Part shown: in pieces, positions 1 to 64,000 of the stretch | How positions within the stretch are numbered: position 1 is the first letter of the stretch | How the letters are laid out: each line of letters begins with the position of its first letter | Assembly: GCA_028689205.1 (NCBI GenBank) | Contig: JAQTWP010000001.1 | Location: 189,216-253,215 of the forward strand | DNA length: 64,000 nt | Origin: Candidatus Altimarinota bacterium | GTDB taxonomy: Bacteria > Patescibacteriota > Gracilibacteria > BD1-5 > UBA2023 | Direction of reading: 5' to 3' | Program-made: the position numbers and the translations under genes | Notes under the pieces: model-generated | Databases searched by the model: none | Seen by the model: the letters and a program-made list of their open reading frames with translations, nothing else | Told to the model about the DNA's origin: nothing

Positions 1-852
1 ATTGAATGAAAAAATTGAAAAGTTCTAGAAAAAGCTTTATATCAGCCGAATTGAATCATTTTAACATCTTGACCAACTTGATCAGGTAAATCAACTACGC
101 TGTATTCATGTTTATCAAAATTAAACACTCCTGATGTTAATATTATGACACTAGAGGACCCGGTTGAAAATGTAATTGATTGAGTTAATCAAAGTCAGGT
201 TTTCCCTGATATTTGATATTCTTTTGCGTCAGGATTACGTACCGCTCTTCGTCAGGATCCAGATATTATAATGGTTTGAGAAATTCGTGATAAAGAAACT
301 ATAAATATCTGAATCGAAGCATCACTTACTTGACATTTAGTTCTATCTACAATACATACAAATTCCGCTGCAGAAACTCTTACCCGTATTTTGAATATGT
401 GAGTACAGGCATTTCTATTACCCGCTTCAATTAATGCTATAATGGCACAAAGATTAATCAGAAGATTATGTCCTCATTGTAAGAAAGCTATTAAAATAGA
501 AGAATTAAAACCAGATTTAAGAAGTCAGGTAACGAAATCTATAAAAAAAATATGAAGAGAAGAAATTATGTCAAGAGTTAGTTCTAAAATACTTGAAACG
601 CCAGCATTTTATGAACCAGTGTGATGCGATAAATGTGATAATACCTGATATGCTTGAAGAGTTTGAATATATGAAGTTATGGAAATTACTCCTATTATAA
701 AAGATTTTATAATTAAATGAGAAAGTTCTGTTGCAATTAATGATGCGGCAATTAATGGTTGAATGATATCTCTGGAAATGGACTGAATTATGAAGGCATT
801 GAATTGAACTACTTCATTAGAAGAGGTTTATGCAGCTGTAAAAAACGATTAA
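1..852 (+). CDS. pilB: Type IV pilus assembly ATPase PilB/GspE (5' truncated)
   Basis: This is the C-terminal part of the hexameric ATPase that powers pilin polymerisation at the inner face of the membrane; its start lies before the window. Visible motifs in order are Walker A GPTGSGKST (about residue 24), the Asp box with TLEDPVE, Walker B DIIMVGEIRD, a His box LSTIHTN and the zinc-binding CPHC...CDKC pair. Several of these glycines are TGA codons, so the gene is intact only in code 25. It ends in TAA 16 bp before pilC, with which it should form one transcript. Confidence 0.97.
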
Positions 853-868
853 TTATTAATTAAAAATT

Positions 869-2017
869 ATGTCAGAAAGTGATTATAGAATTATAGATTC
901 GTCTAGTTCACAAGATAAAAGTAGTAAATCTTTTTCATTCTCATTTACAGATATAAATGATTGGTTTATATCACAACAAAAAATATCTTCAAAATGAAAA
1001 GTTATTTTTTTCCGTTTATTAGCAACAATGGTTAATGCTTGAATTCCAATTTTGAGAGCAATATCAATTCTTGAAAAACAAGAAAAAGATGTAATTCTTA
1101 AGAAGTTATATACAAATCTTGTTTCAGGTATTAAATTATGAAAGAATTTAAGTATATGACTTAGAGATTACTGAGGTAATTTTTCTGATTCTGAGTGTTC
1201 AATTATTGAATCTGGTGAAAAAACATGAAAACTTAATTCAGCATTAGTTCAACTTGCAGATCAAACAGAAAAAGTAGCCTGAATTTCAAGAAAATTCAAA
1301 TGAGCCTTAATTTATCCTGCTGCCATAGTTTCCATAATGTTTGCTGCTATAGTTTTATTAATGACAATGGTAGTGCCAAAGATAGTTGAAATGTTTTGAG
1401 ATAAATCTAAACTCCCACCATTGACTCAGTTTTTGATATTCGTTAGTGATTTTTTTATAAATTACTTATGGTTAATGCTGATTTTTATGTTCTGATTTTT
1501 TGTCTTCATTAAATTACGGTATAAAACACCAGATTGAAAATATAGATTAGATTGAATTTTATTAAAAATTCCTATCTTATGAATGATTAATAAAAAAGTT
1601 ATTTTATCAAAATTTGCTAGAGTTTTCTCTAATCTATTGTCAAGTTGAATATCTATAGTAGAATGTTTAAGAATTGTATCAGATGTTGTATGAAACGAAG
1701 TATACAGACAAAGATTACTACTTCTCAGAGAAGATGTTAAAAAATGAGTTAAAATTGGAGAAAGTCTTGAAGACGATAACTTGTTTCCTGAGATGCTTGT
1801 TCAAATGATAAAGGTTTGAGAGGAAACAGCAAAACTTGATACAATTATTTTAAAAATCGCTGACTTTTATGATGATGAAGTTGATCAATCAGTAAATAAT
1901 ATACAAAAACTTCTTGAGCCGTTCATTATTGTAACTATGTCAATTGTGGTTTGATTCATTGCTGTAGGTATTATGCAGCCAATTATGTGACTTGCAGATA
2001 CTTTAAGTGAAAAATAA
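869..2017 (+). CDS. pilC: Type IV pilus inner-membrane platform protein PilC/GspF (copy 1)
   Basis: 382-residue polytopic membrane protein of the GspF family, the platform that couples PilB to pilin insertion. It has the family's duplicated layout: a cytoplasmic helical domain with the LLATMVNAGIPI motif, a hydrophobic stretch around residues 155-180, a second domain starting FSNLLSSGISI, and a C-terminal membrane pair after KLLEPFII. It directly follows pilB. A paralogue lies at 5510-6601 on the other strand. Many glycines are TGA. Confidence 0.95.
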
Positions 2018-2035
2018 ATAAACTACATAATATTT

Positions 2036-2066
2036 AAATCTCTTGATTTTTTCAAGAGATTTTTTA
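2036..2066 (+). terminator. Rho-independent terminator after pilBC
   Basis: The arms TCTCTTGA and TCAAGAGA enclose a short T-rich loop and are followed by a run of T, 19 bp after the pilC stop. Confidence 0.85.
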
Positions 2067-2102
2067 TTCTAATTTATATAATTTGATATTTATCCTTATA
2101 TT

Positions 2103-2693
2103 ATGCCAGAATCTTTAAAAAAATTAATAGATATTATAGCTTATTTGCCATGAATTTGAGAAAAATCAGCAGCTAGACTTTGATTTTTTCTTCTTAAGGC
2201 TAATTCTACTTATGTCTCTAATTTTTCTAAGCAATTAGAAAAAATAAAAACACAAATAAAAACATGTAATTCATGTTTTGGTTATACTGATAATGATAAT
2301 TGAATTTGTAGTATTTGTTCAGATAATTCAAGAGATCAGGATGTTATTTGTGTTGTTGAGGATTATTTAGATCTAATAAGTATTGAAAAATTGAAAATAT
2401 TTAAATGACAATATCATGTTCTTTGATGATCTATTTCACCAGTTAATTGAATTTTACCAAAGGATTTAAAATTCCAAGAATTATTTGAAAAAGTTAAAAA
2501 ACTTAAGTATAAAGAAATTATTTTAGCTATAAATCCAAATATAGAATGAGAAGCTACATCAATGTATATAAAAGAGAACCTATTAAACATTGATATTAAT
2601 ATTACAAAACTTTCAAAGTGATTACCTAATGCAGGGTATATTGAATATGCTGATGAAATTACCTTAATTAATGCTTTTAAATGAAGGAATTAA
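2103..2693 (+). CDS. recR: Recombination mediator RecR
   Basis: 196-residue RecR, the ring-forming partner of RecO that helps load RecA on gapped DNA. It has the N-terminal helix-hairpin-helix (LPGIGEKSAARL), a four-Cys zinc finger (CNSC ... CSIC), then a TOPRIM domain (VVEDYLDL ... ILAINPNIEGEAT) and the C-terminal GLPNAGYIEYADEITL motif. The length matches bacterial RecR (about 200). It stands alone between a terminator and a convergent pilin-like gene; recO is at 26981-27565. Confidence 0.96.
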
Positions 2694-2697
2694 TTAT

Positions 2698-3576
2698 TTA
2701 TTTTGAAAATAAACTATATTTAAGCGCATCAAAGTATTTATTTTTATCTTCACTAAATTCCAAATTCTGTTTAAAATCGTTAATTCTTGAAGAAGCTGTA
2801 ACTTTTAACTTTGGTAGACTAAATCACTCTTCGCTTTCTAATGAATAATCTAAATCTGAATTACTATATATGATTAGATAATTATTCTCATTTTCATCTA
2901 AAAAATCTCAAATAGATTTAGTTGATAGTTTAATTTTTTTGACATCGCCTAGAACATCAGAATCATCTAATATTTCCTTTTGAATTCACATTAGCTCGTT
3001 TAATCATGTATATCAAGTTCAGATAGTTTTACTTATAGTTCATGAACCAGTTATCCCAAAAGTTACTCATGATAAGTTATTACCAATTATATTCCATAAA
3101 TAATTTCAACTTCAAGATAATTTAAAAGAATTAGCTTTTATAAAATTAGATGTTAAGACATTTGGATTTTTTGAGTTTGGGGATATTTTTTGTCATTCAT
3201 CATAAAATAATGGAATTATTTCAAAATCTCATTTATTAATATGTCATATATAGTTTTTTGAATAGTTCTCTATGGAATAACTTATTTTTTGGTCTTTTAG
3301 AGTAATATTGTTAATATTCTTCGCGAATAAGTTAATATCATTATCATTACTATTTTCTATTATATTATCTTGAAATCATTCTCAATGGTTTTTTATTTTT
3401 AGAAGTGCATATTCTGTAGTTCATTCTGCTCAAGCATAAGTAGAAATTGCATTAAAAACTAATCTAGTATTTTTGGTTTCTTGAACAACAATAGTAAGAA
3501 TACCTGATGATAAAATTATTAGGAATGCAGTTATGAGAAGAGCAATAATTACAGAAAATCATTTTTTATTTTTCAT
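2698..3576 (-). CDS. PilX-like minor pilus/pseudopilus protein
   Basis: 292-residue protein starting MKNKKGFSVIIALLITAF, a single N-terminal hydrophobic helix after a G/F prepilin-like junction, then an Asn/Lys/Ser-rich exported domain. The position +5 Glu of true pilins is absent, as in PilX/GspK-type proteins. It is last in the minus-strand pilus operon starting at 7743, 5 bp after the upstream gene. The function is inferred from context and N-terminus; the exported part is not recognised. Confidence 0.7.
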
Positions 3577-3581
3577 AAACA

Positions 3582-4229
3582 TTAATTAGTCATATTTTTA
3601 TAAAGTTTAGCACTTATTGTTGTTTGTATGTGAATTTCACTGGCTTTTAATAGGTTGCTATTTAATCATTTTCAATTAGCGATTCATAAATCAAATATAA
3701 TTGTAACCTTTCATTCCTTATCAATATTTGTTATACTTGAATTAGGTTTACCTGATATAAAAAAATTAAGATTTTTTATATTTACTCTTTCGTCATTTAA
3801 TTCAATATTGCTATCTTTTTTTCAAAGATAGCATAATTCTGGACTAGTAACGCAACTTGATTCGCAAACTCATGTTACTCATTTTTTCATCATACAATAA
3901 ATAATTGGGCTGGCTCAGGTATTTTTGATATATAATTGTTTATTTCAAATTCAATTATAATCAATAGTTTCGAATCAAGGCAAGGAATATGCAGAATAAT
4001 CAATTCACTTTTCTCTTATTTCATATGCAATTGATTCTATAATATTTCTAGAGTTTTCTTGGAGAATTCTAGATAGTTCTAGTTTTTTGTTTAGATTAAT
4101 AAAATTACTATAAACCACAAATATAGAAAGCATAATTATAGAAAGAATAGTTAATGCAACTATCATTTCTATTAATGTGAATCAGGTTTTTTTGAACCTA
4201 TGTAGAGTATTTAGATTTTTTTTATACAT
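3582..4229 (-). CDS. Type IV pilin-like protein (PilW/GspJ-like)
   Basis: 215 residues with a class III prepilin signal: a short basic leader ending KKTG, cleavage before FTLIEM, Glu at position +5 of the mature protein, then a hydrophobic helix. Three closely spaced Cys (VCESSC ... LCY) in the exported domain could form disulfides. It should be processed by the peptidase at 25978-26979. Assignment to PilW/GspJ rests on size and operon place, so a minor pilin role is inferred. Confidence 0.8.
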
Positions 4230-4240
4230 ATTTTATTAAA

Positions 4241-4900
4241 TTATTTTTTCCAATCAGTTATTATTGTAGATATTGAATACTTGGTAATAGTTCTTTCAGA
4301 ATTTATAATTTGCGCCGTAACTTTAAAGGCATTATCAACTATAATTTCAGTATTTGGGGTTATAGTTGTATTTTTGGTTTTAAGTTTTTCTATTTTTATA
4401 TAGGAATAAAAATGAGTGGATTTGTTTGTTCAGCTACAATCGTATGTATATCTATTTTTATCATCTAAACATAGCTCTGTTTTATCTTCTGAAGACGGAT
4501 TCAGTATGTAAGTTGTATTTTCATTCGCTTCTTCAAAAGTGGAACTGAGTTTTTGAATGTTAATTGATGGATTTGATGAAGTATCTTCCTGATATTCATT
4601 GGATATTTTGTAGTATCATCAAGTTAAATATTCTCAGATTGTTGGATTATGTTTAATTATCGTACTATCTAATTTATTCCATTTAAGCATTTTTGACCAA
4701 TTAGAATCACGATTATTTTTTATTAGTTCAATACTCTCTCTTGCTAGATTAGAAGCTATAATTTCATTCCTAGATTTAACTGATGAATTAAGCGCTGAAT
4801 AAACAAGTAAATAGGCACTTAGAATTCAGATTGTAAAAATTACAATTCAAACTAATAGTTCAACAACCGTAAATCAAATATGTGTTTTATTTTTGCTCAT
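4241..4900 (-). CDS. Type IV pilin-like protein (PilV/GspI-like)
   Basis: 219 residues with a prepilin leader KTHIG, then FTVVELLVG and a hydrophobic helix; Glu sits at +5. The motif LARESIELIKNNRDSNW resembles PilV-type minor pilins and recurs in the pilin at 23166-23801 (INIAREGIEAVGNIRDTNW), as does a final DWKK/NWKK. The two are probably paralogues. It lies between two other pilin-like genes of the same operon. Confidence 0.8.
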
Positions 4901-4902
4901 AA

Positions 4903-5427
4903 TTATTTTATTTCTATGGTTTTAGATAAAATTCAATTTGTTGATTCTTTTAATCCTATAATAATATTTTTTAGAGTTCAAATTTGAGTAGCATTTTTAT
5001 AAATTTCTGAATCTCAATTAGGTGATTTAAAGTACATTATTAATTCATTTAGCTCATTTCAATTATTATCTACGAATTTATTAGTGTTTATGTTTTTTTC
5101 TAACGGAAGCTCTCTTATTAGGTCTCAACTTACTTCTGATATACTTCAGCTATAATCAAAAGGGAATCATACTAATTTAATAGAATTTCATCATTTTGTA
5201 AAAAATATTGCAATGTTTTGATTCTTACCGGTTGTATTTATAAGTCAAGCAGAACTGTTTCTTGCTTCACTAATAGTCTGAGTTATTATTTCTTTACTAA
5301 GATTCACTCTTGAAATATCTGAATATAAATTATAAGGTACAACTACCAATACACTTATTATTCAAATAATTGAAATAACTATCATTATTTCAATTAAGGT
5401 AAAAGCTTTATTTTTTTTTGATTGCAT
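4903..5427 (-). CDS. Type IV pilin-like protein (GspH/FimT-like)
   Basis: 174 residues with the cleavage motif KNKA|FTLIEIMIV, an N-terminal hydrophobic helix and a smaller exported domain, which is the size range of GspH/FimT minor pilins. It ends 2 bp before the next pilin gene starts. A role in initiating the pilus tip is inferred from family and context. Confidence 0.8.
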
Positions 5428-5479
5428 ACTTATTTTATTATAGTATTCATTTTATAATTCTTTTTTAAAAATCAAATAA

Positions 5480-5508
5480 AAATAATCCCAACCTAATGGG
5501 ATTATTTT
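5480..5508. terminator. Terminator-like hairpin after the second pilC
   Basis: AATAATCCCA and TGGGATTATT form a stem around CACCTAA-type loop bases, with A-rich and T-rich flanks, just past the stop at 5510. It lies between the second pilC and the first pilin gene, so it may reduce rather than abolish transcription into the pilin genes. Confidence 0.7.
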
Positions 5509-5509
5509 A

Positions 5510-6601
5510 TTAAACAGTTTCTGTAATTTTTATAACCGCTGAGAATATTGCAAAAGCAAACCATAAAACGAATAATCATGCTATAAGAATTGCAAGTGGT
5601 TCAATCCATTTTATTAATATTGATACAGAATTTTCTACTTCTCTAGTATATTGGGTATGTATTTTATCACAAACTTTGTTGATTGTAGATGTTCTTTCTC
5701 AGGCTCAAATAATTTGAATAAAATCATTAGGGAAATATCTATGTTCTGGATCAGTTTCTTCAATACTTTGTGTTATTTTTTTACCGGATGAAACTTTTTC
5801 TGCAATAATATTTATTGCTTCATTATATATTACATTATTACTTGATTCTCAGGTAAGTCTCAGAGTTTTAATTATTGGAATTCACGCTCCAATTAAAAGT
5901 CCTAGGTTAGATGATATTTGAGCAATAATATAGTTTTTATAAACAGCTCAAACAAGTGGAGTTTTTAAAAATAATTCATCGAATACTCTTTTTCAACTAT
6001 CTGTCTTTGAATAAGCTTTTATTCAAATAATTAGAAATATAGCTATAAAAACTAATAATATAAAATTATTTATTACAAAGCTACTAGTGTTTATAAGTGC
6101 TTTTGTAGAAGTTGGTAACTCGGTTCCAACTGTACTGAATAATGGAATAAGTTTTGGAATAACGTAAGTCATGATTGTTAATACTGCAATCATCAAAAAC
6201 ACCATTATTATAATTGGATATGTTAGGGCTGATTTAGCTTTTTGACGAAGACTTTCTTGTTCTCTAAGCTGGATTGCAAGATTCTCAAAAGATTTCTGTA
6301 TTTTTCATGAACTTTCTCAAGCTTCAATTATTGCAACTTCTTTTTTATCAAAAGTCTCTGGAAGTTTTTTCATTGCAATACTAAAACTATCTCATGAATC
6401 TGCAAATATAAGCAAACTTGCAACTTCACGTGCCATTTTTGGATTATTAGTTTTTTCCAAAAAAGCTTTAAGTCAATTGATTACCGTAACTCATCAATCA
6501 ACAAGATTAGATAAATGTTCATAAAATAGAGCCTTATCACGAATTTTTATTGAATTCCAAAAATTAACTTGTATGTCACGATATTCTTGAAGATTTTCCA
6601 T
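5510..6601 (-). CDS. pilC: Type IV pilus inner-membrane platform protein PilC/GspF (copy 2)
   Basis: 363-residue GspF-family protein, clearly related to 869-2017 but diverged. It shows two cytoplasmic repeats (LYEHLSNLVDGGVTVI... and ISSNLGLLIGAGIPIIKTL) and three predicted membrane segments (about residues 130-150, 170-195 and 335-355). It follows the PilO-like gene with 2 bp spacing. Two PilC proteins may serve two ATPases or two machines; only one ATPase is in the window. Confidence 0.93.
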
Positions 6602-6603
6602 AT

Positions 6604-7173
6604 TTAATTGTTTTCAAAATAATACATTCATAAACTTAAACTTGCTTGAGTAGTTGAATTCTGATTTTCACTATTAAGAGGGAAAGCAGCATTTTTTATA
6701 ATGAATCTTACATTAGAAGTTTTATCTGTAAGGTATTCCAGATATTTATTAAGCTCAACTATATTTTTTGCATCTATGCTGAATCAAATATTTGCCATAC
6801 TTAATCAATTAGGAAGTTTTTGTCATTTATCCATAGATATATCATTTATATTCACTCAATCGAATTTTGCATATATTTGGTTAAGAATTATATCTTCTCT
6901 ATATGGTGAAGCATATTGAGCAATTAATTGCTGAGTTTTTTTATCATTTTTAACTTTATTTTTCTTTTCGTTCAAAGTCATTAATTCTTCATTAAGACTC
7001 TTTTCTTTTATTTTTAATGAAGCTACTTCTTCGTTATATTGATTATAACTAGAATATAGATCAGATAAAACAAAGAAAGTAATTCAAAGCGTTATAATTA
7101 TTAATAGTGTTGCATATATATTATTTTTGTCAGCTCTTTTATAAAGTGGGCTGTAATTATTTGTTTGTGTCAT
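6604..7173 (-). CDS. PilO-like pilus alignment protein
   Basis: 189 residues: a short cytoplasmic N-terminus, one membrane segment (IYATLLIIITLGITFFVL), a coiled-coil region rich in Glu/Lys (about 55-85) and a small C-terminal alpha/beta domain. This is PilO architecture. It sits directly between a PilN-like gene and pilC, the usual pilus order. Sequence similarity alone would not prove it; the call is architecture plus context. Confidence 0.72.
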
Positions 7174-7200
7174 AATGTGGATATTAATATTTAAACTTAT

Positions 7201-7743
7201 TTATTTTTTAATTATTTTTAAAGTAACATCAAAAGTTCTTTTAAGTATATCTCATGTAACAGAACTAACTGGCTCAAGAGTGAATATAGGATTTCATATA
7301 GTTCTAAAATCTTTTATAAAATTAGATACTATAAAAACCGAATCAGCAACACTGTCTTTGTTATTGGTCGTAGCAACTGTATTTATAGAATTTCAATCAT
7401 AACTGAATCAACTAAACATTAATTTATATTTTTTACCTAGACTTATTACTTCGGTTATATAATTTTGTGCTTTTGATTCTTCAATATCTTTTGATATGCT
7501 TTTTTCGCTTGAAATTACAATATCATAAGCAGCAATTTCATTATCTTTTTTTAATTCTAATATTTGCTTATCAAAATTAGCTATTTTATCATTAGAAATT
7601 TGAATATCCCTTTGCAGTGTTTTTTGCATAGTCCAAAGTATTCATGAAATACTAGATACTACTATTAATAATATTATAGAAATTACTAAATACATATTAG
7701 AATTACCAGCTTTTGCTTTAATTTCATTATTATTTGATTCCAT
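7201..7743 (-). CDS. PilN-like pilus alignment protein
   Basis: 180 residues with one N-terminal membrane helix (MYLVISIILLIVVSSISGIL), a coiled coil (about 45-90, QRDIQISNDKIANFDKQIL) and a globular C-terminus. This matches PilN, the partner of PilO below the outer-envelope complex. It is first in the minus-strand pilus operon. A PilM gene is not present nearby. Confidence 0.68.
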
Positions 7744-7828
7744 TTTTTATTTTTTATGAAATAATACTTTTTCATTTTAGCATAATATTTATATAATTGC
7801 AAAAAATCACTCATTATATTTTTGTTTT

Positions 7829-8224
7829 ATGATTTATACATTAAAAGATTTAGAAAAAATTGATTTAAAACTTAAGCCTTGATATAAAATTTTTTTATAT
7901 TGAGATTTATGAGCAGGGAAGACTACAATTATAAAATATATATTAAAAAATATTTTATGAGATAATATAAATATCACCAGTCCAACTTACATTCATTATA
8001 AAAAATATGACAACAATATATATCACTTTGATTTATATAGACTGGAAAACTATGATGATTTTATAAATATTGGTTGAGAAGAGATTGTTGATAATGGGCA
8101 AAATATATGTTTCATAGAATGGCCTCAGATTATAGAAGAAATATTTAAACCAAATATTAAAATAATATTAAATAAAGTTCTGGATAATGAGAATGAAAGA
8201 GATATTGAAATTATATATTGTTAG
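7829..8224 (+). CDS. tsaE: tRNA t6A biosynthesis ATPase TsaE
   Basis: 131-residue TsaE (YjeE), the ATPase of the complex making N6-threonylcarbamoyladenosine at A37 of ANN-decoding tRNAs. Walker A is GDLGAGKTTI, followed by the family signature ITSPTYIHYKKY and YHFDLYRLENYDDFINIGGEE, and FIEWPQII. The length is slightly shorter than usual (about 150). The matching L-threonylcarbamoyl-AMP synthase is at 14302-14826. The gene is single, divergent from the pilus operon. Confidence 0.95.
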
Positions 8225-8232
8225 TATTTTTT

Positions 8233-9240
8233 TTAAATTTCAGGAATCTCAATTGAATAAATTTTAATTTTTTGTTTTTTTCAAGATAATTTCTGTTCTC
8301 AAATATGATTAATTGTAAAAATCTCCTTATTATCTATAATATCATATGTATTTTGACCAATTATAATTTTTTTATCATATTTTCTAGTTAATCATTCTAG
8401 TCTTGAAGCTATATTTACATTATCTCAAATAACTGTTGCATCCATTCTTTGTTTTGTTCATACGGTTCACATTATTACTTCTCATGAATTAATTCATATT
8501 CATATATTAAGATATTTTCATATATTAGACATTTGAAATCTTTTTATGAATTCTTGTATATTCAGTGCACAACTAATTGCCTTGTCAGAATTAACATGTT
8601 CGAATAACACCATAATTCAGTCTCAGAGGAATTTATCAATATATCATCAATGTTCATAAATAATTTCACCAATTCAATCAAAATATATATTAAGTAAAAA
8701 TAAAGCTCTATCCGGAGTCATAGTTTCACTTATTTTTGTAAATCACATTATATCCAAAAACATAATAGTGACATTTTTGATTATTCAATTTCAAAGACTA
8801 ATTTTTTCTGATCACCTATATCATATTTGTTTGTATATATCTTTTGGTACGAATTTTTCAAAAACACTATTAAGATCTACCAAATCTTTTTTTTGAAGAT
8901 TTCATTTTATATATGACCTTTTTATTAATGAGCTTATTTCTTTATTTTCGCTATATAACGCATTTTTTGGAATTGAGTAAATTTCTTTATCTTCTATGAT
9001 ATTTTTAAATATAATCATTAAATTATTGAATTCAATCCTTCTTTTTTCATTTAAATATAAATATATTGCAACTGTCAGGAAATTAATAAAGATATTTACA
9101 TATATTAAATATCATAGTAACTGAGCTCTACTAAAAAATATAACACTTGTTAGAAGTATTATATTGATAATTAAGAATATAATAAGAAGTAACTTATTCG
9201 TATATTTATTTTCTTTAATTATTGGAAATCTTTTCATCAT
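8233..9240 (-). CDS. Membrane-bound class III adenylate/guanylate cyclase
   Basis: 335 residues: two N-terminal membrane helices (about 15-65), a linker, then a class III cyclase domain (about 165-330). Visible catalytic elements are the first metal Asp in IMFLDIMGFTKIS, the Lys and second Asp in YIDKFLGDGIMV, an Asp in QRMDATVIGDNVN, and the transition-state Asn/Arg in NVNIASRLEG. All key residues look intact, so it should make cAMP (Lys/Asp pair favours adenine). No cAMP effector is visible in the window. It is downstream of prsW, 60 bp away. Confidence 0.92.
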
Positions 9241-9299
9241 ATTTCATAATTATTTTTGACCACAATATATATTAGTATATTTTTTAAAATAAATCAAAA

Positions 9300-10262
9300 T
9301 TATGTTTCTTTATAAAAAATCTTTGTAACATACAAATATCAAAAAATTAAATATATGAAAATAATAGCTGTAAAATCTAGAGTTAATGAAATATCATATA
9401 TTGCATGAATAGCTATGGAAAGAGAAAATGCAATTAAAAAAGTTTTAACATAATTAAAGTTTAATTTATTATTCTTTAAATACATTTTGATAAATGAGTA
9501 GATAACTAGGCTACTACAAAGAATATGGACAAACAATGAAAATATTCATCTAAAAATCCATATCGATATTAGCTCTGAAGAAAATCAATTTTCTCTGAAT
9601 ATATTGAATAGATATAATATATTTTCTACAAATCAAAATCCAAGTGCAATAAAAATTGCATACATAACTCATTTTTTAATTGTGTCGGATTCTGCTAGGC
9701 TACTAGGAATAAAATTAAAATGTTTTGATGATTCTTCTAATAATCACACAATTATATAATACAATAATATAAGTCATGTTGTTCAAAAAACACTTTTACC
9801 TATTTCTACACTATTTTTTATTTTTCATGAAAGTAGTCAAATATCAGCTATTAAATAATATAGAACCAAAAAAATTAATATAAATAAATTCAAAAAAACA
9901 AGATTTTTCAAATATGTTCTATAGATTTTCGATATATTATCAATAAATAAAAGTCCTGCAATCAAGCTAAAAATTCATACTGATAAAATTGTTATTAAAA
10001 GAGATATTGAGATTTGCAATGGTTCAAAAACTCAAGAAGATAGAATTTCTAATAAGTTATAGCTTTTTATTCATAATGTATTTAGAATTTCTTCTGAATA
10101 TAATACAGGAACTACACTAATTCATCATGCAATTATTCAAGCAAGAAACCTTCTTGAATTAAGTTCCGAGTTATTAAGATATGAAAATATATATGCCCAA
10201 ATTAAAATAGGTATAAAGGCAATTACAGATATTCAGATTATTTGAAGACTTGTAGAAAACAT
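9300..10262 (-). CDS. prsW: PrsW-family intramembrane protease
   Basis: 320-residue protein with eight or more hydrophobic segments. The family motifs are present: EE..K in GLLEESSKHF, FGFVEN in IALGFGFVENILYLF, and two His (FVHILCS, AIHAIYD) in later helices. PrsW cleaves membrane anti-sigma factors in Bacillus; the substrate here is unknown. It begins 2 bp after the small membrane gene 10265-10459 and is followed by the cyclase. Confidence 0.88.
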
Positions 10263-10264
10263 TC

Positions 10265-10459
10265 CTATTTTTTGTTTTTAAATATTTCGTATCATCAGAA
10301 TTTAATACTTTCTTTTTTACCTTTTTTCATTGCTGAGCTTATTAATATGATGTTTCCTCATATGAATATTAGTACTAATCAAACCAAGAGCGATAAAAGT
10401 TCTGGCACTAGAATAACAAGTGCCCCAAATACTACAAGTATAATTCAAAATATTGGCAT
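10265..10459 (-). CDS. Small membrane protein upstream of prsW
   Basis: 64 residues with two hydrophobic stretches separated by a short turn (LVILVPELLSLLVGLVLIFIGGNIILI) and a basic tail. It is probably a two-helix membrane protein. It starts the operon with prsW and the cyclase. No family was recognised. Confidence 0.7.
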
Positions 10460-10521
10460 AATCTTTTTTTTTAAAGAATATAGTTTTTGAGTATTCGATT
10501 AAAATTTACTTAACCTGACAT

Positions 10522-10527
10522 ATTATA
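10522..10527 (-). promoter_or_regulatory. Candidate -10 element for the prsW operon
   Basis: TATAAT on the minus strand, about 60 bp before the start of 10265-10459. No convincing -35 hexamer is seen at the right distance, so this is tentative. Confidence 0.4.
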
Positions 10528-10557
10528 CTTGAATTTGCCAAATTTGCATAAAATTTT

Positions 10558-11829
10558 TTATTTTTCTTCAGAGTTTACTTTTTCAATTACTGCTCATAAT
10601 TTCCTCATTTTACCTATAATATCTTCATAACCTCTTTCTATATACTCTACATTTGTAATATAAGTGTCTCATGTAGCAATTAATCAAGCTATAATCATTG
10701 CAACTCATGCTCTTAGATCCCAGCTAGAAACTGTAGCTCATTTTAGTTTAGTTTTACCAAAAATTAATGCTTCATGTGGATTTAGAATTGCTGGATGTCA
10801 TTTCATTTTTTCTATCTCAACTAAGAAATTAAGTCTTCATTCATATATTACTTCTTCAACTTTACTTATTCAATCTGCCTGAGTAAGAAGCACGCAGAGA
10901 GGTGATTGAAGGTCTGTAGGAAGTCCAGGAAATACTTTTGTTTGAAATCTGACAGCTTTAAGATTTTCTATTGAATTATAAACTCTTAATTCATCATTTC
11001 CAATTTGCTCGAATTTTACTCAAGCTTCTTCTAGTTTTGCCAGAAAGCTTTTTGAATCAAGAATACATGCATTTTTGATATCAATATAATTATCACTTGC
11101 CAATGCTCATAAAACCATAAAAGTTCCAGCTTCAATATAATCACTACAAACACTAAATTCTACTTCATCAGCTAAATTCTCAACTCAATCTATAATTATA
11201 GAATGATCATAATCAAGGGTTATTTTTGCTCATGCATTATTGAAGAATTTAATTAAATTTATAACATGTGGTTCTATGGCTCATAGTCTTAATATAGTTT
11301 TTCAAGGTCTTAAAACACTTGCAATTATAAGATTTTCTGTAGCTGTTACCGAGAACCAATCAATAATAATTTCTTTTTCTCAACTGTCCATTTTTCAAGA
11401 CAGATGAACTTTATCCATTCAATCAATATTTTTATAACCTAATTTTACTAATCATTTGATATGTTCATCTATTGGTCTTTTACCAATATTACATCAACCC
11501 GGGAAAGGAATATTTATTTCTCAGAATTTTTGTAAAATGGGTGGCAAAAGGAAAATTCAAACTCTAATTTTATTAATTAATTCTTTATTAAACTTGTCCA
11601 AATTCATTTCTGAACTATCCATTTTCAATGTATTTCCTTGAAAATCAACCTTCACACCAAGACTTTCAATAATATCTAGAAAAGTTAAAACATCACCTAT
11701 TCTAGGAACATTATTAAGTGTAACTTTCTTAATAAGAAGAGACGCTGCAATAATTGGTAGGCTCGCATTCTTAGATCCACTAATTTGCACACTTCATTTT
11801 ATTTTTTGTCAACCTGCAACTTTTAACAT
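10558..11829 (-). CDS. murA: UDP-N-acetylglucosamine 1-carboxyvinyltransferase MurA
   Basis: 423 residues, full length for MurA, the enolpyruvyl transferase of the first committed step of peptidoglycan precursor synthesis. The N-terminal GSKNASLP substrate loop and the catalytic Cys loop PGGCNIGKRPID are present, so the enzyme should be fosfomycin-sensitive in principle (Cys, not Asp). C-terminal motifs include VFPGLPTDLQSP and SGDLRAGVAMIIAGL. The gene is monocistronic and divergent from gltX. Confidence 0.97.
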
Positions 11830-11940
11830 TTAATTTTGTTTATTAATAATATATGAGACATATTAGATATTTTTAGAATTAATTCAAATATGATTGTAAA
11901 ATTTATTTATATAAACATACTATTTAATCATTATTTTGGT

Positions 11941-11968
11941 TTGCATTTTACTCTATTATCGCTATAAT
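11941..11968 (+). promoter_or_regulatory. Sigma70-type promoter of gltX
   Basis: TTGCAT (-35) and TATAAT (-10) are separated by 16 bp, 34 bp before the gltX start. Confidence 0.7.
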
Positions 11969-12002
11969 CAGGCTTGTTTTAGAATATAAATAAAGTTAAA
12001 AA

Positions 12003-13487
12003 ATGATAATAAAAACCCGTCTTGCTCCGTCTCCAACTTGATTCGTTCATATTGGTTCTTTGAGGTTGGCTCTTTATGATTATCTTTTTGCTAAGAAGAA
12101 TAATTGAATCTATGCTCTTAGAGTTGAGGATACTGATCAGACAAGATCAGTTGAATGAACTTATGAGAATATGGTAAAGGTTTTTGAAGAAGTTGGGATT
12201 ATCCCAAATGAATGACCGTCTCCATATAAAGATCTTGGTAATTGACCATACATTCAATCTGAGAGATTGCCTTTATATAGACCGTTTATAGATAAAATGA
12301 TAGAAGAGGGAAATGCTTATTATTGTTTCTGTACTTCTGAAAGATTAACAGAACTTAGAGCAGAGCAAGAAAGTCTCAAACTTCCTACAAAATATGATTG
12401 ATTATGTAGAGATTTACCTTTAGAAGATGCTAAAAAAAGAATTGAGGATTGAGAAAAATATGTAGTAAGACTTAAAGTTCCTAAGTGAGAAAAAATATCT
12501 TTTAATGACCTTGTAAGATGAAGAGTTGAATTTAGTTCTTCAGAAGTTGATGATCAAGTATTACTAAAGTCTGATTGATTTCCGACTTATCATTGAGCAG
12601 TTGTAATTGATGATTATCTAATGAAAGTTACTCATGCTTTTAGATGAGTTGAATGGCTTAGCTCAATGCCAAAGCAAATTCTTGTAGCAAAATTCTTAAA
12701 AATTGAACTACCAGAATATGCACATCTTCCACTTATAGTAGATATTAATCGTAAAAAATTATCAAAAAGAAGTTGAGATGTTGCTGTTGAAGAATATCTC
12801 AAAAAATGATATTTAAAAGAAGCACTACTTAATTTTATATTATTTCTAGGTTGGAATCCTAAGACCACAGAAGAAATCTTCTCACTTGAAGAAATGGTAG
12901 AAAGATTCGATATTAAAGATGTTCATAAATCTGATGCGGTTTTTGATATAGAAAAACTTAATTGGATGAATGGACAATATATTATAAAAACTCCAATTGA
13001 TGAACTTTTTGCTAAACTTGAGAAATATCTAAGTACTTATGAAGTAGATTTTTATAACAATGTTTTTATAAAACATAATGATGAATATAATAAAAGAATT
13101 CTTACAGAACTAAAAACTAGAATGAAAAAATTCGATGAATATATTGAATTAACTACTTTTATATATAATGATTCAAAAATAAATACTTCTTTACTTCTTA
13201 ATGAAAAGATGTGAATTACTACTCTTGAATTAGCTAAAACTACACTTATTATAGCTTTGGATATAATTAACAGTCAAGAAGAATACAATGCAGAAAATAT
13301 AAAAAATATGTTCATTGAAAAAATCAAAGAAGCGGGACTTAAAAATTGACAAGTTTTGTGGCCAGTTCGTGTGGCTTTGTCATGAGAGTTATTTTCTCCA
13401 TGAGCTTTTGAATTAATTGGAATACTTTGACCAGAAAAGTCAAGCGAAAGAATACAAAAAATAATTGATGAAATTGAAAAAATATAA
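12003..13487 (+). CDS. gltX: Glutamyl-tRNA synthetase
   Basis: 494-residue class I aminoacyl-tRNA synthetase. The Rossmann fold has the HIGH-type motif APSPTGFVHIGSLR and the KMSKS-type loop NRKKLSKRSGD; the C-terminal anticodon-binding helical domain ends LIGILGPEKSSERI. The full N-terminus and length are as in discriminating or non-discriminating GluRS; with a tRNA-Gln at 22873 and no glnS or gatCAB visible here, which kind it is cannot be told. It is first in a likely operon with 13522-15817. Confidence 0.97.
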
Positions 13488-13521
13488 TATACTACATCTA
13501 GTTTTTAACTAAATATAAAAT

Positions 13522-13875
13522 ATGAACTATATAATTTTAAAAGGAATAATTGAATCTACAATAGCAAATTTTAAATGCAAAGATTGCAATTCTTGAATTA
13601 CTGAATGAAATATTAATATTCTAGGTTCAGCAGGAAATAGTGTTAATCTTGAAGTAATATGTCCTAACTGTAAAACACAATGAGTTGTTAAGGCTGAGAT
13701 AGGTCTGATTAATAATGCTGTAACTCCAGAAACACTTATGAATCTAAAAAATACAATTGCTTGAATCCAAAATACTAAACAATCTTGAATTGATGCTATA
13801 AAAGATACTGATATTCTTGATATTAGAGAAAATCTAAAAAACTGTTCTTCTATTGAAGATTTATTTAAAGTTTAA
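13522..13875 (+). CDS. Small zinc-ribbon-like protein, unknown function
   Basis: 117 residues. Two Cys pairs, CKDC (about residue 19) and CPNC (about 48), separated by a beta-rich stretch look like a zinc ribbon; the C-terminal half is helical and polar. No signal peptide is present. It follows gltX by 34 bp. Not recognised as a named family. Confidence 0.75.
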
Positions 13876-13885
13876 TTTATATATT

Positions 13886-14296
13886 ATGTGATTTTTAATA
13901 AAACTTTCTTCTTTAATTGTTATTATATTTACAGCTTACATATTAGGGATTTTTTTAATGCCTTCACAGACCGATATACTTGCCGATAAATTATGAATTA
14001 GTGGATTCAACGATTCAGTAAGATGATTAAAGGATTGAGCAGATACAGTATGAAATGATATGTTACAAGTAAAAGAGGCTAGCTCTACTGTAGATATGGC
14101 TAGAAATGCAATCAAAAGTACACAAGATTCAATCAAAAAATGACAAGAAGTTGTAAATAAAACACAATGAGTAATTGAACAAAAAATCGATCAAGCAAAT
14201 AAAGTTGCTGAATCTGGTCAGAAAGTTATAGATTCTACAAATGAACTAAAACAAAATGTTTCTGAACTTACATCTAGCACTTGAATTTCTCAATAA
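13886..14296 (+). CDS. Membrane-anchored coiled-coil protein, unknown
   Basis: 136 residues: one N-terminal membrane helix (LIKLSSLIVIIFTAYILGIF), then a long amphipathic, Lys/Gln/Asp-rich helix (about 45-130) resembling apolipoprotein or YtxH-like repeats. It lies 10 bp after the zinc-ribbon gene and 5 bp before the TsaC-like gene. No function can be assigned. Confidence 0.75.
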
Positions 14297-14301
14297 ATAT
14301 A

Positions 14302-14826
14302 ATGATATCAGCAATACCTACAGATACTTGTTATTGATTAGCTTGTAATATATATAATAAAGAAGCTTACTATAAAATTTTTGAACTTAAAAATAGGCCG
14401 GGGAATAAATTGCTTTCTATAGCGGTAATAACTTACAATGATTTAAAACTAATAAGTTTACTTTCTTCCTCTCAAATAAATTTTCTAATTAATTATCCTC
14501 ATCCTTTTACTATTCTGACAAAAGTAAATGAGAATTTTGAGTTTCCGATTTTTTTAGATAAATTACAATATAGTGAATTATGAATTAGAGTTGCAAGTAC
14601 TTTTCTTGATAAAGATGTTATATCTTCTCTTGAATTCCCTATATTCCTTACTTCTGCAAATAATTCATGAGATAGTGAAATTTATGATAGTTCTGAGATT
14701 GATGCTTTTTTTTGAAATAGAATTGATAAAATTTTACCTTGAAAAATTAAACCTAATCCACCCTCTAATATATTTCGTTTTATTTGAGACACTTTGGAAT
14801 TAGATTATATAAGAAAAAATTACTAA
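14302..14826 (+). CDS. tsaC: L-threonylcarbamoyladenylate synthase (TsaC/Sua5-like)
   Basis: 174-residue YrdC-fold protein. It has the N-terminal PTDTCYGLACN motif, the substrate loop KNRPGNKLLSIAV and the SANNSG-type motif near residue 122. It would make threonylcarbamoyl-AMP from Thr, bicarbonate and ATP for t6A formation, working with TsaE (7829). It lacks the Sua5 C-terminal domain, so TsaC is the closer name. Confidence 0.9.
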
Positions 14827-14839
14827 ATTATATTTAATT

Positions 14840-15817
14840 ATGAAAAAACTTATTTTATTAGTACTAATTGTAGCTTCTGTTTTTACTTACATAGAAGTCT
14901 CAAACATTGGAAATCAAAAAGTAGTAAAATGAAAATATATTATACAAAAAGGAGATACAGTTTCTAACTTACCAACAAGATTAAGATTCGAACCCCAAAG
15001 AACTTTTTATAAATTATGGTTAAAATTCCTAGCTCCGGAAGTTAAATTGCAGGCCTGAACTTATTCAATTCCTGTTGACTCCATTTTATCTGAGGTTTTT
15101 TCTAAAACTTTAAAAAAACCAGATTCACTAGATCAAGAAATAACTATATTACCAGGATGGAATATATTCGATATTGATTATTATCTTTCTAATAAGTGAG
15201 TTATAAAGTCATGAGAGTTAATTGAATTATCAGATAATCTTCCTAGTGAACTCAAATCTAATTTCAGTTTTCTAGATAATTCTACTTCACTTGAATGATT
15301 TCTTTATCCTGATACTTATAGATTACAATTCAATATACAGCTTATTGATTTGGTAAGTGTTTTACTTGAAGAATTCAATAATAAAATATATAAACAATAT
15401 TGAATAAAATCATGAAAAGAATTCTATAATAAATTAATTCTTGCCTCAATTATACAAAAAGAAGAAAGAAATACCATAAACAAACCAATAGTAGCTTGAA
15501 TACTTTCAAAAAGATTAGAAGAGTGAATTGCACTTTGAGCGGATGCAACTGTATGTTATCAATATAGAATTACATTTAATGAATGTACACCAGCATTTAT
15601 TTGAGAAAAAATTTATATAAAATCAGACTATAATACAAGAAATAAGTTGTGACTTCCTCCTACTCCGATTTCTAATATGACTGATGATACTTTCAAGTCT
15701 GTATTTTCAAGTGAGCAAAGTCCCTATTATTACTATTTACATGATATGAATGGGAATATTCATTATGGTAGAACACTCCAAGAACATGTAAATAATAAAA
15801 ATCTTTATCTTAAATAG
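14840..15817 (+). CDS. mltG: Endolytic murein transglycosylase MltG
   Basis: 325 residues with an N-terminal membrane anchor, a LysM-like region and a YceG catalytic domain (about 180-325). The catalytic Glu lies in LASIIQKEERN; ALGADATVCYQYRITF, YNTRNKLGLPPTPISN and HYGRTLQEH are the remaining family blocks. MltG cuts nascent glycan strands and sets their length. It is last in the gltX operon and is followed by a strong terminator. Confidence 0.94.
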
Positions 15818-15820
15818 CAG

Positions 15821-15846
15821 AAAGGTCGCCAACTGGCGACCTTTTA
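15821..15846. terminator. Bidirectional terminator between mltG and 15848-16207
   Basis: AAAGGTCGCC and GGCGACCTTT form a 10-bp stem around AACT; A and T flanks serve both converging genes. It is more GC-rich than other terminators of the window. Confidence 0.9.
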
Positions 15847-15847
15847 A

Positions 15848-16207
15848 TTATTCTTGTTCCTTCAGATAAATTTCTTCACCTTCTTCTATTAATGCATAAA
15901 ACATTTTCGTTTTTAGAATCTCAGTCATTACGATATCAGATTTTACAGGAGTATATTTGGATAAAAACTTATTTTCGTCTCGAAATGCAATATAACGGTA
16001 TGAATACAACAAGAGTTTGTTCTTCGCCTTAATGTACTCATTTTTAGTGTATACACATTGGTTTTGTTTTATAACTTCTTCTTCAATTATATCCTCATAA
16101 AACCCATACTCATTGTGTGTTCGTATTGCATAGAGCAGATTCAAAAGAACAACAATTATAATTACGGTAGTAGCCAATATTTTTAAACCTTTTTTTATCC
16201 AATTCAT
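15848..16207 (-). CDS. Unknown membrane-anchored protein with foreign-looking expression signals
   Basis: 119 residues: a basic start, one membrane helix (about 9-28), then a charged exported or cytoplasmic domain rich in Glu, Lys and Tyr. No family recognised. Unlike its neighbours it has a strong Shine-Dalgarno seven bases before ATG, a near-consensus promoter, and no TGA among its three glycines (GGT, GGG, GGT). It is enclosed by a terminator on each side. This suggests transfer from an organism with the standard code, though three glycines are few. Confidence 0.75.
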   Translation of the reverse strand: MNWIKKGLKILATTVIIIVVLLNLLYAIRTHNEYGFYEDIIEEEVIKQNQCVYTKNEYIKAKNKLLLYSYRYIAFRDENKFLSKYTPVKSDIVMTEILKTKMFYALIEEGEEIYLKEQE

Positions 16208-16211
16208 AACT

Positions 16212-16220
16212 CTCTCCTTT
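16212..16220 (-). promoter_or_regulatory. Strong Shine-Dalgarno of 15848-16207
   Basis: AAAGGAGAG on the minus strand, with about seven bases to the ATG. Hardly any other gene in the window has such a site, so it stands out and also supports this start. Confidence 0.8.
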
Positions 16221-16284
16221 TTTTATTGGATTTTTGATAGGTAATTACATGAACACTACGAATTTATTTATTTTTGTTTTTTTG

Positions 16285-16312
16285 ATAATAAGATAATAAT
16301 AAGATATGTCAA
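16285..16312 (-). promoter_or_regulatory. Promoter of 15848-16207
   Basis: Minus-strand TTGACA (16307-16312) and TATTAT (16285-16290) separated by 16 bp. Confidence 0.65.
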
Positions 16313-16332
16313 TCAGTTTAAAATATTTAACC

Positions 16333-16368
16333 TAATAAAACCTAAAGATTTTTAATTAGGTTTTATTA
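16333..16368. terminator. Perfect 13-bp inverted repeat, terminator-like
   Basis: TAATAAAACCTAA and its complement flank a 10-base loop. It isolates 15848-16207 from the DUF378 gene upstream. Confidence 0.75.
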
Positions 16369-16389
16369 TATATACTTTCTTAAATGAAA

Positions 16390-16590
16390 TTATTTTTTAT
16401 CTGACATAGAGATATATCAAATATATATCGCGCTAAGTCAGACTAAAACATATACTGCTCTTGATATCATTGACATTGCTCAAAACAAGAATGCAACCAA
16501 ATTAAAATCTAATATTCATACTAATCACCAATTCAGACCTCATACTATTATAAGTATCAATGAAATGGTATATAATGCTCAAGTTTTCAT
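16390..16590 (-). CDS. DUF378 small membrane protein
   Basis: 66 residues with two membrane helices and the DUF378 signature IIVGGLNWGLVGILDFNLVA, ending SRAVYVLVGLSAIYI. DUF378 proteins (YuzA-like) are about 65-75 residues and their function is unknown. An in-frame ATG 24 codons upstream (16662) would add a polar leader; I prefer the inner start because it matches family length. Confidence 0.85.
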
Positions 16591-16743
16591 AATATCTAAA
16601 GTTAATAATAAACTTTTATATATCCAACTTAACTTTGAGAATTCTAATGTTCTCAATTTCATATACTATCTTTTTTTGTAAAAAGTAAATAGACTACCAG
16701 TGAAAAATATGTGTATAATTTGTGATTTTTATGTGAAAATATA

Positions 16744-16962
16744 TTATTTTATAATTCCTAGTTTTATTAATAATTCAAGAACTAAAACTATTATTATTGG
16801 AATAAAAAATAATAGCACAAAATTTCTTATAGAGTGTTTATAAATATTCTCTGAATTATTCGAAAGTTTTACTAATTCATTGTATTTTTCAGTTTCTTCT
16901 GGAAATTCATTTTTCATGAATTCATTCATTTCTTCTTGAGCTGGTTCATTATTATTTTCCAT
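16744..16962 (-). CDS. Small tail-anchored membrane protein, unknown
   Basis: 72 residues: an acidic N-terminal half (EPAQEEMNEFMKNEFPEE) and one C-terminal membrane helix (about 48-70) ending in LGIIK. It has a single Gly, coded GGA. It lies upstream of the DUF378 gene on the same strand with a 150-bp gap. Not recognised. Confidence 0.6.
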   Translation of the reverse strand: MENNNEPAQEEMNEFMKNEFPEETEKYNELVKLSNNSENIYKHSIRNFVLLFFIPIIIVLVLELLIKLGIIK

Positions 16963-17000
16963 AGTTCTATTTTGAATATAAGTTTTTAAAACTTAACTTA

Positions 17001-17031
17001 AAAACACCGATAATCTCTCATCGGTGTTTTT
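17001..17031. terminator. Terminator of gyrB
   Basis: AAAACACCGA and TCGGTGTTTT form a 10-bp stem with a 10-base loop, 7 bp past the gyrB stop, with T-runs on both strands. Confidence 0.85.
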
Positions 17032-17037
17032 GGTTTT

Positions 17038-18954
17038 TTATATATCTAGATTAGTAACGTGCTTAGCTCTTGATTGGATGAATCTCTTACGAGGTGGAAC
17101 ATCTTCTCACATTAGAGTTTTGAATACTTCATCAGCTTTTTCTGAATCTAGAATACTTACACGGCTCATTTTACGAACTGACGGATCCATAGTTGTTTCC
17201 CAAAGTTGTTCTGGGTTCATTTCTCAAAGCCCCTTGTAACGTTGGATTCATTCTGTAGTAACTCCGAATTCATCAATTATTGCTTGTTTTTCTTCTTCAG
17301 TAAATACGTACCAACTTTGTTTACCTTTTGCAAGTCTATATAGTGGTGGCATTGCTATGAATATATTCCCATTTATTATTAAGTCTTTAAGATATCTATA
17401 GAAGAAAGTTAGAAGTAGTGTACGGATATGAGCACCATCAACGTCCGCATCTGTCATTATTATTATTCTGTGATATCTCAGTCTTGAAAGATCAAAAGTA
17501 TCTCAAATAGATGTACCAATTGCAATAATTAGATTTTTGATTTCTTGATTCCCGAATATTCTATCTAGACGAGCTTGTTCTGTATTAAGGATTTTACCTC
17601 TAAGCGGAAGAATGGCTTGGAATTCTCTATCTCTTCATTGTTTAGCACTTCATCCCGCAGAATCTCACTCTACAATATATAACTCTGATTTTTTTGGATC
17701 TCTTGAAGAACAATCTGCTAATTTACCTGGAAGAGTCATTCATTCTAGGGCTCATTTACGGATTATTGTATCACGAGCATTACGAGCAGCTAATCTTGCT
17801 CTACTTGCAAGAAGAGATTTTTCTATAATTAGTTTTGCTGATTTTGGATTTTCTTCGAAGAATTCATATAATTTTTCTCATACTACCTTATCAACGATTC
17901 ATCTAACTTCAGAATTACCTAGTTTTGATTTTGTTTGTCATTCGAATTGAGGTTCTGGAACTTTTATACTTATTACTGTAGTTATTCATTCTACAACATC
18001 TTCATTAGTTAGGTTAGTATCTTTTTCTTTTAGAATTTCATTAGCTCTTGCATATTTGTTGATTGTACGAGTAAGTGCCGTACGGAATCATACAAGGTGA
18101 GTTCCTCACTCTGGAGTATTGATATTATTTACAAAAGTTACAATCTTATCTGTATAATCATCTTTTTTATATTGAACTGATATTTCTACATTAACATCAT
18201 CTACATTTTTTTCTACATAGAAAATATCTCCAAGTTCCTCAAAACGTCTATTCAGAAAACGGACATAAGCTTTAACTCATCATTCAAAATAGAATCTATA
18301 TCTATCTCATGATCTTTCATCAGTAAGAGTCATTTGAATACCTTTTGTAAGATATGCTTGTTGTCTTAATCTAGCTAGAACTGTTTTGTAATCAAAATCT
18401 AGACAAGTAAACATTTCTACATCAGGATAGAATTTGATTGTTGTACCTGTTTTAGTGGTTTTTCAGATTGGTTTTATTTCATCAACTGGAACTCATCTAC
18501 AATATTCTTGATAATATATTTTTCAATCTTTATGGACATATGCTTCAAGTTTTGAAGATAAAGCATTAACTACAGAAGCACCAACTCAATGAAGTCATCC
18601 AGAAACTTTATATCAGCTTTCTTCTCATCAGAATTTTCAACCTGCATGAAGTACCGTAAGAACTGTTTCTAGAGTTGATTTACCTGTTTTTGGGTGGACA
18701 TCTACTGGAATTCATCTTCAGTGATCAGTAACTTCCATTGAACCATCTTTTCAGATTTTTAAATCAATATTCTTACCGAATCATGCCATTGCTTCATCAA
18801 TCGAATTATCAACGATTTCCCATATAAGGTGATGTAAACCTCTTTCATCAGTAGAACCGATATACATTCATGGTCTTTTACGAACTGGTTCTAGTCATTC
18901 TAGAATCTGGATATTAGACGAATCATATGAATCTTCTTTTTTAGTTGCAGCCAT
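17038..18954 (-). CDS. gyrB: DNA gyrase subunit B
   Basis: 638 residues, full length for the short type of GyrB. The GHKL ATPase domain shows [24 protein letters not shown] and [15 protein letters not shown]; then the transducer QTKSKLGN, and [23 protein letters not shown] and [10 protein letters not shown]. It ends with the usual [20 protein letters not shown]. Many of these invariant glycines are TGA, which makes this gene one of the clearest proofs of code 25. gyrA is not in the window; ParE is an alternative name but the motifs fit GyrB. Confidence 0.97.
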
Positions 18955-19398
18955 AATTATTTATAAGTTATTAAGTTATAATTTGAGTTGTAGTAATAAT
19001 ATACAAAATTTGCCCTTAAATAAGGCAATTTTTGGGTTTAGAGTTTTATATAAAATTCAATAAGTAAAAACTTAAATTTTGGCTCTAAATTCTTGTTGAT
19101 AGTATAATTATTTCTTATGAAAAGTAAAAAGATTTTTAACAAAAAAATAAACGATTTTTAAGTCGTTTATTTTAATGATTGCATATGTATAATATTCTTC
19201 ATTTCTTGAAAATCTTTGGTATATTATAAAATATAAATCATAAGTTTATCTTTTATAGATGTAGTAGTCTGTTATTTTAGATACAATAATTAATCTTGTT
19301 AAATATTGTAAATCTGTAAAATCATCAAATATTTAATATTATTCAGATGAGATTCTAGTAAATTCCTTTTTACTAGAATCATTTGTAATGATATGTTT
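18955..19398. other. Intergenic region with three hairpins, no gene seen
   Basis: 444 bp. Hairpins lie at 19006-19033 (TTGCC/GGCAA followed by T5), 19146-19172 (TAAACGA/TCGTTTA with A and T flanks) and 19351-19380 (a perfect 12-bp inverted repeat). The first may act in the gyrB leader or end a short transcript; the second looks like a terminator. No frame longer than about 20 codons with code 25 was supportable. Confidence 0.5.
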
Positions 19399-19782
19399 TT
19401 ATATATTTGCCAATTCTAGTATAGTTTTAACCTCTCAATTTTTTGATTTAATTAATTCTGGAAATTTTTCGTTTTGGTTTTTATTTTTTAAATATATTTC
19501 TTCTAAAATTCAAATACAAATACCAATATATATAGCATCATTTTTATTTGTAGGTTCTCTTTTTTCAATTTCCACAAGAAGATCTTGAATATCTTTTGTA
19601 GAAAGTTTCATATCCTCTATAAGTTGTTCTATATTTTCTTTTAACGTAAGAAATGTAGATAAAAAATTATCAAGTTCAGAAATGTTAGCTTTTCACTCTA
19701 ACGCTTTCAAAAAATTTTCTCATAATCAAGTTTTTACTTGAGATTCAGGTTTAGTACAAGAAGGTGAATTTAAGATTGACAT
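19399..19782 (-). CDS. Unknown helical protein
   Basis: 127 residues, soluble, largely helical and acidic, with a coiled-coil-like stretch (about 35-75, including LKENIEQLIEDMKLSTKDIQ). There is a conserved-looking YIGICIGILEEIYLKN segment. No family recognised. The gene stands alone. Confidence 0.65.
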
Positions 19783-19891
19783 AAATATAAAATTAATAAT
19801 TAACTTCTATATTTATATGGAATACATGTAACTTGTCAAATATTTTGAGGTACAATCTTTCACGAAATGCAACTTTTTAAAAACCTAGATT

Positions 19892-20476
19892 CTAATTTAA
19901 AAAGTTTTTAAATTCATTATAACTAAATCATTTCTGAAGAATTTTTTGGATAATTTTATTATTTTCTATTCATTTGCTTTTGAAGCTTTCTATTGTATTT
20001 AGAATTAATTCTTCTTGATTATGTTCTCATAATTCATCTATTAATTCTTGAATTAAATTTTGGTCATATCATTTTTGTTTCAGACTAAAAATAATGCTTT
20101 TAAATGGTTTTTTGAGAAGCAAATCTTTAATAGTGTTTTGTAGTTGAATTTTAGATGATATTGATATTATATTAACATTAGTACTGATAATTTCTTTAAT
20201 CTCACTTTCTATAAATCATTTTAGTTTTAATTTGTTCAAAATGAATTTCTCACTTTTTCATTTTTCTGCTAAATTCCTTACTAGATTATCTAGAATATTA
20301 TTTTCTTGAAGTAGGGAAGCTATATTAAGTAGAACCTCTTTTGATAGCTTTGAATCTTTTGATTTTTCAATAAGTTTTGATTCAAGCTTCTTAATCGAAA
20401 TATTATATTTGAAATAATACCGAAGAGCGTAGTTTTTGAGTGTTTGAAAAATTGTATAATCTGGAGTATATTTCAT
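19892..20476 (-). CDS. RecX-like regulatory protein
   Basis: 194 residues made of repeated three-helix units with the pattern ...LA.KGKS..FI..KL..KGF...I, typical of RecX, which blocks RecA filament growth. The start YTIFQTLKNYALRYYFKYN...SIKKLESKL resembles the RecX opening (A..YL..R..S..EL..KL). The similarity is by pattern only. Five in-frame TGA codons lie in the second half. It is not next to recA. Confidence 0.6.
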
Positions 20477-20562
20477 TAGTGAAAAATTTAATTCTACTAT
20501 ATTTAATTTATTAAATATTAACCTTAATTATGAATTACTTTTCCTCTTATTCATAGCATAGA

Positions 20563-20708
20563 ATCAAGTATTGTCATAGTGAGCTTGTCGAACTATTAAC
20601 TCGCAAGAGTTACAAAAAACATTTATTTAACTGAAAATATTTCAGATTTTATCCTTCGACAGGCTCAGGATGACACTATTTTGATTGAATATTAAGACAA
20701 TACTTGAT
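20563..20708. repeat. Palindromic repeat element (family B) nested in a 13-bp inverted repeat
   Basis: An inner element at 20572-20675 has ends TGTCATAGTGAGCTTGTCG and the complementary CGACAGGCTCAGGATGACA. Outside it, ATCAAGTATTGTC (20563-20575) and GACAATACTTGAT (20696-20708) form a perfect 13-bp inverted repeat. Half-copies of the right end recur at 33425-33465. It resembles a non-coding MITE. Confidence 0.7.
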
Positions 20709-20717
20709 TATAAACAA

Positions 20718-20749
20718 AGGAAGATTTCTCGTATTCACTCGAAATGACA
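20718..20749. repeat. Fragment of repeat family C
   Basis: AGGAAGATTTCTC ... GAAATGACA, matching the right end of the element at 58662-58751. Confidence 0.55.
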
Positions 20750-20759
20750 AACTAATTTT

Positions 20760-22349
20760 TTAAAATCTGTAATTTTTTGCGTAATCAAGTTGGTTATCAA
20801 CTCATATATTGAACTTAGTTTCATCTAGTTTGATTTCTATATCTGGTTTTATTCATACTCAATCAATTCATGTCTTTGTTTTACCTGTGAACCATTTTGC
20901 AACTGTGTATTTGAAGCTTGATCAATCAGAATAATTATCAAGAGATTGAACTGATCATTTACCATAAGAGGTTTCTCAGATTATTCTAACTGTATTTCAT
21001 AGATAATCTCTAATTGTTCATGCCATAATTTCTGATGCTGAGGCGCTTCATTTATTAACAAGTATAACTACATTTTTTCATACAAAAGTAAATGAGTCCA
21101 TTCAGGTAGAATTCATATCAGTTGAAAAATCCTTATATTTTATATTAACTACACTTTCTCATTTTGGTACGAAAAAATTAAGTATTGAAGCAACTTCATC
21201 AAGACTTCAACCTGGATCATTTCTTAGGTCAATTATGGTTTTACCATTAGGATTATTTTTTATAATATCTCATACAGCTCAAGAGAATGCTTTAGCTGTA
21301 CCTACTCAGAAAGTTGTAATTTTTATGTAATTATCTCAATTATTAAGTTTAGAACTTTCTACGTATTTGATTATTATTTTTTGTCTTGTCACCATTATCT
21401 CAATATTTTTTCAATCTCTTAAAACTGTAAGTTTTACTTGGGTTCAAGCTGGTCATTTGATTTTATTAACTGCTTCTTGTAGCGTAACTTGATCAGTCAC
21501 TTCAAAACTATCAATCTTAATGATTTGGTCTCAAGATTTAAGTCATGCTTTTTCTGCTGGCGAACCAGGTAATGGGGAGATTATTTTCATAATTCCTGGC
21601 TTATCCATTTCTACATTAGCACCAATTCATTCGAATTCTCATGACAATTGATCATTAAAGCTTTTCGCATCAATAGGTGGAAAATATGTAGTATATTTAT
21701 CTCAAGTACCTTCAGTCATTCATTTTATTGCAGAGCGGATTAACTCTTCGTCATTTAATTTATTGCTGTCGTAATGTTGATTTTTTAATTTGTAATAAAC
21801 ATCATTTAGAATTGGGAAATTGCTAATTTTTTCAATTTCATAATTTTCTTGAATGTTAGTAGGACTTTCTTCTTCTAAAGAATAATTCTTAATTTCATCC
21901 ATTGCCTGAAGAAAATAAGAAAGTTTTAAAGGTGTGTTTTTGGAATATATTAAATCAAGGTCAAAATTATCTTTAACCATTTTTGCAAATAAATCTTGAG
22001 AAGCTAATTTATCAAGATTCAAATTCATTGATTTATTATTAATTAAATCAAGATATACTCATTTTTGAAGAGCTGTATATATTTGTGTACCAGCAATTAC
22101 ATCATAAAATTTTAAATCTATATATTTATACGATTCGGGTATTCATTCTCAAATTGAATTAAAATAGAAAATAAATAATCATTTTACCGTAAGAGATTTT
22201 GCTTTTTGAATATCTGAGAAATTTTGGTTTTCCAAATATGAATCGCTAATTTCTGTAGCTTTTGTAATATATAGATTAGAAAAGAAACTAAAAATCAAAA
22301 CTAGACTAATAATAATTGATTTTATATTTTTCATATATTTATTTTTCAT
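20760..22349 (-). CDS. ctpA: C-terminal processing peptidase (CtpA-like, S41 family)
   Basis: 529 residues: signal peptide or anchor, an N-terminal helical region (about 30-190), a PDZ domain (about 235-310, with GSPAEKAGLKSGDQIIKI) and the S41 catalytic domain. The nucleophile is in NKGSASASEIMAG and the general-base Lys in GETSYGKGSVQ. It would cut exported proteins near their C-termini. A second ATG five codons in (22334) is equally possible. The following 22370-22639 membrane gene is upstream by 20 bp and may be co-transcribed. Confidence 0.93.
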
Positions 22350-22369
22350 TTGATTATTTTATTAATAAA

Positions 22370-22639
22370 TTAATTTTCGGGAATATATTTTTGTTCTAGC
22401 GTATTATAATCTCCATTGCTTTTATCAGAAAAATCAATAATTCACATTGGATAGGCTACACTTAAAAATATAAATAACATTCATATTAATGTAATTACAA
22501 CTACAGTTCATCAATTACCTAAATATCTTTCTGCCCACGCAAACCTTCAAGTCCATTCATAAATCATTTTTCTATACTTCAATGTTCATATTCAAGCTAA
22601 GAGAAAAAGTATTCAATAAAATATTTTTATAAATATCAT
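22370..22639 (-). CDS. Small two-helix membrane protein
   Basis: 89 residues with membrane helices at about 2-18 and 44-66, joined by a basic/aromatic segment RKMIYEWTGRFAWAERYLG, and a polar tail. Several CPR genomes carry small proteins of this look, but I cannot name it. Upstream of the CtpA-like gene on the same strand. Confidence 0.65.
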
Positions 22640-22647
22640 AGTAAAAA

Positions 22648-22676
22648 TTGTTTTACAATTAAAACTTTTTTATTAT
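22648..22676 (+). promoter_or_regulatory. Promoter of the tRNA-Gln locus
   Basis: TTGTTT, 17 bp, TATTAT. Start of transcription would fall near 22684, so the two tRNA-like copies would lie in the same primary transcript as the tRNA. Confidence 0.5.
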
Positions 22677-22710
22677 ATTGTCTGCACTTTCAAAAGCAAA
22701 TTTATTTACT

Positions 22711-22872
22711 TCGGGATTCGCCAAGTGGTAAGGCAAGGACTCTGAAGTCCGTTATTGTAGGCGACAATGATACAGCTAATTATGAATTTATTCGGGATTC
22801 GCCAAGTGGTAAGGCAAGGACTCTGAAGTCCGTTATTGTAGGCGACAATGATACAGCTAATTATGAATTTAT
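22711..22872 (+). repeat. Two tandem 81-bp tRNA-Gln-like truncated copies
   Basis: Two identical 81-bp units (22711-22791, 22792-22872) directly precede the tRNA in phase with it. Each repeats the tRNA 5' half exactly (acceptor 5' strand TCGGGAT, D-arm, GGACTCTGAA) but then diverges: the anticodon stem is shifted, a small ATTGT/ACAAT hairpin stands where the T-arm should be, and no acceptor 3' strand exists. They cannot fold as tRNAs on their own. Confidence 0.8.
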
Positions 22873-22946
22873 TCGGGATTCGCCAAGTGGTAAGGCAGTG
22901 GACTCTGAATCCGCTATCGTAGGTTCGAATCCTACATCCCGAACCA
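22873..22946 (+). tRNA. tRNA-Gln (anticodon CUG)
   Basis: A full cloverleaf: acceptor TCGGGAT/ATCCCGA, D-arm GCC...GGC, anticodon stem GTGGA/TCCGC with loop CTCTGAA (anticodon CTG at loop positions 3-5), T-arm GTAGG-TTCGAAT-CCTAC, discriminator A and encoded CCA. It reads CAG. Confidence 0.95.
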
Positions 22947-23098
22947 TAAAACAATTAGAAAATTAAAAGTATAAATAAATAATTGCTGTCCAAGAATTAA
23001 AAATAGGATTCGAATAAGAGGGTAAAATTTTTGAAAAAAATTTTAGAAAGACAACAATTTGTCTTTTGACCCCGTAGCCGGCTCCGGCGCTTGAGGAC

Positions 23099-23119
23099 CG
23101 AATCCTACATCCCGAACCA
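23099..23119 (+). repeat. 21-bp direct repeat of the tRNA-Gln 3' end
   Basis: Identical to 22926-22946, the last 21 bases of the tRNA including CCA, 173 bp downstream. It is preceded by an unusually GC-rich stretch (23069-23098). This arrangement resembles an attachment-site duplication, but no integrase is near. Confidence 0.6.
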
Positions 23120-23131
23120 AAAAACTAATTA

Positions 23132-23160
23132 AAAATACTCTCAGCACTGAGAGTATTTTT
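23132..23160. terminator. Terminator, bidirectional
   Basis: AATACTCTCAG and CTGAGAGTATT form an 11-bp stem with a two-to-four-base loop and T5 tail. It ends both the tRNA locus and the pilin gene 23166-23801. Confidence 0.9.
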
Positions 23161-23165
23161 GTATG

Positions 23166-23801
23166 TTATTTTTTCCAATTAGTAAAAATTGTTTTCAAAT
23201 CAATTTCGTAAGTTCATACTTTAGAATTATCTACCCATTTCACAATACTATGAACTTCCATTCAAGATGCCGTTTCTGGATCCGTTGTTCATATATAACT
23301 AATTTTTATTTCTCTAGTGAATATTGAAAGACATCAAGTACTAGTATTAGTTGTACATTTGTTAACTGAACCGGTTTGGATAATTAATCAATCAGAATCA
23401 TAAGAAACAGGGAATTGTGTTAGTCCTCAGGTATATGTTGAACTAGGATTACTTACTCAACTCAATGTCCATAGAGATCCACTTTGAATTAATATATATG
23501 ATCAGCTAGAAAATCTTTTAGTTGGTATAGTTATAGCATTTCCAATACAACCATCATCATAATTTTTTGTATTCCAGCAATTCTGGTAATCACTTGAGAA
23601 TTTAATCCAATTAGTATCTCTGATATTTCCTACGGCCTCAATTCACTCTCTTGCAATATTAATTGCTTTAATTCTGTTTTCGGTTGTATTTGCTAATTTT
23701 TGTCATGAATTAAGCATTCAGTAAGCTCAGACTATTCATATAGAAAGAATAACTATTACGACAATAACTTCAATTATTGAACTCCCTTTGTATTTTGACA
23801 T
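23166..23801 (-). CDS. Type IV pilin-like protein
   Basis: 211 residues with leader MSKYKG and then SSIIEVIVVIVILSIGIVGAYG: cleavage after Gly, Glu at +5, hydrophobic helix. The residue after cleavage is Ser rather than Phe. It has INIAREGIEAVGNIRDTNW and a final NWKK shared with 4241-4900. Four or five Cys are in the exported domain. It starts 4 bp after the FecR-like gene stops. Confidence 0.82.
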
Positions 23802-23804
23802 ATA

Positions 23805-25259
23805 TTATCAGTTATTAGATACTCAAGTTCATATATTAGTATTTCATGTAGAAGTATCAATTCATTCTGTTTGTTCTACTGTAGCTGTTTCTTTTACTAT
23901 TGTAAATAGGCTTGTATATAGTAGTTCATCATCTTTTCAATAATATTTGATAGTATATAGGTTAATTCAATCATTCATTGTACCATAGTCCTTATTAGCA
24001 AAATAATACCAGTTAGAATTGAATTGAGGGAATTTAGTTAATCTAAAATCATTAATTGTTATGAATTTTACAATTCATTTATTAATATTACCGGCAATTT
24101 TTACAATATTTTCAGTCGTTTTAAAAGGGTTTCATATTGGCTCAATTATACGAAAATCTTTTGATGATATTGGATAAGTTGTAACTGTTGGTTTTTGAAG
24201 TTCATCTTTTGATTTTTCTTTTGAAGATGTATATACAGTAAGTACTCATTTTGAAAGTACATTATTGTCGCTATCATAAGCCTTATATACAATGTTGTTA
24301 ATTGAGCTATTAAGTTCAAAGTCTTTTGCTACAAAAGTTTTTTCTTCTTTATTTATACTTGCTTCTTTATCATTTAGAGTTACTTTTTCAACTTTTGAAG
24401 AAACTATGGATCATTCAATATTCAAAATATTACTTTCAATAGTAGCTTCGTCTTCTGGATAATTAATTATAATTGATTTACTTGATTTATTTTGACTAGT
24501 TCAACTTCAATTTAATTCTCATGTTCAGCTATTATCAGAAGATGGATTATTAAGGTAATTAGTTCAGTTGTGTTTTATAAAAAAATCTCAAGTTTTATAA
24601 TAATCGTCTATAGGTTCAATTTTGTCTTCTGCTTTTAGATTAGAATCTGTCATATCTGCATTAAGTATGGTGATTTTTTGTCAAACTCATACAATTATTG
24701 ATTTTTCAGTCTTTTTTCATGTATTAAGGGTTAAATTAACTTCTCATTTAAGAACATATACAGAAGAAGAATTAGTATATTGCGTAAAAGAATATACTCA
24801 ATTATTAGCAGAAATAGTGAAATTTTTCAGGTCAAATTTTATTGGACCGTTTCATTCTACCCATATATCTCAATTACTTATAGAAAAATTTTCTTCACTA
24901 CCAACTCTTCAGTTGTATTTAATTTCTCCTAGTTTATTTAGATAAATTTTTGATGTATTTCATTCAAGTGTAATTTTTGCTTCTCAAGAAACTACAGCAA
25001 CTTTATAATCTGTAGGATATAATTTTTCTATTCAAGTAATTCTTGTTGGACTAGAATTCTCTCTTAAATATATATCAATTTCTGATTGCTCTTGTGAAGG
25101 TTCTACATTAACAAAACCATCATTAAGATTTTTATTGGTTTCAGTAGTTCCTCCAAAAAATGCTCTTATAATAAGTATTACTACAATTAGTGCTATTATT
25201 AAAGGAAGCGCTAATCCTGATAAATTTGATTTTTTTTGATTAGGTTGAATTCTTGACAT
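23805..25259 (-). CDS. FecR-like membrane protein with Ig-like domains
   Basis: 484 residues: one N-terminal membrane helix (ALPLIIALIVVILIIRAFF), a FecR-like beta domain (about 75-215, including SVYVLKGEVNLTL and GVGQKITI), and two exported beta-sandwich-like segments rich in Ser/Thr/Lys. FecR domains normally sense or bind in signalling, but CPR use them in envelope proteins too. Co-transcribed with the pilin 23166. Role inferred as envelope or pilus-associated. Confidence 0.6.
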
Positions 25260-25298
25260 AAATATTAATTTTAGTTAATTATTAATATGATTAATATA

Positions 25299-25329
25299 CA
25301 AAAAAACCTCGATTAATCAAGGTTTTTTT
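25299..25329. terminator. Terminator of 25341-25868
   Basis: AAAAAACCTCGATT and AATCAAGGTTTTTT form a long stem with T7, 12 bp after the stop of 25341-25868 on the minus strand. Confidence 0.8.
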
Positions 25330-25340
25330 GTTGAAATTTA

Positions 25341-25868
25341 TTATTTGGGAATTATTGATTCCACTGCTGCGTATGTTGCTTCTTTTCAGGCAGGAATTTT
25401 GATTGATACTTTATCACCAATCTCTCACTTAATATAAGTAACAGCCGCAAGTAGTACATTATAAGTCTTACCATCCGAAATTACTTGGAATTTATCTCAT
25501 GTTTTAGTTAGAAGTCCTACTTTGGTTTCTGCTTCGATTTCTTCAATTATTTTGTATAATATTTTACCGTCTGGTTTGATAATTGCTTTTACTTTGCTTC
25601 ATTGTACTAATCTTGATTTTGATGCGTAATTCTGAGGAACTGGATAAATATTAGAATCTGCTCATAGCATAGATTCTCAAGTAAAAACTCATTCTACTAT
25701 TTTATCTTCTCAGCTATCATATGCGTGTAAATCTCAAGTATCTAATTCGATATCTTTTTTTAAATCCTTACTATCAATCATAGTGGCAAGAATTTTTTTG
25801 GCTGATTGTATTGATTTTTCTGCTGTAAGGATAAAATCTTTTATCGCAACTAATTTTTTATCACTCAT
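25341..25868 (-). CDS. Conserved-looking soluble protein, unknown
   Basis: 175 residues: an N-terminal helix pair (about 1-45, FILTAEKSIQSAKKILATMI) and a beta-rich C-terminal half with regular G-turns (KTGDKFQVISDGKTYN, KGEIGDKVSIKI). No signal peptide. The C-terminal part resembles an SH3-like or KOW-like barrel. Monocistronic between two terminators or gaps. Not recognised. Confidence 0.65.
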
Positions 25869-25977
25869 TTTATTTGTATTTAAGTATTAAATTTATTTTT
25901 ATATTTTTTTAATTCCTTCTTATTTTATTTAAATTCTTCTAAACTTCAAGAAAACTTCTATAGATTATTTTTATAGT

Positions 25978-26979
25978 TTATACATAATACATAAAAATCA
26001 AATTAATTATTTTATCATAGTACATTAAAGACAATAATAATCATACTCCAAGAAATGGTCAAAATGCTATATAGGCATTTCTTTGTTTTTTTACTGCTAA
26101 TATATAAATTCATACAATGGCTCCAATTAGGTAACCAATTGCAAGTCATAATACAGCAAGCTTAAATCCTCAAACGAATCACATGAATACTGCAATCCAT
26201 AAATCTCAATGTCACATTCATGTGTAAATAAATTCCTCTTCATTTGTTTCTTCTAATTCACTTTCTTTATCTGAATTAAAAAAAACAGAAAAAATCATAT
26301 AAAAAGGTAGAGTGAAATATTCAATTGCTTGAACTAAAATAATATTATATTTTTTCTTTTTAATAGCATAATACATTCCTGGAAAAAATATTTGAATATA
26401 AAAAAAACTATATATAAATGTTGCTCAAAGTAGGGAATTGATTATTGGTTTTGAATAAAAAGAGTTCTCAAATGATTTAAAATAAGAGAAAAAATACTCA
26501 GAATTAATAGAAAAAATACTACTCAGTAATATAGTTAAAAGTATTAATATTGCTGGTCATAGAATTTCAGTTGGAATTAATTGATAAAGTATATCATAAA
26601 AACTGAATACAACCACTACAAAACCTATATATAAAAAGAATGTTAATCTTATTAATTCTTGTATATTTCATCCTATAATTAATTGATAATCAACCAAATT
26701 CAATCATATTAAAAAAAATACAATTCACATTACAATTTCAAGTATTGGGTATAATATTGAGACTGATGATTTACAATATCTACATTTTCATCCTAGGAAT
26801 ATATATGAAAAAATTGGGAATAAATCTAGAGCTCATAATATATGATTGCAATTAGTACAATGACTTCTTCATGTCATTATTCATCATTCCTTGTTATAGA
26901 ATCTATGAATTAAAACTGAGGCAAAACTTCAGAAAACTGCTCATAATATTGCTAAAATTATTAGAAACGTAATTTGCAT
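25978..26979 (-). CDS. pilD: Prepilin peptidase PilD (leader peptidase/N-methyltransferase)
   Basis: 333 residues, seven or eight membrane helices. It has GSFASVLIHRF, a zinc site CTNC ... CRYC, and both catalytic aspartates of the aspartic prepilin peptidases: SFYDILYQLIP and GMGHGDLWIA. It should cleave and methylate the pilins at 3582, 4241, 4903 and 23166. A large loop (about 170-250) makes it longer than usual. It starts 1 bp after recO. Confidence 0.94.
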
Positions 26980-26980
26980 A

Positions 26981-27565
26981 TTAATTAATATAATAAGTTA
27001 AAGTGTTTGTATTGAATTTTTCAATTTCTTCAAAAATAGAGTTATCAAGTCATTCAATTTTCATAAGCACAGATATTTTGTATATATCAATTACGCCAAA
27101 TATTTTAATAAAATTCTTACTTGAATCTGATATTTCTGGTGTTTTTGCTATTCAAAGAGTTTTCAAAAGTTTTAAAGTAAAAAAAACGCTTGATTTTTTA
27201 TTTTCTTCATTTAATTCAAAATACTTTGAACAATCTACATAATTATCAAAAATATTTTCTAGAACCATTCAATTGGGAAGAACTTTTTCTAGATAAAAAT
27301 TTATTTGTAGTATATTATTAATTTCTCTATAACCAAGACTGGCTGTATTTATGATATTTTTCGTTTTAAAAGAATCAATTTTATTTATTCAATTATCTGT
27401 TTTTGATGAGAAATTATAGATATTTCAAATATCTATACTAATTTTACTTTTGCTTTCGGTATGCCAGGCGCTAATTTTTCAGTATTCTTTAGAAAAAACA
27501 GATATATAATGCTTATTATCTTTTACTTTTATTTTTTTGAGAACAACTCAATCAAAGCTAAACAT
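26981..27565 (-). CDS. recO: DNA repair protein RecO
   Basis: 194 residues. The start MFSFDGVVLKKIKVKDNKHYI followed by SVFSKEYGKISAW matches the RecO OB-fold (vvL...D.i..vfT...Gki). The C-terminal helical part includes LETLG-like KLLKTLGIA. It is shorter than typical RecO (about 240) and lacks an obvious zinc finger. It overlaps the upstream gene by one base (TAATG). With RecR (2103) it would form the RecA-loading pathway. Confidence 0.82.
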
Positions 27566-29472
27566 TATCTAACAACTACTTTATTATCTGATATTTCAAA
27601 ATTAACCAAGTATACTCATGCTTTATTTCATACATATATTGTTCAATCTTTTGGTACAAAAATAGAATTAATTGTTGAGTCAGAAGGTTCTAATTGTCAT
27701 ACATATTTAACTCATTTTACATCTTTGTAGTTCCTTGAATCTGGTTCAAAAATCCAGATTTTATTATCCATAAGTATGTATATATAATTCAAATTAAGTC
27801 ATACAGTCATTTTTGGAGGTGTATTAGAATTATTTACGTATGTAGTATTTTTTATTCAGTTAATTATTATAGATTTTTTTATATATGAAGGAGATGAAAA
27901 GAATTTTTCAATTGAAAGATCATTGTTAAGAATATAGAATCATCAATCAATAGCAAAATCATACATCAAAAGGTTTTTAGTGTCTTTGTCATCTATTAAT
28001 GGAGATTTAGCAGAAAATCAATTAACTCAAGGTTTATGACGGTATATTTGATTCTTTTTATCGCTTAATAAATATAAATTAGAATTAAATGTCTTGATTC
28101 ATATAGAATTTTCCCAAGTTTGTTGTCATCCAACGTTAATATATTTGAATGATTGTTTATAGAATTGAAGAATTCTATATGTTTTTGTAAGCAAGAATAT
28201 ATTTCATTCAGGCGTTACATCTGCAGATATTATTTCTTCTCAATCAGGATAATTATAAGTTTTTGGTTCTTCTCATTTTATATAAGGTCAAATAAGTGAA
28301 TTTTTACCGATAAAATAATATTTTTTACTTACTTCAAAAATTCAAATTAATCCAAAATTAGCATCTTTGAAAGCTATTTCTTGCTTGTCATTTTCTAGAT
28401 TAAATGTCTCTATTCAATTACTTTGCTTTTTAAGAAGTGAAATAAAATCCAAAAGTTTATTAACATCATTCAGGAATATATTCTTTCATCTAACTTCAAA
28501 AATCAAACTTTCAGCTTTTTTTATATTAGCATCAAAAACTTCTTTATTTCATAAATCTTTATTTGATCTGTCTAGAATTAATTTTGCCTCTATAAGTTTG
28601 GTTTTGTATTGTTCTGGTACTGATTTTTGTAATTCATTATTAAGTATTGAACTTATTATTGAATACAGAAATACAGCTGACATAAGAATTCAAACTGACA
28701 AAAATCAAAGATAAACATATTTATTTTTTAAATTGATTTTGTTTTTTAGTTTTGTAACTATAGTATCAACTTTTTCATTTTCAATTAGTTTATCTTTTAG
28801 AGATAAGAATTTACCTTTTATTAAATCAAAGGCTATATTTTTTGATTCTTCAGTATATTCTGTGGTATTAGAGATTGATATAAGGTTATATTGTTCATTT
28901 GTAGCTTCTTGACTTAGAATTTGTTCAATTATCTCTAGCTTATCAATTTTTTTTGTTCTAATTATTTCAAATATATCATCTTTCGTAATGTAATCTAATA
29001 AATTAAGATTAGATAAAAAAATCATATCAGATACATTTACATTTCAGCTTGAAATATAAGAAAATTCTAGATTTTTCCCCTGCATTCATTCTGCAATATC
29101 AATAATTTTTGAGTTTTTTATTAGATATATTGAATAATTACCAAGAATAGAAAAATGCAATACATCTCATTGGATTATTCACAAGAAAATATTTATTGTA
29201 TCAAGATTATAATCTTTTGATAAAACCTTTAATTCTTTATTTAGTTTTTCTAGAATTAATGAAAATGAATCGTAAACATCTCCATATTTGTCAATTTTAG
29301 TAATAAGTAAATCTATTACTAATTTTTCTACAATATCAACTAAATTCCTATCTGTATATGAAATTTGGATTAATCCTTCTAGATTAATATCAAGTGCAAT
29401 TTTTTTTGAAGTAACAAAATTAGTTTCTTGGATAATAGGTAAGTTACTCTTCCTTATATTAATATTTAGCAT
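27565..29472 (-). CDS. PP2C-like domain, membrane helix and beta-propeller-like protein
   Basis: 635 residues. The first 190 look like a degenerate PPM/PP2C phosphatase (GDVLHFSILGNYSIYLI, then MIFLSN) without the metal-binding Asp motifs. A membrane helix lies at about 255-278, followed by a coiled region and a beta-rich C-terminal half with repeated strands (GNIFLLTKTYRILQFYK, NLYLLSDKKNQIYR, GFYILNNDLSIEKF), suggesting a beta-propeller. Operon with recO and pilD. The catalytic state and role are unknown. Confidence 0.6.
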
Positions 29473-29505
29473 ATTTTTGATTAGTGCTTTACATTTTTAA
29501 TAGAA

Positions 29506-29543
29506 AAATACGACTCCATTTCGTAAGTCGTATGTGTTTTGTT
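29506..29543. terminator. Terminator between 29554-29934 and 27565-29472
   Basis: AATACGACT and AGTCGTAT pair around a short loop, flanked by A-rich and T-rich runs. Confidence 0.7.
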
Positions 29544-29553
29544 TTTGTTTTTA

Positions 29554-29934
29554 TTAAAAATCATCTAGCATTTTTAGAACGTCGTCTGCTGATGCTGAAT
29601 TATCATTATCATCTGCTTCTGCTTTTTTAATTTTTTCTCTTGATTCTTTTGTTTGGTATTCTTGCCATTCAATAAGATGTTTTTCATTAAGAGTCTTAAT
29701 TTCTTCTTGATATTTAACTTCTAAGTCTTCAAGTTTTCTTCTTTCTGTTTCTAAGATATCAAACAATCTATCAACTTGTTCATCTGTCATAGAAGGAAGT
29801 ATATCAAACCAATATTGTTTCTCATTGTTATCCATTGATTCTGTATTTAGAACCAGTTTTACTAGTTCTCAATATTGAGCTTGAATTTCGTCCAAAATTT
29901 GGAATGCAAATCAGTCTTTTGTTATTTGTGCCAT
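29554..29934 (-). CDS. Small acidic helical protein, unknown
   Basis: 126 residues starting MAQITKDGFAFQILDEIQAQ; the first 33 residues contain two TGA glycines, so under the standard code the gene would appear truncated. Mostly one long helical hairpin with a strongly charged coiled coil (about 60-105) and an acidic tail (DDNDNSASADDVLKMLDDF). Soluble. No family recognised. Confidence 0.7.
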
Positions 29935-30040
29935 TTTTTACGATTTAAAAATAAAATTTTTTGTTTTTTTAAGTAGTTTTTTATTCAACAATGCTGATTA
30001 TATTAGAATTTTCTTTTTTACAAAATTTTTTTCATATATT

Positions 30041-30802
30041 TTACGATAATGTCAAAATTTCATATCAATCTTCAGTTACTGCTATTGTATGCTCGAACTG
30101 AGCTGATAATTTTCAGTCTTGTGTTTTGACTGTCCATTTATCATTTAATACCTTGGTTCTTGGTGTTCAAAGATTAATCATAGGCTCTATTGTAAAAACC
30201 ATTCATGGTACTATTTTAACTCAGCTATTTTTCTGTGATTTGTGATAAATATAAGGTTCTTCGTGGAATCATCTACCAATTCAATGTCCTGTATATTCCA
30301 GAACTACACTGAATCATTTACTTTCGACGAACTTAGATATTTCATAACCGATATTACCTGTCATATTACCCGGATATACTTGACTTATTCAAATATCTAA
30401 AGCTTTTTGGGTTACATCTATTAGTTTCTGTGCTTGCGGCAATATTTCTCAAACAGTATACATTCTTGAAGTATCTCAAAAATATCAATCTTTATTAACT
30501 GTAATATCCACATTGAGAATATCTCATGTTTTAAGAATTTCACTTTTTGTAGGTATTCAATGACAAATTGTATCATTAAGAGAAATACATGTGAATTTTG
30601 GATATCAATTATAACCAATGCAAGCTGATTTTCATCACTTAGAGAGTATGAAAGTATTACATATATGATCAAGTTCCTCAGTACTAATTCACTCTTTAAT
30701 ATATTGACCAATCATATCTAACGCAAGAGAAGCTATTCTACCTGCTTCTCTAATTCATTGTATATCTTCCGAAGTTTTTATTATTATTTTATTTTTTGCC
30801 AT
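30041..30802 (-). CDS. map: Methionine aminopeptidase, type I
   Basis: 253 residues, standard type Ia length. The five metal ligands are seen: Asp in NVDITV, Asp in GYFGDTSR, His in YTGHGIG, Glu in FTIEPM and Glu in QFEHTI. The substrate His is in DTICHGIP. It removes the initiator Met from new proteins in the cytoplasm. Monocistronic. Confidence 0.97.
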
Positions 30803-30910
30803 AGTGAATTATATTTATCTTCTTTGTTAATACTAATGACGTTTTAATAAAATGCAAAATTAGTTATGAAGTTTTAGATTATCTCTTAGTTATAATTATT
30901 AGGAATAAAA

Positions 30911-33331
30911 TTAGTTTAATTTGAAAACTGCTGGCGGATTACTCTGGATATCACTATCATATTCTATAATTATAGGTGAAGTTGAATATCAAGGTATAGT
31001 CATATTTACTCAAGATACACTTAAACAAGGTGAAGCTCATCAACTAACAGGACATCATTGAACTCAATTAATATAATGTCTGAAAAGATTTAAGTCATAT
31101 CTTTTAGAGTTTGTTTCAGTACATGGAGTAACTCAATATGGACATGTAAAAGGATTTTTATATGATCAACCAATTGTATTATTACTTATAATTGTTCATT
31201 TGAAGAACATTTGATTCTGAGCAAGAGAATCGCTGTCCGCATAGTATGTAGTTCAATCTCCAGAAATTAATCATCAATCTGCGAATATTGCAAGCGCAAC
31301 ATATTTTACGGTATCTTTAATATATATATTTCATCAAACTCAATTATTTTTAAGAACAACAAGTCATTTAACTTTTCAATTAATCTTTGGAATATCTCAT
31401 GTTATATAAACATTAGCTCATTTTATTATAATAGTATCTTTTCAAGAAGGCCAATTAGTTGACGATAGATTAATAAAATCAGAAGTTTGATATTTTATTG
31501 TTCAAGAATCTGGCACTCAATTCTTAGTAAGTAATTCAACATTCTTATATATTGTAGTTTTTAAATCATTTTTGTTAATTGTTCATATAATATTAATACT
31601 ATTAGAACCAGATTGTACTATAAGATTTTTAGAATTATCATTAGCTTTACCTGTAACTTTGATTTGATTATTAGTAACTCATCCTGCTTTTTTCAAGGAT
31701 TCATGTCATACTATCGTTCAGTTATTATTGTATGTAACTAATGAATTATAATTAATTGTCATAGAAGCTGGAGCAGGAAGTGAAAGATTAAGTTTCGGAG
31801 TCCAACTAAATGTATTATCAGATCAATAAGTATTAGAAGAAAGATGTGAATAATCACAGTTAGAATTAGTTGAAATATAAGCTCAACTTTGATTATAGAA
31901 TCAATTACAACCAAATGTTCATGTAGGATTCTGAAGTGAAATAGCTACATTATCTATTGTAGTAGGATTATTAATATCAAAAATATGAGCAATTTTTTGA
32001 GCAGATGTTGATCATGGATTTAATATACTTCAAGTAAAAAATTTGGTATTATTAGGAGTTATTGAATTAAATCATCAAGATACAGTCATATCACTAACAT
32101 AATAGGCTGGAGAAAAATTATATGTAATGGGGGGAATATTTATAGAAGTTATTCCTCAAACATTGGCTCATCAAGTGATATTATATGTAAATGTAGTTAG
32201 TTTCAGTGATCAAGATCATCAATTGGCATGAGTGGTTGGAGCATATGATGAAACTTGGAAATTATAAATTCAATTAGGATCTCATGAAGCTAATCAGGTT
32301 ACAACATTTTGAGTTTTTGTTGTATTTAAGCCAAAATCTTTTAAATAGAAATTAATCATTCATAAAGTTGGAACTATATAAAGAGGACTAGTTATTGGAT
32401 ACTGATATTGTTTAATATCGTTAGCAAAAGCTATATTAACAGTGACAGTTTTTCATGTAGTAGTATCATTTATTACCGGATTACCGTATGTATCTCTTAA
32501 TTCAATATTAATATCTTGTTTAGTAGTTCAATCTGCAATTTTTGTAATAGGACTAGTCGAAGGGAATATTGCAGCCTTAGGCACTCAAATATTTGCTGCA
32601 TTCAAAGTTGTATTTGGAACATTAGCAACAACGTGGATTACTCAAGTAGTATAGTTTCAAGTTAAATCCTTCAGTATATAATTATAATCTTTCGCTTTTC
32701 TAAAATCATGATTAAAGGGGGATATTTTTGAATAAAAAGCAGAATCAGTACTGCTGTAATTATCTAATTGAACTTGATAAGTTCATCATACGTCAGTAAT
32801 TGTCATTGGTTTATTATTGTCAGCTACAAAAACGGTACTTGGAAAAGTTGGAGGAGTAATATCTACACCACCTGTAATTCATCACATGTCTATCCAGCCA
32901 AGATTCTCACTCCGAGCGAATCAAGAGAATTTACCTGTATTTGCATTATATTTAGTATCATTTACTCAATTAATAAAGGCAATCCACCCTGCATTCTCGC
33001 TCCAAGCATATCAACTAACAGTAATATTAGTTCCTGTAGGAGATGCAATTGATGCTTGACTTCCTCATAATCAGTCAAAAGTCGCCCAACCTACATTCTG
33101 TATCCGGAAATATCAGTAGAATTTATTATCTGTTCAAATATAAGCCCATTTTTTTGTTCAGTCTATAGTTGCTACTGGTGCAACATTTGTAGTACTAAAT
33201 GTAATAGTTCAACCATTTTCTGAAGTTGTAGTACCTACAATAGTTGCATCAACTCTTGTGGCAAATGTTTGTTGTACTCAGATAATATATATTGAAAGAA
33301 TACAAAGGAATGTAATTATTAACTTTTTCAT
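30911..33331 (-). CDS. Large secreted surface protein with beta-sandwich repeats
   Basis: 806 residues with a signal peptide (MKKLIITFLCILSIYIIGVQQTFA, a typical AxA end; listed here in part only). The N-terminal third has repeats of the form YAWSENAGWIAFINGV and FARSENLGWIDMGG, common in CPR/Patescibacteria surface proteins. The rest is Ig-like beta-sandwich material rich in Asn, Thr and TGA glycines, with few Cys. No anchor is seen at the C-terminus (ends AVFKLN). Adhesin or S-layer component by inference. Confidence 0.7.
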
Positions 33332-33424
33332 ATTGATAAAATTAAGAATAAATTTTGTTTTTAGTATTTTTTTGGGTTTTTGTAATTTCTGGAGTTTTAT
33401 TTTTTGTAATTCTTATGAATTAAT

Positions 33425-33465
33425 CCTTCGACAGGCTCAGGATGACAACCAAACTCAGGATGACA
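33425..33465. repeat. Half-copy of repeat family B
   Basis: CCTTCGACAGGCTCAGGATG followed by ACA (33425-33447), identical to the right end of 20572-20675, and a second partial copy CTCAGGATGACA (33454-33465). Confidence 0.75.
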
Positions 33466-33494
33466 GAAGGTGAGTCTGGAATTACAGAGGTTTA

Positions 33495-34481
33495 TTATTT
33501 TTTAACAGATATAAGTAGATTAACTGTATTAATACATTTCTGTTTGTTAACTGAATCTGTAATTTTCTGGCATTCTGCAACATTAAGTGTACTTATTGCA
33601 ACTTTATTTGCTATTCATTCTATACATTGATTTTTAGTATTTATATCGTTAATACTAGAACAACTATTAGTGTCTGTAGAATTAGAGGAATTCTTAAAAG
33701 TTTCAGCATCTTGATTTTTCCTTACAGATGAAATACAATATTCTTTATTCTTAGGATCTGTAATATTATTACAAGATGAAGTTGTAGTTGAGCTCATTCA
33801 GATTTCAAGATTAATTGATTCTATACAACTTGCTTTTAATTTACTGTCGGCAATTGAATTACAAGCATTAATATCTTTTTTAGCAACGGCAGTTTCTAGA
33901 ATATTCATAGCAGCTCATTTATTGATTTGTGAAACACAATTAGTTTTATCTTGTCATTCCAGTGTATTACATATATCTGCTGAACCAGTGAATCAAACCA
34001 TACTAACTTCACTTAAAATAGATGTTCTAAGACACTGTTTCTTAACTTCTTCATTTCATATTATTTTTTCACAATCTTCTTTTTTCCCTGACTTCATTGC
34101 ATTAGATATTATGAAACTATCAATACATTCTTTTTTAAGTGGTATATCTTGAATGCTATTGCATATGCTTTTATCATTATCAAATTTTGCTTTTGTAATA
34201 TATACAAGATCCTGACAATGTAACTTAAGTTTTTTATCTATTATATTATCACACTTTGTAATATCTGCAGAACTTACAGCATTGTCTAATGCATTTCAAT
34301 CAACCATGTCTTGATTAATTGCTTCTGTATTTTTTTCTAATGTTTCGATATCAGAGTTTTTTTCAGAAACTATAGTATCAATTTTTTCATCATTAATAGG
34401 TTTTTTATTAAGATTTCAATATACTACTAGTCATCATATTAGTAATAGAATTACAAGTATTGCAATAAGTTTTGTTTTCAT
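33495..34481 (-). CDS. Cys-repeat exported protein
   Basis: 328 residues: one N-terminal membrane helix (LIAILVILLLIGGLVVYG) then about seven repeats of a helical unit with a Cys pair, pattern C..I.D...K..C (for example KCDNIIDKKLKLHCQDL, ICNSIQDIPLKKECID, ACNSIADSKLKASCIE). The Cys could pair as disulfides in each unit. First of three neighbouring Cys-bearing exported proteins. Function unknown. Confidence 0.7.
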
Positions 34482-34575
34482 AAATATGAAATTAATAAGT
34501 AAGAAGTTGATTAATTTTTATACTGTGATTTACTGATATACATTATTTAGAATTTTTCTTTTTCCCTTATAATTT

Positions 34576-35157
34576 TTAATTATTTAATAAATCAGTAGGT
34601 AGGATATCTTTATATTTATTAAAAATTTTTTTAGATTTTTCATATTCAATATATTTTTGTATATCAATCAAGGCATCTTTACATAAAAAATCTTCTCAAT
34701 ATGTTTTTAAAATATCACAAGAAATAGGTTTTTCATTAATTAAAAAAATATTCTTATTACTTAATTGAAAAAAATACCTTGATAAAACTATTGTTAATCT
34801 ACATGTTGATTCATTATCAAAAATATCTTTGTTATTTTTTATAAAATTTCAACATCATTTAATAGATTTGTTAATATCTGTATTGTAGACAAATTCATCT
34901 GTTTTTAACTTAATCTTATTATTATTACAATATTGTTTACTTTTATTATCATTAAGATTACTACAATCAAAATTATTCTTGTCTTCAGGTTTAAGATTAT
35001 TAAAATCACTAATCTCAGATATAAAAATATTCTGCTTTGAATCACTTTTTGCTGTAGTAGTGGTTTTAGTTTTAGTTTTAGTTTTTGTATCTGTACATGA
35101 TGTCAGTATAGTTAATATAACTAGAACAAATACTATTATACTTACCTTTTTATACAT
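34576..35157 (-). CDS. Putative lipoprotein with Cys motif
   Basis: 193 residues with a lipoprotein signal: MYKKVSIIVFVLVILTILTSC, where LTSC is the lipobox. It is followed by a Lys/Thr repeat linker (KTKTKTKTTTT) and a helical domain with DCSNLNDNKSKQYC, similar to the Cys unit of 33495-34481. Start chosen at 35157 to give a proper signal; an upstream ATG at 35193 exists. LspA (37214) would process it. Confidence 0.7.
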
Positions 35158-35179
35158 AATTGTAAATTTTAAAAAATAA

Positions 35180-36274
35180 TTAATTACAAGCAACTTTATT
35201 TAAATATGCTAAGTTTAAACTATACATTGGATTTGCTGGAATTTGATATACACAATGTTCAGCTGCTCTTGATTTTTGATAATCGTAATATAATATAGAT
35301 GGAATTGTTGTACATATATAACTACCACTAACAGATCCGCACGTACCAAACATATTTGTCAAAGTAATATTTGAATGTTTGTAATCTCAATAAGAATGCG
35401 AAATACTTATTTCACATCAATAAGACGAATATATTGTACTTTGATAAGTAACATTATAATTTGTTGCTGTTGTTTGGGATTTTCCAAAATAGTCAAATCT
35501 TGATGCAATGGTACTTGTTCCAGTAGTATATTTAGTATATAAAGGACATTCCGGGGCTGATTTATAGCAATTTCAACTATTATCTCTTCTATAATTAGAA
35601 GTTATTTTTCAGTTTGGAATAGCTCTTACTAAAATACCAGCATCACAATTACTAGAAGATACAATTTTCTCAGAAAAAACACATACTGTTCAATTAGGTG
35701 TATTTTCAATAACTCATCAAAGTAGTATACATACTTGACTACTGTTCGTTCATCAATATAGATCTTTTGTACAATGTTCATCAGATACTATATAAGATTC
35801 ACTTATATTAAAACATGCTATAGAATTAGTAGTAGTTCATACTAATCTATATTCATAATTAGCATCTAGAACTGTTACACCTCATCATAATCAATCCGCA
35901 CTAGTTATTGATGTTCAATCATTAAAAGTTATAGAATTTACGTTTAAATCATTAAGATCAGGCTTATTCTGAACTCAGGTCCAAGGAACAGAATCTGATT
36001 GACTTGATTTTGCAACAACAAGAGCTCATTCTGCTTTTCAATTAAGCTTTAATGAATTACTAGAATCAACTGATTTTCTTACTGTTCAGTCACTTGTAGT
36101 TCAAGTATCTACAAGTATCTTATTAAAGTAATTCATGAATTTTCATCATAATACTTCTCATGAAGGAGTAGTAGGAAATGAAATAGCATAAGCTACGAAT
36201 CATCATATAATTAGAAACAACGAAATCAAAACCATTGAAAATGTTTTGATAAAACTCTTTAAATAAGTTTTCAT
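35180..36274 (-). CDS. Exported surface protein
   Basis: 364 residues with an N-terminal membrane helix (about 14-32) and a long exported domain with about a dozen Cys in the last two thirds (for example SGNCYKSAPECPLY, GCEISISHSYG). The early part VDTGTTSDGTVRKSVDSSNS resembles tail-fibre or adhesin stalks. Not recognised. Confidence 0.65.
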
Positions 36275-36433
36275 AAATATATTATTAATGAATAAGGATT
36301 TAATTAAGGTAAATTACTATCTGTAAAAGTCTACAATACATTTATAAAAATTCAAATTTTTCTTAAATTTTTAAAGTAAATACTAATAAAATACTAAATA
36401 TAGTTTTTTGTAATAAGGAATTTTGTTTTAAAT

Positions 36434-36463
36434 CCTGGATTCCCGATTTCTCGGGAATGACAA
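36434..36463. repeat. Single copy of palindromic repeat family A
   Basis: CCTGGATTCCCGATTTCTCG and on to GGAATGACA; stem TCCCGA/TCGGGA. The same family forms the array at 39786-39952 and the copy at 40284-40311. Confidence 0.8.
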
Positions 36464-36485
36464 AAATTGGGTTTTCAGATATTTT

Positions 36486-37235
36486 TTAATTAAAACTTTC
36501 TAATTCTTTTTTTGCTTTGTCTAAAATTTCTTTTTCTTCTTTTTCTATCTGGTAATAAATATCACCTAATTGATCCATTCAGGTTGTTGTATAATACATA
36601 TAATAACCATATTCAAACAGTGATTTGACAGTATTAATTGAGAAGTTAATTATAAGTAAAAGTCATATAAGTATATATAGACTTTTATTAGAGTCTCATA
36701 CACTCAAAAAAACTACAGAAGTCAGTACTATTGAAAGAAGAGCTCATATATATGTTCAATATATTCATATAAGTGAATATCTATAATTAGATAATATTTC
36801 AGATATTAGTGAATATCAGAGCATAGCTATTGTTATATGTAAGGTGAATATATATATTAAAAATTCTTTATCTTTTGTACCAACAATAACGTAAGCAAAT
36901 ATTAGTATAGAGAATATGAATATTGTAAGGAAAAAGTTTTGTACGAATATTATTGTTCATCTTTTGTATTTATCGGGATTGATTATCTTATTCATTATAT
37001 AATTAATCCAAGCTGTCACAAGTGTAGCTACTGTTGCAGTTACAATATAGATATAGGCATATATTGAATCGAATCAATCGGCTTTTTGTAAGAAAAAATA
37101 TATTGCAATAAGAATTATTATTGAACCTACAAATCAGGCAATTAAGCTTCATATAGAAGTTAATCAAACTTGTATTAAATCAACTTTTGGAGGACCTATT
37201 AAATCTTCGGCAGTTATATTTTGTTGTTCTGTCAT
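36486..37235 (-). CDS. Polytopic membrane protein, unknown
   Basis: 249 residues with about seven hydrophobic helices and a charged C-terminal helix (IEKEEKEILDKAKKELESFN). No catalytic motif seen. Its start overlaps the lspA stop by 22 bases, so the two are co-translated or at least co-transcribed in the rbfA-ftsQ-lspA operon. Confidence 0.7.
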
Positions 37236-37657
37236 GTTTTGAAATAATATATTAAAAGTATTATAACTCATATATTGATGAATATATCACCAAAATTAAA
37301 AATTGCAAAATATTTTATAGCTATAAAATCAGTTACTTTTGAATTAATTATTCTTTCTATTCAATTACCAATCGCTCATCATAAAATAAGTCCATATCAA
37401 ATATCAAGTATATTATTTTTTCTTTTTCTCTCATTCTTATAATAATATACTGTAATTCAACTAATTATTGCTACTGTTAATATTTTTAGAATAATTCAAC
37501 TTATAGGGATAGAAAAAGCTATTCATTTATTATAAATAAGTTGTAATCTCAAAAAATCTCAAACTATATTAATTTCATTTGAAAGTTGAGACATAGCGAT
37601 TAATTTACTCACATAATCGCTAAGAACTGATAATATAACAACAATATAAAAATACAT
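37214..37657 (-). CDS. lspA: Lipoprotein signal peptidase LspA
   Basis: 147 residues, four membrane helices. Family motifs: YNKGIAFSI, GGAIGNGIERI and the two catalytic Asp in VTDFIAI and FNFGDIFINIG. It cleaves the signal of prolipoproteins before the lipidated Cys (34576, 43821). The last codons after IYYF read through a TGA and overlap the next gene. The ATG overlaps the ftsQ-like stop (TAATG). Confidence 0.9.
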
Positions 37658-38664
37658 TATTTTTTATAATAACTAGGATAAATTCTTGATAAATTTTGGA
37701 AACATTTAACTTTTTCGGTACATGAATAAACCTTTCAGATTATTCTTACATCTACATAAACAATATCTCAACTTGATAAAATATCTTTTTTATTGTCATT
37801 GTAATATTTGAGCATTGCAAGTTGTTTATCTATATTGCTATTTAACTCTATAATTATTTTAGTTCATGTTTCTAAATTTATATGAAGCTCATTTTCCAAT
37901 TTAAAATAAACAAATTTAGCTATGTTTTTTCCAGTAAAAACTTCTTTAAATAAATCTCTCGTATAAATAATTTTTTGCATTTGATTATTTCAAGTTCATT
38001 CTTTGTAATCAAAAAATCATCATTCAAGCAAAGTATTATCTACAATCTCTAGATTATAAAGGACTTTATCTATATTCTTTTCATATATAAGTACTCAATT
38101 TGAAGTAAGAATATATTTTTTATCTGTTCATACGAATTCTGTATAGAATTGAGGTTTATATGAATCGATTATTATTTTTAATCAATTAGGATAAAGTCTT
38201 GATATAGAAATATGACTTATATTTTTTTGATAACTAAGTAGAGATTTTTCTATTTCATTTTTATCTATAAGAAAAATAGATTGTCAGTATACTTTTTCTA
38301 TTGATTTGTAAGCTATATTTACATCTGTGATTGTATCAAGTCTTTCAATTATTAATTTTGAAGGACTGATTCTAAAATATGGTGAAACTATAACGACATA
38401 TGATACAAGCAAGATAAGAATTCATCCAAGTAAAAAATACAAATATTTATAAATTTTAACATTATTTGCTACTTGATTTATATAATTACTGAATTTTTTC
38501 TGATTTTTATATATGTTAAAAAGAGGTATCTTCGTTTCTGAGGTATTGCCTTTGAAAAGATACTTTTTTGATTTTTCCTTTTTTACTTCCTGACGGAATT
38601 TCTTGTTTTTGAAGTACTTCTGGATTTTGTATTTTGTAAGTTTAATCTTCTTTATTAAGTCCAT
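37657..38664 (-). CDS. ftsQ: FtsQ/DivIB-like cell division protein
   Basis: 335 residues: a basic cytoplasmic N-terminus (about 1-72), one membrane helix (about 73-95), a POTRA-type domain (ISPSKLIIERLDTITDVNI ... ISISRLYPNGLKIIIDSYKP) and a beta domain with VYVDVRI near the end. This is the FtsQ/DivIB layout, the divisome hub. It overlaps the rbfA end by 23 bases; ATG 38664 or 38682 are both possible. Confidence 0.75.
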
Positions 38665-39001
38665 ATTTATTAGACATCTCATTAATTAAACTTAATATAT
38701 CTCAAACCTCATTTTTATTCTGAGAAATTTTGAATCTTATATTAGGTGATTTACGTGCACCTAATTCTTTTCATATCATTGATTTTATTTCTCCAGCATA
38801 TTTTGCTAAATATTTTGGAAGATTTTCTGCGTTAGTCTGACAACTTACATAAAAATCAGCATAGGAATAATCTTTTGAAACTACTACTTCAACTATACTT
38901 ACAAGCCCGAATTCATCAAGCTTTTCACTTGCATATTCTAATATAAAAGGTGCCATTGTTTCGCGTAATATATATCCAGCTTTTTCTGTTTTTTCTGACA
39001 T
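38642..39001 (-). CDS. rbfA: Ribosome-binding factor A-like protein
   Basis: 119 residues, KH-fold pattern of RbfA: REtM...ILEYASE, then VVVSKDYSYADFYVS (strand pair), and LAKYAGEIKSMIGKELGARKSPNIRFKI, matching the family's R..G.ir..l...l.lR..P.l.F. It assists 16S rRNA maturation in the 30S subunit. First gene of the minus-strand operon, divergent from lexA. Confidence 0.8.
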
Positions 39002-39083
39002 TTTTTTATATTAATGTTACTTAGGTTAACCCATTATATAAAAAGCGAATATAAATCAAGAAAACTTTTCCTCAAAAAAACAT

Positions 39084-39121
39084 TTGCAATTTATATACTC
39101 TTATATATACTTTGTGTATAT
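39084..39121 (+). promoter_or_regulatory. lexA promoter with overlapping candidate LexA operator
   Basis: TTGCAA (39084-39089), 16 bp, TATACT (39106-39111). A perfect inverted repeat ATATAC-N5-GTATAT (39105-39121) covers the -10, an arrangement typical of autorepression. The exact LexA box of this phylum is not known to me, so operator identity is inferred. Confidence 0.6.
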
Positions 39122-39139
39122 TTTAATAACTTTAATACT

Positions 39140-39778
39140 ATGTTAACACCCAAACAACAAAAAGTTCTTGATGCAATTGTAGAATTTTTTGAAAGACATT
39201 GAGAATCTCCTACTTTGGAAGAATTACAAAACAAGCTTGAAATAAACAATAAAAGAAGCATTGTTCAATTCCTTGAATATCTTGAAGAGAAATGATTCAT
39301 TCATAGATGAAGAGGTTATAGATCAATTAGACTTGGAGATAGAATTGTAGGTTCACAGCTTGCTATTCCTATTCCAATTCTTGGTTTTGCTAATGCTTGA
39401 AAACCTTTTAAATATTGAGAAGAACAAGATCTTGGTAATCTGCTTATTTCTAAGACTATAATTAAATGAGATCCTGGTAATTATTTTTTACTAAAACTTG
39501 AATGAACATCAATGAATCAATTCCATGTTAATGGTAAAATCCTGGTCGATTGATCTTACGTCTTGGTCAATAAGGATTATAACTGGCAATGAGATTCATC
39601 GGGTGCATATGTATGTATAGTAAACGGATTCGCAACAGTTAAGAAAATCAAAAAAGAATGAAATGATACCTATTTGTTACCACAATCAGAAGATAAAGAA
39701 CATACACCAATTATTCTTTCGCAAGATGATATAGTTGAAATAAATGGTAAAATTGTAGATGTTTTTAATTTTAGTTAA
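39140..39778 (+). CDS. lexA: SOS repressor LexA
   Basis: 212 residues. N-terminal winged helix (LTPKQQKVLDAIVEFFERHG...SPTLEELQNKLEIN), a self-cleavage Ala-Gly site in FANAGKPF, the nucleophile Ser in GTSMNQF and the general-base Lys in FATVKKIKK. It is therefore expected to self-cleave on RecA filaments. About as long as E. coli LexA. Promoter carries a palindrome. Next genes on the strand are a GIY-YIG nuclease and umuDC. Confidence 0.95.
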
Positions 39779-39785
39779 ATTTCCT

Positions 39786-39952
39786 GTCATTACCGAGAAA
39801 TCGGGAATCCAGGACAAAATTCCACCAACTGTCATTCTCGTGAAAACGGGAATCCAGGACAAAATTCCACCAACTGTCATTCCCGTGAAAACGGGAAACC
39901 AGGACAAAATTCCACCAACTGTCATTCCCGTGAAAACGGGAAACCAGTATAA
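39786..39952. repeat. Tandem array of a 45-bp unit carrying palindrome family A
   Basis: About 3.7 copies starting at 39786, 39831, 39876 and 39921. Each has a hairpin such as CCCGT-GAAA-ACGGG followed by ATCCAGG and a constant linker. In copy 1 the stem bases change on both arms (CCGA/TCGG), as also at 36434, which looks compensatory. It fills the gap between lexA and the GIY-YIG gene. Confidence 0.9.
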
Positions 39953-39970
39953 AAATAAAAAATACCTTTT

Positions 39971-40261
39971 ATGAATCAATATTATACATATATATTAGCA
40001 AGTTCTCAAAATTGAACTTTATATATTTGAGTAACAAGTGATTTAATAAAAAGAATATATGAACATAAAAATTGAATTTATAAATGATTTAGTAGTAAAT
40101 ATCATGTAAATAATCTTGTATATTTTGAAGTACATAATGATTTAAATGAAGCTATTAAAAGAGAAAAACAATTAAAGAAATTGAATAGAAAACGGAAGCT
40201 TGAATTAATTGAAAAAGATAACCCCACTTGGAATGATTTGTATGAGAATTTAATTTGATAG
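39971..40261 (+). CDS. GIY-YIG nuclease domain protein
   Basis: 96 residues, a stand-alone GIY-YIG domain: YYTYILASSQNGTLYIGVTS holds the two motif strands (Tyr and Tyr-Ile-Gly), Arg in LIKRIYEHK, and a catalytic-type Glu in DLNEAIKREKQLKK. UPF0213/URI-like. It is bracketed by family A repeats in opposite orientation, which suggests an association of nuclease and repeat. Confidence 0.9.
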
Positions 40262-40283
40262 AGATTGCAAAAGATAGTTAATG

Positions 40284-40311
40284 CTGGATTCCCGTTTTCA
40301 CGAGAATGACA
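40284..40311. repeat. Palindromic repeat family A, inverted relative to the array
   Basis: CTGGATTCCCGTTTTCACGA then GAATGACA, the reverse complement of the 39831-type unit, 22 bp after the GIY-YIG stop. Confidence 0.85.
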
Positions 40312-40355
40312 GAAAATGAGAATATATCTTATTTTAACTAATTACTCTTAGTTTT

Positions 40356-40691
40356 ATGTATAAATGAACTATTGTTGAGGAAAGTCTTCAAGATAATAGA
40401 CTTTTAAATGAACTCAAAATTACTTCTATAAGAATATTAAAAGATGAAAATCCTGAGGCTAGATGGCATATTTATAATATTTATTCAAGTTACGAAGATG
40501 TGTCTGAATTAGCCAAAAAAATAAAAAAAGGTTGGTATATGTATTTTTGGTTTGATAGGGAAGTGATTGTAGTGTTCGAAAACAAAATATTCGAATTAAA
40601 TTATGACGATAAAGATTCTTGGTATGATACTATTCAGTATTGATTATCAATTGGATTAACGCTAGAACAATTAGATTTTATAATAGATTAA
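40356..40691 (+). CDS. Small protein of the umuDC operon, unknown
   Basis: 111 residues, soluble alpha/beta: ENPEARWHIYNIYSSYEDV, KKIKKGWYMYFWFDREVIVVF. Aromatic-rich. It ends 3 bp before umuD and should be co-transcribed with it. No family recognised; an accessory role in the SOS response is only a guess from position. Confidence 0.7.
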
Positions 40692-40694
40692 TAA

Positions 40695-41081
40695 ATGACA
40701 TCAATTACTCTTTACGAGGAATGAGCAAAAGCTTGATTTCCATCTTTTGTTGTGAATGAAGATTCATATAAAATATCTCTTGAAGACTATCTTATAGAGA
40801 AGCCTTCTACCACAGTTTGTGTAAGAGTTATATGAAACAGTATGAACTTAGTGGGAATTATGGAAAATGATCTTATACTTGTAGATAAGGCAAAATGAGC
40901 TTTAGAATGACAAATAGTAATCGCAATTATTGATTGAGCTTATACTATCAAATTCTTAAAAAAAGATTCACAAAAAAGATTCTATCTATCTTCTGCAAAT
41001 AAAACTTATCCTGATTTTTATCCAGAAGAATCACTTGAGATTTTTGGTGTTGTGGTAGGCTGTGTGAGAAAATATAATTAA
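40695..41081 (+). CDS. umuD: UmuD-like translesion polymerase subunit / S24 peptidase
   Basis: 128 residues. It has a cleavage-type KAGFPSF sequence (Ala-Gly) near residue 13, the Ser nucleophile in VIGNSMNLVG and Lys in YTIKFLKK. On RecA filaments it would cleave itself to UmuD' and activate UmuC. It is 2 bp before umuC. The N-terminal arm is as short as that of other UmuD. Confidence 0.92.
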
Positions 41082-41083
41082 TT

Positions 41084-42250
41084 ATGAAATTCAATTCTTC
41101 AAATAAAGTATATGCTCATGTGGATTGCAATAGTTTCTTTGCTTCTTGTGAAGCACTTCGTAATCCTATCTTAAAAGGTAAGTGTGTTTGTGTCGGTTGA
41201 GATATAATAGTTGCTGCTAGTTATGAAGCAAAAGCTTATTGAATTAAAACTTGAACTCCTATCTGGGAAGCTAGAAGAATTCTTGGTGATAGATGAATTT
41301 TTATTAATTCTGATTTAGCTTTTTATAAAACAGTTTCAGATAAACTAATGATTTATTTGAAAACCGTTTCAATTGATATGCAGATTTTCTCAATTGACGA
41401 AGCTTTTATAGATATAACCTGAATACCAGATATAACTTGACAGGATTACAAAGAATTCGCCATAAGTCTCAAAAAAAATATCTTAAAAATTATATGAATT
41501 CCAGTATCTATTTGAGTTGCTAACACTAAGATAAAAGCAAAAATTTTTGGTGATATAAATAAGCCTTTTTGAGAATTGGTAGCTTTTGAAGATAATGAAA
41601 TATCTAATATTCTCAAAAAGTTGAAACCTTGAGATATACCTTTTATAGGTAAAAAATTATCAGAAAGACTTGAATATATATGTAAGACTGCTGACGATTT
41701 TCGTAGACTTTCTTTTTGGAAAGTTGATGAAATTCTATGAAAATGTTGAACAGATCTTTGGCTTGAACTAAACTGAATAGATGTAATGAATTTTGTTTGA
41801 TTAAGTTTGCCAAAATCAATATCCAGGACTTCATCTTTTAATAAAAAAATCACTAATAATAAAGATTTTCTTTGGTGACAGATTATTATTAATTTTAATA
41901 AAGCATACAGTGAATTAGTTAGATATAATCTTGAGTCTAGAGTAATAGTTCTGTATCTTAGAGACAAAGAATTATGAAAATATTTTTTTGAATATAAATT
42001 AGGAGATTTCACTATAATAAGAAGTGATATACTGTTAAAAGTGAGAGAATTATTTTTTTCAAAAGTAGATTTTTCTCTGGAATACAGGACTACTTGAATT
42101 TTTTTGTCTGATTTCCGACAATTCAAACCAAAACAGCTTTCAATGGATGATATTGAAAACAGAGATTTTGAGAAAAATCTTAAAGTAAATCAGGCTATTT
42201 CAGATTTAAATAAAAAGTATTCTAAAAAGATTGTAAATTTTGGAATTTAG
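41084..42250 (+). CDS. umuC: UmuC, Y-family DNA polymerase V catalytic subunit
   Basis: 388 residues. Palm Asp in AHVDCNSFFASCE and catalytic Asp-Glu in FSIDEAFIDI; then helix-hairpin-helix region and the little finger with LSRT-like ISRTSSF. Paired with UmuD, so Pol V rather than DinB. Many TGA glycines. Confidence 0.94.
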
Positions 42251-42294
42251 TTTAAGCTTTTGATGTTGGAATATTTTTTAAAATAAAAACAAAT

Positions 42295-43323
42295 ATGTAT
42301 TATAAAACTAATAAACTTATATTAAAAAAAATAATTTTTTTAATAATATTTCTTATATTACCATCATTGGTTTCTGCTAATGTATTAATAGAAACTAATG
42401 TTGATTGATACAAAATAAAAGCCTTAAAAATTGAAAGAAATACTTGATATAAAGTTATAGTTTGAGTTAGTGAAAAATGAGAATCTCTTGATTCTATGGT
42501 TAGTAGATATGGTTGAATAAGTTGAGTCAATTGAGCATATTTTTGTCCGGCAGATTATAAGGATTGTTGATGAGTAAATAAAACATGGGCTGACAGAATC
42601 AGTAATTGATATAATTGGAGCACAACTCCTAATGATACTGGCCCAGAAAGGGTAGTTTTTGCTCTGGATAAAAATCAAATTCCTTTTTTATATCAAAAAG
42701 CACATGACTATTCAAAATGAACAGATGATATTTTTCTTGTATGAAAAACTATCAATTTTGATAGGAAGTCAGATATTTATAATTGAATTGGTAATCATCC
42801 TCTTTTGCTTCAAGATTGAATAAATAAAATATGAGAATCTTGAGCAATTGACAATAAAATGGAATCTAAAAGTCTTAAGAATTTTATATGTTCAACTCAA
42901 GATGGAAATATTATTTATATGTGATGAGTAGAAAATGCAACAATATATCAAATGCCAGATATTCTAAAAAAATTAGGTTGTTATAATGCTATTAATCTTG
43001 ATTCTGGATGATCAAGTGCAATGATGTATAATAATAAATATATTCGCTGACCAGGAAGAAATATTATGGACGCCTTAATTATTATCCCAGATAAAAATTA
43101 TCCAATAAAATCAACAATTTCACAAGACCCAAAAATCCTAAAAGTCGTTGAGGCTTTCAAAAAAATTATAAATACAAAATTCGCTTCGCTTGATGATTTT
43201 ACACGTAAACAAAAATTATTCGCACTAAACTCAAAACTTAATTTGTTATCAAAAAACTCATCAGAAGCTAAAAAATCTTTCTATGAAGCCCTTATAAAAA
43301 CTGTTAATAGTTATATTCAATAA
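42295..43323 (+). CDS. Exported phosphodiester glycosidase-family (NAGPA) protein
   Basis: 342 residues: signal peptide (about 1-28), then a domain with GGISGVNGAYFCPADY, GNHPLLLQDG and a C-terminal NAINLDSGGSSAMMYNN block, which is characteristic of the NAGPA/DUF2233 fold (phosphodiester glycosidases acting on capped sugars or polysaccharides). The C-terminal 80 residues are helical and extra. Exported; likely acts on envelope glycans. Confidence 0.82.
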
Positions 43324-43389
43324 AATATTTTGACAAAATATATAATTGAAATATACTTGAATAGTCAAGTATTAATTAACTAAAATATT

Positions 43390-43824
43390 ATGCAAAATAT
43401 AAGTAAGTCACTTTGATTTTTTATTAATTTATCTAAAACTCAAACAATCTTATCTCGTAAATTAGATAGTAGTCTTGGTTGAATTAGTTTTATGGAATTT
43501 ATTATATTACTTAATCTTAGTCTTTCTCAAGATAATAAATTAAGAAGAATAGACTTAGCAGGGAAGATATGACTTACTGCATCAGGAGTTACAAGAATTC
43601 TTCTTCCAATGGAAAAGATTTGATTAGTTTCTCGTGAAATCAATGAAAATGATGCAAGAGTAAGTTATGTTATACTTGCCGCATGATGAAAAATGAAACT
43701 AGAAGAAGCAATGGAAAGAGCTGAATTATTAGTTTGAGATATTATACCAAATGAAGATATAACAAAAATGTGAGAATTCTCTGATTTATTGGTGAAAATC
43801 GGCAAAACAATAATTTGGAATTAG
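43390..43824 (+). CDS. MarR-family transcriptional regulator
   Basis: 144 residues with a winged helix-turn-helix: IDLAGKIGLTASGVTRILLPMEKIGLV and the wing SREINENDARVSYVILA. Dimer helices flank it. It ends by overlapping stops with the convergent lipoprotein gene (TAG 43822, complement of TAA 43821). Its target is unknown; the nearest palindromes were not convincing. Confidence 0.88.
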
Positions 43825-44522
43825 ATTCATTTAGTTATTCTAAGGCTTTTAATGATTTTATTATTGAATTTATCTTCATCAATTAGAATATAGAGATAAT
43901 AATTTTCTGAAGGGATTTCTGATAAAATAATAGGTTCAATCTCATGTACTAATTCAGTATTGTGCTCGTATCTGCTAGTCCATAGTACTTTAATGCTGTT
44001 CATAATCGGCTCAATAGTCCTAATATTTTCTTGAGTAAGTGGTAAATAAATACCTGTTTTCTTTCTTTTTAAAAATATTTCTTTAATTATAGTTTGTTCA
44101 GATATTCTGATTTCTTTTTCAAATTCCTCAATTTTTTTAGTTTTAATTTCTGAGTTTATATTTAATGCATTTATATCTGTGGTTTTTACTTGAATTATAG
44201 AATCAGCTAATCACATATAATTTCCTATCATTTCAAAATATTCTTCTCTTTCTTTAATGTTTTTTTGTTCTGCATTTTTTTCACTATCAATGTTTTTTGT
44301 AGGAGTAATAAAGGAATTATTTTGAGGTTTTTGTATGTCAAAACAATTTGTAATTCATGAATTATAATCTTGTACACATTTTTGTTTAAGTGTGCTATTT
44401 ACTTTAGATGAACTTGAATCTATTAATTCTCATGTTTTAGATTGAATGCTATTTCAGGCACATCATGAACTTAATGCTCAAATCATACTTAATCACGTAA
44501 TTAATCTTGCTTTTTTTTTCAT
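43821..44522 (-). CDS. Putative lipoprotein, unknown
   Basis: 233 residues. Signal MKKKARLITGLSMIGALSSGC with a lipobox-like SSGC. Exported domain is helical, charged and contains one more Cys pair (KCVQDYNSGITNC). Convergent with the MarR gene with overlapping stops. Not recognised. Confidence 0.7.
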
Positions 44523-44523
44523 T

Positions 44524-44640
44524 TTGATATTAATTTGTTAATTATATTTAATCTTTCTATTTAACTTATAATAATTTTTATAAAATTGTCAATTAAATGA
44601 GGTTAGCTACTAAAGTAGAATACTACTTTTATTTTTTTTA
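44524..44640 (+). ncRNA. Candidate small RNA with own promoter and terminator
   Basis: TTGATA (44524-44529), 17 bp, TTTAAT (44547-44552), then about 60 bp later a hairpin AAAGTAG-AATA-CTACTTT followed by TATTTTTTTT (44612-44640). No open frame lies between. A short untranslated transcript of about 80 nt is possible. Confidence 0.35.
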
Positions 44641-44701
44641 AATATTTATAATTTATATAATTTTCAAAAATTATATTTGTAAAAAATGCATTTTAATACT
44701 T

Positions 44702-44729
44702 TTGACAATTTTAATTAATTATCTAGAAT
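44702..44729 (+). promoter_or_regulatory. Promoter of 44753-44947
   Basis: TTGACA, 16 bp, TAGAAT. It is one of the best matches to consensus in the window, 24 bp before the start codon. Confidence 0.75.
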
Positions 44730-44752
44730 GTTCTAATCTCTTTTAAAATAGT

Positions 44753-44947
44753 ATGTCAGTAGAAATAATAAATAATACAATGTGACTTGCATCATTCTTA
44801 CAGAATAATGATGATAACCAAGCAGAAAAATCAAAAGAAATATCTAGAAAAGAAGTTCTGGAAATTTTGGCAAAAGAAAAGAAAAAACCTTCAATTCCAG
44901 TCAGTTGAGACGAAAAGAAATGACTTCTAGTAGATGTTGTAATTTAG
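44753..44947 (+). CDS. Small protein, unknown
   Basis: 64 residues, soluble, charged: MSVEIINNTMGLASFLQNN, then EKSKEISRKEVLEILAKEKKK. Own strong promoter and three TGA glycines. Helix-turn-helix cannot be excluded but is not evident. Confidence 0.6.
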
Positions 44948-44968
44948 AATTAATATAATTAATTCTCA

Positions 44969-44997
44969 TTGACATTATTATAAAATATATATACTTT
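44969..44997 (+). promoter_or_regulatory. Promoter of the T-box/glyS transcript
   Basis: TTGACA (44969-44974) with TACTTT (44992-44997) at 17 bp, or TATACT (44990-44995) at 15 bp. Transcription would start near 45003. Confidence 0.65.
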
Positions 44998-45002
44998 ATT
45001 TA

Positions 45003-45241
45003 AGTAAAAAATTACTCTTTATAAAAAGGAAATATCTGGAAAATATTTCTATAAGATTAATTTTTAAACTAAAGTGTCTGGTCTCGTCTGCGAGAGTAGG
45101 AACTTGGGTGGAACCGTCCGCTTTTAGATTTAAGATTTAAGATTTAAGAATTAAGATTAAATAATAATCTAAGTTCTAAGTTCTAAGTTCTAAGCTCTAA
45201 TAAAGGACCCCAAGACTGAAATTTATTTTTAGTCTTTTTTT
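45003..45241 (+). promoter_or_regulatory. T-box riboswitch (tRNA-Gly), transcriptional, with ultrashort Stem I
   Basis: T-box core GGGTGGAACCG is at 45106-45116. Antiterminator: CTTGGG (45103-45108) pairs CCCAAG (45209-45214), GTCC (45116-45119) pairs GGAC (45205-45208), leaving the canonical 7-base bulge TGGAACC; TGGA pairs with a UCCA tRNA end, so discriminator U as in tRNA-Gly. The terminator AAGACTGAAA/TTTTAGTCTT plus T-run (45212-45241) shares AAG with the antiterminator, so the two exclude each other. Stem III is TCTCG/CGAGA (45082-45095). Stem I (45007-45065) is a short hairpin with a 7-base loop CTGGAAA that exposes GGA, a Gly codon. There is no Stem II, as in glyQS leaders. Confidence 0.85.
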
Positions 45242-45259
45242 ATTGTTAATTTCCACTAA

Positions 45260-45433
45260 ATGCTAACTTTGAAACAACATATAAGAAATAATTCATTCAG
45301 ACAATGACTTGATTCTTCTAGTATTAGGCATTCTGTTGATTTATGATGTTCAATTCAGCAAAAGGTTGTAAAGATTATCGAAGAAGATTTATCTTTTAGA
45401 TTCGTAATTGTTGATAAAAAAGCTAATAATTAA
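45260..45433 (+). CDS. Short ORF between T-box and glyS
   Basis: 57 residues, basic, starting MLTLKQHIRNNSFRQGLDSS and ending IVDKKAN-N. It lies after the T-box terminator and 38 bp before glyS, so it is under the same control. No family recognised; could be a real small protein or leader. Confidence 0.55.
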
Positions 45434-45471
45434 CTTCAGTACTTCATATTTATTTTTTAAACTATATTATT

Positions 45472-47004
45472 ATGGCAGTAGAAATGAAAGATATTGTCGA
45501 GCTTGCAAAAGCTAGATGATTTGTATTCCAGTGATCCGAGATCTATGGATGACTTGCTAATACTTGGGATTATGGTCCATACGGTTCAATCTTAAAAGAA
45601 AACATAAAAAATGCTTGGATAAAGAATTTTGTACAAGAAAGAACTGATATGGTTCTCCTTGATGCAGCAATATTCATGAATCCACAAACTTGGGTAACAT
45701 CTGGTCATGTATGATGATTCTCAGATCCTCTTACAGATTGTAAAAAATGTAAAACCCGTCACAGAGCTGATAAATTAATAGAAGATAGAAGTATTAACTC
45801 ACAAAATCCACTAAGTGAAGAATTTACTAGTTGGTTAGCAAAATTTATTAAAGATAATACTAAAAATATTGATATTCAAAAAAAGGCAATCGAAATAAAT
45901 AAAAATAAATGGTCAGAAACTGACATGAAAATAGCTAATGAATATCTAGAATACGCAGAATTAATTGAAAAAAATAAAGATAATAAAAATACAGTAGTTC
46001 ATTTATTTATGAATAAAAGTATTCCTTGTCCAGATTGTTGAGCAAAAGATTGGACAGAAATTAGGAATTTTAATCTGATGTTTGAAACTTTTCAATGAGT
46101 AATTAAAAATGAAGGTGATTTAATTTATCTTAGACCAGAAACGGCTCAATGAATATTTGTAAATTTTGCAAATGCACTAAGAACTAGCCGTAAAAAAGTA
46201 CCATTTGGTATTGCTCAAGTTGGTAAAGCATTCAGAAATGAAATTACTCCAGGTAACTTCATATTCAGAACTCGTGAATTCGAACAAATGGAAATAGAAT
46301 TCTTTTGTGAACCAGGTACAGATTTAGCTTGGCACGCAAAATGGAAAGAAGATTGTATGAATTTCCTTACTGATACAATTTGATTAAATAAGGAAAGTTT
46401 AAGATTCAGAGATCATAGTGTTGATGAACTTTCTCATTATTCAAATGCTACAACTGATATAGAATTCAAATATCCTTTTGGTTGGTGAGAATTACAATGA
46501 GTTGCTGATAGAACTGATTTTGATTTGAAGGCACATATGACAGAATCAAAACAAGATTTGAGTTATTTTGATACTGTAAATAATAAAAAATATATTCCTT
46601 ACGTTATTGAACCATCAATTGGTCTTACTAGATTGGTACTTGCAACTCTTCTAAGTGCTTATGATAAAGTAGAAACTGAAGAAGGTTCTAGAATTGTTCT
46701 AAGAATCAAACCTTCTCTTGCTCCAATTAAAATTGCAATTCTTCCAATAGTTAAGAAGCTATGAGATGAAGCAATGAAAATATTCAAAACTCTTAGTAAG
46801 ACTTGGAATTGTGAATATGACGAAACAGGGAATGTTGGAAAGCGCTATTTCAGATTCGATGAAATTGGTACTCCATATTGTCTAGTTGTAGATGATGCGA
46901 CAGTTAATAATTCTACAGTTACAGTAAGAGATAGAGATACTGGACTTCAAGATGTTGTAAAAGTTGCAGAACTTGAGGAATATTTCAGAAAGAAATTATG
47001 CTAG
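45472..47004 (+). CDS. glyS: Glycyl-tRNA synthetase (alpha2 type)
   Basis: 510-residue class II synthetase of the dimeric (archaeal/eukaryotic and Gram-positive) type. Motifs: [20 protein letters not shown] at the N-terminus, CKKC ... CPDC zinc pairs around an insertion, motif 2 [20 protein letters not shown], motif 3 [15 protein letters not shown], and a C-terminal anticodon domain. It has to charge tRNAs reading GGN and presumably UGA. Controlled by a T-box. Confidence 0.97.
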
Positions 47005-47016
47005 TATAATATAACT

Positions 47017-47052
47017 AAAAACTCCCAAGATTAATTTCTTGGGAGTTTTTTC
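47017..47052. terminator. Terminator of glyS and proB
   Basis: AAAACTCCCAAGA and TCTTGGGAGTTTT form a 13-bp stem followed by T-runs; it lies between convergent glyS and proB. Confidence 0.9.
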
Positions 47053-47054
47053 GA

Positions 47055-47834
47055 TTATAAAGCCTTAATAACTGTTCATCAAGATTGCATTGAATAATAA
47101 TGTTCTATAAGAGTTGAATGAATTCAATCTAGAATATGTACATTAATTCAATAACATATAGCAGATTTTGCAACTGCCACTTTTGATTCCATTCATCAAG
47201 TTCAATCCTCTGATTTTGATGAAAATTCAATGTTTGAAAAATCTCAATTTGCAATATAAGGAATTTGAAAAGCTCAAGATTCGTTAGGATTTTTATTATA
47301 AACTCAATTAGTGTTGGTTATAATCATAAGCGTTTTCGCTTTAACTAATTTTGCAACATATAATGATAATCTATCGTTATCTGCTTCTTTTCATACTTTA
47401 AGTAATTCTTCTTTAGTTAATGCATCATTCTCATTTATTATTGGAATTATTCAGTTGTCCAAATAAATGTTTAGAGTTTCTTTTAATGAATTAGATCTAC
47501 AGGCATTTTTCATATCCCAATGTGTAAGTAATAATTGTGATACACTATTTGTTCATAATTCATTAAATGCTTTTCTATATTCTGAAATCATTATTGTTTG
47601 TCATATTCAAGCACAAGCTTGAGCATATTTTATCTCATCAAGTCCTTCGGGTTTTTTAAATTCTTTTTTTCAAAGTCAAACAGCTCATGAACTAACTAGT
47701 ATAACTCAAATTCATATATTAATAAATGATTGAATATTCTCAATCATTGTTGCAACTTTTGGTTTTTTAATATCAAATACTCAATTTTCATTTAAGATTG
47801 ATTCTGTACCAATTTTAATAACAACTTTATCCAT
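47055..47834 (-). CDS. proB: Glutamate 5-kinase (ProB-like)
   Basis: 259-residue amino acid kinase fold without PUA domain. Motifs: VVIKIGTESIL, ILVSSGAVGLGK, IIPIINENDALT, EADNDRLSLYVA, ITNTNGVYNKNP and GTGGMESKVAVAKSA. It would phosphorylate glutamate in the first step of proline synthesis. No proA or proC lies near, so either they are elsewhere or the enzyme has another role. Confidence 0.88.
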
Positions 47835-48048
47835 ATATCCTTATAAATAACTAAATTTATTTTAATATATATAAAATATTTGAATTGTAAATGTTAATTA
47901 TTTTATATACATTACTATTTTGATGAACAAAATGTTGTATCACTTTTGATGTAACTTAACTTGTAAATATAAAAATTAGTATAAAATGATTAAATTCCAG
48001 AGAAATTTTTATTAGTTTGACAAAAATATAATTTATTTTTAAATAAGT

Positions 48049-48076
48049 TTGACAAAGCTCATATTACAATTATAGT
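48049..48076 (+). promoter_or_regulatory. Promoter of the giant adhesin gene
   Basis: TTGACA (48049-48054), 16 bp, TATAGT (48071-48076). A second TTGACA at 48017-48022 lacks a good -10. Confidence 0.6.
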
Positions 48077-48102
48077 CCAAATAATAAAAAACAAAAACAA
48101 AT

Positions 48103-48152
48103 AAACGGGTACACTCAAGATTAGCTATTTCTTGAAATAAATCCGTTTTTTT
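48103..48152 (+). promoter_or_regulatory. Terminator-like leader hairpin of the adhesin gene
   Basis: Outer stem AAACGG/CCGTTT (48103-48108, 48143-48148), inner stem TCAAGA/TCTTGA (48115-48120, 48130-48135), then a run of T (48146-48152). It lies between promoter and start codon, so transcription must pass it; an attenuator or a small-RNA end is possible. Confidence 0.55.
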
Positions 48153-48181
48153 AGTACTCATTATATATTAACTTTTGAACT

Positions 48182-49222
48182 ATGAAAAATTGGATTTTAA
48201 CCCTTTTAAGTAATAGAGAAAGAAAAATCAAAAAAACCACTGCTAGAATAGTATTGGTTACTTTGACTGTAAATATTCTTTCTCCAATTCTTACGTATGC
48301 AGCATTACCTAGTTTTGGTAATTCTCTTATACAAGATAATGTACCTGCAGTTGCTCAGATTAATACAGTAGTTTTACCGCGTGATTTGGTTTTAAATGAT
48401 AATCTTCAAATTAGTCTTTCTGGATCAATATCATGAAGTATGATATTAACTCAAGATTATTCATGATCACATCTTGAAACGGCAGAAGCTCTTAATTCTC
48501 AGATTGATGCATTGCCTGATTATATTTCAATATACGATGACAGTATTAGAACTTTTACAATAACATCAGAAAATCCATGAATACCTTTTGACGTAGGTAA
48601 TCTTAGGCTTGATAGATGATTAATTAATTCTACAACACCAGTTAATAATGTAGTGGCAATAGCTCAGGAATCTGAGTTACTTATACCTCAACAATTATTT
48701 GTTTGAGATGTTATTGATTTTTCTATTGATTGAATATCAGTTTCTCAGGCTTTTACATGATCAAGAGATTCTACTTTGCAAGCTTTTGCAGACCAAATTA
48801 CCTCACTCACCAATGCAAGTTGATCATATGATAATATTTCTTCAAAAGTTCAAATGATTGCAAAAAATGCTTGAACATCATTTTCTATGTCCAATCTTGT
48901 AATTACTTCTTTTGGGATTAATCCTATTAATATCCAACCAAATATTGTTCCAGTTGCTCAAATTGATACTCCAAATTTCACTAGACCAATATATAATGAT
49001 GAAATTATTACTTTTACTCTGAGTTGAAATATAATTAGTCAAGCCTTTGACACAGATTATTCTACAACTCTTACTAGTCTATCATCTCAAATTAGTACAA
49101 TATCTAATATTGATTCAACTTATACTTGATGAGTATTAAGTATAAATTCTTTGGTTCCTTGATTATCTTTTCCTTCTGCTTCTGTGACTATATCATGAGC
49201 AACAATGAATTGAGTACTCTAA
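48182..49222 (+). CDS. Giant repeat adhesin, N-terminal fragment
   Basis: 346 residues. N-terminal signal or anchor region (RIVLVTLTVNILSPILTYAA) then three ~100-residue repeats, each starting AQxD..-PR.L..-GD and containing TTL..L..QI..LP and a PGIPF-type block. It ends at TAA 49220 in the middle of repeat 3, where an A-run one base longer would continue into the next frame. The rest of the protein is 49195-53535. Likely one gene broken by a 1-base frameshift. Confidence 0.75.
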
Positions 49223-52200
49223 CCCCAAATCAAGAAGCAATTGCTCAAGAAGATATTATTGCAATACCTAGGAATTTATATTTATGAGATACTATTAATT
49301 TTACAATTTCTGGCGTTACACTTACACAAGGATTTACAGCTACATCAGATAATACAATATTACAATTAATGAATCAGATTGATACATTGCCAAATGTTTG
49401 AGTTAGTGCATATTTACCAATAACAAAAACTATCACAATAAAATCAAAAATTCCATGAACTTCATTCCCAAATCCAAGTTTATTCCTAAGTTCATCTTTT
49501 GATAGTGTTAATCAAATTCCATCTCAATCTGCAATTCAAAAAATAACAGAATATAATTTCCCAAGAACTTTAGTTCCTGGAGATACTATTTCTACAATAG
49601 TTAACGGAAGTCCTTATTCTGTAAATTATGCAATTTGATCAAGTGAAACTGTACAAGCTTTATCAGATATGCTTAATAGTTCACTTTCTTGAACTATTAA
49701 TATAACTAATACATCTAATCAGATTACTTTAACCGCTATTGTTGCCAGAACTCCATTTACGACTCAACCTCTTCAGATAGTTAATACTTTGACACCAAAA
49801 GTATTAGTTGCTAATATAGTCCCAACTAAACAAAGAGAATTACTTACTCTACAACAAGATATTGTAGTTTGAGATTCTATAAATGTAACTATTGATTGAA
49901 CAAGTATTACACAAGTTTTCGATACAGATGAAACTACAACTTTGAATGCATTAAATTCTCAAATTGAAGCTCTTCCAAATGTAACTTCTAGTGTTGATGT
50001 TAGTTCTAGAACATTCTCAATAGATGCTCAAGATGCTTGAGTTCCCTTTACAATGACAAGTCTTGTTACTTCTTGAGTTCCCTTTACTTCATCAGGAGTA
50101 ATAGTTAACCAGACCTGAAGTAAAGCAACTCTTTGAATTATATTAGATTCAGTTCTTGCTCCAACTTGAACTGCTATTGTTTGAGATTGTACAATTAATT
50201 TTGTATCTTCATGATGAAACTATGATTTTGATTGTGCAGACAATATAGCAAGTATTGATACTTATTCTACTAATACTACAGATATAGCTACACTTATGTC
50301 ATCAATAAAGCATATTTCTGATTTAACATGAACAAGATTGCTTAATGTAGTTTCAAGTTGAACTAATATAGTATATACTACTTCATGAGCTGAAGTTAGT
50401 ACTTCATTAATTAATGTTGACTTGAATTCTTCAAGTAATATAAGCTTTGATTATAATAGTATTCCAGTTTTAGATATTGCACAAATTGATACACTTACTT
50501 TGCCAAGAGATTTGGTACAAGGTGATACTTTTCAGACTAATATTGATTGAATTACTGTAACTCAGAATTATCTTACTAGCTCTTGAGTTTCTTTTGATAA
50601 TTTAGTTAATCAGATTAATAATCTTCCAAATATATCTGCTACATGAGCATCTAATATAATTACAATAACAGCGGATATTGCTTGAACTCAATTTATTGTT
50701 TGACAAGCTACTATCACAAATACAACTAATCCATCACTTACAATTACAAATGTTGTTGCACAGGCTCAAAAGAGTGAAATAGATTTTCCTGCTTCGTTTG
50801 TTCCTTGAGATGTAATAAATATTACAATTGACTGAACAAATGTTACGGCTAATTTTGATGCAAATAATACAATTACATTAAACAGTTTGATAAATTCTAT
50901 TACTTCTACTACAACTACCAACGCTTCCTTATCTTGATCTCTGGGTATTGTATTAGAAGCAAAAATTCCAGGTAATACTTTCACAGTTGATAAGGTTGAG
51001 ATTAAAAACATAGCTCAAATTAATCCAGTTCAAGACAGCGTTCCATGAATTGCACAAGTTGATACTCTTAATGTACCATTTATTCCTACTACCTGAGATA
51101 CTCTTTCTTTTCTTTTAAACTCAACAACTATTAATCAGGATTTCATATCTGATGCATTCACAACTTTTGCTTCCCTTAATACCAAACTTGATGAATTACC
51201 TGTAGTTTCATCTTCGGTAGATGCTAATTTATGAAACTTCACTATTACTTCTGAAATTGCTTGAACTCCATTTAGTGTAAGTCTTCTAGCTACCTGAGCA
51301 GTAATAACTTCGTCTAATAGTATACCTAATACTGATTCATGAGCTCAAGTCGATAGTCTTGTAATTTCTAGAAATATAACTTCTTGAGATTTACTTAATA
51401 TTGATATTGCTTGAAATACTTGAAGTATACCTTTTAATACAGATAAAACTACAACCCTTCAGAATCTTACAACATATATTGACCTATTAGCTGAAGTTGA
51501 TGCAACTTATGATAATATTGATACAATAACTATAACTTCTTCTACTCCTTGAATAGCTTTCGCTGGGTGAGTTCTTGCTATTCTGACAACTTATACAAGT
51601 GTCAATCAAACTCCAAATGTACCAGCGCAAGCTCAGATAGATTCAATAACTATTCCTAGGAATCTAATTATTGGAGATAAGTTAACTATAGATATTGAAT
51701 GAATAAATATAGTAGATACTTTCTCTTGAACTTCAGCTTGAACTTTGGATAATTTTGCAAGTCTTATTAATTCTCAGCAGAGCAGAGCTACTGCTACAAT
51801 TTCTTGAAATGATATAATATTCACTGCTAACCTTGCTTGAATTCCATTTACTATTTCTACCTGAAGTTTTATAATAGAAAACTCTTCATTTGCAACAACT
51901 TCTGTTCCAAATGTTACTGCTGTAAAGCAAGAATCAGAATTCGAAATACCAGTTTTAGTACCAGGAGATAATGTTACTTTTTCAGTTAATTCTAATATTG
52001 TAAGTTTAGATTATGCCGTAGATAGTAACTCAACTATTAATGAGGTGATTAATTCAATTAATTCTTTTTGAGAAGTTACAGCTGATTATTTATCATGAAC
52101 TACAATTCATATGATAAGTAATGTTGCTTGAGTTCCTTTTACTATAAGTCAGGTATTAATTAGAAATACTACCGTATCAAATATTACTGTTCCTAATGTA

Positions 52201-53535
52201 GTTCCTGTAGCTCAAATTGTAAATATGTATCCAGCTTGAACTCTTAGGGAATGAATAACCTTTAGAGTATCAGTAGATTGAGCTGATTATGATTATCTTA
52301 CCTTGCCAACTGATTGAATTTCAGAAATTGTAACTGGAGTTTCTTCAGTAATTACGAATACTTGAATTATAATTTCTACTTCTTTTCAGAATTCATTTGT
52401 TTGACAAACTTTAAGTATTTTTAGATCTACAGATTGAATTACTAATTGGGAAGTAAATTATCCAAATTCTACATGTGTTGTAAGTTCGTCTAATATATGT
52501 ACTTTCGAAACTAATCATTTAACATATTTCTCTTTTGCTACTATAACTTCTAATACTATTACTATAGTAATTCCTCCAGTAATTCCTGTTAGTTCTTGAG
52601 CTGGTGGTTGAGGTGCTTGAATTTCAAAAGATTATTGTCCGAGTTGAGATTATTCTCCAAGTTATTATGACAATACTTGTTGATCATCTACGACTTGAAC
52701 ACTAACATGAACTTGAACTTCTACAACTTGAACAGGTGTGAATATTCCAGAAATAATTACTCCAAATGCTATTGAACAACTTGCTATCAAATATATTCTA
52801 GAAATCAAAAAGAATAATTATGAAACAGCTGGAACAATTGATCAAAAAATAAGTATCTGGCAAAAAACAATAGACGCAATTAATAATAAATTAAAGGATT
52901 CTACTTCTTCTGATTCTAAAAAAGAATTGCTTAACTCTGTAAAAGATAAAGCAGTAAATATCAAAAATACTCTTATTCAAGAAAAAGAAGCTCAAAATAA
53001 GGTAATTGATTGAACTTGAGTTGATGAAGAATATATTCCTTCTCAAGAAACTATTACTGATACAGTCTGAAATGTTTCATTCTTCAAATATATAGAAGTT
53101 GAACATGTTGTAATTGTAAGAGATTTTCCTTCATATAAATGAGAAATTGTAGATTATCTTCCAAGGAATTTTAGAGTTGAAGTAATAGGTGTTTCAAATC
53201 TGTGGGATAAAATCAAATACTCTAATTGAAAAATTGCATATATTCGTAATAGCTACCTAAGAGATCAAAACAGACAAGACAGATGAAGAACTGCTTCAAT
53301 AATGGTTTTCTTCAATACAAGTCTACAAGCTGATGTTGATATGAGAAAAATTAAAGTCGCTCATTCTCTTAATGTCCGCAAATGACCAGGAGTTGATTAT
53401 GATGTTAATGAAATATTACCTAACTGAGAAAAAGTACTAATTCTTGATGCAAAAGCAATCAATGGTTGGTACGAAATAAGATGGAATTGATGAACAGGAT
53501 GGGTAAATAGTAAATATACAGAAGAAATGAAATAG
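49195..53535 (+). CDS. Giant repeat adhesin, C-terminal part with SH3 domain
   Basis: 1446 codons from an ATG in the shifted frame. About ten more repeats of the ~100-residue beta unit (for example AQIDTLTLPRDLVQGD, AQVDSLVISRNITSGD), then a TGA-Gly/Ser/Thr-rich hinge, a coiled coil (about 1180-1280), and a bacterial SH3 domain (SLNVRKGPGVDYDVNEILP ... GWYEIRWNGGTGWVNS), which usually binds peptidoglycan. With 48182-49222 it would be about 1790 residues. Probably a long wall-bound filamentous adhesin used in host contact. Confidence 0.8.
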
Positions 53536-53539
53536 CTAA

Positions 53540-53570
53540 GTAAAACTCCACTGAAAAGTGGAGTTTTATG
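53540..53570 (+). terminator. Terminator after the adhesin gene
   Basis: AAAACTCCACT and AGTGGAGTTTT flank GAAA, followed by a short T/A tail. Confidence 0.85.
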
Positions 53571-53642
53571 TTTATAAAGCTGGATTTAGATTTTTAATTG
53601 CGAATTAATTTATAATTTATGTATGAATTGATTTATATTAAT

Positions 53643-53671
53643 AAAGCATTATACTTCTTGTATAATGCTTT
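53643..53671. terminator. Perfect 12-bp hairpin upstream of 53694-55316
   Basis: AAAGCATTATAC, 5-base loop, GTATAATGCTTT. It sits 22 bp before the ATPase start; it could be a terminator or a leader structure or operator. Confidence 0.6.
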
Positions 53672-53693
53672 ATTCTCTTTAAACAATCAATTT

Positions 53694-55316
53694 ATGAGTA
53701 TTTTTCAAGTTCCTTTTGATATATCATTATTAAAGCCATCAGAATTAATAGATAAAAAGTGAGATTATATTGATATATGGAAACAAGAATCATTAGATGA
53801 TACTTATTTGATGGAATATTTCTTTGAAACACCAGCATATAATGAACTATGTAAGACAAAAAAATATATAGTATCCTGAAGAAAATGAACTTGAAAAACA
53901 GCTTTACGTAGAGCATTTACTGACAAATTTTGAAGATTAGAAGATTACTATATTCATGATCTTGAAGTTCAAGATTTATTTACACCTACTTTTTTTAACA
54001 ATTTACAAGAAAAAATAAATAATGATCCTAAAGAGGTTTATAAAAGCTATATTGACATAATAGGCTGGATGGTTTGTTTACAATGGGTACAGGTATTGCT
54101 AAAAAATGATTTTTATATACATGATGATTTTCATAAATCAGTTCTTCCAGATAATTATAGAATATTACTTGAAACTATATTAAAGTTAAACTGATATGTA
54201 GATTTATGAGATATTTGAGTTCAATCCCTTACTTTAAAAAAAGTTAAAACTACAAATGAATTTCTTACTAGTATTTGATATTGATGATTTAGTGGTTCAA
54301 TAAAAAAATGAGCAGAAAATGAATATGAAATTATAGAAATAGATTTTTTTCAAATTAAACCTTATATTGAAAATTTTATTGTTGATTTAATGAATAAATC
54401 ATGAAAAATATTTTATATGTTATTTGATGGTTTGGATAAAGTTAGAACAATAGCTTGAAACCCTGAGCTTTATAATAAGATAATTACAGATTTTTTGCTT
54501 GCAATTTTTGCATTTAATACAAAAATGATTAACAAATTATGAAACTCAAGTAGAATGATCATTTTCATAAGAAATGATATCCTTGATTTATTAGAATGAG
54601 ACTATGATGATATGTGAAAATTACGTTGAGATTATAGAGTTGAAATTAATTGGCAAGAAGATTATTTAGAAGAAAATAGTCTACTAAATCAAATGATTGA
54701 AAAAAGAATTGCTAAGGGTATTGAAATTAGAAATAATCATAAGATAAAGAAATTATATACAAAACCACTTTTTAAAAATGCCTTAATAACAAGTAAAATA
54801 ATGAATAAATACATAATTAGACCTCCTACTTATTTGCAAGATGATTTTTGAAAATTTGATATCCAAAAATTTCTATATAATAAAACATTATTACGTCCGC
54901 GTGACTACGTAAGTTTTTTTTGATTATTTTCAAAATCAACTTCTATTGAATGATTTGAAAAGGATTACAGTAATTATTTTAAATCTCAAACTTTAGATGA
55001 AATTAAAAAAATTGTTAAGGATTATTCTGTAACAGAAAAGGCCTTGGAACAGACTTGTCGCTGAACATGAAAATTTAGTTGAGAAGAATTTATAAAAAAT
55101 TATATTGCCGATAGAACTGAAAATACAAAGTTAATAAGAGAAGCAAATGATACATTAAGATTACTTTATGAAAATTGAGTAATTTGATATATTGATAAGA
55201 ATTCATTTTGAAATACAAGAACAAGATTTTATTATAGAGAGGTTGATACAAGAGCATTTAATCCAACAAATTGTATTCTTCATTCTTGATTATATAAAGC
55301 ATATTGAGTTATATAA
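53694..55316 (+). CDS. Large P-loop ATPase (Sll1717-like), possible defence protein
   Basis: 540 residues. Walker A KYIVSGRKGTGKTALRRAF near residue 60 and Walker B IFYMLFDGLDKV near 235, then IIFIRNDILDLL (sensor-like) and LRPRDYVSFF, a pattern seen in orphan P-loop ATPases of the Sll1717 type and related STAND/KAP proteins. The C-terminal part ends with a winged-helix-like LYENGVIGYID. No nuclease domain or partner is adjacent. The family name is from memory of motif order, so the call is tentative. Confidence 0.65.
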
Positions 55317-55341
55317 AATCATTAATTAATAAAAAATCACT

Positions 55342-55647
55342 ATGGACCCACAATTACAAAAACAAGTATTCGCTTATATTAAGTGAGAAATAGAACTTGG
55401 TCAGTTACTTGAAACTGAGCCGAATTATTGAGAAATTCATAAGATTCTTCTTTATATCTACAAGAATACCAAATTCGTTGCGAAGGAGAAAATGTATAAG
55501 AACTTCATTATACTTGAAGAAGTTATGACTGCTAAATGGGAGAAATATAATAAGATTATTACGAATGATATTGATAGTTATTACAAATTCAAGAATCAGT
55601 ATTTACCGAAGAAGAAAAAGAAAGTTATAAAAAAGTGAGATAATTAA
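55342..55647 (+). CDS. Small basic protein, unknown
   Basis: 101 residues, soluble, helical, with a Lys-rich tail (YLPKKKKKVIKKGDN). It follows the ATPase by 25 bp and may share its transcript. The tail suggests nucleic-acid or membrane contact. Not recognised. Confidence 0.6.
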
Positions 55648-55651
55648 TTTT

Positions 55652-57337
55652 TTATTTTATTTGAAAAACTCATCATCTAGAGAACAGAGTTTTTTTGTCT
55701 GGACTTGTAATTGCAGGGAAGACTATATCACATCATCTTAGAGATTCTATATAATCTATAGAATAAACACATGGACAAGATGTACAATACAGTAATCATT
55801 CAATTGTTCATCATTTGGATTTTGCATTATTTGCAATACAGGCATTATTTAATCAGTAATCTTTATTAGAATCTGGATCTCATACATATTCATCTACATA
55901 TGGACATCATTTATTAGCTATAGGTCAGGCAACTTGTGGACAAGAATCTAGTTTATCTTTTAGACCATCTTTGTCTGTATCAAGATTTTTCACTACCTGG
56001 ACTACAAGTTCAGCAATTCATGAGTTTCAATTCTCGTCTATAATTCTAAGTACTACATTATATATTCATTCACTTTGATAAATATGATTTGGATTAGGTC
56101 ATATTCCAGATGTTCAATCTCAGAAATCCCATAAATATATCACTGTTCCGACTGTTCATCATACAATGGAAGTAAAATCAACTGGTAATGGAGAATCTCA
56201 CATTAGAGGATTGGCATTTATACTTACTGATATATTTCATGAATTTGTTTTCGTATTCGTTTTATTAACTGTTATTTGAGAATAAGAAGTTGCAGATTTT
56301 CAAGATTTTTTATCTGTAATAGTTAGCTTTATAATCCATTTACCATCTGTAACAAAATTATAATCATTAAGACATTTTCATGATGTTTTTTTGATTTCTC
56401 AAGTTGTAATATTAGTTAATTCCCAGCTATATTCAAAATCTCATACACTTTCTGTATAAGCTGTCAGGTCATAAGTTGTTTCTGAAGAATTAGTGAATTT
56501 ACTTTCTGGAGAATTGCTAGTACAAGAATTAACAGTTTGTTTATCAAAAATTCTTATATCTCATGAAATTCAATTAGTAGCATTATCTTCAAGATTTATT
56601 AAGTTTATTTTTTTGAATTCACAGAAATTCATTCCAAATATTTTGGCAGCCATATGTACGAATTCTCTTCTTGTAATTGATTCATTAGGGAATATTTTAT
56701 TATCTTTATCTTTTTTTATAAGTCATATTTCTATTCATTTTTTTGCGAATCAATACCATCTATCATCAATGTCGGCAATTGGGAAAGTTTTATCAATTGC
56801 AGAATTAAGCTCATCGTTCCATATTTTGGCGGTACGAAGTAGTATAGTTGCTGCTTCTATTCTTGTTGTATTATTACTTGGACAAAAAGGAGAACTAGAA
56901 AAAGTTGAGTTATTTTCACATGTGAATTGTCATTTATCATTCAAAAGATATCATTGAGTTATTCAATCGGCTTTTCAAATTGCTATACAATAATAATATG
57001 GATTAATAATTCATCCTTTTAGGATTTTATTAACATCTATAAACGGACTTATGTCATACTTGAGGAAATCTTCTACAGAAGGATTAATACATTCCTTACA
57101 TCATACTCATACGACTATTGAGAGTAATTCATCACGAGGAATAAGTTTATCAGGATAGAATAGATTATCTAAAGGCGCTTTAATTACATTATTTTTATAT
57201 AGTAAATTAAGATCACTATATAGTTCATCAGTTGTTTTTATATCATTAAAAGGGAAGTCTAAAGTCTGAGCATAAGAACTATTAATCCCAAAAAATGTTA
57301 GAAGAATAAGGAATATGAGTAATTTTTTAATGTGCAT
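55652..57337 (-). CDS. Surface protein with SLH and PKD domains
   Basis: 561 residues: signal peptide (about 1-23, ending SSYAQ), two S-layer homology-like domains (one with IADIDDRWYGFAKKGIEIG ... ITRREFVHMAAKIFG), a PKD domain with DFGDGTSGIGPNPNHIY, and a C-terminal thrombospondin type 3-like stretch (LDTDKDGLKDKLDSCP). SLH domains bind wall polysaccharide. Convergent with 55342-55647, 4 bp apart. Confidence 0.85.
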
Positions 57338-57542
57338 TTTATTTTTTTAATTAATTTTTTATATTTTGAGACTATTTTATTTTTTTTATCCAAAAAGTCA
57401 TCTTATTTATAATTTCTTCTATATTAACATATATTTGCGAAAATAAAAAAACTTTTAACTAAATTTGAATTTATTAGAAACAAAAATACAATGATACAGA
57501 ATACAATGAACAATTTTTATAAATTAAAACTCAGAAAACAAA

Positions 57543-58514
57543 ATGAATGAAAAAATTAATTTTTATCAAACTAAAATTTGAGAAATAAAAACTGAATTAA
57601 AAAAAGTTATTATCTGACAAGATAAACTTATTGACGTGCTTATAATTTCTCTTATATCATGAGGTCATATAATCCTAGAATGAGTTCCTTGATTAGCCAA
57701 GACCCTTTCTATCCAGACTCTAGCGAAAACTCTTGACTTACATTTTTCTAGAATTTCTTTTACTCCAGATTTACTTCCTTGAGATTTAATTTGATGACAA
57801 ATATATAATCAAGCAGAATCAAAGTTCTATACTAAGAAATGACCAATTTTCACTAATTTTTTATTAGCTGATGAAATTAATAGGGCACCATCTAAGGTTC
57901 AATCAGCCCTTCTAGAAGCTATGCAAGAGAAAAAAATCACAATAGCAGATGAAACATTCAAGCTTGATAATCCTTTTTTTGTCCTTGCAACTCAAAATCC
58001 AATTGAGCAAGAATGAACATATAATCTTCCCGAAGCGCAATTAGATAGATTCTTAATGAAGGCTATTATTGATTATCCAACAGAAAGCGAAGAAATCGAA
58101 ATAATGAAAAATTATTCTAAAAATCAAAATATATTAATAAATAAAGTCTTATCAAAAAAAGAACTTCTAGAATTACAAACTTTAATTGAGGAAAATATTT
58201 TCGTAGATGATAAAATATATAGCTACGTTAAAGATTTGGTTTTTGCTACTAGATTTCCATCTAATTATTCACTAGAAAATATAAGTCAGTATATAAGCTA
58301 TTGAGTATCACCAAGAGCTTCTATTGCCTTAATAAAGACTTCTAAAGTATATGCTTTTTTGAATTGAAGAGAATTCGTAACTCCAGATGATATTAAGAAA
58401 ATGGCTTATGATTGTCTAAGGCATAGAATAGGATTAACTTTTGAAGCACTCTGAGAAAATATAAATGCAGATGAAATAATTGAAAAAATTCTTGCGTGAG
58501 TTATTGTTCCTTAA
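57543..58514 (+). CDS. MoxR-family AAA+ ATPase
   Basis: 323 residues. Walker A ILEGVPGLAKTL, Walker [22 protein letters not shown], sensor 1 [22 protein letters not shown] and arginine-finger region LDRFLMK. MoxR proteins act as chaperone-like ATPases for DUF58/VWA partners. First of an operon with 58867 and 59750-60398, though a 350-bp repeat-filled gap follows. Confidence 0.95.
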
Positions 58515-58569
58515 TTGTTTTCAGTAGTAATTAGTTTTTTATAAATATAAGGATTTTTTTAAATGATAG

Positions 58570-58751
58570 ATTCCTTGTTATTGAAATGTACGCCTGTGGT
58601 GCGTAGCAAGGAATGACATATTTTCATTTTTTATAATTATGAATTTAAATTTGTCATTTCGATACTGTTTGCAGTAAAGAAAACTTCGATATTTAATATA
58701 TATGATTTATTATGAATGAAGGAAGATTTCTCATTGTTATTTGAAATGACA
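58570..58751. repeat. Two palindromic elements inside the MoxR/DUF58 operon
   Basis: First (58570-58614): ATTCCTTG/CAAGGAAT with inner TACGC/GCGTA. Second, family C (58662-58751): TGTCATTTCGA at the left and TTTGAAATGACA at the right, with GGAAGATTTCTC also found at 20718. A TTTA microsatellite follows near 58785. The 350-bp gap 58515-58866 holds no gene. Confidence 0.7.
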
Positions 58752-58866
58752 TAAATTTTATAAATTATTTAGCTTTATTTATTTATTTATTTATTTAATT
58801 TTTCAATGAAATTACAAAACTTATCTTTCTTAATTTTTATCTCAATGAATAAATTTTAAAAAATAT

Positions 58867-59730
58867 ATGCAAAATAAAGATTTTAAATTAATTGATTTAG
58901 TGACATATAAAAAATCTTCTGGATTTCTTATATGAAATTATAAAACTTCATTTCATTGAACTGGAATGGAATTTGATGATCTGAGACAATATAGTATTGG
59001 AGATGATGTTCATAGTATAGATTGGCTTTCTTCAGCGAAACAAGATAAAATTTATATAAAAAAATATAAGGAAGAAAGGGAATTACCGGTTCTTTTTGTT
59101 TTTGCTTTGTCATCTACTATGCAGTTTTGATACGATTGAATAACCAAGCTAGATACTGTAATTAATACTTTTCTTCCACTTGCGCTTTCTTCTCTCAAAA
59201 ATAATAATCCAATAGGAAGTATTTTTTATAATGATGCAGTAATTGATTCTTTTGAACCGAAGAAATGACAGATAAACATCTACAAAATTCTTAAAACTCT
59301 GAATTGATTTAAACAAGAAAATACTTGAAAACAATCAAACTATCTTTCTGTAATGGAATATTTGTTTAAGAAAAAACTTAAAAACAATTTAATTTTTCTT
59401 TTTACTGATGAAACTAATATAGAATGAAATACCTTACTTAAGGCAATTTCTATCAAAAATGACTTAATTTATATTAACATATCTGATGATTTTGAAAATA
59501 CTCTTTCTTGAGAATCCTTGATTAATCTTAGTTTATGAAATAAATCACTTAATATTAATTTGAATAATCAAAATAAAAAACTAAACTATGTCCGTCAAAG
59601 AAATTTGGAACTTGAAAATCTTAAAAAAATTATTATTTCAAGTTGATGAAGTTATATATGAATTGATAATAAATCAAACATATTAAAAATACTTTATAAT
59701 TTCTTCAAATTAAGACAAAAACAAAAATAA
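58867..59730 (+). CDS. DUF58 protein
   Basis: 287 residues with the DUF58 signature SFHGTGMEFDDLRQYSIGDD followed by VHSIDWLSSAKQDKIYIKKY, and a C-terminal VWA-like alpha/beta part (FVFALSSTMQFG, NLIFLFTDETNIEGNTLL) where the metal site is degenerate. Usual partner of MoxR. Unlike most DUF58 proteins no N-terminal membrane helices are seen. Confidence 0.9.
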
Positions 59731-59749
59731 ATATTTAACATAAATTATT

Positions 59750-59938
59750 ATGAACATAAATTGACAAAAAACTGTTGTAAAAAACAATTTTGCAGGCTAT
59801 AATTTACTTATCTGAAAATGAGTTTGAAATACAATGTTTAATGTGTGTGAACAAGTTAGAAAAGCTGTTTCTGAAAAAAACTATTTTTCAGCTGATGACT
59901 GTGTTAATTGTAAATCAAATTGTGATACCTTGAATTAA
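59750..59938 (+). CDS. Small Cys-containing protein
   Basis: 62 residues starting MNINGQKTVVKNNFAGYNLL; Cys in NVCEQ and a cluster DCVNCKSNC near the end. It lies 19 bp after the DUF58 gene and 1 bp before the next gene. Not recognised. Confidence 0.6.
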
Positions 59939-59939
59939 T

Positions 59940-60398
59940 ATGAATGATATAATCCCTTTTGATACTGTTTTGAATTTGGAATTCTTCCAACAATGGAAAA
60001 TTGTATTTTCTATAATTTTATCAGTTTTTTTGATAATAGCTTATTTATTATTAAAAAAAGTAAGATTGGATTATTTAAGTAATAAGCTTGAACAAGAAAA
60101 TATTATAAGTTGCAAGAATAAATACTTACAACTAATTAATGAATTAAAAATTGAAAGCAATTCTTTTTTTTATGATGTTAATTATTTAATGCGTAGTTTC
60201 CTCGAAAATTATAATCTTTCCCCTTGAATTACCAAAATGACAAAGAACGAAATTATTTCAAAAAAATTAAAAATAAATGAATTAAAAAATTTACTTGAAA
60301 TATTCGAAAAATACGAATTCTGAAACTATTGAGATGTTGAAGATGAAGTAAAAATAGAATCAAAATATAAAGTCTTAAAAATAATAAAAAATATATAA
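59940..60398 (+). CDS. DUF4381-like membrane protein
   Basis: 152 residues: one membrane helix (about 20-40, IVFSIILSVFLIIAYLLLKKV), then a helical cytoplasmic domain with SFFYDVNYLMRSFLENYNL and LLEIFEKYEFGNYG. Size, layout and place after MoxR and DUF58 match DUF4381 (BatD-like) proteins of that operon type. Overlaps rimO by one base. Confidence 0.6.
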
Positions 60399-61783
60399 TG
60401 AAATTTCATTTTTCATCAGTTAATCTTTGATGTAATAAAAATCTTGTAGATCTTGAATTCATTATTTGAGAAGTCCTGAAATATTCTCAAGATTATGACA
60501 TACAATATGTTGAAAATCCAGAAGATAACGAAACAGAATTCGTATTCATCAATACTTGTTGATTCCTTTCTACCTCAAGAGAAGAAGCAGAAAATACAAT
60601 CAAATATTATAATGATATCTGAAAAAAAATTATATTAATTGGATGTTATGTTCAAGTTGCAGATAAAATTTTTTTGAATTCATTAAATAATTTGTATAAA
60701 ATTATTCCGTTTCTTGATTACAATTCTGTGAATGAAATACTCTGAATTAATACAAAAACTAGTATTAATACTGATTCATTAAAAAATATTTGATTAGCAG
60801 CTAAGCTATGAGAAAAAAAACTGGAAGCGTATCTAGATGAAATTAAATCATCTCAAATTTCAAAAAAAGCCTTTATCTGGAAATGAGATGAAGTAAGGGC
60901 CTACATAAATGCGCCTTATTGATATGAATATCTAAAAATTGCAGAATGATGCGATAATAATTGTACATTTTGTATTATTCCAAAAATACGTTGAAAACAA
61001 AAATCAAGACCAATCGAAGATATTATAACAGAAGCAAAAGTAATGATTAGCTCTTGAATTAGGGAGATAATATTAATTGCGCAAGATACAACAAGATATT
61101 GAGTTGATATATATTGACAACCAAAACTAATTGAATTACTTGAAGAATTAGAAAAGTTAGATTGAGATTTCAAATTCAGACTTCTATATATGTATCCTGA
61201 TAATATTTCTCTATCTCATTTAGCTAAATTAAAATCATATAAAAAATTCATACCATATTTTGATATTCCTTTTCAACATATTTCTAAGAATGTATTAAAA
61301 AATATGTGAAGATATTATGATACAGAGAGTATTTTTAATTTCCTCGATTATATTAAGAGTAATTTTCAGACATATTTTTTGAGAACAGCATTTATTATAT
61401 GATTTCCTTGAGAATCAGATGATGATTTTAGAGAACTTCTAGATTTTGTAAAAAAATACAAATTCGACTGAGTCGCCTTATTTGAATATCATGATGAGCC
61501 GCTTGCTACAAGCTCTAAACTCCCTAATAAAATTGAATCAAAACTAGCATTATCAAGAATAAAAGAATTAGACGAACTAATTAATCAGATCTATGATGAA
61601 AAAATTAGAAATGATAAATGAAAGATTTTTGAATGAATAATTGAATGAATTAACTGAAAAAATATCCTAGTGAGAAGGGAATCAAGAGCTCCAGAAATCG
61701 ATGAGCTTGATATAGTTAACAAAAAACAAATTATAACTAAATGAGAACTAGAAATCTGAGGTAGTGTTGAATTTAAGATTTAA
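60398..61783 (+). CDS. rimO: Ribosomal protein S12 methylthiotransferase RimO
   Basis: 461-residue radical-SAM methylthiotransferase. UPF0004 N-terminal domain with Cys in SVNLGCNKNLVD, FINTCGF and LIGCYVQ for the auxiliary cluster; radical SAM CxxxCxxC in [20 protein letters not shown]; C-terminal TRAM domain. LGC.KN.VD is the RimO rather than MiaB form. It modifies Asp88 of S12. Last in the operon. Confidence 0.95.
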
Positions 61784-61845
61784 ATAAAAGTATTTCTCAG
61801 AAATAGTTTTATTTATACAGTTTATTTTACAGTCTCTACTAAATT

Positions 61846-61880
61846 AAAAAAAGCATTGAATTCTAACTCAATGCTTTTAC
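61846..61880. terminator. Terminator between rimO and 61877-62266
   Basis: AAAAGCATTGA and TCAATGCTTTT form an 11-bp stem with an 8-base loop. Confidence 0.85.
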
Positions 61881-62266
61881 TTTATTAGATCTTTTAGAAT
61901 ATTTTCATATCTCTTGGCATTTTTTTCAAGAATATTATTATCGAATTTATTCAGTTCGTGAGCAATTTTGTTTCTTAGTTTATGAAGTTCCCATACTTCA
62001 TTTATAACTAATTTAATTTCTGAGGGTTTTTTCTTAAGTTGCTCTCCTAAGTTTCAATTGTATCATAAATCAGTTAAAATATGACTTAACATTGAATCGT
62101 ATAGAATTATTTTTTTGCTTAATTCTTGTGATGATATTTCTTTGATTTTTGCTTTATATGCTGTTTTTTTTGATGTAGTTAATTTGTCTTTCTTTTTTAT
62201 ATAAAAACTAATAAAAACAAGTGCTAATAAAAGTAAGATAATTATAATATATACTATTTCATCCAT
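61877..62266 (-). CDS. Membrane-anchored helical protein of the STAS/kinase cluster
   Basis: 129 residues: N-terminal membrane helix (YIIIILLLLALVFISFYI), then a basic coiled region and helices (LVINEVWELHKLRNKIAHE). The motif WELHKLRNKIAHE recalls HEPN/DUF4145-like helices, but not enough is seen to call it. Begins 1 bp after the STAS gene ends, so translationally coupled. Confidence 0.65.
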
Positions 62267-62267
62267 A

Positions 62268-62621
62268 TTATTTTGAAAGTTCAATTAATGCTTTTTCTTC
62301 AGTTTCTGATTTGTTTATAAAAAGAAACATTCCAAGTAATTCAAGAGAATCCTGTGTAAACTCATTCATATTAGTTACATATATCTTTCATGAATAACTC
62401 TCAATAGTTTCGAATACATCAGCTATTCATCAGGCTGTCCTACTATTAATGTATTCAATACCTCACATATTAAAAATAGTATTTGAGTGTCATTTTTCAT
62501 TTATTAATTTTTTAATATCAGCAAATATCTGAGAAGTATTTTCATTTGTGAATTCTCACTCGAACCTAAAAATTATCGCATTTTTTTTTGATTCATATTT
62601 AAAACTAATACCAACTGTCAT
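62268..62621 (-). CDS. STAS-domain anti-sigma factor antagonist-like protein
   Basis: 117 residues, STAS fold: FRFEGEFTNENTSQIFADI, then NTIFNMGGIEYINSRTAGGI with the Ser at the phosphorylation position, and KIYVTNMNEFTQDSLELLG. Probable phospho-switch or partner of the kinase 63118. Confidence 0.85.
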
Positions 62622-62627
62622 ATTTTT

Positions 62628-63107
62628 TTATTTAGAAACTATTTCAATTTTAACATCTAGTGATCCTCAACAATGTGGACAACTATGATTATTTTTTTGA
62701 ATTCCATGTACTTCTTTTGTTAATTCTCAAGTTTTTTCACCTAGCAGTTCATAGATTTTTTCCACTGCTTGTTTTGGTGTTGTGTTGGCTTTAAGTAAAT
62801 ATGCATCAGCTCATGAACTAAGTGATCTATCAATATCACTTTTACTATTAAGATTGCTGAACATTATTATTTTGCATTTTAGAGATGGTGCCAATTGTCT
62901 AATTACTCTAAGGGTTTCGAATCAATCCATCGAAGGCATCATTATATCCAAAAGTATTATATTTGGTTGAAATTCTGTAACTTGAGTTACGGCAATAAAA
63001 CCATTATCTGCAATTCTTGTTTCGAATCATTCTTTTTCGAATTTTAGTTTGTACATAGTTGCTAGATCTAAGTCATCTTCAACTATTAATACTTTTATAT
63101 TATCCAT
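62628..63107 (-). CDS. Response regulator with C-terminal zinc-ribbon-like tail
   Basis: 159 residues. Receiver domain: acidic pair VEDDLD, phospho-acceptor Asp in ILLDIMMPSMD, Ser in IMFSNL and Lys in AYLLKAN. There is no DNA-binding domain; instead a tail with CPHCGGSLDVKIEI, half of a zinc ribbon. Signal output is unclear. 10 bp downstream of the kinase gene. Confidence 0.92.
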
Positions 63108-63117
63108 AAATAATTAG

Positions 63118-64000
63118 TTAATTGGTAAATTGATTGTAAATTTGGAACCTTGTCATACCTCACTTTCTAGAATTAAAAATCATCACATTTTTTCAATTAT
63201 TTTTTTAGCAATAGGTAATCATAATCAAGTTCAGTTTATATCTCTTGTTAGTGAGTTTTTAACTTGTCAGAATTTTTCAAAAATTTTAGAAAAATTCTCT
63301 GCTTCTATTCATATTCAATTGTCTTCTATTTCAATAGAAAGAATTTTATCTGATTTATAGGTTGTTAATTTGATTTCTCATCAGACTGGAGTGAATTTAT
63401 TTGCATTTCATAATAAATTCAATAGAACTTGTTTTAGCTTATTCTTATCGGTATTATATAAGAAATTCTCAAATCATACAAATTTATTTACAATTTGTTT
63501 TTTACTTTCGAATAAAGTATGTATTTCTCAGCAAGTCTCATAAATCAAATTATTCAAATTAATTTCCTCATAATGCAATTCCTGTATTCATGATTCAATT
63601 TTTGAAATATCTAGCATATCATTTATTAAATCCAATAATCTTTCAGAACTGCTGTATACTTGAGTTAGATATGCTTTTACCTCACTGTTAATTTCTCACG
63701 CATCTCAATCTAATATCATAGAAATATATCATTTAATTGAGGTCATAGGAGTTCTTAGTTCGTGACTTGCAATATTAAGAAACTCATCTTTTTTCTGATC
63801 AAGCTGAACTTGTTTTTTAAGAGATATTTTCAGATTTTGTTGTGCAATTTCTAGGTCAGTAACGTCATGCTGGATAATTATAAATTCTATAATTTCATTA
63901 TCAGAATTAAGTATTGGTTTAATAGTTGTAGAGCACCATATGTAATTGCCTACATTTGTTTTCATTTTTAATATTCATTTCCATACTTTTTTAGTTTGGA
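63118..64000 (-). CDS. PAS-domain sensor histidine kinase (5' truncated)
   Basis: C-terminal 294 residues. End of a PAS/PAC domain (WKGILKMKTNVGNYIWCST ... IIIQHDVTDLE), a coiled linker, HisKA with H-box FLNIASHELRTPMTSIKG, then HATPase_c with N-box NLLGNANKFTP, G1 IEDNGIGIE, F-box FEKFGQ and G2 GTGLGLPI. The kinase is complete; sensor domains upstream lie outside the window. Cognate regulator is 62628-63107. Confidence 0.95.

What the first reader, a model, noticed from the sequence alone, without database searches (positions are those of the whole stretch)
45003..45241. T-box riboswitch for tRNA-Gly controlling glyS in a UGA=Gly bacterium, with ultrashort Stem I
The sequence shows a complete T-box core: GGGTGGAACCG, an antiterminator with perfect stems CTTGGG/CCCAAG and GTCC/GGAC around the canonical 7-base bulge TGGAACC, and a 10-bp terminator sharing AAG with it. 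TGGA predicts a tRNA with discriminator U, which fits tRNA-Gly. Stem I is reduced to one hairpin with GGA in a 7-base loop, resembling the ultrashort class described for actinobacterial ileS leaders, but here transcriptional. T-boxes are mainly known from Firmicutes, Actinobacteria and a few other phyla; in a code-25 CPR genome it would couple GlyRS to the glycine tRNA pool that also covers UGA.
Basis: partly seen in the sequence, partly recalled or inferred. Interest (0 to 1): 0.9.

Follow-up and report, generated by a model that had tools for sequence, protein, structure and literature searches.

The report
Compact glycine T-box riboswitch in Gracilibacteria
The leader of this bacterium's glycyl-tRNA synthetase gene is almost certainly an RNA switch that reads uncharged glycine tRNA, and the same stripped-down type precedes synthetase genes across the Candidate Phyla Radiation, where we found no description of such switches.

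Summary
Confirmed and extended. Window 45028-45241 is a transcriptional T-box upstream of dimeric-type glyS in a code-25 Gracilibacterium. The element is present in 62 of 77 sampled genomes of the order by exact core (more by covariance model). In 63 aligned leaders, Stem I, Stem III and both antiterminator helices covary strongly. The Stem I apical loop always carries a glycine codon (GGA 42, GGC 12, GGU 5, GGG 2), and the UGGA bulge matches U73 of the genome's tRNA-Gly(UCC). Rfam's T-box model scores it 13 bits (cutoff 93).

A covariance model built here finds relatives in 59 of 380 genomes drawn across the phylum. 28 of the best 30 sit before a synthetase gene (thrS, glyS, valS, ileS, argS), many with a cognate apical codon and with the bulge base matching expected discriminators. 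Compact T-boxes are therefore widespread in CPR bacteria; no paper found in the held library reports this.

Two relatives (one is UBA2023) lack Stem I altogether: a promoter abuts Stem III. Others lack Stem III. The UGA=Gly link is incidental: the specifier reads tRNA-Gly(UCC), not the UCA tRNA, and other CPR orders have it. tRNA binding and attenuation are inferred, not shown.

The parts
44969..44995 (+). candidate promoter: TTGACA (44969-44974) and TATACT (44990-44995), 15-nt spacing
   Evidence: Read from sequence. Spacing is short of the usual 16-18, so one search did not list it; relatives have TTGACA/TATAAT-like pairs whose -10 mostly ends roughly 80-107 nt before the core. Tentative.
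45028..45050 (+). Stem I: GGAAATAT (CTGGAAA) ATATTTCT, 8-bp hairpin with apical specifier loop
   Evidence: equivalent hairpin with 90.8% cells paired and all 5 pairs changing on both sides in 61 distinct rows. Alone it is no more stable than shuffles.
45038..45040 (+). specifier codon GGA (Gly), flanked by U and A
   Evidence: TGGN in 61/61 Stem I loops: N = A 42, C 12, T 5, G 2 (the hairpin finder searched for TGG); tRNA-Gly(UCC) present in the genome.
45072..45076 (+). RRRxG purine motif (AAGTG) before Stem III
   Evidence: Motif as in PMC7583486; AAGTG 17, AGTTG 7, AAGAG 5, AAGCG 3, GAGAG 1, AGCCG 1 of 34 leaders with Stem III.
45077..45100 (+). Stem III (10 positions per arm, 9 paired, loop TCTG), followed by AA 45101-45102
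   Evidence: RNAfold MFE; base pairs 100% paired with both-side changes across 29 leaders.
45103..45108 (+). antiterminator helix A1, 5' arm CTTGGG
45109..45115 (+). T-box bulge TGGAACC; TGGA complementary to tRNA 3' UCCA
   Evidence: TGGAACC in 62/63 leaders, TGGGACC in 1; own tRNA-Gly ends UCCA.
45116..45119 (+). antiterminator helix A2, 5' arm GTCC
45124..45200 (+). A2 extension: imperfect AT-rich inverted repeat closing the 85-nt A2 loop (boundaries approximate)
   Evidence: RNAfold; relatives have A2 loops of 3-46 nt.
45205..45214 (+). antiterminator 3' arms: A2 GGAC (45205-45208) and A1 CCCAAG (45209-45214)
45212..45241 (+). intrinsic terminator AAGACTGAAA (TTTAT) TTTTAGTCTT + U tract; shares AAG with A1
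   Evidence: with the terminator included, the predicted fold loses A1.
45260..45433 (+). 57-aa ORF (code 25) between terminator and glyS, no Pfam family; probable operon member
   Evidence: an f3 relative seems to have a similar small ORF by eye.
45472..47004 (+). glyS, glycine--tRNA ligase, 510 aa, 12 in-frame TGA read as Gly
   Evidence: NF003211.1 631 bits and TIGR00389.1 502 bits, both over cutoff.

Best explanation
A compact T-box riboswitch controls transcription of glyS by attenuation. The nascent leader forms an ultrashort Stem I whose apical loop offers a glycine codon (GGA) to the anticodon of tRNA-Gly(UCC). If that tRNA is uncharged, its UCCA end pairs with UGGA in the T-box bulge, and Stem III with its flanking purines buttresses the antiterminator (A1 and A2). 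The terminator cannot form, because A1 and the terminator share AAG, and glyS is transcribed. If the tRNA carries glycine, the antiterminator is not held and the terminator stops transcription. Shown here by sequence: anatomy, covariation, glycine codon in the loop, discriminator match, terminator overlap, position before glyS. Inferred from the known T-box mechanism: tRNA binding, sensing of charging, the transcriptional outcome.
For: Core unique in the genome and conserved before glyS across the order. Covariation: 97.5% of cells paired, 137 both-side changes against 42 in shuffles, 0/500 (29 sequences); 240 against 76 (61 distinct rows); slid registers drop to 23-63%. Specifier always GGN. 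tRNA-Gly(UCC) with U73 in own genome and tRNA-Gly with U73 in 70/77 genomes of the order by pattern. Predicted fold matches; terminator z -4.3. Independent generality test: 28 of the 30 best model hits in other CPR genomes precede glyS, thrS, valS, ileS or argS (L230 called thrS by its N-terminal motif). There many apical loops carry the cognate codon (ACC or ACU for Thr, GTC for Val, partly by eye), and the bulge is TGGA for Gly/Thr and TGGT for Val/Ile/Arg. RF00230 itself matches several of them below its cutoff with E down to 1e-11. A purely sequence-based scan of about 85,000 species genomes gave 69 hits, of which 65 lie before glyS or thrS.
Against: RF00230 scores the window element only 13.1 bits, E 1.4. 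It lacks the long Stem I that transcriptional T-boxes are said to need and the Stem II that short-Stem I T-boxes are said to need (PMC7583486). The basal A2 pair is G-C in 50 of 61 distinct rows instead of the G-U wobble described as the sensor of the 3'-aminoacyl group. The Stem I hairpin alone is not unusually stable. The alignments were fitted to the structure, and linkers and loops were cut to fixed length. No expression or binding data.
Confidence: 0.93

Rival explanations
1. A T-box remnant: Stem I is a decaying or non-functional hairpin and the element acts only as a constitutive attenuator or terminator.
For: Stem I alone is weak in the window, and two relatives have lost it entirely.
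Against: Stem I pairs covary in 61 distinct rows and the loop codon stays GGN; bulge, A1, A2 and terminator overlap are conserved. A remnant would not keep a glycine codon whose third base alone drifts.
Confidence: 0.04
2. The loop codon is UGG and the ligand is tRNA-Trp, or the ligand is the UGA-reading tRNA(UCA), so that the switch senses something other than tRNA-Gly(UCC).
For: The base before GG is U in every loop, so UGG is always present; the genome does carry a tRNA(UCA) with U73.
Against: tRNA-Trp here has discriminator G and would need a UGGC bulge; the bulge is UGGA. UCA would need UGA, and the base after UG is always G. The regulated gene is glyS. In thrS and valS T-boxes of other CPR the loop codon is ACN or GUC, matching the regulated synthetase.
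Confidence: 0.02
3. Conservation reflects a different RNA regulator that resembles a T-box by convergence (for example a protein-binding leader plus terminator).
For: Low score against RF00230.
Against: In CPR relatives the bulge base tracks the tRNA discriminator expected for the regulated synthetase and loops carry cognate codons; RF00230 matches relatives at E 1e-11 to 1e-3, and one argS leader passes the cutoff.
Confidence: 0.01

Closest known systems
T-box riboswitch, Rfam RF00230 (canonical transcriptional, e.g. B. subtilis glyQS)
   Same: UGGN-ACC bulge between two antiterminator helices, RRRxG-Stem III-AA, terminator exclusive with the antiterminator, glycine codon followed by A, no Stem II (as in glycine T-boxes), upstream of a synthetase gene.
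   Different: No long Stem I (no elbow-binding double T-loop); codon in an apical loop; codon mostly GGA, where glyQS uses GGC; basal A2 pair mostly G-C; below Rfam's cutoff.
Ultrashort Stem I T-boxes (actinobacterial ileS; PMC7583486, PMC10651847)
   Same: Specifier in the apical loop of a short Stem I; other CPR members show K-turn-like GATGA/GGA flanks by eye.
   Different: Those act on translation and depend on Stem II and the IIA/B pseudoknot; here there is an intrinsic terminator and only 21 nt between Stem I and the Stem III motif, leaving no room for Stem II.
TBDB catalogue of 23,535 T-boxes (PMC7778990)
   Same: Would be the natural home of these elements.
   Different: Its short-Stem I model was run only on Actinobacteria and on truncated hits of the class I model, so compact CPR elements scoring below RF00230 would probably be missed; inference from its methods, the database itself was not searched.

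Membership tests
T-box riboswitch | 7-nt bulge UGGN-ACC between helices A1 and A2 | tested here: met
   62/63 TGGAACC, 1 TGGGACC; A1 and A2 covary.
T-box riboswitch | N of UGGN complementary to the discriminator base of the cognate tRNA | tested here: met
   A opposite U73 of tRNA-Gly(UCC); U73 is shared only with tRNA(UCA), Thr and Cys.
T-box riboswitch | Specifier codon for the regulated amino acid, in Stem I, followed by a purine | tested here: met
   GGA then A in the window; GGN in 61/61 loops. Absent in two relatives, L039 and L045.
T-box riboswitch | RRRxG-Stem III-AA motif | tested here: met
   AAGTG - 9-bp stem - AA in the window. Nearly half of the order's leaders lack the stem and keep AAAAGTAAAA.
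T-box riboswitch | Terminator mutually exclusive with antiterminator | tested here: met
   Shared AAG 45212-45214; fold with and without the terminator.
T-box riboswitch | G-U wobble at the base of A2 | tested here: not met
   G-C in the window; G-C 50, G-U 11 of 61 distinct rows. G-C also occurs in Thermoanaerobacterales glyS T-boxes, so this is variation within T-boxes rather than grounds for exclusion.
T-box riboswitch | K-turn at the base of Stem I | tested here: inconclusive
   TGATGA/GGA-like flanks in some relatives (L094, L096; L205, L208 in other orders) by eye; not evident in the window.
T-box riboswitch | Scores above RF00230 gathering cutoff | tested here: not met
   13.1 vs 93 bits; at most 32.7 in 20 relatives. 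A detection threshold, not a structural definition.
T-box riboswitch | Binds uncharged tRNA and changes read-through | not testable with these tools
   Needs in vitro transcription or binding.
Actinobacterial ultrashort (class II) T-box | Specifier mounted in the apical loop of a short Stem I | tested here: met
   GGA in the 7-nt apical loop 45036-45042; same place in relatives.
Actinobacterial ultrashort (class II) T-box | Stem II with S-turn and IIA/B pseudoknot | tested here: not met
   Only 21 nt between Stem I (ends 45050) and the Stem III motif (starts 45072).
Actinobacterial ultrashort (class II) T-box | Translational output (sequestered Shine-Dalgarno) | tested here: not met
   Intrinsic terminator with U tract; glyS starts 230 nt further on.

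The most novel reading that the evidence does not exclude
In two relatives of the same family (G113; and G210, which is Patescibacteria bacterium UBA2023, DDBV01000017.1) the glyS T-box has no Stem I. The upstream gene's stop codon abuts a near-consensus promoter whose -10 box ends 42 and 35 nt before the core, so transcripts should begin at Stem III. This would be a T-box that reads only the tRNA acceptor end (UCCA plus charging) and no anticodon, against the statement that all known varieties use a specifier. With many leaders lacking Stem III, the lineage would show the T-box being dismantled piece by piece while still in use.
Probability: 0.45. Interest if true: 0.85.

Novelty: new variant of a known kind. 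Interest (0 to 1): 0.75.

Why it matters
T-boxes are described mainly from Gram-positive bacteria and are catalogued with models that need a long Stem I. Here they turn out to be common in the Candidate Phyla Radiation, placed before several tRNA synthetase genes in bacteria with tiny genomes that are thought to take amino acids from hosts, so they give a direct handle on how these hardly cultured cells sense amino-acid supply. Mechanistically they break two working rules at once: a transcriptional T-box with an ultrashort Stem I, and a short Stem I without Stem II. The Stem I-less and Stem III-less members make the question of the smallest working T-box directly testable. A free third specifier base, where one tRNA-Gly(UCC) serves all GGN codons, suggests four-way wobble outside the ribosome.

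Tried and rejected
Rfam at gathering cutoff found nothing at the element. RF00230 on the own genome gave only two chance-level hits elsewhere. The first tRNA-Gly pattern was wrong by one base and was replaced. Exact-core hits in other families of the class mostly match the reversed-pattern control in number and were treated as chance, except G002 and G008 (upstream of glyS). Extra core copies in G079, G198, G210, G186, G113 and most in G243 lie in other contexts and were rejected. Model R1 missed the window's own genome because only 10 first-look candidates were scored and the 85-nt A2 loop lowers its score (26.2 bits); so 59/380 is a lower bound. A scan for promoters 26-44 nt before the core in 380 genomes found one hit, which carries no recognisable T-box flanks, so Stem I-less T-boxes of that exact form are rare. 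tRNA-Trp and tRNA(UCA) as ligands were considered and rejected.

Full report
OBSERVATION. RNAfold of 45073-45215 returns exactly Stem III, A1, the 7-nt bulge and A2 as the minimum-energy structure (z -4.1, none of 200 shuffles as good). With the terminator added, A1 is lost and the terminator forms. The downstream gene is glycine--tRNA ligase, 510 aa with 12 in-frame TGA codons; a 57-aa ORF without a known family lies between.

CONSERVATION. GGGTGGNACCG occurs once in the own genome. Across 242 genomes of the class, nearly all genomes of the own order carry GGGTGGAACCG on the same strand upstream of glyS; in the order, 62 of 77 sampled genomes have an exact core. Genomes lacking an exact match include some with variant cores that the covariance model finds upstream of glyS (G059: GCAGGTGGAACC; G131: TTAGGTGGAACC). 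BLAST in the fetched stretches places glyS from 79 nt to about 3.1 kb downstream, most often about 100-140 nt. Records in the named genome collection identify the order as Candidatus Gracilibacteria (for example CP042461.1).

COVARIATION. Sixty-three leaders were parsed; linkers and loops were cut or padded to fixed length so that arms align without gaps, a fitting that leans towards the structure. On 29 leaders with Stem I and Stem III, 97.5% of cells form standard pairs, 14 of 19 pairs change on both sides, and 137 cells carry both-side changes against 42 in shuffles (0/500). On all 63 (61 distinct rows), 95.6% and 240 against 76. Sliding the register by one drops pairing to 56-63%. The specifier loop is TGGN in 61 of 61 (the finder looked for TGG), with N = A 42, C 12, T 5, G 2: always a glycine codon.

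LIGAND. The own genome's detected tRNAs include tRNA-Gly(UCC) and a tRNA(UCA) (ARAGORN calls it SeC; in code 25 it would read UGA as Gly), both ending UCCA. Discriminator U is otherwise found only on tRNA-Thr and tRNA-Cys. A pattern scan finds tRNA-Gly(UCC) with U73 in nearly all genomes of the order and tRNA-Gly(GCC) in only about three. So the codon's first two bases are fixed and the third drifts, as expected if one tRNA with U34 reads all GGN. The loop does not match UCA (needs UGA) or Trp (its tRNA has discriminator G, needing UGGC). The specifier therefore most likely senses tRNA-Gly(UCC). GlyRS presumably also charges the UGA-reading tRNA, so the switch would serve recoding only indirectly; the same element exists in other CPR lineages.

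BEYOND THE ORDER. A covariance model from the 29 leaders (R1) was run on 380 genomes drawn evenly from the phylum: 59 hit at E <= 0.01, a lower bound because few candidates per genome were scored. Of the 30 best, 28 have an aminoacyl-tRNA synthetase as the downstream ORF: thrS 15, glyS 8, valS 3, ileS 1, argS 1 (L230 by N-terminal motif); the other two (L212, L219) carry threonine codons in apical loops by eye. Bulges are TGGA for Gly and Thr and TGGT for Val, Ile and Arg, in line with U73 and A73 (discriminators inferred from the Gracilibacteria tRNA sets). Apical loops carry ACC or ACU in many thrS leaders and GTC in the three valS leaders (several others read by eye). RF00230 matches 13 of 20 of these at E < 0.01, but only an argS leader passes its cutoff. 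A model-free pattern scan of the GTDB species collection gave 69 hits: 65 before glyS or thrS, in Gracilibacteria, Magasanik-, Kerfeld-, Uhr-, Gottesman-, Shapiro-, Woese-, Peregrini- and Parcubacteria plus Thermoanaerobacterales and Tenericutes, and 4 without a synthetase, all in Streptomyces, Amycolatopsis or Nocardiopsis genomes.

REDUCED FORMS. Nearly half of the order's leaders lack Stem III and keep only a purine run, AAAAGTAAAA, before A1; similar forms appear by eye in thrS of Magasanikbacteria and glyS of Shapirobacteria. Two leaders, L039 (G113) and L045 (G210 = UBA2023), have no Stem I: the upstream gene ends next to TTGACT-16-TATACT or TTGACA-17-TATACT, whose -10 ends 42 or 35 nt before the core, while in Stem I-bearing relatives the -10 mostly ends about 80-107 nt before it. 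Both keep Stem III, bulge, A1, A2 and terminator. Their tRNA sets show six U73 tRNAs (Gly UCC, UCA, Cys, three Thr), so acceptor-end reading alone would be only partly specific. Caveat: read-through transcription from upstream could supply other sequence; a weak 3-bp ATGGAAA hairpin lies in the upstream coding end of UBA2023 (by eye).

KNOWN OR NEW. In the review PMC7583486, all known T-boxes use a specifier, transcriptional ones generally need a long Stem I, truncated Stem I makes Stem II essential, and Stem III is called indispensable. The window element is transcriptional with an ultrashort Stem I and no room for Stem II; it is a T-box by bulge, antiterminator, specifier, discriminator match and terminator, and a new variant by architecture. 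TBDB ran its short-Stem I model only on Actinobacteria and on truncated class I hits. Literature searches pairing T-box terms with Gracilibacteria, CPR bacteria, Patescibacteria and Parcubacteria returned none, and with Saccharibacteria only unrelated papers; the library lacks most subscription papers and preprints, so prior description cannot be excluded.

Noticed in passing
L202-L231 (30 loci across the phylum): Compact T-boxes before thrS, glyS, valS, ileS and argS in many CPR families; one argS leader (L228) passes the RF00230 cutoff.
   Followed up: yes
L039 (G113:C21), L045 (G210:C13 = DDBV01000017.1, UBA2023): glyS T-boxes without Stem I: promoter directly abuts Stem III.
   Followed up: partly
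L048, L053-L060, L062-L064, L067, L069, L070, L103, L105, L107-L111, L113, L114: T-box leaders in which Stem III is replaced by a purine run AAAAGTAAAA.
   Followed up: partly
window 45124-45200: Imperfect AT-rich repeats forming a long hairpin inside the A2 loop, unlike relatives with 3-46 nt loops.
   Followed up: partly
window 45260-45433: 57-aa code-25 ORF between terminator and glyS, no Pfam match; f3 relative L048 seems to encode a similar small ORF in the same place.
   Followed up: no
L018:1501-1576 and L092:852-930(-): Single tRNA-Gly(UCC) plus tRNA(UCA) called SeC by ARAGORN; no tRNA-Gly(GCC) detected in this genome or in most of the order.
   Followed up: yes
window 47055-47834 (-): Amino acid kinase family protein (PF00696), possibly glutamate 5-kinase, convergent with glyS.
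   Followed up: no
window 42295-43323 and 43390-43824: NAGPA-type phosphodiester glycosidase (PF09992) next to a MarR family regulator (PF01047), upstream of the T-box region.
   Followed up: no
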